Shown here: positions 1-64,000 of the stretch, piece after piece
How positions within the stretch are numbered: the first letter of the stretch is position 1
Layout of the letters: each line of letters opens with the position of its first letter
DNA from: Dictyoglomus turgidum DSM 6724
Lineage (GTDB): Bacteria > Dictyoglomota > Dictyoglomia > Dictyoglomales > Dictyoglomaceae
Length of the DNA: 64,000 nucleotides
Assembly (NCBI RefSeq): GCF_000021645.1
Contig: NC_011661.1
Span: forward strand, 1,334,723-1,398,722
Direction of reading: 5' to 3'
Notes under the pieces: model-generated
What the model was told of the DNA's origin: nothing
What the model saw: the letters and a program-made list of their open reading frames with translations, nothing else
The model's database searches: none
Position numbers and translations under genes: made by a program

Positions 1-592
1 CAACTCTCCCAGCAAAAGGATCCTTCCATTCATCTTTTATAAAATAAAGTACCTTTGCTTTAAGAATATCATCTTTTGAAAATCCCTTCTTCTCAAGATA
101 TTTTAACAGTAGGGTTGGATTTAAAGGAGCATAGCCTAATAAAAATTTCTCTTGGATTTCTGATGACACACCTCTTTTTTTTAAATACAACCTACCCTCT
201 GCCCCATATTTACTATTAAGGTATATGTGATAGAAAGTAGCTACTGCCTTGTTTATCTCTAAAAAAATATTAGCCTCAGCCGAAATCCTTTCATCTTTTT
301 TTGGGAGTTCCAAACCAACTTCTCGAGCAAGTTCCTCCAAAGCTTCTCGAAAGGTAAGATTTCTATAATTAATGAGAAAGGAAAAAACATCTCCTGCTGC
401 TCCACATCCAAAGCAATGATAAAGCCCTTTATCAGGACTAACGTAAAAAGACGGAGTTTTTTCTTGATGAAAAGGACACAACCCTACGTAATTTTTTCCT
501 GTCTTTTTTAAATTTACGTACCTTGATATGACATCAACTATGTTAACTCTTTGTTTTACCTCTTCCACAAAATCTTCCCATGCAAGACTCAT
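1..592 (-). CDS. dnaG: DNA primase DnaG, N-terminal part (runs off the window)
   Basis: This is the N-terminal ~197 residues of the primase that lays down RNA primers for DnaB-led replication. The CHC2-type zinc-binding motif is visible as Cys39-Pro-Phe-His42 and Cys60-Phe-Gly-Cys63, inside the typical context RVNIVDVISRYV...GLCPFHQEKTPSF. The TOPRIM catalytic domain lies beyond the left edge, so the gene is incomplete because of the window and not because it is broken. The ATG sits at 592-590, immediately before the dgt stop codon (593-595), so the two are cotranscribed. A dgt-dnaG junction is common in clostridia-type genomes; rpoD would be expected next, but that is inference. Confidence 0.95.
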   Translation of the reverse strand, partial: MSLAWEDFVEEVKQRVNIVDVISRYVNLKKTGKNYVGLCPFHQEKTPSFYVSPDKGLYHCFGCGAAGDVFSFLINYRNLTFREALEELAREVGLELPKKDERISAEANIFLEINKAVATFYHIYLNSKYGAEGRLYLKKRGVSSEIQEKFLLGYAPLNPTLLLKYLEKKGFSKDDILKAKVLYFIKDEWKDPFAGRV

Positions 593-1630
593 TTAGAAAA
601 ACCTCCATGGTTTTGGTATAAATACATTCTCATAAAGCTCTATGGCATATCTATCAGTCATTCCTGCTAAAAAATCTCTTATCTTTATTATAATATTCTC
701 TTCCTCGGAAAGATTTTGAGGAAGCTTTTGAGGATTTTTCATAAAATATTCAAAGAGACCTGTTAATAATAATTTAACTTTATCATTTTCAGACTTCACA
801 TGTGGATTCACATATAATTTCTCATACAAAAAAGCTCTCATCTCCTCAATAGCATCAAGGATTTCAGAATCAAATACCAATCTATCTTTATTAATACTAT
901 TTGCCACAAGATTTTGGACCATAGTATTAATTCTTTCTCTATGAGTCCTTCCCAAAACATCTAACACCTTTTTAGGAATGTCTTTTTCTCTTATAACACC
1001 AGCCCTTATGGCATCATCAAGGTCATGATTCAAATAAGCAATAACATCAGAAAATCTAACCACTTCAGCTTCCAAAGTCTCGCATACTCGACTCCCAAAA
1101 CATTTCCTAAAATCTTGCTGTCCTTTGCTATGTTGAAGAATGCCCATTCTAACTTCATAGGTTAGATTTAATCCCTTTCCATTATTTTCAAGCCTATCTA
1201 CAATCCTTAAACTCTGCTCCGCATGAGAAAATCCTAAAAGTCCATAGGATTTAGAAATCTCATCTAAAACATCCTCTCCCATATGTCCAAAAGGAGTATG
1301 TCCAAGATCATGTCCTAAAGCTATAGCTTCCGTTAAATCTTCATTTAAAAATAAAGCTCTCGCAATAGTTCTTGCTATCTGAGAGACTTCAAGGGTATGA
1401 GTCAAACGAGTTCTATAATGATCTCCTTCAGGAGCCAGAAATACTTGCGTCTTATGTTTTAACCTTCTGAAGGCTTTAGAATGTATAATTCTGTCTCTAT
1501 CTCTTTGAAAACGGGTTCTTATAGAACATTCTTCTTCAAAAAATAGTCTACCTTTACTATTACAACTTAGGGTTGCATATGGGGACAAGAATAGTTTTTC
1601 TCTTTCTTCTAATTTCTCCCTAATAGTCAT
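593..1630 (-). CDS. dgt: deoxyguanosinetriphosphate triphosphohydrolase-like protein (HD domain)
   Basis: 345 aa, the usual size for the bacterial dGTPase-like family that cleaves dNTPs to deoxynucleosides and tripolyphosphate. The N-terminus (LLSPYAT-like, then FQRDRDRIIHSKAFRRLKHKTQVF) is the family signature, which supports this start. HD-domain metal ligands are visible at His78 (RLTHTLEV) and His107-Asp108 (GHDLGHTPFGH). It lies between ppdK and dnaG. There is no Shine-Dalgarno directly before the ATG; instead a strong GC-rich hairpin (1636-1661) ends 6 nt upstream of the start codon, which is unusual. True substrate preference among dNTPs cannot be read from sequence. Confidence 0.92.
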   Translation of the reverse strand: MTIREKLEEREKLFLSPYATLSCNSKGRLFFEEECSIRTRFQRDRDRIIHSKAFRRLKHKTQVFLAPEGDHYRTRLTHTLEVSQIARTIARALFLNEDLTEAIALGHDLGHTPFGHMGEDVLDEISKSYGLLGFSHAEQSLRIVDRLENNGKGLNLTYEVRMGILQHSKGQQDFRKCFGSRVCETLEAEVVRFSDVIAYLNHDLDDAIRAGVIREKDIPKKVLDVLGRTHRERINTMVQNLVANSINKDRLVFDSEILDAIEEMRAFLYEKLYVNPHVKSENDKVKLLLTGLFEYFMKNPQKLPQNLSEEENIIIKIRDFLAGMTDRYAIELYENVFIPKPWRFF

Positions 1631-1635
1631 TTTTC

Positions 1636-1661
1636 AGGGGAGGGAAATTTTTCCCTCCCCT
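1636..1661 (-). other. stable hairpin between ppdK and dgt
   Basis: A perfect 12-bp inverted repeat (arms 1636-1647 and 1650-1661) of G/C-rich sequence (AGGGGAGGGAAA and its complement). Read on the coding (minus) strand it is not followed by a U-run, but by GAAAAATG, the dgt start. It therefore does not look like a standard terminator for ppdK. It could stabilise the upstream mRNA end, be a processing site, or control dgt translation. On the plus strand it is followed by TTCTTTTATC. Confidence 0.6.
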
Positions 1662-1676
1662 TCTTTTATCACCTCT

Positions 1677-4346
1677 CTAAGCAGTTCTATCTACAAACTC
1701 CATTTTCTTTTGATGTTTTAAAGTAGCTTGAGCAGCTGCTAATCTCGCCACAGGCACCCTAAATGGGGAACAACTTACATAGTCAAGTCCAATAATATAA
1801 CAGAACTCAATAGATTTTGGATCTCCACCATGTTCTCCACATATACCCACTTTAAGATCGGGTCTTGTACTTCTACCTTTTTGAACCGCTATCTTCATCA
1901 ATTCTCCTACACCCTCAGTATCTAAATGTTCAAATGGATCCTCTTCCACATATCCTTTCTCTCTATATCTTCCTAAGAATTTACCTTCTGCATCATCACG
2001 GCTGAATGCAAAGGTCATCTGGGTTAAATCATTAGTTCCAAAAGAGAAGAATTGAGCAACCCCTGCAAGTTTATCTGCAATAAGTGCTGCTCTCGGAACT
2101 TCAATCATAGTACCAACTTTATATTCAATATTGACCCCACTTTCCTCAATCACCTGTTTTGCTACTCTATGGATAAGATCACCTAACACTTTCATTTCGG
2201 ACTCTAAAGCCACAAGAGGAATCATTATCTCTGGTTTTACAGGCAATCCTTCTTTGGCTACTGCTACTGCTGCTTCCATAATTGCTCTAACTTGCATTTC
2301 AAAGATTTCTGGATATACCATGCCCAATCTACACCCTCTAAATCCTAGCATTGGGTTAAATTCATGCAATCTTCTTACCACCGAAAGGAGTCTCTCTTTC
2401 TCTTCTAATTCTTTACCCGTGATTCCCTTTGCTTTCATCAGCTCTACTTCTACAGTAAGATCTAAAAGTGGTGGTAAGAACTCATGAAGAGGAGGATCAA
2501 TTAATCTTATAGTTACAGGTTTTCCTTGCATTGCTTTAAAGAGTCCAATGAAATCTTCTCTTTGAACAGGAAGAAGTTTATCAAGAGCTTTCCTCCTATC
2601 TTCTTCTGTCTCTGCAAGAATCATTTCTTGAACCAAGGGAAGTCTATTTCCAAGGAACATATGTTCCGTTCTTGCAAGTCCAATACCCTCTGCTCCGTAC
2701 TCAAAGGCTTTTTGTGCATCTTCAGGAGTATCTGCATTAGCTCTTACTCCAATCTTTCTTATCTCGTCAGCCCAAGAAAGAAGCTCTTTAAGCTCCTCAC
2801 TTAATGTGGGTGGAATCATTGGGACTTCTCCAAGTATAACTTCTCCAGTAGAACCATCTATAGTTATAATATCATCTTTCTTGATTACTACATCTCCTAC
2901 TGTGAATTCCTCCTTGTTTAGATCTATTTTTATGGCTTCGCATCCTACCACTGCTGGTTTACCCATTCCTCTTGCCACTACTGCTGCATGACTTGTCATT
3001 CCACCTCTACTTGTGAGCACACCCTGAGCAGCAGCAAGCCCGCCTATATCATCGGGAGTTGTCTCAGGTCTGACAAGTATAACTTTCTCTCCTTCTTTAC
3101 CTCTCTTTTCAGCTTCACGAGAAGAAAACACTACTTTACCTGATGCAGCCCCAGGAGATGCTGGAAGACCTTTTGCAATAACTTTCTTTGGAGCATTAGG
3201 ATCTATCTGGGCATGAAGAAGCTGATTTATTTGATCAGGAGAAACCCTTAGTATAGCCTCCTCTTTAGTAATTAAGCCTTCTTTTACCATATCTACTGCA
3301 ATTTTTACCGCTGCCCTTGCAGTTCTTTTTGCATTTCTCGTTTGAAGCATATATAACTTTCCTTTTTCAATAGTAAACTCAATATCTTGAACATCTCGGT
3401 AATACTTTTCAAGTAAATCTCTTACTTCAAGAAGCTGCTTATACACTTCAGGCATCTCTTCAGCAAGTTTAGAAATAGGTTGTGGTGTTCTAATACCTGC
3501 TACTACATCTTCTCCCTGTGCATTGGTTAAATACTCACCATAAAACTCTTTCTCGCCTGTAGATGGGTTTCTTGTAAATGCTACTCCTGTCCCACTATCA
3601 TTCCCCATGTTTCCAAATACCATAGTAACAATATTTACTGCAGTACCATAGTCCTCAGGGATATTATGGAGTTTCCTATAAATGATTGCCCTTTCGTTGT
3701 TCCAAGAATCAAACACTGCTCTAATCGCCATTTCAAGTTGCTCATAAGGATTTTGTGGGAAATCTTTTCCCGTTTCTTTCTTTACAAGCTCCTTATATGC
3801 CTCTACTACCTTTTTCAACGTATCAGCTGAAAGCTCACTATCAAGTTTAACCCCCTGTTCTTTTTTGTAATGATCTAAAATTTCTTCAAATTTTTCATGA
3901 GGAATTCCTAAGACCACATTACCAAACATTTGAATAAATCTTCTATAGGAATCATAAGCAAATCTCTCATTGTTACTTCTTTTTGCAAGACCTTCTACTG
4001 TCTCATCATTTAAACCAAGGTTTAAAATTGTATCCATCATGCCTGGCATGGAAACAGGTGCACCAGACCTAACAGAGACAAGAAGTGGATTTTCCGGATC
4101 GGCAAATTTCTTTCCGGTTTTTTCCTCTAATTTTTTCATTGCTTCCAATACTTCTTCCATTAGTCCTTCTGGAAGCTTTTTACCATTTTCATAATATTCC
4201 TTACATACTTCTGTAGTAATTATGAATCCTGGAGGAACAGGAAGTCCTGCTTTAGTCATGTCAGCAAGCCCAGCACCCTTACCGCCAAAAAGCAAACGAT
4301 TTTTACCATCCGCCTCTTCAAATAGATATACTCTCTTTTTTGACAT
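1677..4346 (-). CDS. ppdK: pyruvate, phosphate dikinase
   Basis: 889 aa, full length for PPDK, which interconverts pyruvate + ATP + Pi with PEP + AMP + PPi. It has the N-terminal ATP-grasp nucleotide-binding domain (KNRLLFGGKGAGLADM at the start; VSVRSGAPVSMPGMMDT), the central phosphohistidine domain (GGMTSHAAVVARGMG, His near residue 455) and the C-terminal TIM barrel with the CGEHGGDP active-site Cys near 830. The start is set by a clear SD (AAGGAGGA) before the ATG at 4346. The gene has its own extended -10 promoter and stands between glyS and dgt-dnaG, a position known for ppdK in clostridia-type genomes. The PPi-linked enzyme is typical of anaerobic thermophile glycolysis (established knowledge). 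Confidence 0.97.
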   Translation of the reverse strand: MSKKRVYLFEEADGKNRLLFGGKGAGLADMTKAGLPVPPGFIITTEVCKEYYENGKKLPEGLMEEVLEAMKKLEEKTGKKFADPENPLLVSVRSGAPVSMPGMMDTILNLGLNDETVEGLAKRSNNERFAYDSYRRFIQMFGNVVLGIPHEKFEEILDHYKKEQGVKLDSELSADTLKKVVEAYKELVKKETGKDFPQNPYEQLEMAIRAVFDSWNNERAIIYRKLHNIPEDYGTAVNIVTMVFGNMGNDSGTGVAFTRNPSTGEKEFYGEYLTNAQGEDVVAGIRTPQPISKLAEEMPEVYKQLLEVRDLLEKYYRDVQDIEFTIEKGKLYMLQTRNAKRTARAAVKIAVDMVKEGLITKEEAILRVSPDQINQLLHAQIDPNAPKKVIAKGLPASPGAASGKVVFSSREAEKRGKEGEKVILVRPETTPDDIGGLAAAQGVLTSRGGMTSHAAVVARGMGKPAVVGCEAIKIDLNKEEFTVGDVVIKKDDIITIDGSTGEVILGEVPMIPPTLSEELKELLSWADEIRKIGVRANADTPEDAQKAFEYGAEGIGLARTEHMFLGNRLPLVQEMILAETEEDRRKALDKLLPVQREDFIGLFKAMQGKPVTIRLIDPPLHEFLPPLLDLTVEVELMKAKGITGKELEEKERLLSVVRRLHEFNPMLGFRGCRLGMVYPEIFEMQVRAIMEAAVAVAKEGLPVKPEIMIPLVALESEMKVLGDLIHRVAKQVIEESGVNIEYKVGTMIEVPRAALIADKLAGVAQFFSFGTNDLTQMTFAFSRDDAEGKFLGRYREKGYVEEDPFEHLDTEGVGELMKIAVQKGRSTRPDLKVGICGEHGGDPKSIEFCYIIGLDYVSCSPFRVPVARLAAAQATLKHQKKMEFVDRTA

Positions 4347-4401
4347 ATTCCATCCTCCTTACCTTTATATTTTTTTAAAGCTCTTAAATTTATCTTAAAG
4401 A

Positions 4402-4410
4402 ATTATATCA
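4402..4410 (-). promoter_or_regulatory. extended -10 promoter for ppdK
   Basis: On the minus strand TGATATAAT gives an extended -10 (TGN-TATAAT; hexamer 4407-4402). The -35 region is poor, as expected for an extended -10 promoter. The predicted 5' UTR is about 50 nt and ends in AAGGAGGATGGAAT-ATG. It separates ppdK-dgt-dnaG from the glyQS run. Confidence 0.55.
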
Positions 4411-4449
4411 TAATCCCTCTGAAACTTATTTTAATAAAAGTTTAAAAAG

Positions 4450-6519
4450 CTAATTTAATTTACTCCAATCCAAAACTTCCCAAAACAAAGACTTTATTGC
4501 AAAAAGGAGAGACAAACGATTTAACTTCTCCTCCTCATTAGGAGACATGACAAGAACATGGTCAAAGAAGCTTTCAATATGATCAGAAAATTCCTTTAGG
4601 AAATCATAACCAAGTAAGACTTTATAATTACCTTTTAAAATCTCTTTAGAAATTTCTTTATTAATTTTCACATAATCTCTATAAAGCTCTTTTTCAAAAG
4701 GAGAATTAAACAGGTTTTCATTAATCTCCTTAGGACTGAAATCCTTTGGTAGTATTCTATAAAGCCTATTTAATGCTCTCTTTAATTTTTCATAGGGGTC
4801 CTTTTCTTTAAATTCCCTTATAAAGTCTACCCTTCTTTTCAACTTCCATAACTCATCATATCCTACTTCCATCACCGCTTCTACTATATCATTGGGATAC
4901 TTATCTAAAAGAAGGTTTCTCAACCTTTGTCCAATAAAGAGCATGCCTTTTTCAATCTGAGATATAGGACATTTATCACTAAATTTATAAACCTCAAAGG
5001 ATTTCATAAAAAGATTTCTCAAATTTAATTTGAAATCTGTTTCTAAAAGAAGTCTTAAAAGCCCCCCACTTATTCTCCTTAGACCTATAGGATCCTCAGA
5101 TCCTGTCGGAAACAAATCTAACGCAAAATATCCAGTAAGACTATCTACTCTATCTGCAATTCCTAAAACTGTTGAAAGAGGATTTTTAGGAATCTGATCC
5201 TCTAAAGTACGAGGATAAATATACTCCCCTATTATCTGAGGTATAGGCTCTCTTTCTCCACTAATTTTAGCATAAATACTCCCCATGATACCATGTAACT
5301 CAGGATATTCACTGACCATCAAGGTTCCCAAATCAGCCTTATAAAGATCTACTGCTCTTTCCAAAATTTCCTTCTCCTCAGTACTAAGCTCTAAAATATT
5401 TGCTATCTCTCTTACAAGGATTCTTACTCTTTCTACTTTATCTTTAATAGTCCCTAACTGTTCTTGAAAAATGATCCCTGACAGTTTTTCAGAGTATTTC
5501 TCTAAGGGACACCTTATATCCTCATTATAATAGTACTCCGCATCAGCAAGCCTTGCCTTTAGCACCTTTTCATTCCCTTGTATCACTACTTCCTTATAAT
5601 TTTCTGTCCCATTTCTTATCACAATAAACTTGTTAATTAAATTTCCTTCTTTATCTCTCAAAGGAAAATATCTTTGTTTCTTTTCCATGGTAACAATAAG
5701 TACAATTTCAGGAAGAGTTAAATATTTGCTATCAAATTGACCTAAAAGAGCAGTAGGATATTCCACAAGATAGGTAACTTCCTCTAAGAGATCTTCATCA
5801 TAAGAAAGAGTCAAAGAATTGCTGTTAGCGATCTCCTTAATATGTCGCAAAATTTCGTTTTTTCTTTCATTTTGATCTACAATAACATAATTTTCTTTCA
5901 TCAAATCAATATAGGAATCAGCATCCTTTATTTCAATAGGAGTTTGGGGCAAAAATCTTGGTGGTCTTGAATATCTTGAAGATTTCACACCTGCCACTTC
6001 AAACTTTACCTCTTCACTCCCATACAATGCTACGATCCATCTTATAGGTCTGCCAAAATAAAAATCTACATTTCCCCATTTCATCATTTTAGGAAATCTG
6101 ATGTTTTTTAAAAGAGAAACAGCATAATCTGGAAGTATTTCTAAAGTATTTACTCCCTCCTTAATCCTCTTTAAAAATATGTATTTACCTCTTGGGGTTT
6201 CTTTTATATAGAGAGCCTCTAAGGATGCTCCATATTGTTCTGCAAATCTTTTAGCAACCTCTGTCCATACTCCATTTTTATATCCCACATGAGCTGCAGG
6301 ACCTCTAATTTCTTCTTCTTGAGATTCCTGTTTTTCACTAAGATTCTTTATATAAACCACAAGCCTTCTGGGAGTAGCCCAGGTCTTAATATCTTCAAAA
6401 CTTATCTTCTGGTTCTCAAAGTAGTTCAAAGAGAAATCATAAATCTGCTTTATAGCAGGATCCAGAAAATGGGCAGGCATTTCTTCAGTTCCTATTTCTA
6501 AGAGAAAATTCTTACCCAA
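4450..6519 (-). CDS. glyS: glycyl-tRNA synthetase beta subunit
   Basis: 689 aa from the TTG at 6519, the same length as the E. coli GlyS. The beginning [14 protein letters not shown] and the fold-typical [13 protein letters not shown] and [15 protein letters not shown] are family hallmarks. The beta subunit provides tRNA binding for the alpha2-beta2 enzyme. A longer ORF is open to 6567 but would overlap glyQ by 56 nt with no family similarity. The TTG start has a strong SD (GGAGGAGG, 6-nt spacing) located inside the last codons of glyQ and overlaps the glyQ stop by 8 nt, indicating translational coupling that keeps the subunits equimolar. Confidence 0.95.
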
Positions 6520-7411
6520 GTCGAGCCTCCTCCTTTCTCCATGCCTTGTTGAGAAGAGGAAAACCAAGAGCTTCTCTACTCTTTAAATAATTTTCAGCAG
6601 CCCTTGCAGCAAGACGCCTAATACGAGATATATATTGACTCCTTTGTACCACGCTAATGGCTCCTCTTGCATCCAACAGATTAAAAGTATGAGAACATTT
6701 TAACACATAATCGTAAGCGGGAAAGGTCAAACCCTGATTTAAGAGCCTTTCTGCCTCTTTTTCATATTCATTAAATAAAAGTCTAAGCCTTTCCACATCT
6801 GCTAATTCAAAATTATAAATACAGTTCTCAACCTCACTTTGAAGATGAACATCTCCGTAGGTCACATTATCTTGCCATTTTATAGCTTTGAAATCATCTA
6901 CCCCCTGAATATACATAGCAATACGCTCAAGTCCATAGGTAATCTCTGCTGATACAGGGAAAAGATCAAATCCACCGCACTGTTGAAAATAAGTAAACTG
7001 AGTAATCTCCATCCCATCAAGCCAAACTTCCCATCCTATCCCCCAAGCTCCAAGGGTTGGAGATTCCCAATTATCCTCTACAAACCTAATATCATGCTTT
7101 TCTATCTCTATTCCAAGATACTTTAAACTTTCAATGTAAATTTCCTGAACATCAGCAGGAGAGGGTTTTAAGATTACCTGATATTGATAATAGTGCTGTA
7201 GTCTATTTGGATTCTCACCATATCTTCCATCAGTAGGTCTTCTTGAAGGCTCCACATAAGCTACATACCAAGGCTCAGGACCAAGCACCCTAAAAAAAGT
7301 TGCAGGATTCATAGTTCCTGCTCCTACTTCAATATCATAAGGTTGTTGAATAATACATCCCTGATTATGCCAAAATTCATTTAATTTAAATATTATTTCC
7401 TGAAAGAGCAT
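6512..7411 (-). CDS. glyQ: glycyl-tRNA synthetase alpha subunit
   Basis: 299 aa catalytic subunit of the bacterial-type tetrameric GlyRS. The class II motifs are clear: [24 protein letters not shown] near the N-terminus, then [32 protein letters not shown]. Two ATGs (7417 and 7411) are possible; the second has the SD AGGAGG at 7-nt spacing, whereas the first would leave only 1 nt, so 7411 is chosen. The recO stop (7416-7414) lies just before it. No T-box leader is present because the gene is deep inside an operon. Confidence 0.95.
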
Positions 7412-7413
7412 AC

Positions 7414-8124
7414 TCATACCTCCTGCTCAATTCTTTCTATCATTCTATCTATTAAATTAAAAATCTTATCACTAAAACCAGTCTCTCCCATAATTAATTC
7501 ATCAAAAGTTCTATCTAAAATCTCATTAAACTTAATAACTTCTTCAGACTTTATCTTCAGAGACTTCAACGTCCTACAATCTTCACAGTAAATTTTACGA
7601 TTATCTAAATCAAAATAAACATACTCATCTTTTAATAAATCTTTATCACATCCTTTACATTTTAGTTCTACCTTACTAATATACCCCAGTTTTTGTAAAA
7701 GTTTTATCAAAAATACATCTCCTGAATATTTATTTATTAAATTCCAATTTTTCAGAAATTTATAAAGGTACTCATAAATTTCTAAATCTTTGACCTCTAA
7801 TGGTATAAACTTATCAGCCTTTTTAAGATATTTGGAAAGGATAATAAATTTGTCTACATCTTTTATAATCTCAAAAAACTTCTCATAAGAATCCCAGAAA
7901 ATTAAAAGATCTACCTCTCTTCTCTTTACAAAATACCCCTTTCCAATAGAAAAAATGTTTACTTTTCCCCTTAAACGGTTTTTAATCTTTAGAGCCCCTC
8001 TCGCTATGGCAAGAAATTTTCCCTTTTCTTTGCCGTAAATTGTTAACAAAAGATCTCCCTCTCCTACTTTTTTTTTAAACAATATTATGCCCTCTTCATA
8101 ATAATACCTATTTTCCAAGCCCAT
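7414..8124 (-). CDS. recO: DNA repair protein RecO
   Basis: 236 aa; recombination mediator that helps load RecA on SSB-coated DNA. The N-terminal OB-fold shows the family pattern ([37 protein letters not shown]). The C-terminal half carries a four-Cys zinc site as CKGC and CEDC pairs. The start overlaps the 3' end of deoC by 17 nt in another frame and has no good SD, so translation is probably coupled to deoC. RecO between era and glyQ is the Firmicutes-like arrangement. Confidence 0.9.
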
Positions 8125-8767
8125 TTATTATACTCACTCCACTGGAGGTTCCAATCCTATCTGCTCCTGCATTTATCATTTCTAAAGCTTGTTCAAAGGT
8201 TCTAATACCTCCAGATGCTTTAACCTTCAGGTCATTACCAGCAATAGATTTTAGTAATCTAACATCCTGTACAGTAGCACCTTGAGGACCAAAACCAGTA
8301 GATGTTTTAACAAAATGGGCTCCACCTTCTTTTATTATTTCAGTAGCATAAATCTTCTCCTCATCTGTCAAATAGCACGTCTCAATTATTACCTTAACTA
8401 CCTTGCCTTCTGCAGCTTTTACTACCTCTCTGATCTCAGATATCAAATAGTCTCTTTTCTTGTCTTTTAAAGCCCCAATATTTATAACCATGTCAAATTC
8501 TTCTGCTCCAAGTTTAAGAGATTCCCTCACTTGATAAACTTTCATGGAAGTAGTACTTGCTCCCAATGGAAAATCAATCACTGTACATATCTTAACTTTG
8601 GTATCTTTTAGTAACTCTTTTGCATAAGGAATATAATAGGGATTTATACATACAGAATAAAAACCGAACTCTTTTGCTTCGTTACACAGTCTTTCAATAT
8701 CCAAAAGAGAAATATTGGGCCTTAAAAGAGTATGGTCTATCTTCTGAGCAAGCTCGTATCTATTCAT
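8108..8767 (-). CDS. deoC: deoxyribose-phosphate aldolase
   Basis: 219 aa TIM-barrel class I aldolase splitting 2-deoxyribose-5-phosphate into acetaldehyde and glyceraldehyde-3-phosphate. Diagnostic segments are IDHTLLRPN, the central VIDFPLG, VKVIIETCYLTDEE and the Schiff-base region FVKTSTGFGPQGAT, then KASGGIRTFEQAL. SD GAGGTGA precedes the ATG. It sits between era and recO together with cytidine deaminase (cdd), consistent with deoxynucleoside salvage. Confidence 0.96.
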   Translation of the reverse strand: MNRYELAQKIDHTLLRPNISLLDIERLCNEAKEFGFYSVCINPYYIPYAKELLKDTKVKICTVIDFPLGASTTSMKVYQVRESLKLGAEEFDMVINIGALKDKKRDYLISEIREVVKAAEGKVVKVIIETCYLTDEEKIYATEIIKEGGAHFVKTSTGFGPQGATVQDVRLLKSIAGNDLKVKASGGIRTFEQALEMINAGADRIGTSSGVSIINGLGK

Positions 8768-8776
8768 TTTTTCACC

Positions 8777-9669
8777 TCACTCGTATCCTAATTCTCTTAA
8801 TATTTCTGGTTTCTTTCTCCATTTTTCCCTAACCTTTACCCAAAGATCAAGATAAACTTGCTTTTGATAATAAGACTCAATCTCCATCCTTGCTAAAGTA
8901 CCTATTTTTTTAAGCATTTGACCATCTTTTCCAATAATAATTGCTTTTTGTGTTGGTCTTTCTACAATAATAGTTGCTCTAATGTACAGTAGATTACCAT
9001 CTTTTTTTTCCTCAATGTCATCTACATAAACAGCCACAGAATGAGGAACCTCTTGATAAGTTAAGTGGATAATTTTCTCTCTTATTATTTCAGCAATAAA
9101 GAATTTATCCGTTTGGTCTGTCAACATATCAGGAGGGTACAAAAATTCACCTTCGGGGGCTATTTCTTTAAGTTTTTCTATAAGTAATTCTTTATTCGTG
9201 CCATAAAGAGCTGAAATTTCAATAATCTTTTCTTCTGATACCCCTAAGGCAATAACCTCTTTTTTCCTTTCCTCTATAGATTTGGATGAAACCATATCTA
9301 TCTTATTTAACAACACCAAATAAGGTTTACCTTGATCTTTAACAAATTTGAGTAAAGTTCTATTATCATCGTCTAACTCTACCGAAGAGTCTATAACATA
9401 TAGTACAATATCTGAGTCTTCAATGGTTTTTTTAATAGTCTTTTGCATATACTCTCCCAATAAGTGTTTAGGAGGAAACCAACCAGGAGTATCAAGAAAA
9501 ATAAATTGGGCATCCTCTAAAGTGAGAACTCCAAGAATACGCTGTCTTGTAGTTTGAGGTTTATCAGCCACGATAGAGACCTTTTCCCCCACTAAAAGAT
9601 TGATTAAAGTAGACTTTCCAGCATTAGGTTTACCCACTATACTTATGTATGCAAGCTTTGTCTTTCCCA

Positions 9670-9673
<4 letters not shown>
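8777..9673 (-). CDS. era: GTPase Era
   Basis: 298 aa Ras-like GTPase with a C-terminal KH domain that binds the 3' end of 16S rRNA during 30S maturation. Visible motifs are G1 GKPNAGKST, G2/G3 TTRQRILG and DTPGW, G4 NKID, then the KH region AIIIGKDGQMLKKIG. The start ATG overlaps the cdd stop as ATGA, with SD GGAGG inside the cdd coding end. Confidence 0.97.
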
Positions 9674-12938
<3,265 letters not shown>

Positions 12939-12955
12939 TTTAACTTCACACCCCT

Positions 12956-13318
12956 TTAAATTAATCTCGACAGGTATTTAAAAAAGATTAATAATCCTGA
13001 AACTAAAGCTATTAATGCCAGTATAAAAACTGCTGAAGCAGAAAGATCTTTGACTATCTTTATTTTAGGCGAATATTCTTCGGAAAGCACATCCATAGCC
13101 CTCTCAATAGCGGAATTAAAAAACTCAGCACTTATTACCACACCACACCACATAAATATTAACAACTTATCCGTTAGATCAAAGTTTAGAATTAAGGAAA
13201 ATAATACAACTAGTAAAGCTATAAATGCTTGAATTTTTATATTTCTTTCATATTTCAAGCCAAATTCTAAGCCTTCCACAGCCTTTGTAATACTTTCAAT
13301 AAGATTCCTATTCCTCAT
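12956..13318 (-). CDS. dgkA: diacylglycerol/undecaprenol kinase, DgkA type
   Basis: About 120 aa integral membrane kinase with three hydrophobic segments. The hallmark AEFFNSAIERAMDVL (catalytic Glu and Asn) is intact. The Gram-positive-type members phosphorylate undecaprenol, recycling the lipid carrier for wall synthesis. The start is taken as the ATG at 13318 that overlaps the ybeY stop (TAATG); a GTG at 13327 is an alternative. The ybeY-dgkA pair is conserved in Firmicutes. Confidence 0.9.
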   Translation of the reverse strand: MRNRNLIESITKAVEGLEFGLKYERNIKIQAFIALLVVLFSLILNFDLTDKLLIFMWCGVVISAEFFNSAIERAMDVLSEEYSPKIKIVKDLSASAVFILALIALVSGLLIFFKYLSRLI

Positions 13319-13746
13319 TATCTCCACAAAGATATTAGCTTTTTTGTTTCCTTTTCCATTTTCTCATATTCTTCATCATTCTCATGATCATAACCAAGTA
13401 TATGTAAAAGCCCATGCAAAGTCAAAAAAGCAACTTCATCTATAAGAGTCTTATTATTTTCCTTTGCCTGAATTTTAGCAGTATCTATAGATATATAGAT
13501 CTCTCCTACTATTCTTCCCTTAGGATCCTTTCCAAGAGAAAAAGAAAGAACGTCGGTAGGTGTATCTTTCCCTCTATATTTGCTATTTAGCTCTCTTATT
13601 TTTTCATCATCTACTAAAACCACCGAGATATCATATTTATTCGGAAGAAAACCTTCCTTCTTAAAAACTTCTTTTACAAAGTTTTTAACTCTATCTTCTT
13701 CTTTTTTGTCAAAACATCCATATAGATCAAAGATATTAACACTCAT
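13318..13746 (-). CDS. ybeY: endoribonuclease YbeY
   Basis: 142 aa metalloendonuclease involved in 16S rRNA 3'-end maturation and ribosome quality control. The zinc motif HGLLHILGYDHENDEE (His-x3-His-x5-His) is intact, as is DVLSF upstream. It overlaps the phoH stop by 4 nt (ATGA type) and the dgkA start by 1 nt. Confidence 0.96.
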   Translation of the reverse strand: MSVNIFDLYGCFDKKEEDRVKNFVKEVFKKEGFLPNKYDISVVLVDDEKIRELNSKYRGKDTPTDVLSFSLGKDPKGRIVGEIYISIDTAKIQAKENNKTLIDEVAFLTLHGLLHILGYDHENDEEYEKMEKETKKLISLWR

Positions 13747-14633
13747 TTATTTATCTCCCATCTTTCGTAGGCTTTTATAATCTCCTTCACTATATCGTGG
13801 CGTACCACATCTTTTTCTGTAAGCTCTACAAATCCTATACCCTTTATTCCTCTTAATATCTCCCACGCATGAGTTAATCCAGAAGTTCTTCCCACATCAA
13901 GATCTGTTTGAGTTACGTCTCCAGTCACAACCATCTTACTTCCTTCTCCAAAACGAGTAAGGAACATCTTCATCTGCATAGGAGTGGTATTTTGGGCTTC
14001 GTCCAAAAGAATAAAAGAATATTTAAAAGTCCTTCCCCTCATATAAGCAAGAGGGGCAACTTCTATCATACCCTTTTCTATGTACTTATTAAGTTTCTCT
14101 GAACCTAATAGCTCCTCCAAAAAATCATATAGAGGTCTTATATAAGGATCTACCTTTTGTTGAATATCCCCAGGGAGAAAACCTAATTTTTCTCCTGCCT
14201 CCACCACTGGTCTCGTTAAAATCATCTTTTGCACCAAATTATTTTTCAACATATTCAAACCCACTGCTATAGCAAGAAAACTTTTCCCTGTACCTGCGGG
14301 ACCTTTTGCTAATACTATATAGTTTTTCTCGATTTCTTCCACATAATTTTTCTGCCCTGGGGTCAAAATCCTAACTATTTTTTTATCAAAAACAAGTACC
14401 TTATGGACTAGAAGGGTCCCACTTTTCTTGGAAATAGAAATTTGATCTAATAAAAAAGCTTCCACTCTTTTAACAGACTCTGGCTCTCCATAGATCACTA
14501 ATTTATTATCTTCCACTTTAATTTTTACATTATCTATTTCTTCTATTTTCTCAATGTTATTCAATATTTCTTCTCTATAACTTTCCACATCCTTTGGAAT
14601 TATTATCTCTGTCCTTAATAGTGACCTTTCCAT
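13743..14633 (-). CDS. phoH: PhoH-like ATPase
   Basis: 296 aa. Walker A AKGPAGTGKSFLAIA and Walker B FILLDEAQNTTP mark the PhoH family of superfamily 1 helicase-like ATPases, often paired with ybeY and involved in RNA metabolism. An N-terminal ~100-residue domain with a KH-like look (KIKVEDNKLVIYGEPESVKRVEAFL) precedes the ATPase. Its start is 9 nt downstream of the rpsU stop. Confidence 0.93.
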   Translation of the reverse strand: MERSLLRTEIIIPKDVESYREEILNNIEKIEEIDNVKIKVEDNKLVIYGEPESVKRVEAFLLDQISISKKSGTLLVHKVLVFDKKIVRILTPGQKNYVEEIEKNYIVLAKGPAGTGKSFLAIAVGLNMLKNNLVQKMILTRPVVEAGEKLGFLPGDIQQKVDPYIRPLYDFLEELLGSEKLNKYIEKGMIEVAPLAYMRGRTFKYSFILLDEAQNTTPMQMKMFLTRFGEGSKMVVTGDVTQTDLDVGRTSGLTHAWEILRGIKGIGFVELTEKDVVRHDIVKEIIKAYERWEINK

Positions 14634-14642
14634 AAAACCTAT

Positions 14643-14813
14643 TTACTTCTTTTTCTTAGATTGAGCCTTTTTTCTATTCCTTTTTTCGCTAGGTTTCTCA
14701 TAATATTCATGCCTACGAATATCTGCAAGAACACCATCTTCCTGCAATTTTTTCTTAAATCTCTTCAATGCACTATCAAGACTTTCATCTTTTCCTACTC
14801 TTACTTCAGTCAC
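14643..14813 (-). CDS. rpsU: 30S ribosomal protein S21
   Basis: 56 aa, too short for most ORF lists. It begins GTG (14813) after SD GAAAGGAGG: (M)[20 protein letters not shown], followed by [17 protein letters not shown] and a Lys-rich tail. This is the S21 consensus. It lies between mtaB and phoH; the mtaB-rpsU-(yqeY)-phoH order is conserved in Firmicutes, here without yqeY. Confidence 0.96.
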
Positions 14814-14829
14814 AATCTTCCCTCCTTTC

Positions 14830-16083
14830 TTATAATGTAACTTTTACTTTACTCTCCAAAACTTCGCCCCATACTTTTTCTTCTTTATTATCTACCTTCA
14901 ATAGTCTTACCTTTATATATTCACCCTCCTTTAATAATAAATTACTTTCAAACTCTACTTTTATATAGTTATCAGTTGTACCTCTATATAGATTTTCCTT
15001 TCTTTCTTCAACCATAACTTCTAATTCTTTCTCTATGAATTTACTTACATATCTCTCCCATAAGTCATTACTTAATTTTATCAATTTTTCCTTCCTTTTT
15101 GTAATCACTTCATAAGGTAAAGGCTTTAATTTATAAGCCGGAGTAAAAGGTCTTGGTGAATATGGGAAAACATGTATCCTCATAAACCCCATTCTCTCTG
15201 CAAAAAGATAAGTGTTATTAAAATTTTCCTCACTCTCTTCAGGATAACCCACTATTATATCAGTAGTTATGGCCACATCGGGCACCTTTTCTCTTAATTT
15301 ATAGACTATCTGCTCAAAATATTTAGTATCATACCTTCTGTTCATCTTCTTAAGAATCTCATCATCACCACTTTGAAGAGGTATATGCCAATGTTTACAT
15401 AACTTAGGATGATCCGCAAGTTTTATCAACCCCTCTGTTATATCCATGGGTTCTATAGAGCTTAGTCTTATTTTAACTAAACCATCCATCTCAAAAAGTT
15501 TTAAAAGGAGTTTGGACAAGGCATCTTTGTCTCCCAAATCTCTTCCATAAGCTCCTAATCTTATCCCTGTCAAAACTATTTCCTTAAAACCATTTTCAAC
15601 AAGTTTTTGGGCTTCCTCCATTACCTTGTCAAAAGGTTTACTTCTTTCTCTACCTCTTAAGTAGGGGACTATACAATAGGTACAAAAATTATTACATCCA
15701 TCTTGAATCTTCAATATTGCTCTTGCTCGATCTTCGGAGGTTACAAAAGCTGAGTCTTCACTTCCCCCAAAAAACTCCCACTTTTGCTTATTATCTAGAA
15801 CAAAATCTAAAACAAGCTTTTCCGAGGACAAGTTAAGCCTTTCCGCATAACAACCTGCAAGAGCAATTTTAGCATTAGGAAAGCGATTTTTGATAAGATT
15901 AATTAGTCTCCTTGCTTTTCTCTCAGCAACATGCGTTACAGCACAACTGTTTATAAATATTAAATCTGCCTCTTTTCCAAAAGGAACAATCTCAAAACCA
16001 GCATTTCTTGCTAATATTTTTAAGTTTTCAGTTTCATATTGATTTACCTTACACCCAAAGGTATAAAAAGCAACTTTTCTCAA
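14830..16083 (-). CDS. mtaB: tRNA (N6-threonylcarbamoyladenosine(37)-C2)-methylthiotransferase MtaB
   Basis: 417 aa radical-SAM methylthiotransferase. The N-terminal UPF0004 domain starts [16 protein letters not shown] with the conserved Cys; further cluster Cys lie in [16 protein letters not shown] and ALAGCYAE. The radical-SAM CxxxCxxC motif is [22 protein letters not shown]-terminal TRAM domain follows. KVNQYE rather than MN-type sequence distinguishes MtaB from MiaB/RimO. It starts 4 nt after the rsmE stop. Confidence 0.92.
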
Positions 16084-16087
16084 GATA

Positions 16088-16828
16088 TTAAAATAAACCT
16101 AAGCCTCCTTTCTCATAGAGAAGGAGAGCAGAAGCCACAATTGCAGCTGTCTCAACCTTTAATATTCTTGGACCCATATTAAAAAAAATACCATTATACT
16201 TCTTCATAAGGTTAATCTCTTCATCAGTAAAACTTCCTTCAGGTCCTATAAAAAGAAAAATTTTATCTCTAATATTATTTCTTATAATATTTTTTAAACT
16301 CAACTCCGCCCCTTCCCAGGCAATCAATATATCAGCATTCTCCTTTTTAGCCAAATTTAAACTTTCCTCTAAGGTTTGAACTTTATATAATAACGGTAAT
16401 TTATTCCTTCCACACTGTTTTACAGCTTCTTTGATAACTTTATTCCATCTTTGATATTTTTTATTCAATTCGTCTCTTGATAAGTTTACAATACTCCTTT
16501 GAGTTTGTAAAGGAATAAATCCTACGACACCAATTTCGGTACATTTTTCTAAAATGATCTCCCAGGACTCCTTTTTAGGCAAACTTTGACATAAATAAAC
16601 TTCAACATTAGCCTCCTTATTCCCAATTTTCTCAATAATCTTACATATTACCCTATCTTCTTCAATTTTCTCAACATAAGCTCTAAAAATCTTTGAATTA
16701 TAATTTACATCAATTTTTTCTCCCTCTCTTATTCTTAAAACATTAACCATATGGAAAATATCCTCTTTATCCTCAATATAAAGTAAATCAGGTTCCTTAA
16801 AAGTGGTGGCAAAAAACATTGGAGACAT
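16088..16828 (-). CDS. rsmE: 16S rRNA (uracil(1498)-N3)-methyltransferase
   Basis: 246 aa SPOUT methyltransferase. The C-terminal SAM-binding knot shows FLFIGPEGSFTDEE and MGPRILKVETAAIVASALLLYE, both diagnostic; the N-terminal PUA-like domain has HMVNVLRIREGEKIDV. It modifies U1498 of 16S rRNA. The hrcA-(dnaKJ-prmA)-rsmE-mtaB order is the usual context, but here hrcA is directly adjacent. Confidence 0.94.
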   Translation of the reverse strand: MSPMFFATTFKEPDLLYIEDKEDIFHMVNVLRIREGEKIDVNYNSKIFRAYVEKIEEDRVICKIIEKIGNKEANVEVYLCQSLPKKESWEIILEKCTEIGVVGFIPLQTQRSIVNLSRDELNKKYQRWNKVIKEAVKQCGRNKLPLLYKVQTLEESLNLAKKENADILIAWEGAELSLKNIIRNNIRDKIFLFIGPEGSFTDEEINLMKKYNGIFFNMGPRILKVETAAIVASALLLYEKGGLGLF

Positions 16829-16833
16829 GATTA

Positions 16834-17874
16834 TTAATACTCACCCAAAATTTGTGTAAGTCTCTCGGATAATGTCTTTCCTATTAATTCTACGAAGGCA
16901 AGGATTCTTTCGTATTTCATCCTTTTGGGACCTATCATACCAATAGATCCCGTAATATTATCCCCTAAGGAATAAACTGTAGTGATAACACTACAATCAC
17001 TAAGTTCTGGAATATTTATCTCCTGACCAATAAGTATAGTAAGTCCTTTATTAAGAAAAGCGGTAAAAAGTAAAGAAGACAAAGTTTTTTCTTCTTCTAA
17101 GACATCAACCAATGTCTTCACTTTATTAATATCCTGAAATTCCAAATGTTTCAGTATTTTAGAAAGACCAGAGACAAATACTCCCTCTTCCTTTCCCGTA
17201 TAAATCAATTCTTTCAATATGTCCTTCAAGGTCTCTATAATCTCAGAAGGAATATTAATCCTCTTTTCTTCTTTACTTAAATTCCAATATACCTTTTGAA
17301 GCTCTTTATTTCCAAACTCTTTATTTAATTTCACTCTTATTCTTTGTAATTCTTCTTCTGTAATAGACCTCGATAACCTTATAATTTTCTCCTTTACTAT
17401 CCCTGTCGCGGTAGTGACAATAATAACTACAGTTTCCTCCCTCAAATCCACAAACTCTATTTTCTTAAGAGTGGTATTTCTCAATTGGGGGTATAAAACA
17501 ACCCCAATAAAAGTGGTTCTTTCGGACATCAACTCTGCTACCTTCTTCAAAAGGCTCTCCCAATCAAGAACAGAAAAAATAATACTATTTGCAACCTTTA
17601 TATCTTCCTCGTAAAGCTCATATCCATCCAACAAAAAATCTACATAGAATCTATATCCTCTATCAGAGGGGATTCTTCCCGCCGATGTATGGGGTTGTAT
17701 GAGATAACCCTCTTCCTCAAGATCTGCCATTTCATTACGTATAGTAGCAGGACTCCATCCTAAAAGGTACTTTTTAGCAAGTACCCTTGAGCTTACTGGA
17801 TGGGCAGATTCAATGTAATCTTTTACAGTTATTTTTAATATTGTTTTTTTTCTTTCATCTAACAAATTTAGCAC
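16834..17874 (-). CDS. hrcA: heat-inducible transcription repressor HrcA
   Basis: 346 aa. N-terminal winged helix (LDERKKTILKITVKDYIESAHPVSSRVLAKKY... WSPATIRNEMADLEEEGYL) followed by the HrcA dimerisation/GAF-like region. It represses heat-shock genes through CIRCE, and an imperfect CIRCE lies across its own start. The GTG at 17874 is inside the CIRCE half-site; a TTG at 17865 is better spaced from the SD-like GGGAG. In most relatives grpE-dnaK-dnaJ follow hrcA; here the next genes are rsmE and mtaB. Confidence 0.95.
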   Translation of the reverse strand: MLNLLDERKKTILKITVKDYIESAHPVSSRVLAKKYLLGWSPATIRNEMADLEEEGYLIQPHTSAGRIPSDRGYRFYVDFLLDGYELYEEDIKVANSIIFSVLDWESLLKKVAELMSERTTFIGVVLYPQLRNTTLKKIEFVDLREETVVIIVTTATGIVKEKIIRLSRSITEEELQRIRVKLNKEFGNKELQKVYWNLSKEEKRINIPSEIIETLKDILKELIYTGKEEGVFVSGLSKILKHLEFQDINKVKTLVDVLEEEKTLSSLLFTAFLNKGLTILIGQEINIPELSDCSVITTVYSLGDNITGSIGMIGPKRMKYERILAFVELIGKTLSERLTQILGEY

Positions 17875-17894
17875 TCTCCCTACTAAATTGCTAA
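17868..17894 (-). promoter_or_regulatory. CIRCE operator (HrcA binding site)
   Basis: TTAGCACTC - 9 nt - AATTGCTAA. The first arm is a perfect CIRCE arm and the second matches 7 of 9. It lies just downstream of the predicted transcription start and overlaps the GTG start codon of hrcA, so HrcA binding would block its own promoter clearance (autoregulation). Confidence 0.82.
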
Positions 17895-17907
17895 AATTTT
17901 CAATTAA

Positions 17908-17937
17908 ATATTAACACTTAGCTTTAATAAGTGTCAA
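17908..17937 (-). promoter_or_regulatory. hrcA promoter with dyad in the spacer
   Basis: On the minus strand TTGACA (17937-17932), 18-nt spacer, TAATAT (17913-17908), a near-consensus housekeeping promoter. A perfect 7-bp dyad ACACTTA-N7-TAAGTGT (17914-17920 and 17928-17934) fills the spacer and touches the -35, and could be a second operator. This is the only good promoter seen before the 18-kb run ending at glyS. Confidence 0.7.
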
Positions 17938-17973
17938 TAGTAATTAATAATAGTTATAAATTAAATTACAGAC

Positions 17974-18816
17974 TTATGATTTTTTATTATTTGCACCACC
18001 TTTATAAGGCTGATAAGGCACAGGTATGTACTGTACAGAAGGTCTTGAACCAGGAGATTGAGGATATAAATTCATGAGAGCATAAATTTCTTTTGGTAAT
18101 CCAACTTTTACAGGAAGACCTAATTTCTGTGCCTCTTCGACCGTTATAGGATAATCATGAGTCCAGGTACCTGTGGAAAGAATTTCTGCAATCTCCTTTG
18201 CTTTCTCTTCAGGCATTTTATCTTTTAAAAGCTCAAAAACTGATTCTTTTACCTGTCTAATTGCTTTTTCTGCCACATCTCCCAGAATAAGGGTTTTATC
18301 TTCGACTTTATCTGCCCCCTTTCTATTAATAGCATTTAAGATAGAAGCAGCAGGATATTCTCCAAGTTGAGGATCTACAGGACCAAGTACTGCATTCTCA
18401 TCCATTATAATTTCGTCTGCAGCAAGAGCTATAAAAGTTCCTCCTGACATAGCATAATGAGGTACAAAGACTGTAACCTTTCCTTTGTGATTTTTTAATG
18501 CATGAGCTATCTGCTCAGCTGCTAATACTAAACCACCAGGAGTATGGAGAATTAAATCAATAGGCATATCCTCAGGAGTAAGTCTTATAGCTCTCAAAAT
18601 CTCTTCTGAATCTTCAATGTTAATATACCTTGCTATTGGGATACCAAAAAGATTCATAGTTTCTTGCCTATGAATAAGAGTAATAACCCTAGAACCTCTC
18701 TTTCTCTCCAGGGTCTGAATTAATCTAAATCTCTCTGCTTCTATAACTCTCTGCCTTACTATGGGAGAAATACTACTCAAAATAAATATGATCCAAAAAA
18801 TATCCCAAAAGTTCAT
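17974..18816 (-). CDS. SDH-family (serine dehydrogenase proteinase) membrane-anchored Clp-fold protease
   Basis: 280 aa. An N-terminal hydrophobic segment (residues ~3-20) is followed by a Clp/crotonase-like serine protease domain: DLILHTPGGLVLAAEQIAHAL, then PHYAMSGGTFIALAADEI with the likely nucleophile Ser124, and NAVLGPVDPQLG. This fits the SDH_sah family. The Pro/Tyr/Gly-rich C-terminus looks disordered. It follows the rhomboid protease by 15 nt, suggesting a membrane-proteolysis pair at the end of the long operon. No clear terminator follows. Function in membrane protein quality control is inference. Confidence 0.8.
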   Translation of the reverse strand: MNFWDIFWIIFILSSISPIVRQRVIEAERFRLIQTLERKRGSRVITLIHRQETMNLFGIPIARYINIEDSEEILRAIRLTPEDMPIDLILHTPGGLVLAAEQIAHALKNHKGKVTVFVPHYAMSGGTFIALAADEIIMDENAVLGPVDPQLGEYPAASILNAINRKGADKVEDKTLILGDVAEKAIRQVKESVFELLKDKMPEEKAKEIAEILSTGTWTHDYPITVEEAQKLGLPVKVGLPKEIYALMNLYPQSPGSRPSVQYIPVPYQPYKGGANNKKS

Positions 18817-18831
18817 AAAAAGTCACCTCCC

Positions 18832-19506
18832 TTAGTAGTAATAAACCCAATATCTTCTTCTCCTAAAATGCTTTGCTAAGATGAAACCAAAAACAAACCC
18901 CCCAATATGTGCCCACCAAGCTATTCCACCACTAATATTAATTAAAAGAGAGAATATCCCTGATGAAATTTGCATTATAAACCAAAGACCTATATATAAA
19001 AAAGCAGGGATATAAATAAAATCTATAAAAAATACAAAAAAAGTCATAGTTAGAACCTTCGCTAAGGGAAAGTATCTCATATATGCTCCTAAAACACCTG
19101 CAATCGCTCCGCTCGCTCCTATAGCAGGCATATAAGGGTTAGTATTAAAGAAGATTTGAGTCAACCCAGCAAGAATTCCAGAAAGAAGATAAAAAACAAG
19201 ATATCTAAAATGCCCCATAGCATCCTCTACATTGTCACCAAATATATACAAATAAAGCATGTTACCAATGATGTGAGACCATCCACCGTGTAAAAACATA
19301 GAAGTAAAAAGGGTTAAAATCCCATGAGGAAGTAAATTTAAACTGAAAAACCTATATGGGACTACCCCATATTTAAATATTATACTTTCTAAGACCCTTT
19401 GAGGTAATAACATCTCCCATAAAAAAACAAAAATATTCAAGAAGATAAGAGTCATATTAACTATAGGACACCTTCGAGACGGTATATCATCTCGCAGAGG
19501 AATCAT
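18832..19506 (-). CDS. rhomboid family intramembrane serine protease
   Basis: 224 aa with six or more predicted membrane helices. The catalytic Ser132 is in the GASGAIAGVLGAY motif and the catalytic His200 in WWAHIGGFVFGF; HGGWSHIIGNMLYLYIFGDNVED is the conserved L1-loop/TM2 segment. The N-terminus IPLRDDIPSRRCPIVN is shared with bacterial rhomboids. The family cleaves within transmembrane helices; substrates are unknown. It lies between ridA and the SDH-type protease. Confidence 0.9.
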   Translation of the reverse strand: MIPLRDDIPSRRCPIVNMTLIFLNIFVFLWEMLLPQRVLESIIFKYGVVPYRFFSLNLLPHGILTLFTSMFLHGGWSHIIGNMLYLYIFGDNVEDAMGHFRYLVFYLLSGILAGLTQIFFNTNPYMPAIGASGAIAGVLGAYMRYFPLAKVLTMTFFVFFIDFIYIPAFLYIGLWFIMQISSGIFSLLINISGGIAWWAHIGGFVFGFILAKHFRRRRYWVYYY

Positions 19507-19532
19507 ACATCTTTCTCCTCTTAAATAAAAAT

Positions 19533-19910
19533 TTAAAAGACCGCTATTGCTTCAATTTCAATTTTTACATTTTTGGGAAGAGCAGAAACCTGTATAGTTG
19601 ATCTTGCAGGAGGATTGTTAGGAAAATATTCTTTATATACCTCATTCATCTCAGAAAACTCTTCCAAATCTACCATAAATACTGTAGTCTTTACTACATT
19701 ATTTAAACTTCCACCTATGGATTCTAATATAGCTTTTACATTCTCTAAAACTCTTTTGGTTTGTTCCTTTATTCCTCCCTCTACCACATTTCCCGTATCT
19801 GGATCAATTGGAATTTGTCCCGAGATAAATACCATATTCCCTACCTTTATTCCTTGAGAGTAAGGACCAATAGCAGAAGGAGCTTTTGAGGTCGAAATTA
19901 TCTCTTTCAT
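19533..19910 (-). CDS. ridA: RidA family enamine/imine deaminase
   Basis: 125 aa. Family signatures are [28 protein letters not shown] and [23 protein letters not shown], with the conserved Arg of the active site. RidA hydrolyses reactive 2-aminoacrylate formed by PLP enzymes. It overlaps the rdgB stop by 4 nt. Confidence 0.95.
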
Positions 19911-20521
19911 AGCTTACCCCCTTTATAAAAACATTCTAAAAATAATTTTAACTTATTAAAAGCCATAAATCTATGGCTATATTTGTTTTTCTCAAACTCG
20001 TTTATTTCCCCAAAGGTCTTACCCAATGGGGGAAAATAAAAAATAGGATCATAACCAAAACCCCTTTCTCCTCTCGGCTCATAAGCAATATACCCCTCAA
20101 CTTTCCCACCTGTAATAATTTTTATGTCTTCTTTTTCATCATAAAACACTGCCTTACATACAAATCTTGCTTTTCTATCTTCCCATGGAATATCTTTCAT
20201 CTTCTCCAAAACCAATCTTATCTTTTCCTTATATCCCACACTTCCTCCAAACCTTGCAGAATGAATGCCTAATTCTCCTTTTAAAGCATCAATTTCAAGA
20301 CCCGAATCTTCTGCAATAACAGGATAACCTGTAAGTTCAGCAATATACCTTGCTTTGATAAAAGCATTTTCTTCATAACTTTCACCTAACTCTTCAGGAA
20401 GTTCTATGTCAAGATTTAAATCTTTCAAAGTTTTTATCCAACTTCTATACTCTGAGAGAATATCCAATATTTCTCTTATTTTACCTTCGTTTTTTGTCGC
20501 CAATATAATAAACTTATCCAT
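19907..20521 (-). CDS. rdgB: XTP/dITP diphosphatase (RdgB/HAM1)
   Basis: 204 aa. It removes non-canonical purine nucleotides. Motifs: [14 protein letters not shown] at the N-terminus, [19 protein letters not shown], and [19 protein letters not shown] followed by SHRFMAF. It starts directly after the rph stop, and the rph-rdgB pair is widely conserved. Confidence 0.96.
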
Positions 20522-21244
20522 CTAAAGTAACCCAAGAGTTTTCTTTTGAATTTCAATTAATCTCATAATACCCTGCTTAGCAAGGTTAAGCATATGTTGC
20601 AACTGTTCATGGGTAAAAGGAGTTTTCTCAGCAGTTCCTTGAATTTCCACAAATTTACCACTTTCTGTCATAACCACATTCATATCCACTTCGGCCCTCA
20701 TGTCCTCATTAGCAGAGAGATCAAGAAGAATTTCTCCATCTACGATTCCCACACTTACAGCAGCAACAAATTCTCTTATAGGTATCTCTTTTATGATTCC
20801 CTCCCTCTTCAACTTTTCTAAAGCATCATAAAGAGCCACAAAAGCCCCAGTTATAGCAGCGGTCCTTGTACCACCATCTGCCTGAATAACATCTGCATCA
20901 ATCCAGATAGTTCTTTCCCCAAGCTTGCTAAAATCAACTACTGCCCTTAGAGATCTCCCTATAAGCCTTTGAATTTCTTGAGATCTCCCATTTATCGCAC
21001 CTTTTACTACGTCTCTCACCTTTCTTTCTGGAGTAGAACCTGGAAGCATCCCATATTCAGCAGTCAACCATCCCTGATTTGTACCCTTAAGAAAAGGGGG
21101 AACTTTTTCTTCCATGGAAACAGTGCATATAACTTTTGTTTCTCCCATCTCAATTAAAACCGACCCCAAGGGATACTTTAAATATTTTCTTGTTATTTTC
21201 ACAGGTCTTAAATCCGTATTTGATCTTTTATCAATCCTTACCAT
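20522..21244 (-). CDS. rph: ribonuclease PH
   Basis: 240 aa phosphorolytic 3'-5' exoribonuclease that trims tRNA 3' ends. Signatures are [65 protein letters not shown] and the active-site region [16 protein letters not shown]. It follows the P-loop protein... strictly, that gene is upstream and ends 2 nt from this start. Confidence 0.96.
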
Positions 21245-21246
21245 AT

Positions 21247-22170
21247 CTATCTTCCTCTTTCTTTAAGTTTATTAACTATTTTATCATATTCCAACTTATC
21301 GACAAATCCAACAAGCAAATAATCCTCTTCTTCTTTGTCAAAAATGAAATCGGGATATAAATAGAACTCTTTTATATCTCTCGTATTTTTCACATGAAGT
21401 CTTGGTCCTGTACAGGGTATAATACGCTCACCTATCTTTATGTGTTGTCTATCTAAATAAGATACTTCTACACCCTTTTCAATATAATTTTTAACCTCTC
21501 TTTCTAAATCTGAAATATCTACTTGAAGTTTCTCTTTCAATCTTATAACAAATCCATGTTTCACATCACTGTGTCCTTCAATATATCGTAAATAACCATG
21601 ATCCTCCAAAATCATTCCTGTCAGATCCTCAGCTGTATGAGCCTGCAATCTATAACTTAGAGAGGGAAAAACAATGGCTACAATTTCTTCTGGCAAAGGC
21701 CCAAAAATATTAGGTCTTGCTACAATAACTTCTTCACCTACCCCTATGAGTAGGTCTGCATTCCTCTTAATATAAGAGTAGATCAGCTCAAAATGTTCAC
21801 AAACAATTTTTCTATCTTCTTCTAAAGCTTTTAAAATAGCTTCTGCTATAAGATATATAGGATAAAAAGCTAGCTCAAATCTTACATCAAGATGGTATAT
21901 ATATTCGTAAAATCTTCCTCTCTCATAATCTTCAATAAGAGGTAAGGGCCTTCTATATACTCCTTCATCATCGTTAGTTAGATTAAGTCCTGGAAACATC
22001 CCTCTTATTAATAAGGATTTCCCTGAACCAGAATCCCCTATTAGTCCTATGAGTTTATCTTCGTGAGATAGGAAATTTTGAGCAATAATAGATCCAAGAA
22101 GCTGAAGTCTTGCTTCCCCTCGTGGAGCATAATAAATGGCCTCCCTTAATAGAACTTTTGGATGTATCAT
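21247..22170 (-). CDS. P-loop protein of unknown function linked to the fumarase-type hydratase
   Basis: 307 aa, soluble. Walker [17 protein letters not shown] is at residues 43-58; the region before it ([21 protein letters not shown]) and the [25 protein letters not shown] segment are distinctive. I have a weak memory that such proteins are named for an AlaRS/ThrRS second-additional-domain-like region; I cannot confirm this. The C-terminal part is a charged alpha/beta region. Its ATG overlaps the end of the hydratase beta subunit gene, so it is translated together with the methylaspartate-pathway genes and may be a nucleotide-driven assembly or regulatory partner (inference). Confidence 0.65.
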
Positions 22171-22694
22171 TATATCTTCCAGAAGGAGTTTCCTTTAGAG
22201 TCAATAGCCATCATGGCAGGAAAATCAAAAACCTCTAAATAATAAATGGCTTCAGGACCAAGTTCAGGAAAAGCCAAAATTTCCATATTCTTAATTCTAT
22301 CTCCAAGATACGCTCCCGCTCCTCCTACTGTTACGAGATAAAAACCTTTATATTTTTTTATTGCTTCAATTACTTCTTTACCTCGCATTCCCTTTCCAAT
22401 AAATCCCTTTACTCCATTCCTCATGAGCTCTGCCACAAAAGGATCCATCCTTTTGCTTGTAGTAGGTCCTGCAGAACCTACCACTCTACCGGGTGGTGCA
22501 GGAGAAGGTCCCATATGATAGATAATAATATCCTTTAAATTAAAAGGTAGTTCAACTCCTTTATCTATCATATCTACTAATTTTTTACAAGCTTGGTCTC
22601 TTGCAGAATACAACACCCCATTTAAAAGTATCCATTCCCCTACCTCAAACCTCTCCAATTTTTCAATATCATCAGGAATATAGATCCTTTTCAT
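22170..22694 (-). CDS. class I fumarase-type hydratase, beta subunit (probable mesaconase)
   Basis: 174 aa C-terminal-domain subunit of the Fe-S fumarase/L-tartrate dehydratase family. Typical segments are GEWILLNGVLYSARDQACKKLVD, YHMGPSPAPPGRVVGSAGPTTSKRMD and GFIGKGMRG. It overlaps the alpha subunit by 4 nt. Annotation pipelines would call it fumarate hydratase beta, but its place directly downstream of glutamate mutase and methylaspartate ammonia-lyase argues that the substrate is mesaconate (giving citramalate). Substrate assignment is inference; the family assignment is firm. Confidence 0.85.
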   Translation of the reverse strand: MKRIYIPDDIEKLERFEVGEWILLNGVLYSARDQACKKLVDMIDKGVELPFNLKDIIIYHMGPSPAPPGRVVGSAGPTTSKRMDPFVAELMRNGVKGFIGKGMRGKEVIEAIKKYKGFYLVTVGGAGAYLGDRIKNMEILAFPELGPEAIYYLEVFDFPAMMAIDSKGNSFWKI

Positions 22695-23533
22695 ATCTCA
22701 ACCCACCCATGCCTTACCGCACAGCATTGGAGATTTATTGCAAGAGTAAATCCTGCAATATGAACAGGATAACTCTCTATATTTACCGCTAAAGCTGTAG
22801 TTTTTCCCCCAAGCCCTCCAGGGCCTATATTGAGATTATTTATCTTCTCCAAAAGTTCATCTTCCAAAGATGCCCAAAAAGGATCATCATTATGTTTACC
22901 TATAGGCCTCAATAATGCTTTCTTAGATAAAATTGCAGCCTTCTCTAAAGTACCTCCTATACCTATACCCACAATTAATGGAGGACATGCGTTAGGCCCG
23001 AAAAGTTTTATATGCTCTATAATCTCATTAATTAACTCCTCTCTTGATACAGTAGGAAGTAAATTTTTTACCACACTCGCATTTTCACTTCCAAAGCCCT
23101 TTATCAGTATATTTATTCTCAACTTATCTCCATCAACCACATCATAGTGAATAACTGCAGGAGTATTGTCCTCTGTATTAATTCTCCTTAAAGGATCCCT
23201 AACTACAGACTTTCTGAGAAAATCATTTACATAAACTGTTCTTACTGCATCATTTATAGCATTCTCTATATTCCCATTAATACATAAATTTCTACCAATC
23301 TCTACAAAAGCCACCACCATTCCACAATCTTGACATACAGGAATCTTTTTTTCTTTAGCAATTTTTGCGTTTTCTATAAGAATATCAAGAACAATTTGAG
23401 CATTTTTATCTTCTTCTTTTTTTCTTGATTCTAGCAAAGCTTTTTCTACGTCCTCAGGTAAAGAAAAATTTACTTTTTCTATCAAATCTACCAACTTCTT
23501 ATAAATTTCCTCCTGATTAATGACTCTAAACAT
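22691..23533 (-). CDS. class I fumarase-type hydratase, alpha subunit (probable mesaconase)
   Basis: 280 aa subunit carrying the [4Fe-4S] cluster. Cluster Cys candidates are in PVCQDCGMVVAF, GPNACPPLIVGIGIGG and the C-terminal NLQCCAVRHGW. Other family marks are GFGSENASVVKNLLP and GGLGGKTTALAVNIES. SD GGTGGAGATAG precedes the ATG, which overlaps the DUF4387 gene end. With the beta subunit it forms an oxygen-sensitive hydro-lyase; context points to mesaconate hydration in the methylaspartate pathway, while fumarate hydration cannot be excluded. Confidence 0.87.
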   Translation of the reverse strand: MFRVINQEEIYKKLVDLIEKVNFSLPEDVEKALLESRKKEEDKNAQIVLDILIENAKIAKEKKIPVCQDCGMVVAFVEIGRNLCINGNIENAINDAVRTVYVNDFLRKSVVRDPLRRINTEDNTPAVIHYDVVDGDKLRINILIKGFGSENASVVKNLLPTVSREELINEIIEHIKLFGPNACPPLIVGIGIGGTLEKAAILSKKALLRPIGKHNDDPFWASLEDELLEKINNLNIGPGGLGGKTTALAVNIESYPVHIAGFTLAINLQCCAVRHGWVEI

Positions 23534-23843
23534 CTATCTCCACCTCAAGAAGAGGAGCATGTTGTTGGGCTCCATAAACATCAGTATCCCCAGGACTTCC
23601 CGATGGAACCCTCCTTTTTATATTAGCCTTAACAGCACTTACAGGATCAAAATAAATTACAGAAATAACATCATCTAAATTTATCCCATAAACCTGAGCC
23701 CACCAAACTTTAGAAAAATAATCTATTTCTTTTAATCTCTTATACACATAAGAATCTTTAAAAATAATGTCTATGGTAAGAATGAAGGGACCACTATTTT
23801 TAGTACGTATTACTTTTGCCAAATCAATTAATTTATGCCTCAT
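23526..23843 (-). CDS. DUF4387 family protein
   Basis: 105 aa, single small domain. Recognisable family features are DLAKVIRTKNSGPFILTIDIIF near the N-terminus and RVPSGSPGDTDVYGAQQHAPLL at the C-terminus. The family is of unknown function and usually accompanies or is fused to AtuA-like (DUF1446) proteins, exactly as here (3-nt gap from the AtuA gene). The two are probably subunits of one enzyme or complex acting in the glutamate/methylaspartate route. Confidence 0.85.
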   Translation of the reverse strand: MRHKLIDLAKVIRTKNSGPFILTIDIIFKDSYVYKRLKEIDYFSKVWWAQVYGINLDDVISVIYFDPVSAVKANIKRRVPSGSPGDTDVYGAQQHAPLLEVEIDV

Positions 23844-23846
23844 AGG

Positions 23847-25184
23847 CTAAACCTCTACAACCTCTATTGGAAATTCGTAATCTTCAAGTTTTATAAGATG
23901 GTAAATCTTAAATTCAAAAACCTCTCCCCAGATAACTTCGGAGGGAGAGAATGGAAAAGCAAGGTTTCCAGCTGTGGAAATACGGTTTTTATAACCATAA
24001 TGAAGAAGCGAAGATCTTAAAAATCCAAGTATTGTCTTTACATGATCTTGATTCTCACCTATCACCTCAATAACAATACAAAGTTCGTGGGAAAGATTCT
24101 TTTCCTTCTCCCAACTTCCCATAACTCCATTTTTCCCATATACATGGAAAAATATTTCATACTTATTTAAATCTTTAAAATTCTCCCTTAGAAGAATTTT
24201 CTGTTTTTCTAATATTTCATCTATTTGAGAAATCATGATAGGATCTCTAATTCCAGCTATACAGACCCCTCTTATACCAAGATATTTGGCTCCCTCTATC
24301 TTAATCCACTTATCCTTAGATTCTATAAACTCTGAACCCATAACCGAAACAGTTCTCTCATCTTTTTGTATAAAAACCGACTTGGTAAGATCAATAACCC
24401 CATCGGGACCAATAAGATGATAGGGATCACTTTTCTCATATAGAGTATGAGCAGCCACAGAAATAACAGTACATTTTCTATCTTCGTTAAGGGGATAAAC
24501 CTCAAAACGATCCTCAAAAATTAATCCCATGAGCCCATCTCTTCCACTACCAGGTTCAGCTGCAATTGCCCCACATTCAAGAATTTTTCCTAAATGGTAG
24601 GAAAGCCCTTTAGGATATCCTTTATAAATTGGAATTGCAGAGAACGGGGCTGGATCATAACTTCTTCCTGCTAAAATTATATTTACTCCCTTTTTATAAG
24701 CCTCAATAAAGGGCGATATACCTATTTGAGCCACAATATTATTTACATTTTGAAGATCTTCTACAGTTAATTTCGAAGACCCATCAAGTTCTTTAATTTT
24801 ATCCCCTAAAATAGCTTTTCTAACTATCTCTTTATCAATATCACTATAAATTTTGGCAACCTTTGCCTTGATATTTTCTGTCCCTAAAATCTCCTTAACT
24901 ATATCAAAAGTCCAATCTAAAGAAGATTTTGTACCACATCCTCCTGAACTTCCGACTAATATTGGTATGTCAAACTTTAAAGCCATTTTTATTAAATAAT
25001 ATAGATCCCTCTTAGTAGCGTTCCTATCAACAAAAGAAATACCTTTACCTAAGTAATAAGGTCCAGGATCTGTCGAACCTGCATCTACAGCAATAATGTC
25101 TGGCTTCTCTGAGAGGGCATTGTAATAAGTTTTTTCAGGAAAACCATATCCTAAAATAGCAGTAGGAGAGAAAATCTTAAGCAT
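23847..25184 (-). CDS. AtuA-like (DUF1446) family protein
   Basis: 445 aa. Similar to the family named after acyclic terpene utilisation AtuA: DIIAVDAGSTDPGPYYLG near the N-terminus, VGSSGGCGTKSSLDW, ILAGRSYDPAPFSA and ECGAIAAEPGSGRDG. The biochemical activity is not established to my knowledge. The start overlaps the mal stop by 8 nt and DUF4387 follows after 3 nt, so it is embedded between methylaspartate ammonia-lyase and the hydratase subunits. That position suggests a step on mesaconate/citramalate or their derivatives (inference), not terpene degradation. Confidence 0.82.
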   Translation of the reverse strand: MLKIFSPTAILGYGFPEKTYYNALSEKPDIIAVDAGSTDPGPYYLGKGISFVDRNATKRDLYYLIKMALKFDIPILVGSSGGCGTKSSLDWTFDIVKEILGTENIKAKVAKIYSDIDKEIVRKAILGDKIKELDGSSKLTVEDLQNVNNIVAQIGISPFIEAYKKGVNIILAGRSYDPAPFSAIPIYKGYPKGLSYHLGKILECGAIAAEPGSGRDGLMGLIFEDRFEVYPLNEDRKCTVISVAAHTLYEKSDPYHLIGPDGVIDLTKSVFIQKDERTVSVMGSEFIESKDKWIKIEGAKYLGIRGVCIAGIRDPIMISQIDEILEKQKILLRENFKDLNKYEIFFHVYGKNGVMGSWEKEKNLSHELCIVIEVIGENQDHVKTILGFLRSSLLHYGYKNRISTAGNLAFPFSPSEVIWGEVFEFKIYHLIKLEDYEFPIEVVEV

Positions 25185-26430
25185 CTATAACATTCAATCC
25201 TTTCTTTTTTAATATTTTTAAAGTCCTCATCATTTCGTTATAAACTATCATCAGTCCTTCATCTACGCCCATTCCTGGTTTTGCCAAAATTTGATCCGCC
25301 TGAGTTGCCAATGCAATGTGGACGGAAACCTGAGCCGACCTATCAGTTTCATTACAACTACCACCTAAATAGGCTCCTATATTGTTTTCTTTGCAATAAA
25401 GCACAGCCTCAATAGAATTGTGAATACTACCTAAAACAGGAGTCTTTATCTGGATCATATCCACTGCTTCAGCTTTAATAAAATCCTTGATATCATCTAA
25501 GCTATTACACCATTCATCTGCTACAATATCCACATTTATACCTCTTTCTTTGAGTTTTCTCTTTATTTTGCTCAAGAAATCTATTTGTAACTCTTTACTC
25601 TCCATGTCTACAGGCCCTTCAATTCTCAACTTATATGGATAACAAATCTTCTCAAGTTTTTCCATATATTCTACTATCTCATCTATATTATACTGAAAAG
25701 CAATTCCAATGGTTCCGTAAACGTCTATATGAAATATAGGATGATAATTCTCGTCTCCAAGTATTTTTACTCTCTCTTTCAACCATCCCAAATACTCTAT
25801 TAACTTTTCTCCACGCCATCCTAACTTTGTCTCTACATTATTGATGAGAGCATGAGGTAAAACATCTACTCTCTTAAGAATCATTTTATCCACATTAATA
25901 TATCTTTCATCTCCTGATTGAGCAAAAATTGGAATCTTTTTAATGTCAAAATTTAGCAAATACTCATCCCGAATAATTTCAGTCATGGTCTTTTTATAAT
26001 ATTTTGAAAAAGCATCAAGAATAGCTTGAGAAACTCCATACCTCAAAGCAGTATGAAGTTTCCTACCATTGATACTCAAGGTTTCTAACTTCTGACATAT
26101 GAATCTAAAACTTTCCCATTTCTCCTGGAAAAGAAAGGGAAATACTACATTCTCTAAATCTTTAACCAATTCTTTTGCTTTAAATAACGGTTCTCTCCCT
26201 CCTGCTCCCGAGTATTGAATAGCAGCACAATCCCCAAAGGCTATCTGATCATCATCAAGAATTAAGATTACCGATATACTTTCTCCTTTCTGTCTTACAG
26301 ATTCATAGCCTGAGGTTAAAGGAATTCCCCTATAAGCAAAGCCATCTTCTTTTGCTCCTGCTTTAATAGCCCTTTGATCATCAAAATAAAAACCTGAAAG
26401 CCCAATGGAATATAAAGCATCTTTTATCAT
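25177..26430 (-). CDS. mal: methylaspartate ammonia-lyase
   Basis: 417 aa, close to the ~413 aa clostridial enzyme. Enolase-superfamily protein removing ammonia from (2S,3S)-3-methylaspartate to give mesaconate. The N-terminus (SGFYFDDQRAIKAGAKEDGFAYRG) and the segments DDQIAFGDCAAIQYSGAGGREP, RIEGPVDME (metal Glu), VADEWCN (metal Asp) and QIKTPVLGSIHNSIEAVLYC (catalytic Lys in KTP) are all visible. SD GGAG precedes the ATG. It follows glmE by 16 nt. Confidence 0.96.
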   Translation of the reverse strand: MIKDALYSIGLSGFYFDDQRAIKAGAKEDGFAYRGIPLTSGYESVRQKGESISVILILDDDQIAFGDCAAIQYSGAGGREPLFKAKELVKDLENVVFPFLFQEKWESFRFICQKLETLSINGRKLHTALRYGVSQAILDAFSKYYKKTMTEIIRDEYLLNFDIKKIPIFAQSGDERYINVDKMILKRVDVLPHALINNVETKLGWRGEKLIEYLGWLKERVKILGDENYHPIFHIDVYGTIGIAFQYNIDEIVEYMEKLEKICYPYKLRIEGPVDMESKELQIDFLSKIKRKLKERGINVDIVADEWCNSLDDIKDFIKAEAVDMIQIKTPVLGSIHNSIEAVLYCKENNIGAYLGGSCNETDRSAQVSVHIALATQADQILAKPGMGVDEGLMIVYNEMMRTLKILKKKGLNVIDA

Positions 26431-26446
26431 AATAAATCTCCTTAAC

Positions 26447-27898
26447 CTACTTAGGTCTTCCCACTAATCTACCTTTACTTATAGCATATATGTCATCTAA
26501 TACCATTTGAAAACTAATTTCTCTCTTCTCATACTTTGCTCTCTCTTCAATCTTCTTTCTATGAAAATCTTTAATTTCTTCATCAAAGGGCAAATTTCCA
26601 AAATCAAAAAATCTTACAGCACCCTCATTATCTCTTATAGGCATAACTCTTCCCAGAGTAAACCTACTTGGAGCAAAAGGAACATCAAGCAAACCAGAAG
26701 AAAAAGCCCTTACAGTACCTAACACAAGATCTCCTTCACCAATAGAATACACACTATTTAAAATGCTTCTCACTTCTCTTTCAATGATGTATTCCTCTTC
26801 TTGAAGTTTATTCTTATCAATAAAATCCTGCGAGTCTAACATTTGAAGAACTTGTCTTGTGTTTCTTAAAGCTGCAGCATTAGCCTCTTTAGACGGAATA
26901 CCAATTGCTTCTTGAGGTGTTTTCACTATTACTTTCGTAGCTTTAGATAATACCGCTGGAACTGTACCTAAGCTTATTACCGCATAAGCCCTTGCCTCAT
27001 CCTCTGGAAACCCACCCATAAAATGATGCAAAACAGTGGTAACATGTACATCATAATATCCGAAACTTGCCAAATACTCCTTTGTTAACCTATAGAGAAC
27101 ATTAATAGAAGCGGTATCTTGAATAATATTCCCACATTGCCCATATCCCACACTAAAACTCTTTACTCCCTGCTCAGCAGCAAGTAGAGCTTCTATAATT
27201 CCAATACTTATAGAGATAGATGGAGGAACAAGGGTACCCGTCAAAGGACCAAAAGACTCTCGATTTATTATTACTCCATTTTCAGCATAGAGTCCAACAA
27301 GGTAATCCACATATTGCCAATAGAGAATTGAGTTTTCCAGAGAAACATCTTTAGCGTAAGGAATGTTATAGGTAATGCCCCCTCCTTCAAAGGAGGTAAA
27401 TCCAGCTGCAAGAGTTATTTCTGCAAGCAATCTTGCATCAGGAGTTCCATGTCTCACCTCTACTGGTACATCAACACTTTCTATTATTTCTCTACAAGCC
27501 CTAACACCATAATTTACTGCAGGAAATCCATTGAGTAAAGATCTTCCCTCTCTTAAACTCTCTTCAATACCTAATTGTGCCTCTCGGTATCTATTTTGTC
27601 TTGTATAGCTATCAATAGTAGTTGGTAATATATCTGCTCCACCCTCTTTTTGGAGGTATTGCAAAAGAAGGATATGTTCTTTTAATATAGGCACTCCTGC
27701 TCTTGGCTGAAGCAGGGTTTTTTTACTTTCATCTGCTTTTCTCAAAACATAATCTGCATATTTTTCTCTTGGTAATGAGCTTAAATATGAAACCGCTTCT
27801 TCAAAATTTACCTCCCTTCCTGTTTCCCAAGAATTTAGAACTTCTTCTCTCATCTTCAAGAAATATTTATGATCCCATTTCTTATTTTTTAAGACCAT
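26447..27898 (-). CDS. glmE: glutamate mutase (methylaspartate mutase) epsilon subunit
   Basis: 483 aa from ATG 27898, matching the length of the clostridial GlmE. It is the catalytic TIM-barrel component for the B12-dependent rearrangement of L-glutamate to 3-methylaspartate. Segments such as TIDSYTRQNRY, VNYGVRACREI, VEVRHGTPDARLLAEI and FEGGGITYNIPYAKDVSLE belong to the substrate/cofactor pocket. The longer ORF (TTG 27904) is less likely: the ATG has SD GGAGG with 7-nt spacing, located in the last codons of glmL. Confidence 0.96.
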   Translation of the reverse strand: MVLKNKKWDHKYFLKMREEVLNSWETGREVNFEEAVSYLSSLPREKYADYVLRKADESKKTLLQPRAGVPILKEHILLLQYLQKEGGADILPTTIDSYTRQNRYREAQLGIEESLREGRSLLNGFPAVNYGVRACREIIESVDVPVEVRHGTPDARLLAEITLAAGFTSFEGGGITYNIPYAKDVSLENSILYWQYVDYLVGLYAENGVIINRESFGPLTGTLVPPSISISIGIIEALLAAEQGVKSFSVGYGQCGNIIQDTASINVLYRLTKEYLASFGYYDVHVTTVLHHFMGGFPEDEARAYAVISLGTVPAVLSKATKVIVKTPQEAIGIPSKEANAAALRNTRQVLQMLDSQDFIDKNKLQEEEYIIEREVRSILNSVYSIGEGDLVLGTVRAFSSGLLDVPFAPSRFTLGRVMPIRDNEGAVRFFDFGNLPFDEEIKDFHRKKIEERAKYEKREISFQMVLDDIYAISKGRLVGRPK

Positions 27899-29274
27899 TC
27901 CCAAGCCTCCATTCTCTTCATATATCTCTCAATAAGTTTTTTAGCCTTTTCTTTACTGATCTCAGATATTACACCTATAGAAAATAATATATATTCTTTA
28001 TCAATAAAAACTTCAGGAGATATAGGCTTTAAAACAAAAGGCTCATCCTTAGAATAAATAGCTCCTTTCAATATTGTTTTTTTGTGAGGATTATAAATCA
28101 AAGGTCCACCAGTAAGAAGCAATTTTTTAACCCCCCTCAAATCTTTCCCATACTGAAAATATAAGGTTCCCATTGGAGTATAAATTACCTCTAAATGACC
28201 CACGTGTCTTTCTACACTTATTTTTACAGCATAATAAGAAAGTATTGCATCAAAATAAATATCTTCATCCTTCTCAGGTATAAAATTGGTATTTTTACTA
28301 AGAAAATATGCCCTTTCCTTTGGATTTATTTTTAAATCATTAGCTAATTTTTCTAATTCTCTTTCACCAACCGCTTCCAATAAAGATACAGCAGAAACCC
28401 TTACTCCAAGATCCCCTTCAACGGTCCTTTTTACTATTGGATCTTTCAAACCTTTCCACACAACTCCCGACTGAGTTGGTGCTCCCTCAGCCACAGAACA
28501 AACATCAGTGGTTGCTCCTCCTACATCCACCAATATACTTTCTCCGTACATCTGCGAGAATGCCTCTAAGCCTTTTAAAACCGCAAGAGGTGTTGGCATT
28601 ACTACTCCATCAATTATCTTTTTCACTTTGTCCAAACCTTTTGCATGAATTATATTTCTTAAAAAAATCTCTCTAATTAATTTCTGTACTTCATTAATAT
28701 TTATAACTCCATATTCTGGCATTACATTTTCAGTAATATACATCTCTTTATTATTTTCTCTGAAAATTTTCTCTATTCTATCTCTTAAATCCTTATTTCC
28801 AGCATAAATAAAGGGAATATTTAAGGGTAAAGTAGAAAGTTTTTGAGCATTTACCAAAGGATAATACCGGTTTCCGCCATCAGTCCCCCCTGAAAGTATT
28901 ATTATATCGGGTTTCAAAAACAAAATTTCCTCAAGATCCAAGCTTGTAAGCTCATAAGAATATACTTTTAATACCTTTCCTCCAGCAGAAAGAGCAGCTT
29001 TTTTAGCAGCCTCTGCAGTAAGATCAGGAACAAGTCCAATAGCAATTATCTTTAAGCCTCCTGCAGCACTACTAGTGGCTCTTTTTATTTCAAATTCTTC
29101 TATCCTATACCCTGTTTGAGCCTTTATATCCTCTATTACTTTACTTAGTCCTATGTTTACATCCTCACTTACTGTAGAAGGATATTTTGCCTTACCTATA
29201 ATCTCTCCTTTCTCTAAATCATAAGCCACACCTTTAGTAAAAGTACTTCCAATATCAAATATTAGAGCTTTCAT
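27889..29274 (-). CDS. glmL: glutamate mutase accessory protein GlmL/MutL (ASKHA fold)
   Basis: 461 aa. Actin/Hsp70-like ATPase pattern: LIFDIGSTFTKGVAYDLEKGEIIGKAK (phosphate 1), ILVDVGGATTDVCSVAEG (phosphate 2) and LLTGGPLIYNPHK. Proteins of this type are encoded in glutamate mutase operons between the S and E subunits and are thought to reactivate the mutase by exchanging damaged cobalamin. It is placed between glmS and glmE, the canonical order. Confidence 0.94.
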   Translation of the reverse strand: MKALIFDIGSTFTKGVAYDLEKGEIIGKAKYPSTVSEDVNIGLSKVIEDIKAQTGYRIEEFEIKRATSSAAGGLKIIAIGLVPDLTAEAAKKAALSAGGKVLKVYSYELTSLDLEEILFLKPDIIILSGGTDGGNRYYPLVNAQKLSTLPLNIPFIYAGNKDLRDRIEKIFRENNKEMYITENVMPEYGVININEVQKLIREIFLRNIIHAKGLDKVKKIIDGVVMPTPLAVLKGLEAFSQMYGESILVDVGGATTDVCSVAEGAPTQSGVVWKGLKDPIVKRTVEGDLGVRVSAVSLLEAVGERELEKLANDLKINPKERAYFLSKNTNFIPEKDEDIYFDAILSYYAVKISVERHVGHLEVIYTPMGTLYFQYGKDLRGVKKLLLTGGPLIYNPHKKTILKGAIYSKDEPFVLKPISPEVFIDKEYILFSIGVISEISKEKAKKLIERYMKRMEAWEWS

Positions 29275-29280
29275 GACTTT

Positions 29281-29694
29281 CTATTCTAATCCCAAGTCCT
29301 TTTTTAGGTCTCTAACCACATCTTCGGGCGAAGTTTTAGGAGGATATACTCTGTGAAAACCTAAATCTTTAAATTTCTTTTCTACTTCATTCCAATCTTT
29401 TTGTCCTACGCCTAAATTTCCACCTATATAGAGGATTATATCTTCAAGTCCTGCTTCCTTTAGTTTCTCCTTAAAACCCTTACAGTCAAGTTCTGCATGT
29501 CCATAAAGAGATGAAACTAAAATAGCTCTTGCTCCCGATTCAATCGCTGCTTTTATAAAATCCTCTTGTGATGATAAAACCCCAATATTCACCACATCAA
29601 AACCCGCATTTCTCAATACATAATCTAGAACTCTTAAGCCTACAGCATGAACATCTGCTCCAATGACTCCCAAAACTACTGTCCTTTCACCCAT
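29281..29694 (-). CDS. glmS: glutamate mutase sigma subunit (B12-binding)
   Basis: 137 aa from ATG 29694, the same length as clostridial GlmS. The cobalamin-binding signature DxHxxG is Asp14-Val-His16-Ala-Val-Gly19, so His16 is the axial cobalt ligand; [12 protein letters not shown] and YIGGNLGVG complete the Rossmann-like B12 fold. The ORF could start at GTG 29703, but the SD GAGGGTGA (overlapping the peptidase stop) fits the ATG. Confidence 0.96.
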
Positions 29695-29699
29695 ATATA

Positions 29700-30797
29700 T
29701 CACCCTCTTATAAGGTTATAAATCAATACTGCAGTATCATAAAGATTCTCTATTTTTATGCGCTCTTCCTTAGAATGAGCATTTTCCATTCCAATTCCTA
29801 CATTTACTGTCTTTATCCCATAGGAGTTCAAAATGTTAGCGTCACTTCCCCCCATAGTATATGTCAAATTAATTTTCTTTTCCATCTGGTTTAAAACATC
29901 CACTATTCTTCTCACAACTTTTTCCCTCTCATCAATGTTAAATCCTCTATAAAGAGTTTCTTTTCTCAAATCATAACTAGCACCTTTTTTTACCAACTTA
30001 ATAAGATTATCCTCAAATCTCCTCCACAGAGAAGAAAGATTATCCTCATCAAGACTCCTAAACTCACCTTCCAGATACACTTCATCGGGGACTATATTAG
30101 TTGCTCTACCTCCTTTTATAATTCCTACATTTGCAGTAGTAAAATCATCAATCCTACCCCAAGAAAGGTTAAGAAGAAAATCCGAAGCTAATAATATGGC
30201 ATTTATACCCTTTTCTGGGGAAGTTCCAGCATGGGAAGCTTTACCATATATGTTAAGATAAAACCTATCATGAGTTGGTGCTCTTAATATTAAAGTACCC
30301 ACATCTCCTTCTCCATCTAACACATAACCCTCCTTTGACTTTATTAAAGAAGGATCTATGTTTTTAGCTCCTACAAGCCCTATCTCTTCTCCAATAGTAA
30401 AAAGAAATTCAATCTTTTTAGTTCTTTCTTTTTTTTCTTTTATAGTTTGAATAGCTTCCACTATAGCAGATATGGCAGCTTTATCATCAGCTCCTAAAAT
30501 TGTATTTCCATCACTTAGGATGTAATCACCAGCAATCTGAGGATTTATATTCTCCCCTGGAGATACTGTATCCATATGAGCTGAGATTAAAATTGGTTCT
30601 CCATCACCATCAAGATAAGCATATAAGTTCCCCGAATTTCCACCTAAAGTTTTTCCAGCGTTATCTTCAATAACTTTTAAGCCTAAATTTTCAAGTCTAT
30701 TCTTCAAAAAAGAAGAAAATTCTTTCTCTCTTAAAGAAAGAGAGGAGATTTTTACAAAATCTATAAAGGTATTAATTAGTCTATCCTTTGATAACAC
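29700..30797 (-). CDS. M20 family metallopeptidase (PepT-like)
   Basis: 365 aa dinuclear-zinc peptidase. Ligand motifs are [13 protein letters not shown] (His, catalytic Asp), [10 protein letters not shown] (bridging Asp), [11 protein letters not shown] (general base Glu and ligand Glu) and a C-terminal [14 protein letters not shown] His; a dimerisation domain ([15 protein letters not shown]) lies between. It resembles tripeptidase T-like enzymes. It overlaps murI by 17 nt and glmS almost directly, so it may feed amino acids into the glutamate pathway (inference). Confidence 0.9.
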
Positions 30798-31578
30798 TTA
30801 CATCACTCCTATCCAAAGTTACTTTTTTGACAATCCAATCCATACCTAAGAGTTTGTTAAGAATCCCCTGAAATTCTTCTGCTTCTCCGGTGACAAAAAT
30901 CTCTACCTTTGTATTAAAATTACTATCACTTCTTAAAAAATTTATTACCTCTAAGGAAGGATCAACTACAAAAAGATTAGGATATAAGTCTTTTATAACT
31001 TTTTTTACAAAAGGAAGATGAGTACATCCTAAAATTAACCCTTCAATGTTTTTCTCTACTAATGGATCAATACACCTCATGATTTCTTTCTCAATAAGTT
31101 CTCCTTCCACTATTCCCTTTTCAATAGTCTCAAGAAGAGGTCCCTCACTGCAAGATTGAACATATACCTCGATTTTGTCTGAAATCTTTTCGTGAATTAA
31201 TCTAGGATAGATATTACTTTCCATAGTTCTTCTTGTAGCTAAAACCCCTATCTTTTTAGCCTTATAATTTTTTGCACCTTCTATAGCTCCTAAGACAATA
31301 CTATGTATTTTAAGATCTCTAAATCTATCTTTAAGAAAATCATAAGCTACTGACGATGCAGTATTACAAGCTATGATAACCTCTTCTACACCAAGACTTT
31401 TAAAGAAACTTACTATCTCAAAAACTCTTTCTTGAATAAACTCTACAGGCTTAATCCCATAAGGAAAGTATTTTGTATCGCCTAAGAAATAGACCTCATC
31501 GGCTAAATTATTTAGGTAAACTTCTTTAAGAACCGAAAGCCCACCTACACCAGAATCCAGAATACCTATTTTACTCAT
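30781..31578 (-). CDS. murI: glutamate racemase
   Basis: 265 aa cofactor-independent racemase making D-glutamate for peptidoglycan. N-terminal GILDSGVGGLSVLKE, catalytic Cys in IIACNTASSVAYD and second Cys in LILGCTHLPFVKK are intact. It overlaps the amidase gene by 8 nt and the M20 peptidase by 17 nt. Location between a wall hydrolase and the glutamate mutase operon joins the two fates of glutamate. Confidence 0.95.
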   Translation of the reverse strand: MSKIGILDSGVGGLSVLKEVYLNNLADEVYFLGDTKYFPYGIKPVEFIQERVFEIVSFFKSLGVEEVIIACNTASSVAYDFLKDRFRDLKIHSIVLGAIEGAKNYKAKKIGVLATRRTMESNIYPRLIHEKISDKIEVYVQSCSEGPLLETIEKGIVEGELIEKEIMRCIDPLVEKNIEGLILGCTHLPFVKKVIKDLYPNLFVVDPSLEVINFLRSDSNFNTKVEIFVTGEAEEFQGILNKLLGMDWIVKKVTLDRSDVSVIKG

Positions 31579-33226
31579 TTTTACCTCCTTCTACATATTT
31601 GTCTATCACTTCTATAATTTTATCTATTAACTTGTCTTGATATTCATCGTTCAATAACAAATTTCTATCAAATTCATTAGTGATAAACCCCATTTCAACA
31701 ATTACAGAAGGTATAGAGACACGGGATAGAACATAAAATTTTCCTTTGATAGATCTCCTTACCATAAGATCATTAGAATTAAAAACTTCTATAAAAGTCT
31801 TGACTAAACTTTCCGATATATCATTAGCATAACATATCTCTATGCCTCTTACATCAGGAGAAAAAGCGGCATTTGTATGTATACTTATTAAAATAGAAGA
31901 GGACAAAAGTAGATTATTGGAATTTATCTTATCATTAATAAACTTAACCCTGTCATCCAAGGACAAAGTAATGTCATTTTCTCTAAGAAGATATACTATA
32001 TAACCTTTGTTTTTTAATTTCTCTGCAAGTTTAAGAGAAACTTTCAAATTTATATCTTTTTCTTTTAGCTCTCCATATATAGCACCAGGATCAGAACCTC
32101 CATGCCCTGGATCGACAAAAACTGTATAATTTATGGAATTTTCTCTTATTAAATTTCCTTTTTTTGAGACTTTAAAAGAAATTTTAAGAGTATTTGAGTA
32201 TACTTCCTCACTTATATCTGATTCGGTATATGTTTCAAAAACAACCCTTAAACTATAATCCTCCTTTGTCCTTTCGCCAATTCTCACAGAAATAATAGGA
32301 TCCCTTTGAATAATAATACTAGTATAAGTCAGAGAGGATTCTGCGTTGGAAATATCATAATAATACCTATTAGGATTAGGTAAAAAGTTTTTAGTATAAG
32401 TAAAATTATCAGAAAACCTCAAAAAAAAATTCAAAGTATCAGCATTCTCTTCCCAGGAAAGATCATAAAGTCTTACCATTTCTTGTCCATCATTTTCTCC
32501 ATATTTTACAGGAAACTTTAAGATTAATTTTCCTAAATCCTTCTTAATCTCAGGTGTCATGATTTGGTTTTTAAATTCGACAACCACTCTTACTACGTAT
32601 GGAGCCACATTAAATTGAGAATACCTTATACTTTTTATATACGGATCATTTAAATTTATCTCTCCTTTATTATCGATAAAAACGACATTCTGGAGATCAA
32701 TTACAAACCGTGGAGGTGCGCTTAAATTTAAGGTATTAAAATTTATCTGGGACTTCCCTTTAAAGTTTATAGTTAATATCCCCTTTGAATAATCCACATT
32801 TGATATTTCATTTACTATATATAGAGTCTTATTCTTCAGATATGCTCTATACCCTATAAGTCGATAAAAAGAGGAAAGAGGAAAATAAACTATATCACCT
32901 TCTTTTAAAATAGGATTAACTAAAACCCCGTTTCTTCCATGCAAGATTACCTTTTTCTCTCCTACTTTTGCTATAAGAATTTCATTGTTAGAGTCATAAA
33001 GATGTATTTCGTCGGCAACTTGTTTGTAAGCATATCCAAAAGTTGAGGAAAATAAGGGTAAAGGAATATAGATCTCATTATTAATCTCTTTAAGGGTAGT
33101 AAGGATTTTTATCTTTTCTCCTAAATAATCAACTTCAAGAAAAGATAACTCATCACTTAAAATGTAGTTATTGGCTAACAAAATAAAAACAAAAAATAAA
33201 ACAAATAAAAACCTTTTTAAAGACAT
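31571..33226 (-). CDS. N-acetylmuramoyl-L-alanine amidase with N-terminal stalk and AMIN domains
   Basis: 551 aa, exported: a signal peptide/TM (FLFVLFFVFILLANN) is followed by a copper-amine-oxidase-N-like stalk repeat (residues ~35-130), a beta-rich AMIN-like region (~150-350) and a C-terminal Amidase_3 domain. The zinc site is visible as VFVDPGHGGSDPGAIYG (His), the metal Glu in GELKEKDIN, LISIHTNAA (His) and the catalytic Glu in IVEMGFITN. It cleaves the bond between MurNAc and L-Ala in peptidoglycan. It is only 40 nt downstream of the tmRNA 3' end, with no promoter or terminator seen between. Confidence 0.92.
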   Translation of the reverse strand: MSLKRFLFVLFFVFILLANNYILSDELSFLEVDYLGEKIKILTTLKEINNEIYIPLPLFSSTFGYAYKQVADEIHLYDSNNEILIAKVGEKKVILHGRNGVLVNPILKEGDIVYFPLSSFYRLIGYRAYLKNKTLYIVNEISNVDYSKGILTINFKGKSQINFNTLNLSAPPRFVIDLQNVVFIDNKGEINLNDPYIKSIRYSQFNVAPYVVRVVVEFKNQIMTPEIKKDLGKLILKFPVKYGENDGQEMVRLYDLSWEENADTLNFFLRFSDNFTYTKNFLPNPNRYYYDISNAESSLTYTSIIIQRDPIISVRIGERTKEDYSLRVVFETYTESDISEEVYSNTLKISFKVSKKGNLIRENSINYTVFVDPGHGGSDPGAIYGELKEKDINLKVSLKLAEKLKNKGYIVYLLRENDITLSLDDRVKFINDKINSNNLLLSSSILISIHTNAAFSPDVRGIEICYANDISESLVKTFIEVFNSNDLMVRRSIKGKFYVLSRVSIPSVIVEMGFITNEFDRNLLLNDEYQDKLIDKIIEVIDKYVEGGKNE

Positions 33227-33266
33227 TTCCTAAGAGCTCTTCCTTTCTTAGCCCGAATTTAATTTT

Positions 33267-33617
33267 TGGTGGAGGCGGCGGGAGTCGAACCCGCGTCCAG
33301 AGAGCAAGAATCAAAAGCCTCTACAAGCTTAGCGGGAGTTTTAACTTTTCGGTGCTTACAGACTCCCTCCCGCAGGATTCTATAAGCACCTATCCCCTTA
33401 CTTCTTTCCCTTCCTTAGGGGAGTCGGAAGGGGCAGCTGGCTTACTATGACACCCTTCTAACCCTGCCAGCCCGGGTTAGAAGAGCGTAGCTGCTAAATT
33501 AAGCAGCTAATGCTAAATTTGTGTTGGCACTTCTTTTTTGCCGTTGTTTTACGAGGTAACGGCACCTCGGCTTGCAGCTTTTGATCCTTGTACTCCCTGT
33601 CGAAACCAATCGCCCCC
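33267..33617 (-). ncRNA. ssrA: transfer-messenger RNA (tmRNA)
   Basis: 351 nt. The 5' GGGGGCG pairs with 3' CGCCUCC to form the tRNA-like acceptor stem, followed by ACCA; the T-arm GGTTCGACTCCC is present. The reading frame resumes at GCC 33528 and encodes the tag ANTNLALAA, ending at TAA (33501-33499), a normal -LALAA degradation signal. GC-rich pseudoknot segments fill the rest. It lies 1 nt after the smpB stop, so its partner is encoded next to it, and upstream of the amidase gene without an obvious terminator. It tags nascent peptides on stalled ribosomes. Confidence 0.97.
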
Positions 33618-33618
33618 A

Positions 33619-34080
33619 TTAGTACTTTAGCTTATATAGTCTCTCTAATTCTCGTCTTTCATCTCTTTCTGCTATATCTCTTCTCTTGTCATAAAGCTTT
33701 TTACCCTTTGCAAGCCCTAACTCTACTTTTGCCCAACCCCGCTCATTAAAGTATATAGAAAGTGGTATTAAAGTCAATCCTCTTTCCCTTACTTTTCCCA
33801 CAAGATATGCGATCTCATCTTTATTAAGTAGAAGTTTTCTTGGCCTCTTAGGATCATGGTTATAAATATTTCCATGTTCGTAAGGACTTATATGCAGATT
33901 ATAAATCCAAACTTCTCCATTTTTTACATCTGCATAGCTATCTTGCAAACTTACCTTACCCCTTCTTAGAGACTTAACCTCGGTACCTGTAAGGACTATT
34001 CCAGCCTCAAAAGTCTCCAGAATAGAATAATCATGCCTTGCCTTTCTATTAACTGCCACAACCTTCTTTTCTTTTGCCAT
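33619..34080 (-). CDS. smpB: SsrA-binding protein SmpB
   Basis: 153 aa from ATG 34080. OB-fold protein that delivers tmRNA to stalled ribosomes. Family marks: [32 protein letters not shown], then [14 protein letters not shown], and a basic C-terminal tail ending [23 protein letters not shown] at 34092 would add four residues, but it lies in the -10 box of the predicted promoter. The stop is 1 nt from the tmRNA 5' end. Confidence 0.95.
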
Positions 34081-34091
34081 TTCCGATATCA

Positions 34092-34121
34092 ATTATATCA
34101 AATTTTATTCAGAATATCCAA
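34092..34121 (-). promoter_or_regulatory. predicted promoter for smpB-ssrA
   Basis: On the minus strand TTGGAT (34121-34116), 18 nt, then TGA-TATAAT (hexamer 34097-34092), an extended -10. The predicted start (about 34085) is only ~5 nt before the smpB ATG, implying a leaderless or nearly leaderless mRNA. The -35 lies inside the galE 3' end. Confidence 0.45.
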
Positions 34122-35094
34122 AAGGATGCTTTTTCATCCAATTCCAAGCGGATGAAATCATGATTTCTAAATCATTAAATTTGGGTTGCCACTTAAGTAC
34201 CTTTTTTATCTTATTAGAACTTGCAATAAGAATAGCTGGGTCTCCAAGTCTTCTTTGTCCCTCTTTAATAGGAATCTTTTGTCCCACTACTTTTTCGGCA
34301 ATATTGATTACTTCTCTTACTGAATATCCTCTCTCATTCCCCAAATTAAAAACTTCTGAACGCATTCCATCAAATAGGGCTTCTAAAGCAAGAATATGAG
34401 CTTCAGCTAAATCCACTACATGAATATAATCTCTTATACATGTGCCATCAGGAGTTGGATAATCGGTTCCATATATCTCTATATATTCCCTCTGTCCTAA
34501 GGCTGTTTTTAAGACTATAGGAATTAAGTGAGTTTCAGGTCTGTGATCTTCTCCAAGTTCTCCCTCAAGATCTGCTCCCGCTGCATTAAAATATCTTAAA
34601 GAGACATATCTAAGCTTATATATTTCATCATACCAACTTAATATCTCCTCAAACATCAATTTAGAGGATCCATACACATTAGTGGGATTTTTGGGATGAT
34701 CCTCTGGTATAGGAACTACTTGAGGCTCACCATAAACAGCAGCAGTAGAAGAAAAAATAAAGTATTTTATATTATACTCTCTCATTAACTCTAATAAATT
34801 TAAGCCACCTAAAATATTATTTTCGTAGTATTTGAAAGGCTCTTTCATGGACTCAGCTACCGTGCTTAGCGCAGCAAAGTGCATTACTGCATCGATATCA
34901 TACTTTTCAAAAACTTCTCTTAGAGAATCCATCTTCTTTAGATCCACAATCTCAAAATACGGCGTCAAGACCGCTTTTTTGTGACCTTTGTGTAGATTGT
35001 CCAATACCACCACTTTATAATTTCTCCTAAGTAGTTCTTTAACCACATGACTTCCTATATAACCAGCTCCACCTGTTACAAGAATAAACCCCAT
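34105..35094 (-). CDS. galE: UDP-glucose 4-epimerase
   Basis: 329 aa extended SDR. NAD-binding LVTGGAGYIGSHVVKEL, catalytic SSTAAVYGEP and YGSSKLMFEEIL (Tyr-x3-Lys), RYFNAAGAD and GTPDG-like YPTPDGTCIRDYIHVVDLA are typical. It interconverts UDP-Glc and UDP-Gal for cell-surface polysaccharides, in keeping with the upstream DegT and Wzz genes. SD GGAGGATAGTT before ATG. Confidence 0.94.
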   Translation of the reverse strand: MGFILVTGGAGYIGSHVVKELLRRNYKVVVLDNLHKGHKKAVLTPYFEIVDLKKMDSLREVFEKYDIDAVMHFAALSTVAESMKEPFKYYENNILGGLNLLELMREYNIKYFIFSSTAAVYGEPQVVPIPEDHPKNPTNVYGSSKLMFEEILSWYDEIYKLRYVSLRYFNAAGADLEGELGEDHRPETHLIPIVLKTALGQREYIEIYGTDYPTPDGTCIRDYIHVVDLAEAHILALEALFDGMRSEVFNLGNERGYSVREVINIAEKVVGQKIPIKEGQRRLGDPAILIASSNKIKKVLKWQPKFNDLEIMISSAWNWMKKHPFGYSE

Positions 35095-35096
35095 AA

Positions 35097-36209
35097 CTAT
35101 CCTCCATACTTATCATAGAATTCCCTTACAGTTTCAATCACATAATACACTTCTTCATCGGTAAGCTCTGGCCACATAGGTAAAGCGAGAACCTCCTCAC
35201 TCGCCTTCTCTGCCTCAGGAAAATCACCTTTTTTATAACCTAAATCTTCATAACATTTTTGTAAATGAAGTGGTAGTGGATAATATATGGCTGTACCTAT
35301 TCCTTTAGAGGAGAGATAATTTTGAAGTTCATCTCTTTTCTTAACTCTTATTACATACTGATGATATACATGTTTTAAATAAGGTCTCTCTTCAGGAACT
35401 ACTATATCAAAATTTTTTAAATTCTCTGAGTAAATCTTTGCAATTTCTCTTCTTCTCTCTATCCAAGAGTCTAAATATTTTAACTTTACTCTTAGTATCA
35501 CTGCTTGAATCTCATCTAATCTACTGTTATGACCTATTATGTCATGATAATATTTTTTAGAGCTTCCATGCACCCTTAAAAGTTTGATTTTTTCGTATAT
35601 TTTTTCATCATTGGTAGTTATGAAACCTCCATCCCCATAGCCTCCTAAATTTTTTGTGGGGAAAAAACTAAAACAACCCGTATTTCCGATACTTCCTGCT
35701 TTCTTACCTTTATACTCTGCTCCTATAGCCTGACAAGCATCTTCCACAATAAAAAGGTCATACTTTTCAGCAAGGTAAGTCAAATCATCCATTTCAGCCA
35801 TTTGTCCAAAAAGGTGAACGGGAATTATGCCTTTAGTTTTAGGAGAAATAGCATCTTCTACCTTTTCTGGATCTATATTATAAGTAGTAGGATCAATGTC
35901 TACAAAAACTGGCTTTGCCTTCAATAGAGATATAACTTCAGAAGTAGCAAAAAAGGTAAAAGGTGTGGTTATAACCTCATCTCCCTCTTTAACTCCTAAG
36001 GCCTCCAAAGATATAAGAAGAGCATCAGTACCAGACGCAACTCCTAAACCATATTTTACATTACAATAATCAGCAAGTTCCTGTTCCAATAAGTGAACAT
36101 TTTCACCTAAGATAAATTGACCTTTGGAAAGAACTTGCTCCAAAAGAGGCAGAAGATCGTTTGAAATTCTTTTATATTGCCTCGTTAAGTCAAAGGCTGG
36201 AATTCTCAT
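35097..36209 (-). CDS. DegT/DnrJ/EryC1/StrS family sugar aminotransferase
   Basis: 370 aa PLP enzyme for nucleotide-sugar amination. The fold shows YGLGVASGTDALLISLEALGV, EDACQAIGAEYKGKKAGSIG and the PLP-lysine context FSFFPTKNLGGYGDGGF; LDEIQAVILRVKLKYL and IGTAIYYPLPLHLQKCY follow. The substrate sugar is unknown. Sandwiched between Wzz (2-nt gap, SD GGAGGATAAC within its last codons) and galE, it is part of a surface-polysaccharide group. Confidence 0.93.
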   Translation of the reverse strand: MRIPAFDLTRQYKRISNDLLPLLEQVLSKGQFILGENVHLLEQELADYCNVKYGLGVASGTDALLISLEALGVKEGDEVITTPFTFFATSEVISLLKAKPVFVDIDPTTYNIDPEKVEDAISPKTKGIIPVHLFGQMAEMDDLTYLAEKYDLFIVEDACQAIGAEYKGKKAGSIGNTGCFSFFPTKNLGGYGDGGFITTNDEKIYEKIKLLRVHGSSKKYYHDIIGHNSRLDEIQAVILRVKLKYLDSWIERRREIAKIYSENLKNFDIVVPEERPYLKHVYHQYVIRVKKRDELQNYLSSKGIGTAIYYPLPLHLQKCYEDLGYKKGDFPEAEKASEEVLALPMWPELTDEEVYYVIETVREFYDKYGG

Positions 36210-36210
36210 G

Positions 36211-37602
36211 TTATCCTCCCAATTTTTTCCATTCTCTCTTAAAATTTTCCCAAAAATTAAGGAAAAAGGCTAAAAATATCCCCAAAAATATACTGCTTAC
36301 CCCAGCTATAAGCACGTTTAAAACAGTAGAGGGTTTAGACTTCTTAGAGGGAGGTACAGCAGGATCAAGAACTGAAACTACGGCCGTTTCTTTTGTCTCA
36401 TCAATTTTTGCTTGTTCATATTGAGAAAGAAGCATGGTATAAATAGTCTCTTGAACTTTCACATCTCTCAAAAGTTTAGATAAAGTAAGACCAAGCTCTG
36501 GCAAATTAGAAAGTCTCTTCTGATATTCATCTATGACATCAGAAAGAGCTTTTAATTTAGATTCATTAACAAATATATCCATTTGTAAGCTAAAAAGTTC
36601 ATATAAAGAAGAATTATTAATCGCTTTATAAATTCTATCAAGTTCGTCTCTAATTACCCTCTTGGTCTCCTCAATCGCATACTTCATGGAAATAACTTTT
36701 GGGTGCTCTGGACCATAATCCACAGAAAGAAGAGCAAGTTCTGATTCCTGAGAGATTAGCTTATTCCTAAGGTCAGAAAGTACAGTAGATGTGGCGGTAA
36801 GAGAGGTTATAGCGAGCAGATCTTTTTGTTGAATTCTTTGCTGATTAATAAGAGCTCTTTTTAAATTCTCAAAATTCTCTTTTTCCACCTTTAAAGTTAT
36901 GGATGTCATTTGTTTTTCTGATTCCAATTTTGCAAGAGCATCAACTACGGCTTTTGCCTCATCGTTTACATCAAATATTAAGTTCTTCTCTTGAAATTCC
37001 TTCAATCTGTTCTCAGCTTGCTCTAAATCTTTTTTAACTCTTTCTATCTGCTTTTCCAAAAATTCTTTTGTCCTTTTCGCAGTATATACTCCAAGAGAAG
37101 CATTTATATTACTTAAAGCTTCTACATAAGTATTAGCAATATCTGCAGCTAATTTAGGATCCTTAGCCTCCGCAGTTAGAGTAATAGTATTTTCCTTATC
37201 ATTAGTAGTGACTTTTATGCTCTTCATCAACTGCTCTAAGGCGTCCTCATAGTTTTTCGCTTTAAAATAACCCTCAAGCTTAAGTTTTTTAAAAACATAC
37301 TCAGCTGCAGACCTACTTTTTAAAATAGCTACCATATTCGCAGATGGGGTTGAAGATAAAGGAATTCCTAAGGATATAGGTAGACTTTGAGCCAAAGCAC
37401 TTAAGGCAGAAGTACTTCCTGATTGTTGAGGTAATAAGATCACAGTTTTAGCCTCGTAAATTTTAGGAGCTAACAAACTGTAAATTAGAGCTACTGTTAT
37501 AAAAACTATGAATAAAGTAATGATTAAAATTTTTCTTTTCCAAATGATATAGAAAAGTTCTGCTAAGCTAATTTCATCTTCATATATTCTTTCTTCATTC
37601 AT
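36211..37602 (-). CDS. Wzz/chain-length determinant family membrane protein
   Basis: 463 aa. Two transmembrane segments (about residues 28-50 and 425-450) flank a large extracytoplasmic region that is strongly helical and coiled-coil (EFLEKQIERVKKDLEQAENRLKEFQEK). The C-terminal Pro-rich AVPPSKKSKPS before TM2 and the GNVR-like DYGPEHPKVISMKYAIEETK are family features. There is no fused kinase domain. It regulates polysaccharide chain length or export; paired with DegT and galE. Confidence 0.9.
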   Translation of the reverse strand: MNEERIYEDEISLAELFYIIWKRKILIITLFIVFITVALIYSLLAPKIYEAKTVILLPQQSGSTSALSALAQSLPISLGIPLSSTPSANMVAILKSRSAAEYVFKKLKLEGYFKAKNYEDALEQLMKSIKVTTNDKENTITLTAEAKDPKLAADIANTYVEALSNINASLGVYTAKRTKEFLEKQIERVKKDLEQAENRLKEFQEKNLIFDVNDEAKAVVDALAKLESEKQMTSITLKVEKENFENLKRALINQQRIQQKDLLAITSLTATSTVLSDLRNKLISQESELALLSVDYGPEHPKVISMKYAIEETKRVIRDELDRIYKAINNSSLYELFSLQMDIFVNESKLKALSDVIDEYQKRLSNLPELGLTLSKLLRDVKVQETIYTMLLSQYEQAKIDETKETAVVSVLDPAVPPSKKSKPSTVLNVLIAGVSSIFLGIFLAFFLNFWENFKREWKKLGG

Positions 37603-37618
37603 AATCTTCCCCCAAAAA

Positions 37619-38389
37619 TTACTTGTAAATTAAAGTTCCTTCTTCCATATTCCATGCCTTTGAAAAATCCAATCCTCCCCATATTTGCACTGTTTTTACT
37701 CCATTTTCTATAGCCACAATTGCTGACTCAAGCTTTGGAATCATCCCACCAAAAACTTCTCCTATCTCAATCAATCTTTTAGCCTCTTCTACAGATAATT
37801 TATTTAAAACCACCTCTTCACCATTCTGCTTTAAAATAATTCCTGGAACATCAGTGCAAAATATCAACCTCTCTACCTTAAGATGAACCCCCAAAGCTAA
37901 AGCAGCAGAATCAGCATTTACGTTATAAGAATTACCCTGTTCATCAATCCCCAAAGAGGTAGTGACTATAATGTATCTTTCTTCTAAGAGTTTCTCAATA
38001 GCCGAAACTTCTACTCCCACTACTTCCCCTACATATCCTAAATCTATACCGTCAATAAACAATTTTCTACAATTGAAAATTGACTTTCCATTAAGACCTA
38101 CAACTTTTAACCCTACTTTTTTAATTTCTGATATAACTCTTCCTTGTATCTCTCCTGAGAGGACCATCTCAACTATTTTTAAAGTATTTTCATCGGTTAC
38201 TCTTCTGCCTTTTACAAATTTAGGCTCAAGACCAAACCTCTCCATCCAATAATTTATCTCGTTTCCTCCACCATGTAAAAAAACAAAATCATACCCTTTA
38301 TCGTAAAGATCTTTTATAAAGGATAAGAAGAGAGAAAATTTATTTAAAACATTTCCACCAATTTTTATAAGTACTAAATTCTTATCCAC
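37619..38389 (-). CDS. argB: acetylglutamate kinase-like amino acid kinase
   Basis: 256 aa. NAGK-type fold: LVLIKIGGNVLNKFS, VFLHGGGNEINYWMERFGLEPKFVKGRRVTDENTL and NVNADSAALALGVHL, LIFCTDVPGI, GGMIPKLESAI. It would phosphorylate N-acetylglutamate in arginine synthesis. No other arg genes are in the window, and the helix after RVTDENTL is slightly unusual, so a LysZ-like or other acyl-amino-acid kinase role is possible. GTG start overlaps the mglA-like gene by 8 nt with a weak SD. Confidence 0.78.
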   Translation of the reverse strand: MDKNLVLIKIGGNVLNKFSLFLSFIKDLYDKGYDFVFLHGGGNEINYWMERFGLEPKFVKGRRVTDENTLKIVEMVLSGEIQGRVISEIKKVGLKVVGLNGKSIFNCRKLFIDGIDLGYVGEVVGVEVSAIEKLLEERYIIVTTSLGIDEQGNSYNVNADSAALALGVHLKVERLIFCTDVPGIILKQNGEEVVLNKLSVEEAKRLIEIGEVFGGMIPKLESAIVAIENGVKTVQIWGGLDFSKAWNMEEGTLIYK

Positions 38390-38969
38390 GAGTAAGCTTT
38401 AAAAGTACCTCCTGAGAAATAGCTTTTAAAGTTTCCATAACTCCTTTTCCCTCGATTGCAACAGCCTCAAAATATTTATACTTCCCATCAGGATTTAATT
38501 TTTGATTTAACTCCTCAACACTAACAATATCTGGCAAATCTCTTTTATTATATTGAAAAACAAAAGGAAGCGTGTTAAAATCATAACCCACAGCAGCAAG
38601 CTCCTTTTTAAGAGCCTCAAATATCCTTACATTTTCATCTAATCTACTTTTCTGAGAATCTACCACAAAGACGAGTCCATCAACACCTCTTAAAATTAAT
38701 TTCCTACTTGCCTCATAGAGAGCTTGACCTGGTGTGGTATATAATTGAAATCTCAGCTTAAAACCTTGTACTGTTCCAAGATCTAAAGGTAAAAAATCAA
38801 AAAACAAAGTTCTTTCGGTTTCGGTAGCAAGAGAGACAAGCTCGCCACGTCTATCAGGAGAAACCATCTTATAAATTTGCTGAAGATTTACCGTTTTTCC
38901 ACTCAAACCAGGTCCACAATAAACAATTTTACAAGTGATTTCTCTTGCAGCATAATTTAAAACCGCCAT
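38382..38969 (-). CDS. MglA-like small Ras-family GTPase
   Basis: 195 aa. G1 IVYCGPGLSGKTVNLQQIY, switch region with LFFDFLPLDLG (no Thr at the usual place, as in MglA), G3 YTTPGQALYEASRK and G4 QYNKRDLP. This is the bacterial MglA group that controls polarity and motility together with a roadblock-domain GAP (MglB). The roadblock gene lies 29 nt upstream. SD AAAGGTGA before ATG. The function in this organism is unknown. Confidence 0.9.
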   Translation of the reverse strand: MAVLNYAAREITCKIVYCGPGLSGKTVNLQQIYKMVSPDRRGELVSLATETERTLFFDFLPLDLGTVQGFKLRFQLYTTPGQALYEASRKLILRGVDGLVFVVDSQKSRLDENVRIFEALKKELAAVGYDFNTLPFVFQYNKRDLPDIVSVEELNQKLNPDGKYKYFEAVAIEGKGVMETLKAISQEVLLKLTRG

Positions 38970-38998
38970 TTATCTTCACCTTTCTATTCTTATTTTTT

Positions 38999-39481
38999 TT
39001 ATTTTTTGAAAAAATCCTCTATATCACTAAAATTAAACTCTGCTTTAGGTATGTCCTTCTGTTTTTCTTTAATTTTCTTTATTATTTTCGCAAGGTTTTC
39101 ACAAGCCTTTTGTGCAAAAAGTCTCACCATACCAAGGGTGGTAGAATCATCAAAAATCACAAGAAGTAAAACCTGTTTCTCTATATGAGATATGTGAAGA
39201 TGGTTTCTCTTTCCTTGATGAAAAATTAACGAGAACTCTTCCTCTCCCAAAAGCTTAGCAAGCTCCTGAGTAGCCGAAAAGGCACCTGCGGCTAAAGCAG
39301 AAATGGTTACAAAATCAAATTGAGAAGCAGTTCCCCTACCACCAATTACAGTACCACTTTTATCTATTAAGAGAGCAGCTTTAGCTTTAGACTCCGCAAG
39401 AAATTGTCCAAGATATCTTTCTATTTCTTCCTGATCCTCCAATGAGATTACTAATGATAAAATCTGTTCTCTTTCGTCCAT
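38999..39481 (-). CDS. roadblock/LC7 domain protein (MglB-like)
   Basis: 160 aa from ATG 39481 (SD AAGGAGG at 8 nt; a TTG at 39484 is poorer). The roadblock core is visible as AKAALLIDKSGTVIGGRG, FDFVTISALAAGAFSATQELAKLLGEEEFSLIFHQGKRNHLHI and a hydrophobic strand VLLLVIFDD. A charged C-terminal extension (KKIKEKQKDIPKAEF...) follows. Probable GAP or partner of the adjacent MglA-like GTPase. Confidence 0.88.
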   Translation of the reverse strand: MDEREQILSLVISLEDQEEIERYLGQFLAESKAKAALLIDKSGTVIGGRGTASQFDFVTISALAAGAFSATQELAKLLGEEEFSLIFHQGKRNHLHISHIEKQVLLLVIFDDSTTLGMVRLFAQKACENLAKIIKKIKEKQKDIPKAEFNFSDIEDFFKK

Positions 39482-39533
39482 CAAATAACCCTCCTTAAAT
39501 TTGTTAATTATCTATTTTTTTAAACTTGAGAAA

Positions 39534-39562
39534 ATTATAAATCTTTAAAAATCTATAGTCAA
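39534..39562 (-). promoter_or_regulatory. strong promoter for the roadblock-mglA operon
   Basis: On the minus strand TTGACT (39562-39557), 17-nt spacer, TATAAT (39539-39534). It lies in the 86-nt gap after dnaB and marks the head of the ~21-kb run that reaches the SDH-type protease. Confidence 0.75.
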
Positions 39563-39567
39563 ATCTA

Positions 39568-40929
39568 TCACGCCTCTTCTCTTAAACTCAGGGATTTAAA
39601 AGAAGTTGAATTCTTCATAAACAATAGCTTTACAGTACCAGTAGGTCCATTCCTCTGTTTAGCTATTATAATCTCCACTTCTTCAGGCAAATCTGAGTCT
39701 ATCTCTGATTCTTGCGCCTTGTAATATCCTTCTCTATAGATAAATATTACTACATCAGCGTCTTGCTCTAAACCTCCTGAACCTCTTAAGTCTGAAAGTT
39801 GAGGTCTTCTTTCGGCTCTTGTCTCCACAGCTCTTGAAAGTTGCGATATAGCAATAACTGGCACTTCGAGCTCCCTCGCTAAAGATTTAAGTCCTCTTGA
39901 AATCTCAGAAATTTGTTGATGCTCACTTTTATCCCTGTCGAGAAGTCTTATAAGCTGTAAGTAATCCACAATGATAAGAGAAAGTCCTATTTCTGCTTTT
40001 AGTCTTCTTGCCCTTGCTCTCATCTCAATAACATTAAGATCAGGAGTATCATCTACAAAGATAGGCGCCTCTGCTAATTTACCAAAGGCTCTTGCTAATT
40101 TAGGCCATTCCTGTTCCCGAATCTGTCCTGTCCTTAATCTATGAATATCTATCTGAGCCTCCGAACCTAAAAGCCTTAAAGCTAACTGAAAACTTGACAT
40201 CTCGAGACTAAATATGGCCACTGGTAAATGTTCCTCTAAAGCTACATGTTGAGCAATATTTAAACAAAAAGAAGTTTTGCCCATTCCAGGGCGAGCTGCT
40301 ACTATAATTAGATCCGAAGGTTGAAATCCTCCCGTTTTTCTGTCCAAATCCCAAAACCCCGTAGGAATACCAGTAAAAGGTTTTCCTGTTTGATGAATTC
40401 TTTCTATTTCTTTAAAGCTTTTTGCCAAGATATCTCTAAGAGGGACAAGGGTTCTAAATCTATGGTGCTGAGCTATATCAAATATCAATTGTTCTGCCTT
40501 ATCAACTAAAAGTTCTGGATTTTCATTTTCCCTATATCCTAAAGAGACTATCTCAGTACCAGCAGTAATTAGTCTTCTTAAGAGAGCTTTTTCTGCCACA
40601 ATGTTTGCATAGTACTCTACATTAGCAGCAGTAGGAACTACATCAAGAAGGGAGGCAAGATAAACACTACCTCCAACCCTCTCAAGAAGATTTCTACTCC
40701 TCAGCTCTTCTGTAACTGAGACCAAATCTACAGGAAGACCTTTTTCAAACAGTTCTACAATAATTCTAAAAATTATTCCATGATGCTCGTAGTAAAAACT
40801 ATCTGGATTTAATATTTCAATAACCTTGGCTATAGCATCCCTTGAAAGAAGCATTGCACCAAGTACAGCTTGTTCTGCTTCTTCATTATGAGGGGGAACT
40901 CTTCCGAGGATATCTTCCTTATTCTTCAT
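39568..40929 (-). CDS. dnaB: replicative DNA helicase DnaB
   Basis: 453 aa. N-terminal domain (PPHNEEAEQAVLGAMLLSRDAI) and RecA-like hexameric motor with Walker A VAARPGMGKTSFCLNIAQH, IFSLEMSSFQLALRLL, Walker B LIIVDYLQLI, and RGSGGLEQDADVVIFIYRE. There is no intein. It follows rplI, the conserved rpsF-ssb-rpsR-rplI-dnaB order. Confidence 0.97.
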   Translation of the reverse strand: MKNKEDILGRVPPHNEEAEQAVLGAMLLSRDAIAKVIEILNPDSFYYEHHGIIFRIIVELFEKGLPVDLVSVTEELRSRNLLERVGGSVYLASLLDVVPTAANVEYYANIVAEKALLRRLITAGTEIVSLGYRENENPELLVDKAEQLIFDIAQHHRFRTLVPLRDILAKSFKEIERIHQTGKPFTGIPTGFWDLDRKTGGFQPSDLIIVAARPGMGKTSFCLNIAQHVALEEHLPVAIFSLEMSSFQLALRLLGSEAQIDIHRLRTGQIREQEWPKLARAFGKLAEAPIFVDDTPDLNVIEMRARARRLKAEIGLSLIIVDYLQLIRLLDRDKSEHQQISEISRGLKSLARELEVPVIAISQLSRAVETRAERRPQLSDLRGSGGLEQDADVVIFIYREGYYKAQESEIDSDLPEEVEIIIAKQRNGPTGTVKLLFMKNSTSFKSLSLREEA

Positions 40930-40931
40930 CT

Positions 40932-41387
40932 CTATTCAGCCTCAATCAACACTTTAGCATTAGCTACAACTTGAGGATGCAATTTCACCTCAATGTTATA
41001 TTCTCCCAAAGACTTTATAGGTTCATCAAGATTAACTTGTCTTTTATCTATCTCTATCTTCAACTTCTTAGAGATAATCTCCGCAATGTCCTTGCTTGTT
41101 ATAGATCCAAAAAGCTTTCCTCTCTCTCCAACTTTTGCCTTAATCACAAAAACTTCTTTCTCAATATACTCCTTTTCTTTCCTAAATTTTTCCAAAAGCT
41201 TCTCTTCTTTTTTCTTTTGAGAGATCTCCTGCAATTTTAAATGTTCTAACATTCCCTCATTAACTTCTTGTGCTAGTCCCTTAGGAAAAAGATAATTTCT
41301 AGCATATCCATCACTTACATCCACTATTTCTCCTTTTTTTCCTAAGTTATTTACATCTCTTAAGAGTAGAACTTTTACTTTCTTCAT
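40932..41387 (-). CDS. rplI: 50S ribosomal protein L9
   Basis: 151 aa. The N-terminal rRNA-binding domain KVLLLRDVNNLGKKGEIVDVSDGYARNYLFPKGLA is unmistakable; a long helix (EISQKKKEEKLLEKFRKEKEYIE) leads to the C-terminal domain GKLFGSITSKDIAE. It stops 2 nt before dnaB. Confidence 0.97.
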   Translation of the reverse strand: MKKVKVLLLRDVNNLGKKGEIVDVSDGYARNYLFPKGLAQEVNEGMLEHLKLQEISQKKKEEKLLEKFRKEKEYIEKEVFVIKAKVGERGKLFGSITSKDIAEIISKKLKIEIDKRQVNLDEPIKSLGEYNIEVKLHPQVVANAKVLIEAE

Positions 41388-41391
41388 ATAA

Positions 41392-42324
41392 CTACCCCTC
41401 TTTTAGAATTAATTTTTCTCTTAAAGGAAAGAATATGTCAACAAAACCTACTATAAATATTATACTCCCAAAAATAGGATTTAAAATAAAAAGGATGAAA
41501 AGGAGTATACGTAAACTCTTACGTGAAATATAATGTTTTAACAAAATCCATGCAAAAATATAGCCGTTAAAAAGTATAATAGTTTGTAAAAAAAGATACA
41601 AATTAGAAAGGATTATGTTTTTGGAAGGAATATTAACAAAAATAAAGAGGATATATAAGGCAAGAACAGAAAATAATAATTTCTTGGATATCCTAAAACC
41701 TTCAAGATTAGGTAAAGATGGCGCTTCTATTTTAAACCTTTTTAATACTCTTTCCACGATTATATAGTTAAGAAAAACCTGAAATAAGGTGGAGATTATC
41801 AAGAAATAAGGTACAAAGATGTGTAAATTTTCCATAAACTTGTTTTGCATATCAATATATTCGTTATTACTTTCCCCTAAATAATTCCTAAATATCTCCA
41901 AAGATTTTCTCCAACCTTCTTTCATAGCATCAATTCCTATAACTTTCTCAAAGGGCATCTTAAAAAGTATCATGGACAGATATATGCTTAAAATTTCAAA
42001 GAACAGAAGAAGTGTAAAACTTCCAACAATTAACAGTCTCAAATTAAATTTCTTTTGTAGTCCATATCCCAAATATAATCCAAGAATACCTGAAGGTAGC
42101 ATAAGAAAAATGGCACTAAAAGGACTTAACATTAGGGATAGAAGAATAATAGAAATAATCAGAGACAATATAGATATTCTTAATCCATGTCTATAAGTTA
42201 AAATCAAAGAGGGTAAAGGAATGAAATATATCATAGGAAAAAACCAATAAGAAAACCACGCAAGAACAATATTTATAGCAGTGATTAAACTCCCTTCAAC
42301 CAAACCTTGAAGACTTCTATTCAT
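41392..42324 (-). CDS. DUF2232 (YybS-like) multi-spanning membrane protein
   Basis: 310 aa from ATG 42324 (SD AGGAGA, 6-nt spacing; a GTG 15 nt upstream overlaps the SD). About eight predicted membrane helices. The N-terminal LVEGSLITAINIVLAWFSYWFFPMIYFIPLPSLI and the FRNYLGES.. loop resemble the DUF2232 family, encoded between rpsR and rplI in Firmicutes. Function unknown; possibly a transporter-like protein of the replication/translation operon. Confidence 0.82.
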   Translation of the reverse strand: MNRSLQGLVEGSLITAINIVLAWFSYWFFPMIYFIPLPSLILTYRHGLRISILSLIISIILLSLMLSPFSAIFLMLPSGILGLYLGYGLQKKFNLRLLIVGSFTLLLFFEILSIYLSMILFKMPFEKVIGIDAMKEGWRKSLEIFRNYLGESNNEYIDMQNKFMENLHIFVPYFLIISTLFQVFLNYIIVERVLKRFKIEAPSLPNLEGFRISKKLLFSVLALYILFIFVNIPSKNIILSNLYLFLQTIILFNGYIFAWILLKHYISRKSLRILLFILFILNPIFGSIIFIVGFVDIFFPLREKLILKEG

Positions 42325-42347
42325 AGATTCTCTCCTCACATAATAAT

Positions 42348-42370
42348 AAGGAGGGCAAAGTGCCCTCCTT
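42348..42370 (-). terminator. intercistronic hairpin after rpsR
   Basis: A perfect 10-bp inverted repeat (AAGGAGGGCA / TGCCCTCCTT, 3-nt loop). On the minus strand it is followed by ATTATTAT, a weak U-rich tract, so partial termination between rpsR and the DUF2232-rplI-dnaB genes is likely. Confidence 0.6.
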
Positions 42371-42402
42371 TAATCTTTATAAAACTACCAAATTTAAATA
42401 GT

Positions 42403-42657
42403 CTATTTAACCACATAAGGTAATAAAGCCATATACCTTGCTCTCTTGATGGCAGTACTTAACTGTCTTTGATGTCTTGCACAATTTCCACTGATTCTAC
42501 GAGGTATTATCTTGCCTTTTTCAGTCATAAATCTTTTCAATCTTTCCACATTTTTATAATCAATATAATCTATCTTTTCACTACAAAAAATACAGTATTT
42601 TTTCTTTGATGGATAAGCGAACTTAGGAGCTTTTGTAGAAGCCTTCTCATTACTCAT
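42403..42657 (-). CDS. rpsR: 30S ribosomal protein S18
   Basis: 84 aa from ATG 42657 (SD GAGGAGG at 6 nt; the longer GTG-started ORF would place the SD inside the coding sequence). Core motif [47 protein letters not shown] is S18; the two CxxC-type cysteines hint at the zinc-binding version. The start overlaps the ssb stop. Confidence 0.96.
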
Positions 42658-43090
42658 TACTTTCCTCCTCACTTTCCTCTAATATTTCATTTAATATCTC
42701 TTCTTCATTTTCTATATCAATATCAAGAATCTCCTCTGAAGGTTCTTCAATTGAAATACTTTCTGTATTCTCACTCTTTTTTCCCAAAAAGTGTACATTT
42801 ATTGCTTCTACCTCAACCACTCTCCTTCTTTGGCCATCGGGAGTCTGATAAGTTCTTGTCCTAAGTCTTCCCTCCACAGCTACAAGCCTACCCTTTTTAA
42901 GATAATCACCACATATTTCTGCCAATCTTCTCCATGCCACAATATCAATAAAATCTGCAGTACTTTCCCCCTTACTATTCTTAGGCCTATTCACAGCAAT
43001 TCTAAAAGTAGTCACAGGTATACCAGAAGGTGTATACCTCATCTCAGGGTCTCTTACCAAATGTCCAATAAGCAAAACTTTATTTAACAT
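42650..43090 (-). CDS. ssb: single-stranded DNA-binding protein
   Basis: 146 aa. OB-fold: [65 protein letters not shown]. The C-terminal tail is acidic ([17 protein letters not shown]...) but ends ESNE instead of the canonical DDDIPF-type tip, which is notable because that tip binds partner proteins. Located between rpsF and rpsR as usual. Confidence 0.96.
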
Positions 43091-43093
43091 TTT

Positions 43094-43387
43094 TTACTCT
43101 TCTTTCTCCAAGAGAGTAATCATATAGCGCAAGAGTTTTTCTCTTAATTTTAATCTCCGCTCAAATTCTGGAAGCTGAGTCTGAGGAAACAAAAAGTTCA
43201 TAACCACATAATAACCCTCGGTAAATTTTTTAACAGGATACGCAAGGGTTCTTTTACCCCATACGTCTACATTTTGTACTTCGCCACCCAAATTTTGAAT
43301 ATCTTGTTGGATACCCTCATAAAGTGTTTTGAAATCTTCTTCGGATAACTCAGGACTTATTAAACACATAATCTCGTATTTACGCAT
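43094..43387 (-). CDS. rpsF: 30S ribosomal protein S6
   Basis: 97 aa; [20 protein letters not shown] start, [25 protein letters not shown] core and [17 protein letters not shown] are typical of S6. First gene of the rpsF-ssb-rpsR operon; SD GGGAGGTAGG before ATG. It is preceded by a ~60-nt leader with a candidate S6:S18 binding hairpin. Confidence 0.97.
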
Positions 43388-43413
43388 CTCCTACCTCCCT
43401 TGGACTTATTTGG

Positions 43414-43434
43414 CCCCATACTCTCGGTATGGAG
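43414..43434 (-). promoter_or_regulatory. candidate S6:S18-binding leader hairpin
   Basis: In the 5' UTR of rpsF, 7-bp stem (CTCCATA / TATGGGG, one G-U pair) closed by the loop CCGAGAG. The CCG is the conserved element reported for leader RNAs bound by the S6:S18 heterodimer in many bacteria. It lies ~30 nt before the start codon and could repress the rpsF operon when S6:S18 is in excess. Confidence 0.6.
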
Positions 43435-43451
43435 CAGGATTTAGCTCAAAA

Positions 43452-43480
43452 ATTATACTATTATTTTAACAAAATGCCAA
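43452..43480 (-). promoter_or_regulatory. promoter for rpsF-ssb-rpsR operon
   Basis: On the minus strand TTGGCA (43480-43475), 17-nt spacer, TATAAT (43457-43452). The transcription start should be near 43445, giving a ~58-nt leader. Divergent from the ilvE promoter. Confidence 0.78.
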
Positions 43481-43490
43481 GAGATTTCAA

Positions 43491-43519
43491 TTGAAAAATT
43501 TCCATTCTAAATGTATAAT
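43491..43519 (+). promoter_or_regulatory. promoter for the ilvE-lysA-hom-thrCB-asd-lysC operon
   Basis: TTGAAA (43491-43496), 17-nt spacer, TATAAT (43514-43519). The predicted 5' UTR is only ~24 nt before ATG 43550, so no attenuator or riboswitch fits in front of this amino acid operon. Confidence 0.75.
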
Positions 43520-43549
43520 TTTACCTTAAAAAAAGGAGGGAAAAACAAA

Positions 43550-44437
43550 ATGGGATTAGTTTATATTAATGGAGAATTTATTCCTACAGAGAACGCAAAA
43601 ATTTCTGTTTTTGACCGTGGACTTCTTTATGGTGACGGCGTATTTGAGGGAATAAGATCATATAACGGAAGTGTTTTCAAACTCAAGGAGCATTTGGAAA
43701 GATTATACGCATCGGCAAAAGCAGTATGGCTTAATATACCTTTATCTTTTAAAGAAATGGAAGAGGCAGTCTTAGAGACTGTAAGAGTGAACAATTTAAG
43801 AGATTCCTATATAAGGCTTATTGTTACAAGAGGAGCATACGGACTTGGAATAGATCCTTGGGAATGCAAAGAGGGTACTGTCATAATCATAGCAGACAAG
43901 ATAAAGGTCTTTCCTGAAGAGTTTTACCAAACTGGCCTAAATGCTGTTACTGTTGCTACCAGAAGATCTCCCACTGATGTTTTAGATCCGAGAATAAAAT
44001 CTCTAAACTACATGAGTAATATTCTTGCAAGAATAGAAGCAAGAATTGCTGGTGCTGCTGAGGGAATAATGTTAAATCATCAAGGATATGTAACTGAAGC
44101 AACTGTAGATAATATATTTTTCGTAAAAAATGGCATATTATTTACTCCATCAGTAACCTTAGGTGCTCTTCCAGGTATAACAAGGGCAACAGTAATAGAA
44201 CTTGCAAAGAAAGAGCTTGGTCTTGAAGTTGTGGAAGGATTTTTCACAAGATACGATCTTTATAATGCCGATGAAGTATTTCTGACAGGTACTGCAGTAG
44301 AGATAATCTCAGTTATAAAGATTGACGAAAGAATTATTGGAAATGGAAAACCAGGAGAAATTACTCAAAAGATAAGAAAAATCTTCCACGAATATGCAAA
44401 CTCTGGAGTAGCAGGAAGTCCGGTATATGGAAAATAA
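43550..44437 (+). CDS. ilvE: branched-chain amino acid aminotransferase (class IV)
   Basis: 295 aa from ATG 43550 (SD AAAGGAGGG; an upstream ATG at 43511 lies before the SD and in the promoter -10). Class IV PLP fold: LVYINGEFIPTENAKISVFDRGLLYGDGVFEGIR, PLP-lysine in DPRIKSLNYMSNILARIEA, EATVDNIFFVKNG and TPSVTLGALPGITRATVIELA, FLTGTAVEIISV. It transaminates Val/Leu/Ile; leading an aspartate-family operon suggests a link to isoleucine made from threonine. Confidence 0.92.
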   Translation: MGLVYINGEFIPTENAKISVFDRGLLYGDGVFEGIRSYNGSVFKLKEHLERLYASAKAVWLNIPLSFKEMEEAVLETVRVNNLRDSYIRLIVTRGAYGLGIDPWECKEGTVIIIADKIKVFPEEFYQTGLNAVTVATRRSPTDVLDPRIKSLNYMSNILARIEARIAGAAEGIMLNHQGYVTEATVDNIFFVKNGILFTPSVTLGALPGITRATVIELAKKELGLEVVEGFFTRYDLYNADEVFLTGTAVEIISVIKIDERIIGNGKPGEITQKIRKIFHEYANSGVAGSPVYGK

Positions 44438-45698
44438 AGTATATCCTATAACCTTTAAGAAGGATGAAGACTATAAAATAGGAGGAGTAAGTATACCTTA
44501 TTTAGGAGAAAAATATGGAACTCCTCTTTATATATTAGACAAGGAAACACTGATTTTTCAGGCTCAAAAATATATAAACTCTTGGAAAAAATATTACAAA
44601 AACAAATATAAGGTATTATTTGCAATAAAAGCTCTGCCTATTTTAGAAGTCATTAGAATATTTAAAAATTATGGTTTAGGAGCTCTTGTTTCTACAGGGG
44701 GAGAACTGTATATAGCCTTAAGTGCTAATGTACCATCTGAAGACATATACTTCCATGGAAATGCAAAAACTCTAAAGGAGATTGAATATGCCATCGATCA
44801 GAAGGTTGGAGCAATAATTATAGATAACTTTGATGAATACGAAAAGATAAAATATGTATTGTCTAAAAAAGATACAAAAGTAAAAGTATTGGTAAGGATC
44901 ATACCTAATATAGAAGTTAATACCCATAAATCTATCCGTACGGGGCAAACGGACACTAAGTTTGGCTTACCCATAGAGCAGGCTTTAGTGCTCATAGAAA
45001 AAATAAATACGGAAAAAAACATAATTTTTAAGGGAATACATTCCCATATAGGATCCCAGATATTTGATATCTCAGCATATGTTAAACTTTCCGAAGTATT
45101 AAGCGAAGTATATAAAGAGCTAAATAGTAAAAACATAACTGTAGAAGAGATGAGTATAGGTGGTGGATTAGGAGTAGCCTATACAAAAGAGGATAATCCC
45201 CCTGACATAGAGGACCTTGCCCGAGAAGTATCAAATAAATTTAGTGAGACTATTGGGCATAATTTCAAATTAATCTGTGAGCCAGGAAGATCTCTTGTAG
45301 GTAGAGCAGGAATTACTCTTTATAGAATTGAGAGTAGGAAAGAACTTGGCATAAGAAAATATGTTTCGGTAGACGGAGGAATGTCAGATAATATAAGACC
45401 ATCTCTATACGGAGCAAAATATTCGGCCCTAATTATAACTAAAGGAGATAGGGAAGAAATTTTTTCCATAGCAGGAAAGCATTGTGAATCAGGAGATATT
45501 TTAATAAAAGACTTTTCGGGTTTATGGCCTAATCCTGGAGATTATTTAATAACCTTTACAACTGGTGCCTACAACTTTTCCATGTATACGTGGTACAATG
45601 CTACTCCAAGACCTGCAGTAGTATTAGTAGAAAATGGGAAAGATAGGATTATAGTAAAAAGAGAAAATTATGAGGACCTATTAGGGGGACAGATATGA
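44427..45698 (+). CDS. lysA: diaminopimelate decarboxylase
   Basis: 423 aa fold-III PLP enzyme converting meso-DAP to L-lysine. PLP-Lys in VLFAIKALPILEVIR, IHSHIGSQIFDIS, SIGGGLGVAYTKED, CEPGRSLVGRAGI and the ESGDIL active-site segment (KHCESGDILIKD) are intact. Overlaps ilvE by 11 nt and hom by 4 nt. Confidence 0.94.
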   Translation: MENKVYPITFKKDEDYKIGGVSIPYLGEKYGTPLYILDKETLIFQAQKYINSWKKYYKNKYKVLFAIKALPILEVIRIFKNYGLGALVSTGGELYIALSANVPSEDIYFHGNAKTLKEIEYAIDQKVGAIIIDNFDEYEKIKYVLSKKDTKVKVLVRIIPNIEVNTHKSIRTGQTDTKFGLPIEQALVLIEKINTEKNIIFKGIHSHIGSQIFDISAYVKLSEVLSEVYKELNSKNITVEEMSIGGGLGVAYTKEDNPPDIEDLAREVSNKFSETIGHNFKLICEPGRSLVGRAGITLYRIESRKELGIRKYVSVDGGMSDNIRPSLYGAKYSALIITKGDREEIFSIAGKHCESGDILIKDFSGLWPNPGDYLITFTTGAYNFSMYTWYNATPRPAVVLVENGKDRIIVKRENYEDLLGGQI

Positions 45699-46969
45699 AG
45701 ATCGGGATTCTTGGAGGAGGACAAGTGGGGCAGGCTCTTTGGGATACTATCCACATGGAGAAAGAAAATATCCTAAATATTCTTGGAGAACCTCTAGAGA
45801 TTAAAAAAGTACTTGTAAGAGATCTTTCTAAAAAAAGAGATATACCTAAGGATTTTTTAACTAACAATCCTGACGAGATAATTTATGATAAAGAGATATC
45901 TCTTATTGTAGAAGTAATGGGAGGAGAAGAGCCCGCTCATACTTATATAAAAAGGGCCTTAGAAGAAAAAAAGTTTGTAGTTACTGCAAACAAAGAAGTA
46001 ATTGCTCTTCATGGTGATGAACTTCATAAAATAGCAAGAAAAAAAGGAGTAGATATAGCTTTTGAAGCAAGTGTAGGTGGAGGGATACCGTTAATAAAAA
46101 CTATTAAAGAAGCTATGGCTGTGGATAAAGTCAAGGAAATATGGGCGATTGTAAATGGAACTACAAATTATATATTAACAAAAATGGAAGAAGAACTTAG
46201 AGATTTTGAGGAAGTATTAAGAGAAGCTCAAAAATTAGGATATGCTGAGCCTGATCCATCAAAAGATATATTGGGACTTGATACAAAATTCAAATTAGCA
46301 ATACTCTCTTCTTTTGCTTATCATACAACAATAAAACCAGAAGAAATCTATACTGAAGGAATCGAAAAGATTTCCTTAAGAGATATCCAATATGCAAAAG
46401 AACTTGGATATAAAATAAAACTTCTTGCAATAAGCAAATTCTATAATGGTGAAATAGAAGTAAGAGTTCATCCAACTATGATTCCCTTATCATCTCCTTT
46501 ATCTTCTGTAAATGGTGTCTATAACGCCATATTATTGAGGGCAGAAAAAAGAGGAGATGTGTTGCTATATGGAGAAGGAGCAGGACCCTATCCTACCGCA
46601 ATGGCTCTTCTTTCTGATATTTTGGAGGCAACTCATACCATCCTTTATTCGGTTCCTCGGTATTATTCCTTTGCTTATCTCTATCCTTCTAAAATAAAAC
46701 CTAGCGATGAGATATATACCCGATACTATATAAGATTATGGGTAAAAGACCAACCAGGAGTTTTAGCTCAAATAGCTAAAATATTAGGAGAAAATCACAT
46801 AAGCATTTCCTCAGTCATTCAGAAAGAAACTTCAGAAAAAGAAGGAAAAGCAGAACTCGTAATTTTAACTCATAAAACCTACGAAAAAAGTATGTCAAAA
46901 GCAATTGAAGAGATAAAGTTGCTACCTATTCTTGAAGAATGGGGAAGTTTAATAAGAATTGAGGTGTGA
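45695..46969 (+). CDS. hom: homoserine dehydrogenase
   Basis: 424 aa. NAD(P)-binding [18 protein letters not shown], catalytic region [48 protein letters not shown] and [16 protein letters not shown]; a C-terminal ACT domain (residues ~345-424: [25 protein letters not shown]) predicts feedback control, probably by threonine. Reduces aspartate semialdehyde to homoserine. Confidence 0.95.
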
Positions 46970-46973
46970 AGAA

Positions 46974-48014
46974 ATGAATGGCGTAATACCGAGATACAGA
47001 GATCTCCTCCCCATAACCGATAAAACCCCTCTAATAACCCTACATGAAGGTAATACTCCACTAATATATGCCAACAATCTCTCTAAGAAATATGGTATAG
47101 ATATATGGCTTAAATATGAAGGTATGAATCCTACCGGATCCTTCAAAGATAGAGGTATGGTGGTAGCAATTGCAAAAGCTTTAGAAGAAAAAAGTGAGAT
47201 GGTTATATGTGCTTCTACAGGAAACACCGCCGCCTCAGCAGCTGCATATGCTGCTCTTACAAATCTAAAAGCTTTTGTGGTACTCCCAGAAAAGGCTATT
47301 GCTTTAGGGAAACTTGCCCAAGCTATAATGTATGGTGCTAAAATAATTAGTGTAAAAGGAAATTTTGATGACGCTTTAAAATTAGTAAAAGAGATCTCTC
47401 AAAAATTTCCTATTACCTTAGTAAACTCTATAAATCCTTATCGATTAGAAGGACAAAAAACAGCAGCTTTTGAGATTTGTGATGTTCTTAGTAGAAATCC
47501 TGAAAATCTTGCTATTCCTGTTGGAAATGCGGGAAATATATCTGCCTATTGGATGGGCTTTAAAGAATATTATAAAATAGGGAAAATAAAACAACTTCCT
47601 AAAATGCTTGGATTTCAAGCAGAGGGTGCTGCTCCTCTTGTAAAAGGGTATCCTATTCCTAATCCACAAACTATAGCTACAGCAATAAAAATAGGAAATC
47701 CTGCAAGTTGGGATAAAGCTATAAACGCAGTTAAAGAATCCTTAGGCCTAATTGACACTGTCTCCGACGAAGAAATATTAGAAGCTCAAAAGGAATTAGC
47801 CTCAAAAGAAGGAATATTTGTAGAGCCAGCTTCTGCAGCATCATGGGCTGGGGTAAAAAAACTTTTAAGAGAGAATAGATTCCCAGGTAAAGAAGTAGTA
47901 TGTGTTCTTACTGGACATGGCTTAAAAGATCCAGATATAGCTATAAAACAAGCTAAGATTGATGTATCTATCGAACCTAAAATAGAAGAATTTCAGAAGA
48001 TATTAGAAAAATGA
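46974..48014 (+). CDS. thrC: threonine synthase
   Basis: 346 aa from ATG 46974 (SD GAGGTG overlapping the hom stop). Short class II-type enzyme: [23 protein letters not shown]-lysine in [50 protein letters not shown] and [12 protein letters not shown]. It makes threonine from O-phosphohomoserine. Overlaps thrB by 4 nt. Confidence 0.96.
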
Positions 48015-48904
48015 GATATCTTATTAAGGTGCCTGCCACATCTGCTAACTTGGGACCTGGTTTTGATACTATAGGTATCTGTTGGGATTTATATCTTAGA
48101 ATAGATATTGAGTTAAATTCCCTTGAAAAAAGGATTCTAAACAATAATAAGGAAGAGATTAAGAAGAATGACTTATTTCTTCAAAGCCTAGCCTATACAT
48201 TAGACTATCTTAGGTTTAAAGAAGATCTTAAATATACTATAAAAATAGAGTCTGAGATACCCATAGGAAAAGGACTTGGGAGCAGTGCTGCCGCCATCTT
48301 AGGAGGTATATTCACAGCAGAGATAATTGCCAATAAAAAACTCGAAAAATTTGAAAAAATAAAAATTGCTTTAAATTTTGAGAATCATATTGACAATTTA
48401 TCAGCTTGTTTAGAAGGAGGCGTTGTAATATGTTTAAAAAACGAAAATGAAATTTTCTTTAGCAAACTACCTGTATATAGTAACATATATGGGGTTATTT
48501 TCATTCCCAAATATACGTTATCCACAGAATCAGCAAGAAAAATTTTACCTCAAAATTATCCCAAAGAAGACGTAATATTTAATTTACAAAAACTAAGTTT
48601 TTTAATAACAGGATTAATTAAAGGTGATGAAGCTCTAATAGACATGGGGATGGATGATAAAATTCACCAACCTTACAGATTTAAACTAGTAAAAGAGTAT
48701 AATACCCTTAAAGAGGAATTAAAAAAGTTTAATAAAAAGTTAGTACTAAGCGGAGCTGGACCTTCATTAATAACTCTAACATTCTCTTATAAAAAAGCCC
48801 TTGAAATTTTGAAAAACTTAGAAAATAATTTAAAAAATAAAATTGATGGTAAACTTATGGTTCTAAAAGTTAATAATGAAGGAATTAAAATAGAAAATCT
48901 CTAA
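48011..48904 (+). CDS. thrB: homoserine kinase
   Basis: 297 aa GHMP kinase: [21 protein letters not shown], the ATP loop [18 protein letters not shown] and C-terminal [15 protein letters not shown]. It supplies O-phosphohomoserine to ThrC encoded just upstream. Slightly more AT-rich and Asn/Lys-rich than its neighbours. Confidence 0.95.
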
Positions 48905-48920
48905 GTAAGGAGGTAATTAG

Positions 48921-49919
48921 ATGGGATATAAAATAGCGGTAGTCGGAGCAACAGGTCTTGTAGGACAAGAGATGTTAAAGATACTTTATGAAAGAAAAAT
49001 CCCCATTTCAGAATTGTATGCCTTTGCTTCTGCAAAATCTGAAGGAACATATGTGGAGTTTGGAAACGAAAAGATAAAAGTTGAAAAAGCCACGGCAGAT
49101 GGAATTGCTAAGGCTGAATTTGCATTATTCTCTATTGGAGAAGAGATTAGTCTTGAACTTGCTCCTGAAATTGCAAAAAAAGGAACCATAATTATAGATA
49201 ATAGCAATGCATTTAGAATGGACCCTGAAGTACCTCTTGTAATACCAGAGATAAATCCAGAGGATCTAAAAAATCATAAAAACATAATTGCAAATCCAAA
49301 TTGTTCAACTATACAAATGCTCGTAGCTTTAAATCCTCTTCACAAGAGATGGAAACTTAAGAGAATATTTGTAGCAACTTATCAGTCGGTATCTGGAAAA
49401 GGAAAAGATGCTATAGACGAGCTTTTAACTTCTACTTCAGCTTTTCTTAAAAGGGAAGATCATCCTCCTAAAGTTTTTCCCCATCCTATCGCGTTTAACC
49501 TAATTCCACATATTGATAGTTTTGAAGACGAAAATTATACCAGAGAAGAGATGAAGATGGTAAGAGAAACCCATAAAATACTGCATGATCCAACTATAAA
49601 AGTTTCTCCAACCTGCGTAAGAACTCCTGTAATAAGAGGACATTCAGAAGTAATTAATGCTGAGTTTCAAGATGATTTCTCTTTGGAAGAGGTTTTTGAA
49701 GTTTTATCCAATGCACCTGGTGTAAGAGTTTTAGATGAACCTTCAAATAAGGTCTATCCAATGCCTATCTTTTGCGAAGGAAGAGATGAGGTATTTGTGG
49801 GTAGAATTCGAAAAGATTTATTTAACCCAAGATCTATAAATATGTGGGTTGTGTCAGATAATATTAGAAAAGGTGCAGCTTTAAATGCTATTCAAATTCT
49901 TGAATATTTAATAAAATAA
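48921..49919 (+). CDS. asd: aspartate-semialdehyde dehydrogenase
   Basis: 332 aa. AVVGATGLVGQEMLKIL (NADP binding), catalytic Cys128 in ANPNCSTIQMLVAL, YQSVSGKGKDAIDEL and HKILHDPTIKVSPTCVRTPVIRGHSE with the substrate Arg and His. SD AAGGAGGT. Shared step for lysine and threonine/methionine branches. Confidence 0.96.
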   Translation: MGYKIAVVGATGLVGQEMLKILYERKIPISELYAFASAKSEGTYVEFGNEKIKVEKATADGIAKAEFALFSIGEEISLELAPEIAKKGTIIIDNSNAFRMDPEVPLVIPEINPEDLKNHKNIIANPNCSTIQMLVALNPLHKRWKLKRIFVATYQSVSGKGKDAIDELLTSTSAFLKREDHPPKVFPHPIAFNLIPHIDSFEDENYTREEMKMVRETHKILHDPTIKVSPTCVRTPVIRGHSEVINAEFQDDFSLEEVFEVLSNAPGVRVLDEPSNKVYPMPIFCEGRDEVFVGRIRKDLFNPRSINMWVVSDNIRKGAALNAIQILEYLIK

Positions 49920-49935
49920 GGAGGAAATATAGAAG

Positions 49936-51159
49936 GTGAGCCTGATAGTACAGAAATATGGTGGAACCTCTGTCGGGTCTATTGAGAGAATTAAAAATGT
50001 GGCCCAAAGAATAGCTAAGTATTATCATAGTGGACATAAATTAGTAGTGGTAGTTTCTGCTATGGGTGATACCACTGACGAACTTATAGATATGGCGGAA
50101 AAATTAAATCCTAATCCTAATCCAAGAGAGATGGACTTTTTACTATCTTCTGGTGAAAGAATCTCTGCTGCACTTACTGCTATGGCTCTGCAAAATTTAG
50201 GAATTCCTGCTATAGCTCTATCAGGAAAACAGGCAGGAATTATGACAGATTCTGTTTTTACAAAAGCAAATATAAAAAAAATCGATCCCAAGAGAATATT
50301 GGAAGAATTAGAAAAAGGAAAAGTAGTTATTGTTGCTGGCTTCCAAGGATATGAACCTGAAAAGGGAGATGTAACAACTCTTGGAAGAGGAGGATCTGAT
50401 GCAACTGCAGTAGCTCTTGCTGCTGTTTTAAAAGCAGATATATGTGAAATATATACTGATGTGGATGGTATTTTTACTGCCGATCCCAGGGTAGTACCAA
50501 ATGCCAAAAAACTCGAGTTTATATCCTATGAAGAAATGTTAGAAATGGCAAGCCAAGGAGCACAGGTAATGCAACTTCGCTCTGTAGATCTTGCTGCCAC
50601 ATATCATGTACCAGTAGTAGTGAGATCAAGTTTTAATGAAAATTCTGGAACTTTAATAGGGGAGGTAAAGGAAGTGGAATCTAAACAGAAAGTAAAGGGT
50701 ATAGCCCATAACAAAAACATTGCTAAAATAACTATTATAGGTGTCCCTGACAAACCCGGCATAGCCCACAAAATATTTGCTCCTCTTGGAGAAAAATCAA
50801 TAAATGTGGACGATATAGTCCAGAATGTAAGTAAAGAAGGAATAACTGATTTATCTTTTACCGTATCTGAAAGGGAGTTGAACGAAGCTCTAAAAGTAGT
50901 GCAAGAAGTAGCAAAAGAAATTGGAGCAAAAAAGGTATTATATGATAATAACGTAGGAAAAGTTTCTATTGTGGGATGGGGAATCCAAAGCACCCCAGGA
51001 ATTGCTGCCAAGATGTTTGGAATTCTTGCTTCGGAAGGAATAAATATAGAAATGATTACTACATCCGAGATTAAAATTACGTGTATAATAAGAAGAGATT
51101 TGGTAGAAAAAGCTGTTAGAGCATTACACGATGGATTTAATTTGGGAGGAGAGGACTAA
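49936..51159 (+). CDS. lysC: aspartate kinase
   Basis: 407 aa. Kinase domain with VQKYGGTSVGSIERIKNVA, FLLSSGERISAALTAMAL, TTLGRGGSDATAVALAA and YTDVDGIFTADPR; two C-terminal ACT domains (from ~residue 265: VPDKPGIAHKIFAPL and WGIQSTPGIAAKMFGIL) give allosteric regulation. GTG start at 49936 with SD AAGGAGG at ~11 nt. Last gene of the operon; its stop is inside the terminator stem-loop. Confidence 0.95.
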   Translation: MSLIVQKYGGTSVGSIERIKNVAQRIAKYYHSGHKLVVVVSAMGDTTDELIDMAEKLNPNPNPREMDFLLSSGERISAALTAMALQNLGIPAIALSGKQAGIMTDSVFTKANIKKIDPKRILEELEKGKVVIVAGFQGYEPEKGDVTTLGRGGSDATAVALAAVLKADICEIYTDVDGIFTADPRVVPNAKKLEFISYEEMLEMASQGAQVMQLRSVDLAATYHVPVVVRSSFNENSGTLIGEVKEVESKQKVKGIAHNKNIAKITIIGVPDKPGIAHKIFAPLGEKSINVDDIVQNVSKEGITDLSFTVSERELNEALKVVQEVAKEIGAKKVLYDNNVGKVSIVGWGIQSTPGIAAKMFGILASEGINIEMITTSEIKITCIIRRDLVEKAVRALHDGFNLGGED

Positions 51160-51180
51160 TCCCCCTCCTCCCTTTAATCT
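51144..51180. terminator. bidirectional terminator between lysC and rplL
   Basis: 8-bp perfect arms GGGAGGAG (51144-51151) and CTCCTCCC (51165-51172), extended by an inner GGA/TCC pair, followed by TTTAATCTTTTA on the plus strand. The lysC stop codon (51157-51159) lies in the loop. It separates convergent operons in 22 nt. Confidence 0.72.
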
Positions 51181-51181
51181 T

Positions 51182-51559
51182 TTACTTAATCTCCACTACT
51201 GCCCCTTCTGCTTCTAATTTAGCTTTAATTTCTTCTGCCTCTTGTTTAGATACGCCTTCTTTTATAGGTTTAGGTGTAGAATCCACAAGATCTTTTGCTT
51301 CTTTCAAACCAAGTCCTGTGATTTCTCTTACTACTTTGAGCACCTTTATCTTATTAGCTCCAGCATCCTTTAAAATTACGTCAAAGGTAGTTTTTTCCTC
51401 AACAGGAGCTGCTGCCGCTGCTCCAGCTACAGGTGCTCCTACAGCTGCCACAGGCATTGCTGCACTAACACCAAATTCCTCCTCAAGAGCCTTTACTAAC
51501 TCTACCAGTTCGATCACTTTCATTTCTTTTATAGCTTGAATAATTTCCTCTTTATTCAT
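51182..51559 (-). CDS. rplL: 50S ribosomal protein L7/L12
   Basis: 125 aa. N-terminal dimerisation ([34 protein letters not shown]), Ala/Val/Pro hinge and C-terminal factor-binding domain ([38 protein letters not shown]). SD GGGAGGTT before ATG. Last gene of the operon. Confidence 0.98.
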
Positions 51560-51574
51560 TCTAATAACCTCCCT

Positions 51575-52120
51575 TTATTGATTTATTGAAATTTTTTCTT
51601 TTTCTTTAGCAATAGCGTCTAAAGTCCAAACCAGCTTATTAACAGGCCATTTTAAATTCCACACAAGAGAAGATAATGGTGCAGAGATAGATCCAACCAC
51701 CTGAGATAGTATGACTTCCTTTGGAGGAAGTTTAGCTAACTCTCTAATCTCATCAGCAGAATAAACTTCCCCATCTATTATTCCGCCTTTAAACTTCAAT
51801 AATTCATGATCCTTTGCATAATCCACAAGGGCCTTCAAAACGCCAAAAGGATCATCATAACAATAGGTTATTGCAGTAGGTCCTACGAAGAATTTTTCTA
51901 AATCTTTATCTGGGTACATTCTTTGAATTGCACGAAGAGCTAAAGTATTCTTTACTACTCGGTATTCTGCATTTAAGGGTCTTATCTTTCCTCTTAGTTG
52001 AGTTAAATCAGCAACTGATAAGCCTTTGAATTCTGTAAAAATTAGAGCATTAGCATTCAGCATTTTTTGATATAACTCTTCAACCTTCTGTATTTTCTCT
52101 GGTTTTGGCAATCTTTTCAC
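51575..52120 (-). CDS. rplJ: 50S ribosomal protein L10
   Basis: 181 aa. LTQLRGKIRPLNAEYRVVKNTLALRAI and the C-terminal helix that carries L7/L12 dimers are visible. Start ATG after SD AAAGGAGGTG. Preceded by a 160-nt leader with terminator and L10-binding elements, so it is likely to repress its own operon. Confidence 0.97.
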   Translation of the reverse strand: MKRLPKPEKIQKVEELYQKMLNANALIFTEFKGLSVADLTQLRGKIRPLNAEYRVVKNTLALRAIQRMYPDKDLEKFFVGPTAITYCYDDPFGVLKALVDYAKDHELLKFKGGIIDGEVYSADEIRELAKLPPKEVILSQVVGSISAPLSSLVWNLKWPVNKLVWTLDAIAKEKEKISINQ

Positions 52121-52140
52121 CTCCTTTCTTATTATTTCAA

Positions 52141-52174
52141 AAATAAGGGAAAGCCTTCTGGCTTTCCCTTATTT
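52141..52174 (-). terminator. attenuator/terminator hairpin in the rplJ leader
   Basis: 15-bp perfect stem AAATAAGGGAAAGCC / GGCTTTCCCTTATTT with a 4-nt loop, followed by TTGAAATAAT; the 3' arm ends in U-rich sequence. Positioned between the L10-binding region and the rplJ SD. Confidence 0.78.
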
Positions 52175-52199
52175 ATCTAAATCTTTTTTTATTTTTTGA

Positions 52200-52260
52200 G
52201 AAACCAGAAAGGCCTACGTAGGAAATTTTAAAAACCTACGGTCTTCGGCCCTCTAATATT
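52200..52260 (-). promoter_or_regulatory. ribosomal protein L10 leader (autoregulatory)
   Basis: On the minus strand the segment GAGGGCCGAAGACCGTAGG ... CCTACGTAGGCC has the arrangement of bacterial L10 leaders (stem CGTAGG/CCTACG plus outer GGCC/GGCC). Its 3' part, GGCCTTTCTGGTTTCTC, is nearly complementary (two single-base bulges) to GGGAAAGCCAGAAGGC of the downstream terminator, so it can serve as antiterminator. L10 binding would free the terminator and lower rplJL expression. Confidence 0.8.
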
Positions 52261-52281
52261 TCAAGTTTTTATTTTATTCCG

Positions 52282-53010
52282 CTATGCAGCCTCCTCTTGT
52301 TTTACAAGGTCTGCAATATTCTTAGTATCTATAGGTACACTTGGGCCCATACTTGGGGATATGTAGATACTTTTAAAATATTGTCCTTTTGCTGCGGCTG
52401 GCTTAAGCCTTAAAAGGGTTCCTAACACGGTCATTAAGTTTTTATACAAAGCCTCTTCAGAAAAAGAGGCTTTACCTATTGGAACATGAACTATTCCATA
52501 TCGATCCGTCCTAAATTCTACCCTTCCAGCCTTATATTCTTTAACAGCCTTAGCTATATCATTAGTAACGGTACCCGTTTTAGGATTCGGCATTAATCCT
52601 CTTGGACCTAAAATTTTCCCTAATCGAGAAGGAATTTTTAAGGTTCCCATTATATCAGGAGTAGCTATTGCTACATCAAAATCAAGCCATCCGCTTTCAA
52701 TCTGCTTTACTAGATCTTCTCCACCTACATAATCTGCTCCGGCCTCTCTTGCTTCCTGAGCCTTTTCTCCCTCAGCAAAAACCAAGACTTTCTTTTCTTT
52801 ACCTGTGCCGTAAGGTAAAACAACTGTTCCTCTAACTTGTTGATCTGCATGTCTTGGATCCACGCCAAGTCTTACAGCTAGATTTATGGTCTCGTCAAAC
52901 TTTGCTGTTGCAAGTTTTTTAACTAAACTTACAGCCTCCTTTGGAGAATATAATCTTCCTTTTTCAATCAGAGAAAGCAACTGCTGATATCTCTTACCTC
53001 TTTTTGCCAT
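52282..53010 (-). CDS. rplA: 50S ribosomal protein L1
   Basis: 242 aa from ATG 53010 (SD AAGGAGGA; an upstream TTG at 53016 is unlikely). Typical: [87 protein letters not shown]. The candidate L1 operator precedes it. Confidence 0.97.
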
Positions 53011-53027
53011 ATTCAATCCTCCTTTAT

Positions 53028-53059
53028 AGTGGTATTAGCGAGAAAAAATCTCTCCCACT
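53028..53059 (-). promoter_or_regulatory. candidate L1-binding site between rplK and rplA
   Basis: On the minus strand AGTGGGAGAGA - T-run - CTCGCTAATACCACT folds with AGTGG/CCACT outer and GAG/CTC inner pairs. GTGGGAG...AATACCAC copies the sequence of helices 76-77 of 23S rRNA where L1 binds, as I recall the E. coli 23S sequence. A ribosomal protein L1 translational operator is therefore likely. Confidence 0.65.
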
Positions 53060-53065
53060 TTCTTT

Positions 53066-53494
53066 TTAACCCTCAATTATTTCAATACCCATACTCCTTG
53101 CCGTACCCTCAATCATCCTCATCGCTGCCTCTATATCATTTGCATTCAAATCTTTCATCTTCAACTCTGCTATCTCTCTTATCTTACTTCTCTTTACCTT
53201 TCCAACTTTTACTTTATTAGGTTCTCCAGATCCTTTTTCCACTCCTGCAGCCTTCTTTAAAAGATCAGAAGCAGGGGGAGTCTTTGTCACAAAAGTAAAG
53301 GATCTATCCTCATAAATAGTTATTTCAACAGGTATAATCATTCCTTCCTGTCCAGCTGTAGCAGCATTATAAGCTTTACAAAACTCCATAATATTAACAC
53401 CATATTGACCTAATGCTGGTCCTACTGGTGGGGCAGGTGTAGCTTTACCTGCTGGTAACTGAAGTTTTACTTTTCCTACAACTTTTTTAGGCAA
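53066..53494 (-). CDS. rplK: 50S ribosomal protein L11
   Basis: 142 aa. [42 protein letters not shown] and the C-terminal rRNA-binding helix region [26 protein letters not shown] are diagnostic. SD GGAGGGAAT before ATG; follows nusG by 17 nt. Confidence 0.98.
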
Positions 53495-53511
53495 TGATAT
53501 TCCCTCCTTTA

Positions 53512-54042
53512 CTAATCAGTCTTTTCTACTTGAGTATGATCTATCTCAGTAGGGGTTTCTCTCCCAAAAATAGATAATAATACTCTTACTGTTCCTTTTT
53601 CAGGATATACCTCATCTACGAACCCCTCATATCCCATGAAGGGTCCTGATTTTATATAAACTCTGTCACCCTTTTTAACTTTAAGCTCAGGTCTTATTTC
53701 TTTCTGTTCTAAGAATCTTCTTATCCAATGTTCCTCTTGAGGATTTAAAGTACTTGGCCTACCTGGGGTACCTACAAATCCTGTTACTCCAGTAGTATTT
53801 CGAATCATTCTTATCACATCCTCATCTTCAATCATTCTTATGAACAAATATCCAGGAAACACTTTTTTTACTTGTATCCTCTTTTTCCCGCCCTTTACTG
53901 TCATTACTTTCTCCTCGGGAACAACAATCTCAAAAACCTTATCCTCTAAATGATTAAGTTTTACCTGCCTTTCTAATATAGCTTTAACTTTATGTTCGTG
54001 TCCCGCAAGAGTATGTACCACAAACCATTTTGGTTCAGCCAC
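53512..54042 (-). CDS. nusG: transcription termination/antitermination protein NusG
   Basis: 176 aa from GTG 54042 (SD GGAGGT at 7 nt; an ATG at 54057 lies upstream of the SD). NGN domain ([46 protein letters not shown]) and C-terminal KOW ([35 protein letters not shown]). Couples RNA polymerase with ribosome or Rho. Confidence 0.97.
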
Positions 54043-54060
54043 AGAAATTACCTCCATTTT

Positions 54061-54276
54061 CTACCCCGTAAAACTTCCAAGAATTAATCTACTCAAAATA
54101 CCAAAAATAAAATCATATAAAGAAATAATAAGAATTAACAATATTAAAGTTACACCTAAAGCTAAAGAAAGTTGAAGAACTTTATTTTTGTCTGGCCACA
54201 TTACTTTTTTGAGCTCTAATTTCTCGTCAACCCAGAAACTCTTTATCCTATCTACGACCGATATTTTCCTACTCAT
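54061..54276 (-). CDS. secE: preprotein translocase subunit SecE
   Basis: 71 aa, single C-terminal membrane helix. WVDEKLELKKVMWPDKNKVLQLSLALGVTLILLILIISLYDFIF matches the short bacterial SecE (KKVxWP motif). Located between tRNA-Trp and nusG. Confidence 0.96.
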   Translation of the reverse strand: MSRKISVVDRIKSFWVDEKLELKKVMWPDKNKVLQLSLALGVTLILLILIISLYDFIFGILSRLILGSFTG

Positions 54277-54304
54277 AACTTCTCTCCCACCATATAAAAA
54301 TTTT

Positions 54305-54381
54305 TGGCAGGCCCGGCAGGGCTCGAACCTGCAACCCCCGGATTTGGAGTCCGGTGCTCTCCCTATTAGAGCTACGGGCCT
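54305..54381 (-). tRNA. trnW: tRNA-Trp (CCA)
   Basis: 77 nt. Acceptor AGGCCCG/CGGGCCT, discriminator G, encoded CCA. Anticodon loop CTCCAAA (anticodon CCA). T-arm GGTTCGAGCCC. Its first two bases are the last two bases of the rpmG stop codon. Confidence 0.97.
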
Positions 54382-54529
54382 ACCTTACTTCCCTATGAAG
54401 GGTATGCTTTTTACATCTTGGACAATATTTTCTTAACTCCAATCTATCTGGATCATTCTTCTTATTTTTCTCAGTAGTATAATTTCTCTCTTTACATTCT
54501 GTACAAGCTAAAGTTATTATTACTCTCAT
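54380..54529 (-). CDS. rpmG: 50S ribosomal protein L33
   Basis: 49 aa: [21 protein letters not shown]... [21 protein letters not shown]. Two CxxC pairs make it the zinc-binding form. Too short for common ORF lists. Start ATG 54529. A TATAAT (minus strand, within TTATAATAGATATG) just upstream of the start, with TTGAAT 16 nt before it at the tuf stop, may be an internal promoter. The stop codon TAG overlaps the tRNA-Trp gene by two bases. Confidence 0.95.
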
Positions 54530-54553
54530 ATCTATTATAACACCTCACTGTTT

Positions 54554-55771
54554 TTATTCAATAATTTTAGTTATGACACCTGCACCAACTGTTCTTCCAC
54601 CTTCTCTTATAGCAAACCTTAAACCTTCCTCTAATGCTACTGGCTTGATTAATTTTATCTCCATCTCTATGTTGTCCCCTGGCATCACCATCTGTACACC
54701 CTCTGGCAATTTTATCTCCCCTGTTACATCTGTCGTCCTAAAGTAAAATTGCGGCTTGTATCCACTGAAAAAGGGCGTGTGCCTCCCTCCTTCTTCCTTC
54801 TTCAATACATATACCTGCGCTTTGAAATGTGTGTGGGGCTTTATAGTACCCGGCGCCGCTACTACTTGCCCCCTCTCTACTTCGTCTTTGTCTATCCCTC
54901 TTAATAGTATCCCTATGTTATCCCCTGCTATCGCTTCATCTAATTGCTTCCTGAACATCTCTACCCCAGTCACTACACTCCTCTTTATCTCATCACTTAA
55001 TCCTACTATCTCTACTTCATCCCCTACCTTCACCCTTCCTCTCTCTACTCTACCTGTAACTACTGTACCTCTCCCTGTTATACTAAATATGTCCTCTATT
55101 GGCATTAAAAATGGCTTGTCTACATCCCTCTCTGGTATCGGTATGTAATTGTCTACCGCATCCATTAATTCCCATATCGCATCTACCCACTTGTTCTCCC
55201 CTCTCTTCGTGTTGGGATTCTGAAATAATACCTCTAATGCCTTTAACGCTGACCCCCTCACAACTGGTACCTCATCCCCTGGATATCCATACTTCGTCAG
55301 TAAGTCCCTTACCTCCATCTCCACTAAGTCTATTATCTCCGGATCATCTACCATGTCTATCTTGTTCAAAAATACTACTATGTATGGAACATTAACTTGC
55401 CTCGCAAGTAATATGTGCTCCCTCGTCTGGGGCATCGGACCATCCGCAGCTGATACTACCAATATGGCTCCATCCATCTGCGCAGCACCCGTTATCATGT
55501 TCTTTATATAGTCAGCATGCCCTGGCGCATCTATGTGCGCATAATGCCTGTTGGGCGTCTCATACTCCACATGCGCTAAATTTATCGTCACTCCCCTCGC
55601 CCTCTCCTCAGGCGCTTTGTCTATGTCTTCGTACTTCAATGGCTTCGCTAACCCTTCCGCAGCTAATGCCATCGTTATGGCTGAAGTTAATGTCGTCTTC
55701 CCATGGTCTACATGCCCTATCGTACCTATATTCACATGTGGCTTCGTCCTTACAAATTTCTCCTTCGCCAT
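54554..55771 (-). CDS. tuf: elongation factor Tu
   Basis: 405 aa. G1 [10 protein letters not shown]2 [13 protein letters not shown] (Thr-Ile), G3 DAPGHADY, G4 NKIDM; domains 2 and 3 follow. The [15 protein letters not shown] insertion after the G domain core is typical of thermophilic lineages. The gene is visibly richer in G/C at third positions than neighbouring genes, consistent with high-expression codon bias. SD AGGAGG before ATG. Confidence 0.98.
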
Positions 55772-55816
55772 CCTTTATCTCCTCCTAAGGATAAATTAAT
55801 TTAAAAATTTTCTCAG

Positions 55817-55822
55817 ATTATA
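55817..55822 (-). promoter_or_regulatory. possible secondary tuf promoter (-10 only)
   Basis: TATAAT on the minus strand 46 nt upstream of the tuf start, after the tRNA-Thr(GGT) gene. No convincing -35, so weak evidence. Confidence 0.25.
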
Positions 55823-55860
55823 TCCTAAAACCACTAAATAAAAAAGAGGCAAAATTTTAG

Positions 55861-55936
55861 TGGAGCCCACGACCGGGATCGAACCGGTGACCTTACCCTT
55901 ACCAAGGGTACGCTCTGCCAACTGAGCTACGTGGGC
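55861..55936 (-). tRNA. trnT: tRNA-Thr (GGT)
   Basis: 76 nt. Acceptor GCCCACG/CGTGGGC, discriminator T, encoded CCA. Anticodon loop TTGGTAA (anticodon GGT). Nearest tRNA to tuf. Confidence 0.96.
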
Positions 55937-55941
55937 TCAAT

Positions 55942-56018
55942 TGGTTGCGGGGGAGGGATTTGAACCCTCGACCTCCGGGTTATGAGCCCGGTGAGCTACC
56001 TGGCTGCTCTACCCCGCG
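55942..56018 (-). tRNA. trnfM: initiator tRNA-fMet (CAT)
   Basis: 77 nt. Initiator features: C1 opposite A72 mismatch (CGCGGGG / CCCCGCA), three G-C pairs in the anticodon stem (CCGGG/CCCGG), anticodon loop CTCATAA. Closely similar to E. coli tRNA-fMet in sequence. Encoded CCA. Confidence 0.95.
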
Positions 56019-56027
56019 ATCCTTTAG

Positions 56028-56113
56028 TGGTGGGGAGGGAGGGATTTGAACCCCCGAAGGCACCCGCCAGCAGATTTACAGTCTGCCCCCTTTGGCCACT
56101 TGGGTACCTCCCC
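56028..56113 (-). tRNA. trnY: tRNA-Tyr (GTA)
   Basis: 86 nt with long variable arm (class II). Acceptor GGGGAGG/CCTCCCC, discriminator A, CCA encoded. Anticodon loop CTGTAAA (GTA). Confidence 0.96.
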
Positions 56114-56120
56114 ACCTATA

Positions 56121-56195
56121 TGGAGCCGAGGGAGGGATTCGAACCCACGACCCGCTGATTACAAATCAGCTGCTCTGCCTCTGAGCTACCTCGGC
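56121..56195 (-). tRNA. trnT: tRNA-Thr (TGT)
   Basis: 75 nt. Acceptor GCCGAGG/CCTCGGC, discriminator T, encoded CCA. Anticodon loop TTTGTAA (TGT). First gene of the tRNA-tuf operon. Confidence 0.96.
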
Positions 56196-56207
56196 GAGCC
56201 ATTGAAA

Positions 56208-56236
56208 AGTATACCCATAAATTAGTGGTAAGTCAA
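56208..56236 (-). promoter_or_regulatory. promoter for tRNA-tuf-rpmG-secE-nusG-rplKAJL
   Basis: On the minus strand TTGACT (56236-56231), 17-nt spacer, TATACT (56213-56208). tRNA-Thr begins 12 nt after the -10. This is the only good promoter found upstream of the operon. Confidence 0.78.
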
Positions 56237-56318
56237 GAGGCATCTTTTTTATGTTTTCAAGTATTTTATGTTATAATTGAAGAAAAGTATATAATTTTAC
56301 AGAAAGGAGGGAAAAATT

Positions 56319-57977
56319 GTGGAAGAAATTTCAGACATAAAACTTGAAGAAACCGATTTATCTCTTTCCATTGATAGTTTAGTATATGGAAATATACTAA
56401 GCAAAAACAAGGATGGATTATGGCTGGATATTGGTAAAAAGTACGATGCTTTCCTACCCTATAGTGAATTATCAAAAGACCTAAAAGTGAAGCTTGAAAA
56501 GAATAAAGATATAGATAACATTCCAGTAGTAATAACATCTATAAACTATAGAGAGGGAATCATTACTGTTTCCCATAAAAAAGCTGTAGAAAATAAGATA
56601 TGGGAAGAACTCTTATGGGCATACCAAAACAACGAGCCTATTCAATGCAAAGTCACAGATTATAATGGTAGAGGATTTATTGTGGAAATTAAGAATGAAA
56701 TAGAAGGTTTTATTCCAGCAAAGGAAATTGATATTCCTCCTATTAACTCCCCTAAGTACTATATAAATCGAAGAGTCGAAGGAAAAATTAAAAAGATAAA
56801 TCCTGAAAAAAAACAGTTAATAATCTCTGTAAGAGAGATTCTTGAGAAAAAGCAAGAAGAAGAAAGAGCAAATCTCTGGGAAAAAATAAAAAATTCCCAA
56901 ATCGTGAGAGGAAAGATAATAAAAATTGACGATGAGAAAATCACCGTAGATTTAGGATTAGGAATTACAGGAGAGGTAGAAAAAGACGAAATTTCTTGGT
57001 TTCCTATTAGAAATATAAGGCGATATTACAGTGTAGGAGATATTGTAAAGGCTAAAATCTTATCTCTAAATGAAGATAGTAAAACTGCCAAATTAAGCAT
57101 CAAGCAAACTCAGCCTAACCCATGGTCGGTATTTAAAGAAAAGTATCCAGAAGGCTCCATTGTAGAGGGAGAAATAATTAAAATTGCAGGAGGACTTGTA
57201 GTAAAGGTTGATAATTTAATAGGCTATATACCTGTTAGTGAAATCTCATGGGGAAGACCTTCAAACATAAAAAATGAACTAAAAATTGGAGACAAAGTTA
57301 GATTGAAAGTCCTTAATATTGATGAGATAAATAAAAAAATATTTTTAAGTATGAAACAGGTGGAACCAAATCCTTGGGATGTGATTGATAAAAATTATAA
57401 AATTGGCGATATTGTTTCGGGAAAAATAACAAATATTACGGAATTTGGAATATTTATTGAAATCAAGCCAGGACTCGAGGGGCTCATACCCAAAAAGTTC
57501 CTTTCCTGGGAGAGAACAAATGACCTATTTGAAAAGTTTAAAATTGGAGATACACTAGAAGTAAAGATTATAGACCTGGATAAAGAAAATAAAAAACTAA
57601 CTTTAAGTAGAAGAGATCTATTGAAAGATCCCTGGGAAGACATAAATGAAAAATATAAAGAAGGACAAAATATTAAAGGAAAAATAGTAGAAAAAATAAA
57701 AGATGGTTACATCGTAGAGTTAGAACCCGGCATAGAGGGATTTTTACCTAATACTCAGCTTTCTTTTGAAAAAGAAAATGAAAAAGTAGAATTCAAAGAA
57801 AACGAAGAAATTGAGGCAAAAATAATTAAAATAAATCCCCAAACAAGAAGAATACACCTTTCTATCAAGGCTTTGATGAGAGAAAAATTAGAGCAAGAAA
57901 TGAGAAAATACTTAAACGAATATACTCCGCCCCCACTAACTCTTGGAGAAATCTTAAAACTCAAAAACAGAAGCTAA
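56319..57977 (+). CDS. S1 RNA-binding domain protein (RpsA-like, six repeats)
   Basis: 552 aa from GTG 56319 (SD AAAGGAGG, 8 nt). Six S1 OB-folds are visible; characteristic starts are LVYGNILSKNKDGLWLDIG, IQCKVTDYNGRGFIVEI, IVRGKIIKIDDEKITVDLG, IVEGEIIKIAGGLVVKV, IVSGKITNITEFGIFIEI and IKGKIVEKIKDGYIVELEPG. Repeats 4-6 share the LSxKxxxPNPW / DPWE linker. It resembles ribosomal protein S1, which helps mRNA recruitment; length matches RpsA (~557). No IspH or other fused domain. Divergent from the tRNA operon. Confidence 0.88.
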   Translation: MEEISDIKLEETDLSLSIDSLVYGNILSKNKDGLWLDIGKKYDAFLPYSELSKDLKVKLEKNKDIDNIPVVITSINYREGIITVSHKKAVENKIWEELLWAYQNNEPIQCKVTDYNGRGFIVEIKNEIEGFIPAKEIDIPPINSPKYYINRRVEGKIKKINPEKKQLIISVREILEKKQEEERANLWEKIKNSQIVRGKIIKIDDEKITVDLGLGITGEVEKDEISWFPIRNIRRYYSVGDIVKAKILSLNEDSKTAKLSIKQTQPNPWSVFKEKYPEGSIVEGEIIKIAGGLVVKVDNLIGYIPVSEISWGRPSNIKNELKIGDKVRLKVLNIDEINKKIFLSMKQVEPNPWDVIDKNYKIGDIVSGKITNITEFGIFIEIKPGLEGLIPKKFLSWERTNDLFEKFKIGDTLEVKIIDLDKENKKLTLSRRDLLKDPWEDINEKYKEGQNIKGKIVEKIKDGYIVELEPGIEGFLPNTQLSFEKENEKVEFKENEEIEAKIIKINPQTRRIHLSIKALMREKLEQEMRKYLNEYTPPPLTLGEILKLKNRS

Positions 57978-57986
57978 CTTTAATAG

Positions 57987-58027
57987 ATTCCCCTCTTCTT
58001 GAAAAGAATTTAGGGGAAGAGGGGAAT
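57987..58027. terminator. bidirectional terminator after the S1 gene
   Basis: 12-bp perfect arms ATTCCCCTCTTC (57987-57998) and GAAGAGGGGAAT (58016-58027), followed on the plus strand by TTTTATTT. Serves the convergent S1 and coiled-coil protein genes. Confidence 0.75.
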
Positions 58028-58028
58028 T

Positions 58029-58382
58029 TTATTTGGACATTAATATTTCTAATATTCTTGTAAGTTTTTTATCTAATAGGTTTATTTTCTGCTCTAATTC
58101 TTGCAAATTTATGGTTGAGCTTTGTTTTTCAGTAACTTTTTTGATCTCTTCCATTAATGCCAATTCTTGAGTTCTCAAAGCTCTAATAATATCTGTTATT
58201 TCTCTTACTTCTCTCCTTAAATATTCCTCTTTTTCAGAAAGTTCATCTATTTTCTTATGAATTTCATAAATATCAGCAATCTTCCCCTGTGAAGAGCTTA
58301 AAAGTCTATACAAAAATATAAGAAAGACTATTATTACTCCAAAAATAACAAAGTCCAGAATTCTTGCTAAGTTTATTGTCAT
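58029..58382 (-). CDS. small membrane-anchored coiled-coil protein (unknown)
   Basis: 117 aa. One N-terminal membrane helix (ILDFVIFGVIIVFLIFLYRLL) and then an almost entirely helical, charged coiled coil (IDELSEKEEYLRREVREI... LEQKINLLDKKLTRILEIL). No recognised domain. It is a single gene, divergent from the YdjM-like gene. Confidence 0.6.
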   Translation of the reverse strand: MTINLARILDFVIFGVIIVFLIFLYRLLSSSQGKIADIYEIHKKIDELSEKEEYLRREVREITDIIRALRTQELALMEEIKKVTEKQSSTINLQELEQKINLLDKKLTRILEILMSK

Positions 58383-58471
58383 TACAGTCTTCCCCCCATA
58401 TAATATGATTTTTTACCAATTTCCTGTTATACTTTATAAATATAACACATAAGGAGGAAATAGTAAACAGC

Positions 58472-59167
58472 ATGATATATAAGACTCACATATCATTAAA
58501 TATGCTACTTTTGCAAGCAATTTTAAGAATTTCAAATATTCCTATTCAAGAAATATTAACCCCATGGGGTTTAGGTATATCCGTAGGAACCCTGGTAGGA
58601 ACATTTATTCCAGATATTGATGCGCCAAAGTCTGAAATCTCTAAAAGAATCTTGCCTGCAAAGACCTTATTAAACATGTTAATACCATTACTAAGTTTTA
58701 TTTTATCTTTCTCCCTTTTCACTTTTTTAGATCTCAAATCTACTCTAAATACCATTGCACAAAAATCAATTTTTTTCCTTTTAATCTTTATAGGAGTTTT
58801 ACTTATATTAAACCTCATTTTTAATTCTCTTTTAAAACCACTTTTTGAACATAGGGGTCTCCTACATAGCTTGACAGGTTTGACCTTTTTAAACATACTA
58901 CTTTCTATATTTTATATTAACAACCTTAAAAACCTTCCACTAAATCTCAGCTATTTCTATAATGGTTTCTATACAGGCATCAATATCGGGTATTTAGGCC
59001 ATATAATCGGAGACTTCTTTACCTACCAAGGGATAAGACCCTTTTATCCAGTAAAATGGAAAATCTCTTTAAGGATATTTAGAACCAACAGTCTCCAAGA
59101 AAAAGTACTATTCTATATATTATCCCTTGCAAATCTTATTCTTTTATTACAAAATATACTCCAATAA
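58472..59167 (+). CDS. YdjM-like (LexA-binding/DUF457-type) membrane metal-dependent hydrolase
   Basis: 231 aa, about five membrane helices. Conserved polar motifs of the family: N-terminal THISLNMLLLQ His, GTFIPDIDAPKS (D-x-D), FEHRGLLHSLTG (HRG-xxH) and GHIIGDFFTYQGI. Function unknown; in E. coli YdjM is SOS-linked. SD GGAGG lies ~14 nt from the ATG, longer than normal. It starts an operon with serS. Confidence 0.72.
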   Translation: MIYKTHISLNMLLLQAILRISNIPIQEILTPWGLGISVGTLVGTFIPDIDAPKSEISKRILPAKTLLNMLIPLLSFILSFSLFTFLDLKSTLNTIAQKSIFFLLIFIGVLLILNLIFNSLLKPLFEHRGLLHSLTGLTFLNILLSIFYINNLKNLPLNLSYFYNGFYTGINIGYLGHIIGDFFTYQGIRPFYPVKWKISLRIFRTNSLQEKVLFYILSLANLILLLQNILQ

Positions 59168-59184
59168 GCAAAGGAGGTACAAGA

Positions 59185-60462
59185 ATGATTGACATTAAAA
59201 TCCTTAGAGAAAATCCAGAAATTATGAAAGAAAACATTATACTAAGGAATTTGGATCCTCAAAAATATGACGTAGACTACATTATAGAATTAGATGCAAA
59301 AAGAAGATCTTTACAAAAGGAACTGGACAATTTAAGAGCTCAAAGAAACAAGATATCCCAAGAGATAGGAAAACATCAAGGAGAAGAAAGAGAAAAACTC
59401 ATAAAAGAGGCAAAAATCTTAAAAGAAAAAATAGAAGAATTAGCAAAAGAATATGATAATGTAGAAAAAGAACTTTTTTCAAGACTTTGGCAACTTCCCA
59501 ATTTCCTTTCTCCTAAAGCTCCAAGGGGGAAAGATGAAAAAGACAACGTGGAAATAAAAAAATGGGGAGAGATAAAAACATTCAATTTTACTCCTAAGGA
59601 TCACTTAGATCTTGCATTATTAAACGATCTCGTAGATTTTGAGAGAGGAAGTAAAGTTACAGGATCTAATTTTTACTATTTAAAAAACGAAGCAGTACTT
59701 TTAGAATTTGCTTTATTTAGATTAGTAATAGATACTCTTCTTCCAGAGGGTTTTAAATTATTTATAACTCCTGATTTAGCTCGAATGGAAATTATAGATG
59801 GTATTGGATTTCAACCTCGTGGACCTGAAGCTCAAATATACAGAGTAGAAGATACAGATTTAGGATTAATAGCTACCGCAGAGATAACCCTTGGAGGGTA
59901 TCATAAAGATGAAATACTTGACGAGCTTGATCTGCCTCTAAAATACTTAGGCTTTTCTCACTGTTTTAGAACTGAAGCTGGTGCTTATGGTAGATACAAC
60001 AGAGGATTGTACAGAGTACATCAATTTAGCAAAGCCGAGATATTTATAATATGTAGACCAGAAGATTCTGAAGAAATGCATGAGTATATACTGGGCTTAG
60101 AAGAGAAAATCTTTCAAAAATTAGAGATTCCTTATAGAGTTTTAGATATTTGTTCTGGAGATCTTGGGGCCCCTGCTGCCAGAAAATTTGATATCGAAGC
60201 ATGGATGCCAGGAAGAGGAGAATTTGGAGAAGTAACGAGCTGTTCAAACTGTACTGACTATCAAGCAAGAAGATTAAATATAAGATTTAGAAGAGTCACT
60301 GGAGAAGTAGAATACGTACATATGCTTAACGGCACAGCTATTGCTATCTCAAGAGCCTTAATTGCTATCTTTGAAAACTATCAACAAGAAGACGGAAGTA
60401 TTCTAATTCCTAAAGCTCTTCAACCTTATATAGGGATATCAGAAATAAGACCAAAAAAATAA
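59185..60462 (+). CDS. serS: seryl-tRNA synthetase
   Basis: 425 aa. N-terminal tRNA-binding coiled coil (LDAKRRSLQKELDNLRAQRNKISQEI... KEKIEELAKEYDNVEKEL) and class II core: motif 2 FRTEAGAYGRYNRGLYRVHQF, motif 3 LNGTAIAISRALIAIFENYQ. SD AAGGAGGT. Confidence 0.97.
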   Translation: MIDIKILRENPEIMKENIILRNLDPQKYDVDYIIELDAKRRSLQKELDNLRAQRNKISQEIGKHQGEEREKLIKEAKILKEKIEELAKEYDNVEKELFSRLWQLPNFLSPKAPRGKDEKDNVEIKKWGEIKTFNFTPKDHLDLALLNDLVDFERGSKVTGSNFYYLKNEAVLLEFALFRLVIDTLLPEGFKLFITPDLARMEIIDGIGFQPRGPEAQIYRVEDTDLGLIATAEITLGGYHKDEILDELDLPLKYLGFSHCFRTEAGAYGRYNRGLYRVHQFSKAEIFIICRPEDSEEMHEYILGLEEKIFQKLEIPYRVLDICSGDLGAPAARKFDIEAWMPGRGEFGEVTSCSNCTDYQARRLNIRFRRVTGEVEYVHMLNGTAIAISRALIAIFENYQQEDGSILIPKALQPYIGISEIRPKK

Positions 60463-60484
60463 GGAAGCCCCTTGGGGCTTCCTT
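60461..60484. terminator. bidirectional terminator between serS and nrdJ
   Basis: 11-bp palindrome AAGGAAGCCCC-tt-GGGGCTTCCTT followed by TAATTTAAT on the plus strand. It begins inside the serS stop region and ends 4 nt before the nrdJ stop. Confidence 0.75.
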
Positions 60485-60488
60485 TAAT

Positions 60489-62738
60489 TTAATAACATTT
60501 AGAATATCCACAAACCCTACAAGTTAAACACCCTTCTGCAACTTGCAAAGGCGATCCACATTCAGGACAAGGCATTCCAGAATAATTCTCGCTCTTTTCT
60601 GTCTTCTCCTCACTTCTTACTATGAAATCATTGAGAGTGTTGTTTTTTCCTTCTTTTAGATTGAGATATTTTTCCAATGCTTTTCCTATAGCATCAGAAC
60701 AAGAGAGAATAAGATCTCCATCTTCTGTTCTTGCTGGATTAGGACATCTTATTCCTTTTAATTGTTTAATTATAGCATTTACATCAACTCCACTCCTCAA
60801 TGCAAGGGATATAAGCCTGGATATAGCCTCTGTTTGAGATGCTGCACATCCTCCTGCCTTACCAAGAGTTGAGAAAACTTCACATATACCAAATTCATCC
60901 TCATTTATGGTGATATATAAATTTCCACAACCTGTCCTCATTTTTATAGTCGCGCCTTTTGTAATCGTTGGCCTTGGTCTGGGAATTAGCTTATGAGCAT
61001 CTCTCTCCTTAGTTTCCTTCTTTTCTTTTTCTACCGCCAAAACTTGAGAGGCTCTTGATTTATCTCTATAAACTGTTATTCCTTTAAGTTTTAATTCGTA
61101 AGCCATGAGATATATCTTTCTTATATCCTCCAAGGTGGCATCCTCTCTCAAATTTACTGTTTTGGATACTGCATTGTCTACATATTTTTGAAAAGATGCC
61201 TGCATTAACACATGATCTTCTGGAGAGATATCTAAAGCAGTTACAAATAACCTTTTAAGTTTTTCAGGAATCTCAGTTATATTTTGAATAGTGCCTTTTT
61301 GAATTACCTTTTCTATTAATTCCTCAGAATATAGGTTTTCTTTAATCAATGCCTCCTTAAATAATGGATATACTTCATTCCACTCACCAAGACTTATTTT
61401 ACGCTTAAAGGCAAGAGCAAAAATAGGCTCTATACCTGATGAACAGTTAGCAATGATACTTATGCTTCCTGTAGGAGCAATGGTAGTTAGAGTTGCATTT
61501 CTCAATCTCAACCCCATATCCCTATAAATACTCTTATCCCAATTAGGAAAAACTCCTCTTTCTTTTGCAAGTTCTTGCGATGCTTCTCTTGCCTCTTTTT
61601 GAATAAAACTCATAATATTCTCTGCAATATCTCTTGCTTCCTTAGTGTTATAGGGTACTTCAAGCCTTATCAATAAGTCATAGAAACCCATTACTCCAAG
61701 CCCTATCTTTCTATTTGCTTTAGTCATTTCTTCTATAGGTTTTAACGGGTAAAAATTAGCATCAATAACGTTATCCAAAAAATGTACTGCATTATGTACA
61801 GTAGTTCTTAACTTATCCCAGTTTATTTCATACTTATCTCCAACTTTTTTCAACATTCTGCCGAGGTTTATAGAACCTAAATTACAAGATTCAAAAGGAA
61901 GTAAGGGCTGTTCACCGCAAGGATTTGTAGACTCTATCTCTCCAACTTCGGGTGTTGGGTTTTTTCTATTTATCTCATCTATAAATATTACACCAGGTTC
62001 TCCATTCTTCCATGCTTGCTCTACTATAAGATCAAAAAGCTCTTTAGCCCTTATCCTCTTAACCACTTCTTTATTCCGAGGATTTATAAGAGAAAATTCT
62101 TCATCATTCAACACTGCCTCCATAAAACCATCAGTTACAGCTACAGAAATATTAAAATTAGAAAGGACACCTTCTTGATCCTTACAGGTTACAAATTCCC
62201 AGATATCAGGGTGGTCTACCCGAAGAATTCCCATATTAGCCCCTCTTCTAACACCACCCTGTTTTATAGTATCTGTTGCCGCATCATATACTTTCATAAA
62301 ACTAACCGGTCCTGAAGCTATTCCTCCTGTACTTCTAACGATATCTCCCTTAGGACGAATTTTAGAAAAGGAGAAACCTGTACCTCCACCTGACTGATGT
62401 ATTAAAGCTGCATACTTCAGGCCATCAAAGATACTCACTAAGGAATCTTCAATAGGTATTACAAAACATGCTGAAAGTTGGCCTAAAGGCCTTCCTGCAT
62501 TCATCAAAGTAGGAGAATTTGGTAAAAACTCCAGAGAAGACATCATTTCATAAAAGATATCTTTTACAGCTTCTACATCTGCATTAGGATCATAAATCAA
62601 ATCCACCTTTGCAATGGTCTCTGCTACTCTTTCAAACATCTCCTCAGGAGTCTCAATTACATTACCATTCTCATCCTTTTTCAGATACCTTTTCTCAAGA
62701 ATCATTAATGCTTGTTCAGTTAATTCAACTTTTTTCAT
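60489..62738 (-). CDS. nrdJ: adenosylcobalamin-dependent (class II) ribonucleotide reductase
   Basis: 749 aa, the size of the NrdJ type. Reduces NTPs/NDPs to deoxy forms with B12. Active-site marks: GQLSACFVIPIEDS (Cys), GGGTGFSFSKIRPKGD, NPCGEQPLLPFESCNLGSINLGRM (thiyl radical Cys/Glu), PTGSISIIANCSSGIEP; C-terminal redox/zinc region CPECGSPLQVAEGCLTCRVCGYSKC. No intein. The start overlaps the TPR gene stop (ATGA). Confidence 0.96.
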   Translation of the reverse strand: MKKVELTEQALMILEKRYLKKDENGNVIETPEEMFERVAETIAKVDLIYDPNADVEAVKDIFYEMMSSLEFLPNSPTLMNAGRPLGQLSACFVIPIEDSLVSIFDGLKYAALIHQSGGGTGFSFSKIRPKGDIVRSTGGIASGPVSFMKVYDAATDTIKQGGVRRGANMGILRVDHPDIWEFVTCKDQEGVLSNFNISVAVTDGFMEAVLNDEEFSLINPRNKEVVKRIRAKELFDLIVEQAWKNGEPGVIFIDEINRKNPTPEVGEIESTNPCGEQPLLPFESCNLGSINLGRMLKKVGDKYEINWDKLRTTVHNAVHFLDNVIDANFYPLKPIEEMTKANRKIGLGVMGFYDLLIRLEVPYNTKEARDIAENIMSFIQKEAREASQELAKERGVFPNWDKSIYRDMGLRLRNATLTTIAPTGSISIIANCSSGIEPIFALAFKRKISLGEWNEVYPLFKEALIKENLYSEELIEKVIQKGTIQNITEIPEKLKRLFVTALDISPEDHVLMQASFQKYVDNAVSKTVNLREDATLEDIRKIYLMAYELKLKGITVYRDKSRASQVLAVEKEKKETKERDAHKLIPRPRPTITKGATIKMRTGCGNLYITINEDEFGICEVFSTLGKAGGCAASQTEAISRLISLALRSGVDVNAIIKQLKGIRCPNPARTEDGDLILSCSDAIGKALEKYLNLKEGKNNTLNDFIVRSEEKTEKSENYSGMPCPECGSPLQVAEGCLTCRVCGYSKCY

Positions 62739-64000
62739 TGTCTCCTCTCCTTTTTAAGCTCCTCTAATTTATTTTTCAATTCTCTTAAATTTGCATCATT
62801 AGGAGCGTATTTTAACCCTTCATTTAACACAACTTCTGCAGAAAATAGATCTCCTTTTTGAAGATAGGCATAGACCAAATTTCCGTAAGCTTGTACATAA
62901 TCTTTTTTAGTTTCTAAAGCTTTTTTAAACCATAAGATAGCCTCATCATATCTGCCTGACATAAAAAGAACTGCTCCTATATTATTCATAATCTCAGGAG
63001 AATTAGGCTTAAGTTCAAGAGCCTTCTTAAAATAATCAAAAGCCGAGTTATAATCCTTATTCTTGTAAGCTTCAAGCCCCCTTTGGATATAAACTCTCTC
63101 ATCTATTTTTATTTCTTTAAGTTTGTCCTCTTTACCCAGTTGTTTATAAATGACTCTCAAGAGCTCTAAAGCATTTGAGTAGGTAGGGTCAATATTCAAA
63201 CTTTTCAAAAGATATTCCTCTGCCTTATTTAAGTCACCTAATCTGTACATAACTAATCCAAGGTTAAATAATATATTTTTATCATTAGGATTTATGCTCA
63301 AAAGTCTTTCGTAAATTTCTTTAGCTTTTTCAAAATCTCCCTCTTGGAAATAAAATTTTGCAGCGTAGCTTGCTGCCTCAACATGGTAAGAATCTATCTC
63401 AAGAATTCTTTCAGCTATCTCGAGAGCCTTCTCTTCATTCTTCAAATCAGTAGAATACATTTTCAATAGATTTTCCATAGGAGGAACACAATATCTATCA
63501 TAGGATAAAGCCTCATTTAAATATTCTTCCGCTTTTTTAATTAGGGTCTCATCTTTTCTTCCTAGATAATGGTAAGCTTGAGCATAAAAAGCTCCCACAA
63601 GATTATAGGTTAACGACTTATAATAAGCATTTTCCAAAAGTCCTTTAATATGGCTCTCTCCCTTTATGAAAGCCTCCTTTTTAATATCCTCATTTTCAGC
63701 CCCTCCCATAATCCCTAAATATGCTTTTATTACTGCCTCATGAAAAGCTGTTTCTTGAGGGCGTAATTTTATTGCCTCCTCTAATATGGCAGCTGCCCTT
63801 CCAACCTCGCCAGAATTTATATAGTCCAATCCATATCTATAATAAATTTCTGCTCTAAAAAATTGCAAAGAGAACTTTATACTGAAAATACTTACGAAGA
63901 TACACAATATTAGAATAAATAATCTAGCCAAAGAAGAAAGAGAAACTTCCCATACAGAATCTTTCTTTTCCAGCTTAAAAAATATCATAATAAAGGCGGT
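62735..64000 (-). CDS. membrane-anchored TPR protein, 5' end outside the window
   Basis: At least 417 aa visible from ATG 63988. A membrane helix (LARLFILILCIFVSIFSIKFSLQFF) is followed by about ten TPR repeats (e.g. EIYERLLSINPNDKNILFNLGLVMYRLGDLNKAEEYLLKSL). The frame stays open upstream to the edge (T-A-F-I before the Met) and no SD precedes the ATG, so the true start probably lies outside and this could be the C-terminal part of a larger membrane protein such as an O-antigen-ligase/TPR fusion (inference). Overlaps nrdJ by 4 nt. Confidence 0.7.
   Translation of the reverse strand, partial: TAFIMIFFKLEKKDSVWEVSLSSLARLFILILCIFVSIFSIKFSLQFFRAEIYYRYGLDYINSGEVGRAAAILEEAIKLRPQETAFHEAVIKAYLGIMGGAENEDIKKEAFIKGESHIKGLLENAYYKSLTYNLVGAFYAQAYHYLGRKDETLIKKAEEYLNEALSYDRYCVPPMENLLKMYSTDLKNEEKALEIAERILEIDSYHVEAASYAAKFYFQEGDFEKAKEIYERLLSINPNDKNILFNLGLVMYRLGDLNKAEEYLLKSLNIDPTYSNALELLRVIYKQLGKEDKLKEIKIDERVYIQRGLEAYKNKDYNSAFDYFKKALELKPNSPEIMNNIGAVLFMSGRYDEAILWFKKALETKKDYVQAYGNLVYAYLQKGDLFSAEVVLNEGLKYAPNDANLRELKNKLEELKKERRQ

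Follow-up and report, generated by a model that had tools for sequence, protein, structure and literature searches.

The AtuA-type gene and the DUF4387 gene that follow mal in the glutamate mutase (glm) operon of Dictyoglomus turgidum very probably encode the two subunits of an acyl-carrier-free citramalate lyase, CmlA and CmlB, which would catalyze the terminal reaction of the methylaspartate pathway. This reading is supported by the end-to-end homology of both proteins to the chains of a crystallized complex, by the replacement of CitF in genomes carrying glm genes, and by the lack of CitF and CitE in the D. turgidum genome. The enzyme is already known from a named structure; what is new here is the pattern of replacement, the link to the chemistry of AtuA, and a co-conserved gene encoding a P-loop protein. 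The assignment would close the gap in the methylaspartate pathway in Dictyoglomus and, by homology, in glm-positive E. coli.

The analyzed stretch of DNA (hereinafter, the window) comprised 64,000 nucleotides of the D. turgidum genome, whose one contig spans 1,855,560 bases and contains one AtuA-family gene. According to the open reading frames and family profiles, the gene order was glmS-glmL-glmE-mal-AtuA-DUF4387-class I fumarase alpha-beta, all on the minus strand (Table 1). The preliminary description had given the same order, as well as 8-nt overlaps of mal with the AtuA-type gene and of the DUF4387 gene with the hydratase alpha gene, and both overlaps proved exact; the AtuA-type and DUF4387 genes were separated by 3 nt. 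These 8-nt overlaps suggest translational coupling of the pair to mal and to the hydratase alpha subunit gene. The true start of glmS may be the ATG located three codons in. The role of the class I fumarase alpha subunit as a mesaconase was assigned from the gene context and from published data (PMC4682846). The count of promoter-like sites was not above that in shuffled sequences, and that of terminator-like sites was only slightly above it. Immediately 5' of glmS, also on the minus strand (29700–31578), were genes resembling those of peptidase T and glutamate racemase (murI), and their products possibly supply glutamate to the glm operon.

Table 1. Genes of the glm operon in the D. turgidum window, with assigned or predicted products.
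Feature	Position in the window	Strand	Basis
glmS, B12-binding glutamate mutase subunit	29281–29703	−	NF002612 / TIGR01501
glmL, glutamate mutase accessory protein	27889–29274	−	NF040745, 575 bits
glmE, glutamate mutase E chain	26447–27904	−	TIGR01503, 736 bits
mal, methylaspartate ammonia-lyase	25177–26430	−	TIGR01502, 569 bits
Putative CmlA, AtuA-type large subunit, 445 aa	23847–25184	−	PF07287, 55.7 bits; PDB 9ERQ/9EVF chain A
Putative CmlB, DUF4387 small subunit, 105 aa	23526–23843	−	PF14330, 127 bits; 9ERQ chain B
Predicted mesaconase (class I fumarase) alpha subunit	22691–23533	−	PF05681, NF004885
Predicted mesaconase (class I fumarase) beta subunit	22170–22694	−	PF05683
P-loop and AlaX-like editing-domain protein, 307 aa	21247–22170	−	Co-conserved with CmlAB-type glm operons

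In every Dictyoglomaceae genome searched, the pair was found 3' of mal, as it was in E. coli O157, Prevotella, three Bacillota genomes, and the phylum of genome G519, and since the arrangement recurs across these groups, the adjacency of mal and the pair exceeds chance. A DUF1446 gene 3' of mal was previously described in Enterobacteriaceae and Dictyoglomus thermophilum by Kronen and Berg (PMC4682846). In Prevotella intermedia, mal and adjacent AtuA-family genes belong to an iron-dependent stimulon, with about 2-fold changes (PMC10434189), which is fitting for an operon that holds an Fe-S hydratase.

The window CmlA matched chain A of PDB entries 9ERQ and 9EVF over residues 2–440 (phmmer E-value = 2.6e-133; identity with 9ERQ chain A = 49%), and the DUF4387 protein matched chain B of 9ERQ over residues 1–104 (phmmer E-value = 3.2e-25). 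The depositors named these chains "Citramalate lyase, subunit A (cmlA)" and "subunit B (cmlB)". The only strong Foldseek match of the CmlA model was 9EVF (E-value = 8.4e-48), an entry released on 2025-10-08 under the title "Citramalate lyase - ADP - pyruvate complex"; the model was obtained with AlphaFold from three sequences and was of medium confidence (pLDDT 65), and only its match to 9EVF was used. Chain A of 9ERQ had an identity of 92% with ECs_0760 of E. coli O157, whose locus has the order glmSLE-mal-ECs_0760 (AtuA-type)-ECs_0759 (DUF4387)-transporter-fumarase (fumD). A description of CmlAB was not found in the literature search, and the name citramalate lyase is that of the PDB depositors; NCBIfam gave no match to the window CmlA or CmlB, and PHROGs gave no match. 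In 2015, citramalate lyase activity was sought in E. coli O157 and not detected, and the fate of citramalate was left unclear (PMC4682846). We infer citramalate lyase activity for the D. turgidum CmlAB from the homology described above. The earlier statement that both families lack an established function is out of date for the CmlAB subfamily, which has named PDB entries. It should be noted that in E. coli O157:H7 Sakai (locus L083, 22934–24618), RefSeq labels ECs_0760 (CmlA) as 3-methylaspartate ammonia-lyase and ECs_0759 (CmlB) as acyl-CoA synthetase, and both names look wrong.

Among the 55 GlmE-positive genomes surveyed, 33 contained CitF with no pair seen, 21 contained the pair without CitF, one contained both, and none lacked both. 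This count of co-occurrence with glmE, set against the presence of citramalate lyase, together with the homology to 9ERQ and 9EVF, strongly supports the proposal of the preliminary description that the pair replaces citramalate lyase, the swap with CitF being nearly perfect in glm-carrying genomes. The Bacillota sample consisted of 392 genomes, selected evenly across the phylum to which a Mollicutes MAG belongs and which was taken to be Bacillota. GlmE was above the cut-off in 36 of them, weak matches near or below the cut-off (E-values of 1e-3 to 1e-6) being counted as noise, and CitF was present in 33 of these 36. DUF4387 was found in 3/392 genomes, all three of which were GlmE-positive and carried the pair no more than about 4 kb from glmE; these were exactly the three GlmE-positive genomes that lacked CitF. 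The probability of this CitF/DUF4387 split arising by chance was 1.4e-4 and that of the nesting was 7e-4, values that overstate independence because the genomes are related. CitF was absent from all seven Dictyoglomaceae (7/7), each of which contained GlmE and the pair. In the phylum of G519, GlmE was found in 12/40 genomes, CmlA was located beside mal in 12/12 of these, and CitF was absent in 11/12. Genome G603 (contigs C27 and C2) was the sole surveyed genome with both systems: CmlAB was located in the glm operon, and two copies of CitF, possibly a citrate lyase component, were located elsewhere.

CitF was located 3' of mal on the same strand at a distance of 1.0–1.3 kb in 30/32 loci, and for CmlA the distance 3' of mal was at most 21 nt in 20/23 rows, one locus being represented by two rows. 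Thus, CitF and CmlAB fill the same slot after mal in glm operons, which amounts to a clean swap of one lyase for another. The preliminary description had stated that citramalate lyase is absent from the window; in the whole D. turgidum genome, the search for CitF (PF04223) gave no match, and that for CitE-type proteins (HpcH_HpaI) gave a single weak match, which is a pyruvate kinase judging from its sequence. Counted separately, the AtuA-type gene and mal were each present in 1096/5426 complete E. coli genomes.

Other roles for the pair were considered against this background. The pair could be an accessory or alternative hydratase or isomerase acting on mesaconate, with citramalate being cleaved by another enzyme, and its position immediately ahead of the hydratase genes in Dictyoglomus, as well as the lack of a fumarase near the pair in the 14–15 kb fetched from Bacillota genomes G146 and G238 (L090 and L091), would agree with this. 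However, the pair is kept where a fumarase-type mesaconase is present (Dictyoglomus, E. coli, and Prevotella), it swaps with CitF and not with fumarase, and the PDB titles name a citramalate lyase with pyruvate bound, which makes such a role very improbable. There is similarly little reason to expect that the pair is a CoA-transferase or citramalyl-CoA lyase of a CoA-ester route. Although citramalyl-CoA is cleaved in other organisms (PMC4682846, Fig. 2) and both terpene AtuA and ThnQS use CoA esters (PMC4847356, PMC12016498), the operon contains no CoA-transferase or CitE-type lyase, the HpcH_HpaI match mentioned above is the only one in the genome, and the title of 9EVF lists ADP and pyruvate and no CoA.

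Hardly any probability was given to a terpene-type AtuA carried as a passive passenger with no part in glutamate breakdown, for which only the Pfam name speaks, whereas the linkage to mal recurs across unrelated phyla, the match of the window CmlA to PF07287 is weak and split in two pieces, the AtuA_ferredoxin domain (PF23544) was not found in either window protein, and canonical AtuA is set apart from the CmlA clade by a branch with 100/100 support. The identity between canonical AtuA and the window CmlA was 16–20%, and no geranyl-CoA carboxylase or other atu genes were present among the neighbouring genes scanned in the window. In the same tree, CmlA of Dictyoglomaceae formed its own clade, the position of which among the pairs of other contexts was not fixed by the tree. 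The preliminary description had considered that nothing supports the terpene catabolism implied by the AtuA name; indeed, the name is no evidence of terpene use, but it does hint at the chemistry, since terpene AtuA has been tentatively assigned as an acetate-releasing lyase acting at a tertiary hydroxyl carbon (PMC4847356). The terpene reaction has been attributed to LiuE as well (PMC4097962).

In the canonical AtuA loci scanned, PF23544 was either fused to AtuA or encoded by the next gene, and CmlA was always accompanied by a DUF4387 gene in the loci examined, save those cut by contig ends. Comparison of the DUF4387 and PF23544 profiles with hhalign (E-value = 4.8e-5, 101 columns, probability 68%) gave a score of 33.1 against a maximum of 21.9 among 100 column shuffles, which hints that the two small parts may be homologous. 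The residues kept in both the CmlA and the canonical AtuA clades include R174, D177, E203, E250, K295, and E367; in CmlB, the conserved residues include R13, K15, D25, and K72.

The pair also occurs without glm and mal, which means that not every CmlAB-type protein can be a citramalate lyase of the methylaspartate pathway. In Proteobacteria, such pairs had tricarboxylate transporter genes or an RraA-family gene as neighbours, and in Klebsiella plasmids they were next to aldehyde dehydrogenases and a fumarase. On one conjugative Klebsiella plasmid (NZ_CP055107.1, locus L131, 7980–16039), the pair, with a CmlA of 51% identity to that of the window and no glm or mal, was accompanied by aldehyde/alcohol dehydrogenases and a class I fumarase; it perhaps serves a C5 diacid pathway. 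In genome G496 (G496:C1:1131600-1147600; locus L088, 7061–11655), the pair was found in a pantothenate cluster with the order panB, panC, a 121-aa ORF, CmlA, CmlB, and a panE-like gene; GlmE had no match in this genome, and it seems likely that this pair acts on a different substrate.

In the proposed pathway, glutamate would be converted to methylaspartate by GlmSLE, methylaspartate to mesaconate by Mal, and mesaconate to (S)-citramalate by the class I fumarase pair; CmlAB would then cleave (S)-citramalate, yielding pyruvate together with either acetate or an activated acetyl product. This cleavage is envisaged as an ACP-free retro-aldol reaction with nucleotide assistance, in which, in the simplest case, ATP would activate the substrate carboxylate and thereby stabilize the leaving CH2COO- carbanion, so that carboxyl activation would do the job of the acyl-carrier-protein thioester of classical citramalate lyase. 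A nucleotide probably takes part in the cleavage, as suggested by the ADP–pyruvate complex in 9EVF, a nucleotide in a crystal being no proof of catalytic use. The AtuA-like proteins ThnQ/ThnS cleave beside a tertiary hydroxyl carbon, according to a review citing unpublished results (PMC12016498). In citramalate, as in the substrates of AtuA and ThnQ/ThnS, a tertiary alcohol adjoins a CH2 that carries a free carboxylate, and from this we infer by analogy a retro-aldol chemistry common to AtuA-type proteins and CmlAB. A broader proposal, possible rather than probable in our estimation, is that AtuA and DUF4387 proteins form one superfamily of two-part nucleotide-assisted lyases acting at a tertiary hydroxyl with a free-carboxylate leaving group, whose substrates would include citramalate, isohexenylglutaryl-CoA, the naphthalene ring-II acid, and others; the ATP that the glm pathway spends on carboxyl activation would, speculatively, be regained as acetyl phosphate. 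Through the CmlAB assignment, the AtuA-type and DUF4387 family names gain a testable shared chemistry.

The gene encoding the 307-aa protein was located directly 3' of the fumarase beta gene (mesB), and its product contained a Walker A motif and, C-terminally, an AlaX-like region. Its low-confidence AlphaFold model (three sequences, pLDDT 55) matched AlaX-M (Foldseek E-value = 2.9e-6), and the TsaE and tRNA_SAD profile matches were weak. In a PDB profile search with this protein, matches were confined to the Walker A stretches of ATPases and were rejected. The gene was present in 18 of the 22 distinct CmlAB-type glm loci; three of the remaining four were cut by contig ends, and the fourth was that of E. 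coli. It was found in none of the 32 CitF-type glm loci and in none of the 13 loci with the pair and without glm.

Comparison with known systems places the D. turgidum pair closest to its namesakes, CmlA and CmlB of 9ERQ and 9EVF: both window subunits are homologous to them end to end and form the same adjacent pair, and the E. coli relative is likewise encoded in a glmSLE-mal-pair order together with a class I fumarase gene. Meanwhile, the D. turgidum pair comes from the deep-branching Dictyoglomaceae, its fumarase is split into subunits encoded directly 3' of the pair, and it is accompanied by the P-loop/AlaX-like gene, none being present near the E. coli operon. The classical CitDEF of clostridia and Bacilli shares with CmlAB the predicted reaction and the position after mal (PMC4682846), whereas CmlAB consists of two genes with no acyl-carrier subunit, and the D. 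turgidum genome has no CitF. AtuA-type systems resemble CmlAB in their assigned or reported cleavage beside a carbon bearing a tertiary hydroxyl (PMC4847356, PMC12016498), and canonical AtuA likewise consists of a large and a small part, either fused or adjacent; however, its substrates are CoA esters, and its small part is PF23544, where CmlAB has DUF4387.

Follow-up and report, generated by a model that had tools for sequence, protein, structure and literature searches.

Dictyoglomus turgidum encodes the ribosomal proteins L1 and L10 from adjacent genes on the same strand, and the short interval between them raises the question of whether expression of L10 is controlled by a complete attenuation switch, as a preliminary description had proposed from the sequence, or whether the interval contains only a hairpin separating two genes. 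The window analysed here is a 64,000-nucleotide stretch of a genome of 1,855,560 bp, and coordinates are given as positions within it. We observe three overlapping RNA structures in the interval, their conservation among relatives, and an rRNA-like core, and the leader is in all probability an autogenous transcription attenuator of rplJL.

Gene context and family assignment of the leader

A Pfam search gives the gene order on the minus strand as L11, L1, L10 and L12, and the leader occupies the 161 nt separating rplA (L1) from rplJ (L10). The features are as follows, with the three structures referred to as the anti-antiterminator (AAT), the antiterminator (AT) and the terminator (T), and with the basis of each assignment in parentheses.

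52282–53016, minus strand: rplA (L1), the upstream gene on the same strand (Pfam PF00687)
52211–52251, minus strand: AAT, a hairpin of the L10(L12)4-site type (Rfam RF00557 match, pairing, 23S likeness)
52198–52213, minus strand: AT 5′ strand, GCCUUUCUGGUUUCUC (duplex energy, chance test, invariant UGGU)
52153–52168, minus strand: AT 3′ strand, GGGAAAGCCAGAAGGC (alignment pairing, compensatory change)
52141–52174, minus strand: T, an intrinsic terminator hairpin of 15 bp with an AGAA loop (folding, covariation)
52117–52125, minus strand: rplJ ribosome-binding site, AGGAGGUGA (sequence, invariant in seven species)
51575–52120, minus strand: rplJ (L10), with a listed GTG start at 52120 (Pfam PF00466)
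51182–51559, minus strand: rplL (L7/L12), the second gene of the putative regulated unit (Pfam PF00542, PF16320)

The sequences noted in the preliminary description are present at the place and on the strand given there, and the L10-leader hairpin (52211–52251) lies within the 52141–52260 segment to which it referred. Within 52109–52120 (minus strand), the true start of rplJ is probably the TTG at 52111 rather than the listed GTG, because three of the relatives (G004–G006) do not have the GTG in the L10 reading frame and the TTGCC downstream of the Shine-Dalgarno sequence is conserved in all seven Dictyoglomota. The L10 protein is 87% identical to that of an uncultured Dictyoglomus. At the other end of the unit rpoB is not next to rplL; convergent plus-strand genes for aspartate-semialdehyde dehydrogenase and aspartokinase (48921–51182) come after it instead, and the usual rplJL-rpoBC linkage is thus broken.

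The leader matches the Rfam family RF00557 (L10_leader) at 52131–52266 with a score of 33.6 bits (E 5e-4, 301 nt searched), and the alignment spans the full model, positions 1–138, including both the hairpin and the terminator, with the Pfam L10 match immediately downstream. This score does not reach the family's gathering cutoff of 44 bits, so the leader is missed by Rfam's own threshold; the corresponding matches in the other Dictyoglomota range from 31.5 to 41.8 bits, every one of them below the cutoff. Other candidate assignments were rejected. Matches to Termite-leu (plus strand), RsaE and further families other than L10_leader are all below cutoff and arise from the inverted repeat of the terminator, and a second L10_leader-like match in the genome (L002, E 0.026) adjoins an FMN-riboswitch-like sequence and not rplJ. 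At this second locus (approximately 1515–1740, minus strand), the FMN-riboswitch-like sequence and a terminator hairpin precede a gene that probably encodes a riboflavin transporter, both names coming from a reading of the sequence rather than from a family search.

Three overlapping structures and their conservation

Read from 52251 to 52211 on the minus strand, AAT has the form GGCC-GAAGAC-CGUAGG...UAAAA...CCUACG-UA-GGCC, with a lower stem of GGCC paired to GGCC, a kink-turn-like internal loop (GAAGAC/UA), an upper stem (CGUAGG/CCUACG), and a loop containing UAA. All 11 pairs are kept in each of the seven Dictyoglomota, such that the hairpin is 100% paired and nearly invariant, and no covariation is detectable in the seven-species alignment because the sequence varies too little. 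The six-base internal loop containing AGAC, which by its sequence is kink-turn-like, and the UAAA of the apical loop are likewise found in all seven species. The 23S L10-site region of the same genome, GGCGAAGACAGUCAGG...CUGAUCGAGCC, has CGAAGAC in common with the leader GGCCGAAGACCGUAGG, and the leader hairpin thus imitates the core of the genome's own 23S L10 site. There is one departure from this likeness. The 3′ strand of the kink-turn is GUAGG in all seven Dictyoglomota, and the UA at 52215–52216 (minus strand) lies opposite GAAGAC in all of them, whereas the 23S rRNA of the same genome and most of the leaders compared from other lineages have (C)GA; the sequences therefore point to a lineage-specific kink-turn variant with U in the place of G.

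The terminator sits directly upstream of the rplJ ribosome-binding site and is separated from the AT 5′ strand by an AU-rich spacer. Its stem is perfect, AAAUAAGGGAAAGCC-AGAA-GGCUUUCCCUUAUUU (52174–52141), and continues into UU, with the U-rich UUAUUUUU lying partly within the stem. Five pairs show two-sided changes among the seven species, and the covariation score is reached by 0 of 500 shuffles. Several of the Dictyoglomota have an imperfect U tract. A terminator scan of the region reported no terminator at the leader; this simple scan missed the hairpin because its stem extends into the U tract.

The two AT strands, GCCUUUCUGGUUUCUC (52213–52198) and GGGAAAGCCAGAAGGC (52168–52153), form a duplex of 15 bp at −19.6 kcal/mol, in which a single U and a single G are bulged. 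The preliminary description had assigned 15 bp with two one-base bulges to the terminator stem; these details are correct for the antiterminator but not for the terminator, whose 15 bp are uninterrupted. The first three nucleotides of the AT 5′ strand (GCC) double as part of the AAT 3′ arm, and the AT 3′ strand consists of the terminator 5′ arm from its GGG onwards, the loop, and the first three nucleotides of the 3′ arm. AAT, AT and T are therefore mutually exclusive, in agreement with what had been proposed for the antiterminator and terminator, and all seven Dictyoglomota genomes compared contain L10 preceded by the same leader, with all three overlapping structures conserved.

Two comparisons place the AT pairing far above chance. 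First, none of 2000 dinucleotide-shuffled spacers pairs with the terminator arm as well as the actual spacer, and in the six other species 1–11 of 2000 do so. Secondly, when the terminator arm is compared with both strands of the window, few sites pair with it as well: besides its complement in the terminator and this leader there are only three, of which one lies on the strand of the leader. In the alignment, 97.6% of the AT cells are paired across the seven species, compared to 42–66% when the strands are slid, and the UGGU of the spacer is invariant amid otherwise variable spacer sequence.

Of the covariation in relatives that the preliminary description had named for the alternative helix, one two-sided change is seen. 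In G002 a C to G change in the spacer accompanies a G to C change in the terminator loop, such that the pair is retained as a compensatory C-G to G-C replacement. AAT does not include the spacer base, and T leaves the loop base unpaired, so that among the modelled states AT alone joins the two and the change supports this helix specifically. However, one two-sided change does not amount to significant covariation (72/500 shuffles), owing to how few substitutions the sequences contain; in addition, one U-A pair of AT is U-G in two species. With so few substitutions, the case for AT rests jointly on position, the conservation of UGGU in a drifting spacer, and the energy test.

Folding behaviour, proposed mechanism and alternatives

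The fold of the whole leader has a z-score of −4.3 relative to shuffles, and at equilibrium the combination of AAT and T is more stable than AT in every species, by 3–13 kcal/mol (37 °C). Since AAT and T together win at equilibrium, any read-through must be kinetic and requires AT to form while T is still incomplete. In folds of successive prefixes at 70 °C, which are equilibrium folds of a growing RNA and do not represent kinetics, AT competes mainly once some 2–4 nt beyond the AT end are exposed, as the 3′ arm of the terminator emerges, at about 25–85% for the overlapping segment, and T prevails from about 5 or 6 nt. The RNA-DNA hybrid within a transcribing polymerase is 9–10 nt, and from this and the prefix-fold lengths the RNAs in which AT competes would emerge as polymerase transcribes the U tract, and we suggest that the decision is made there. 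Folding with and without the L10 site had been proposed as a check, and its outcome favours the switch: when AAT is forced at these lengths AT is abolished and T is raised in most species, so that binding of L10 to AAT would be expected to promote termination.

We propose that free L10(L12)4 in excess of its 23S rRNA sites would bind the kink-turn hairpin of the nascent leader. The bound AAT would hold its GGCC 3′ arm, AT would be blocked, the terminator would fold, and polymerase would halt upstream of rplJ; when L10(L12)4 is scarce, the arm would be free to pair with the terminator 5′ arm and loop, giving read-through. We infer the binding of L10(L12)4, the termination and the direction of control from Bacillus subtilis. 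The logic is the same as that demonstrated by experiment for its rplJL operon (PMC4538822) and, together with the backing that the G002 change lends to the alternative helix, this analogy supports the preliminary reading as an attenuation switch.

A different account of the same anatomy, which we consider improbable, is that the hairpin between rplA and rplJ is a constitutive partial terminator or processing site whose only role is to fix how much L1/L11 message is made relative to L10/L12 message, without any response to L10. A strong covarying hairpin does separate two ribosomal protein genes on the same strand, and the equilibrium state is that in which AAT and T are both formed, but neither the conserved hairpin resembling the 23S L10 site, nor the invariant UGGU and the compensatory change that links the spacer with the loop of the terminator, would then be explained. 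Even less probable is that L10(L12)4 binds the leader and represses rplJ translation, with the terminator being incidental; the leader does contain a hairpin of the L10-binding type, and L10 acts on translation in Escherichia coli (PMC4538822), but the Shine-Dalgarno sequence follows the terminator and, under the definitions used here, belongs to none of AAT, AT and T, and the conserved overlap of AT and T would lack an explanation. The least probable account is that AT complementarity is a by-product of separately constrained AAT and terminator sequences. AT does overlap the AAT arm by just 3 nt, and 8 of 12 AT pairs never vary in the seven species. Against this account stand the chance tests in the seven species and the conservation of CUGGU, which belongs to neither AAT nor T and shows one compensatory change.

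The preferred reading is thus that of an attenuator acting ahead of rplJ. A scan for promoters recognised none on the minus strand near the leader, and since there is no promoter-like site nearby on its strand, the leader may be an internal valve of a longer rplKAJL message. A fuller version, which we offer only tentatively and consider rather doubtful, is that such a promoter-less valve within rplK-rplA-rplJ-rplL sets L10/L12 apart from L11/L1, uses the U-for-G kink-turn specific to the Dictyoglomota, and is tuned to function near 70 °C.

Relationship to other L10 leaders

A literature search returned no report of L10 regulation in Dictyoglomus. A survey from 2013 reportedly dealt with ribosomal leaders. 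L10 leaders are widespread, including in Fusobacteria, Actinobacteria, Cyanobacteria and Chloroflexi, and their mechanisms may differ (2024 review, PMC10931766). Above-cutoff RF00557 matches are present in 9 of 116 genomes sampled from other lineages, and an automated search suggests, for at least three loci (L041, L043 and L045), that pairing is possible between the 5′ side of the terminator and the 3′ arm of the L10 hairpin; at the remaining loci the search gave no clear AT or was negative, with the hairpin being misplaced in L044 and L046. Some L10 leaders outside the Dictyoglomota thus seem to contain part of the AAT/AT/T overlap. The Dictyoglomus leader resembles RF00557 in its match to the full model, with hairpin and terminator upstream of rplJ, and differs in its sub-cutoff score. 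It has the same presumed ligand and autogenous logic as the E. coli rplJL leader, but its anatomy indicates transcription termination, whereas PMC4538822 and PMC10931766 place L10(L12)4 control of E. coli rplJL at translation.

The closest comparison is with B. subtilis rplJL, for which L10(L12)4-dependent attenuation through AAT, AT and T was shown by Yakhnin et al. in 2015 (PMC4538822), who used oligonucleotides, mutations, footprints and in vitro transcription to test the three structures. The mechanism is therefore already known, and our understanding of L10 regulation is unchanged by the Dictyoglomus leader, a copy that is nevertheless real and well supported. There are several differences between the two. 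In B. subtilis a sigma-A promoter has been mapped for rplJL and the leader measures 213 nt (PMC4538822), whereas no promoter was recognised in the Dictyoglomus leader region. The B. subtilis accessory feature of a leader peptide with a Shine-Dalgarno sequence in the terminator 3′ arm is absent; the Dictyoglomus leader has no separate open reading frame of at least 20 amino acids, the arm, GGCUUUCCC, contains no Shine-Dalgarno sequence, and the terminator adjoins the rplJ ribosome-binding site. The 3′ strand of the kink-turn is CGUAGG rather than CCGAGG. The two share a kink-turn-type AAT with UAA, an AT overlapping both AAT and T, an intrinsic terminator before rplJ, and the rplJ-rplL gene pair. 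The seven aligned leaders form a clean test set, with one compensatory AT change and a lineage-specific kink-turn letter, and the attenuation shown in Bacillus very probably extends to the Dictyoglomota, a separate phylum of thermophiles in which the element falls below the Rfam cutoff.
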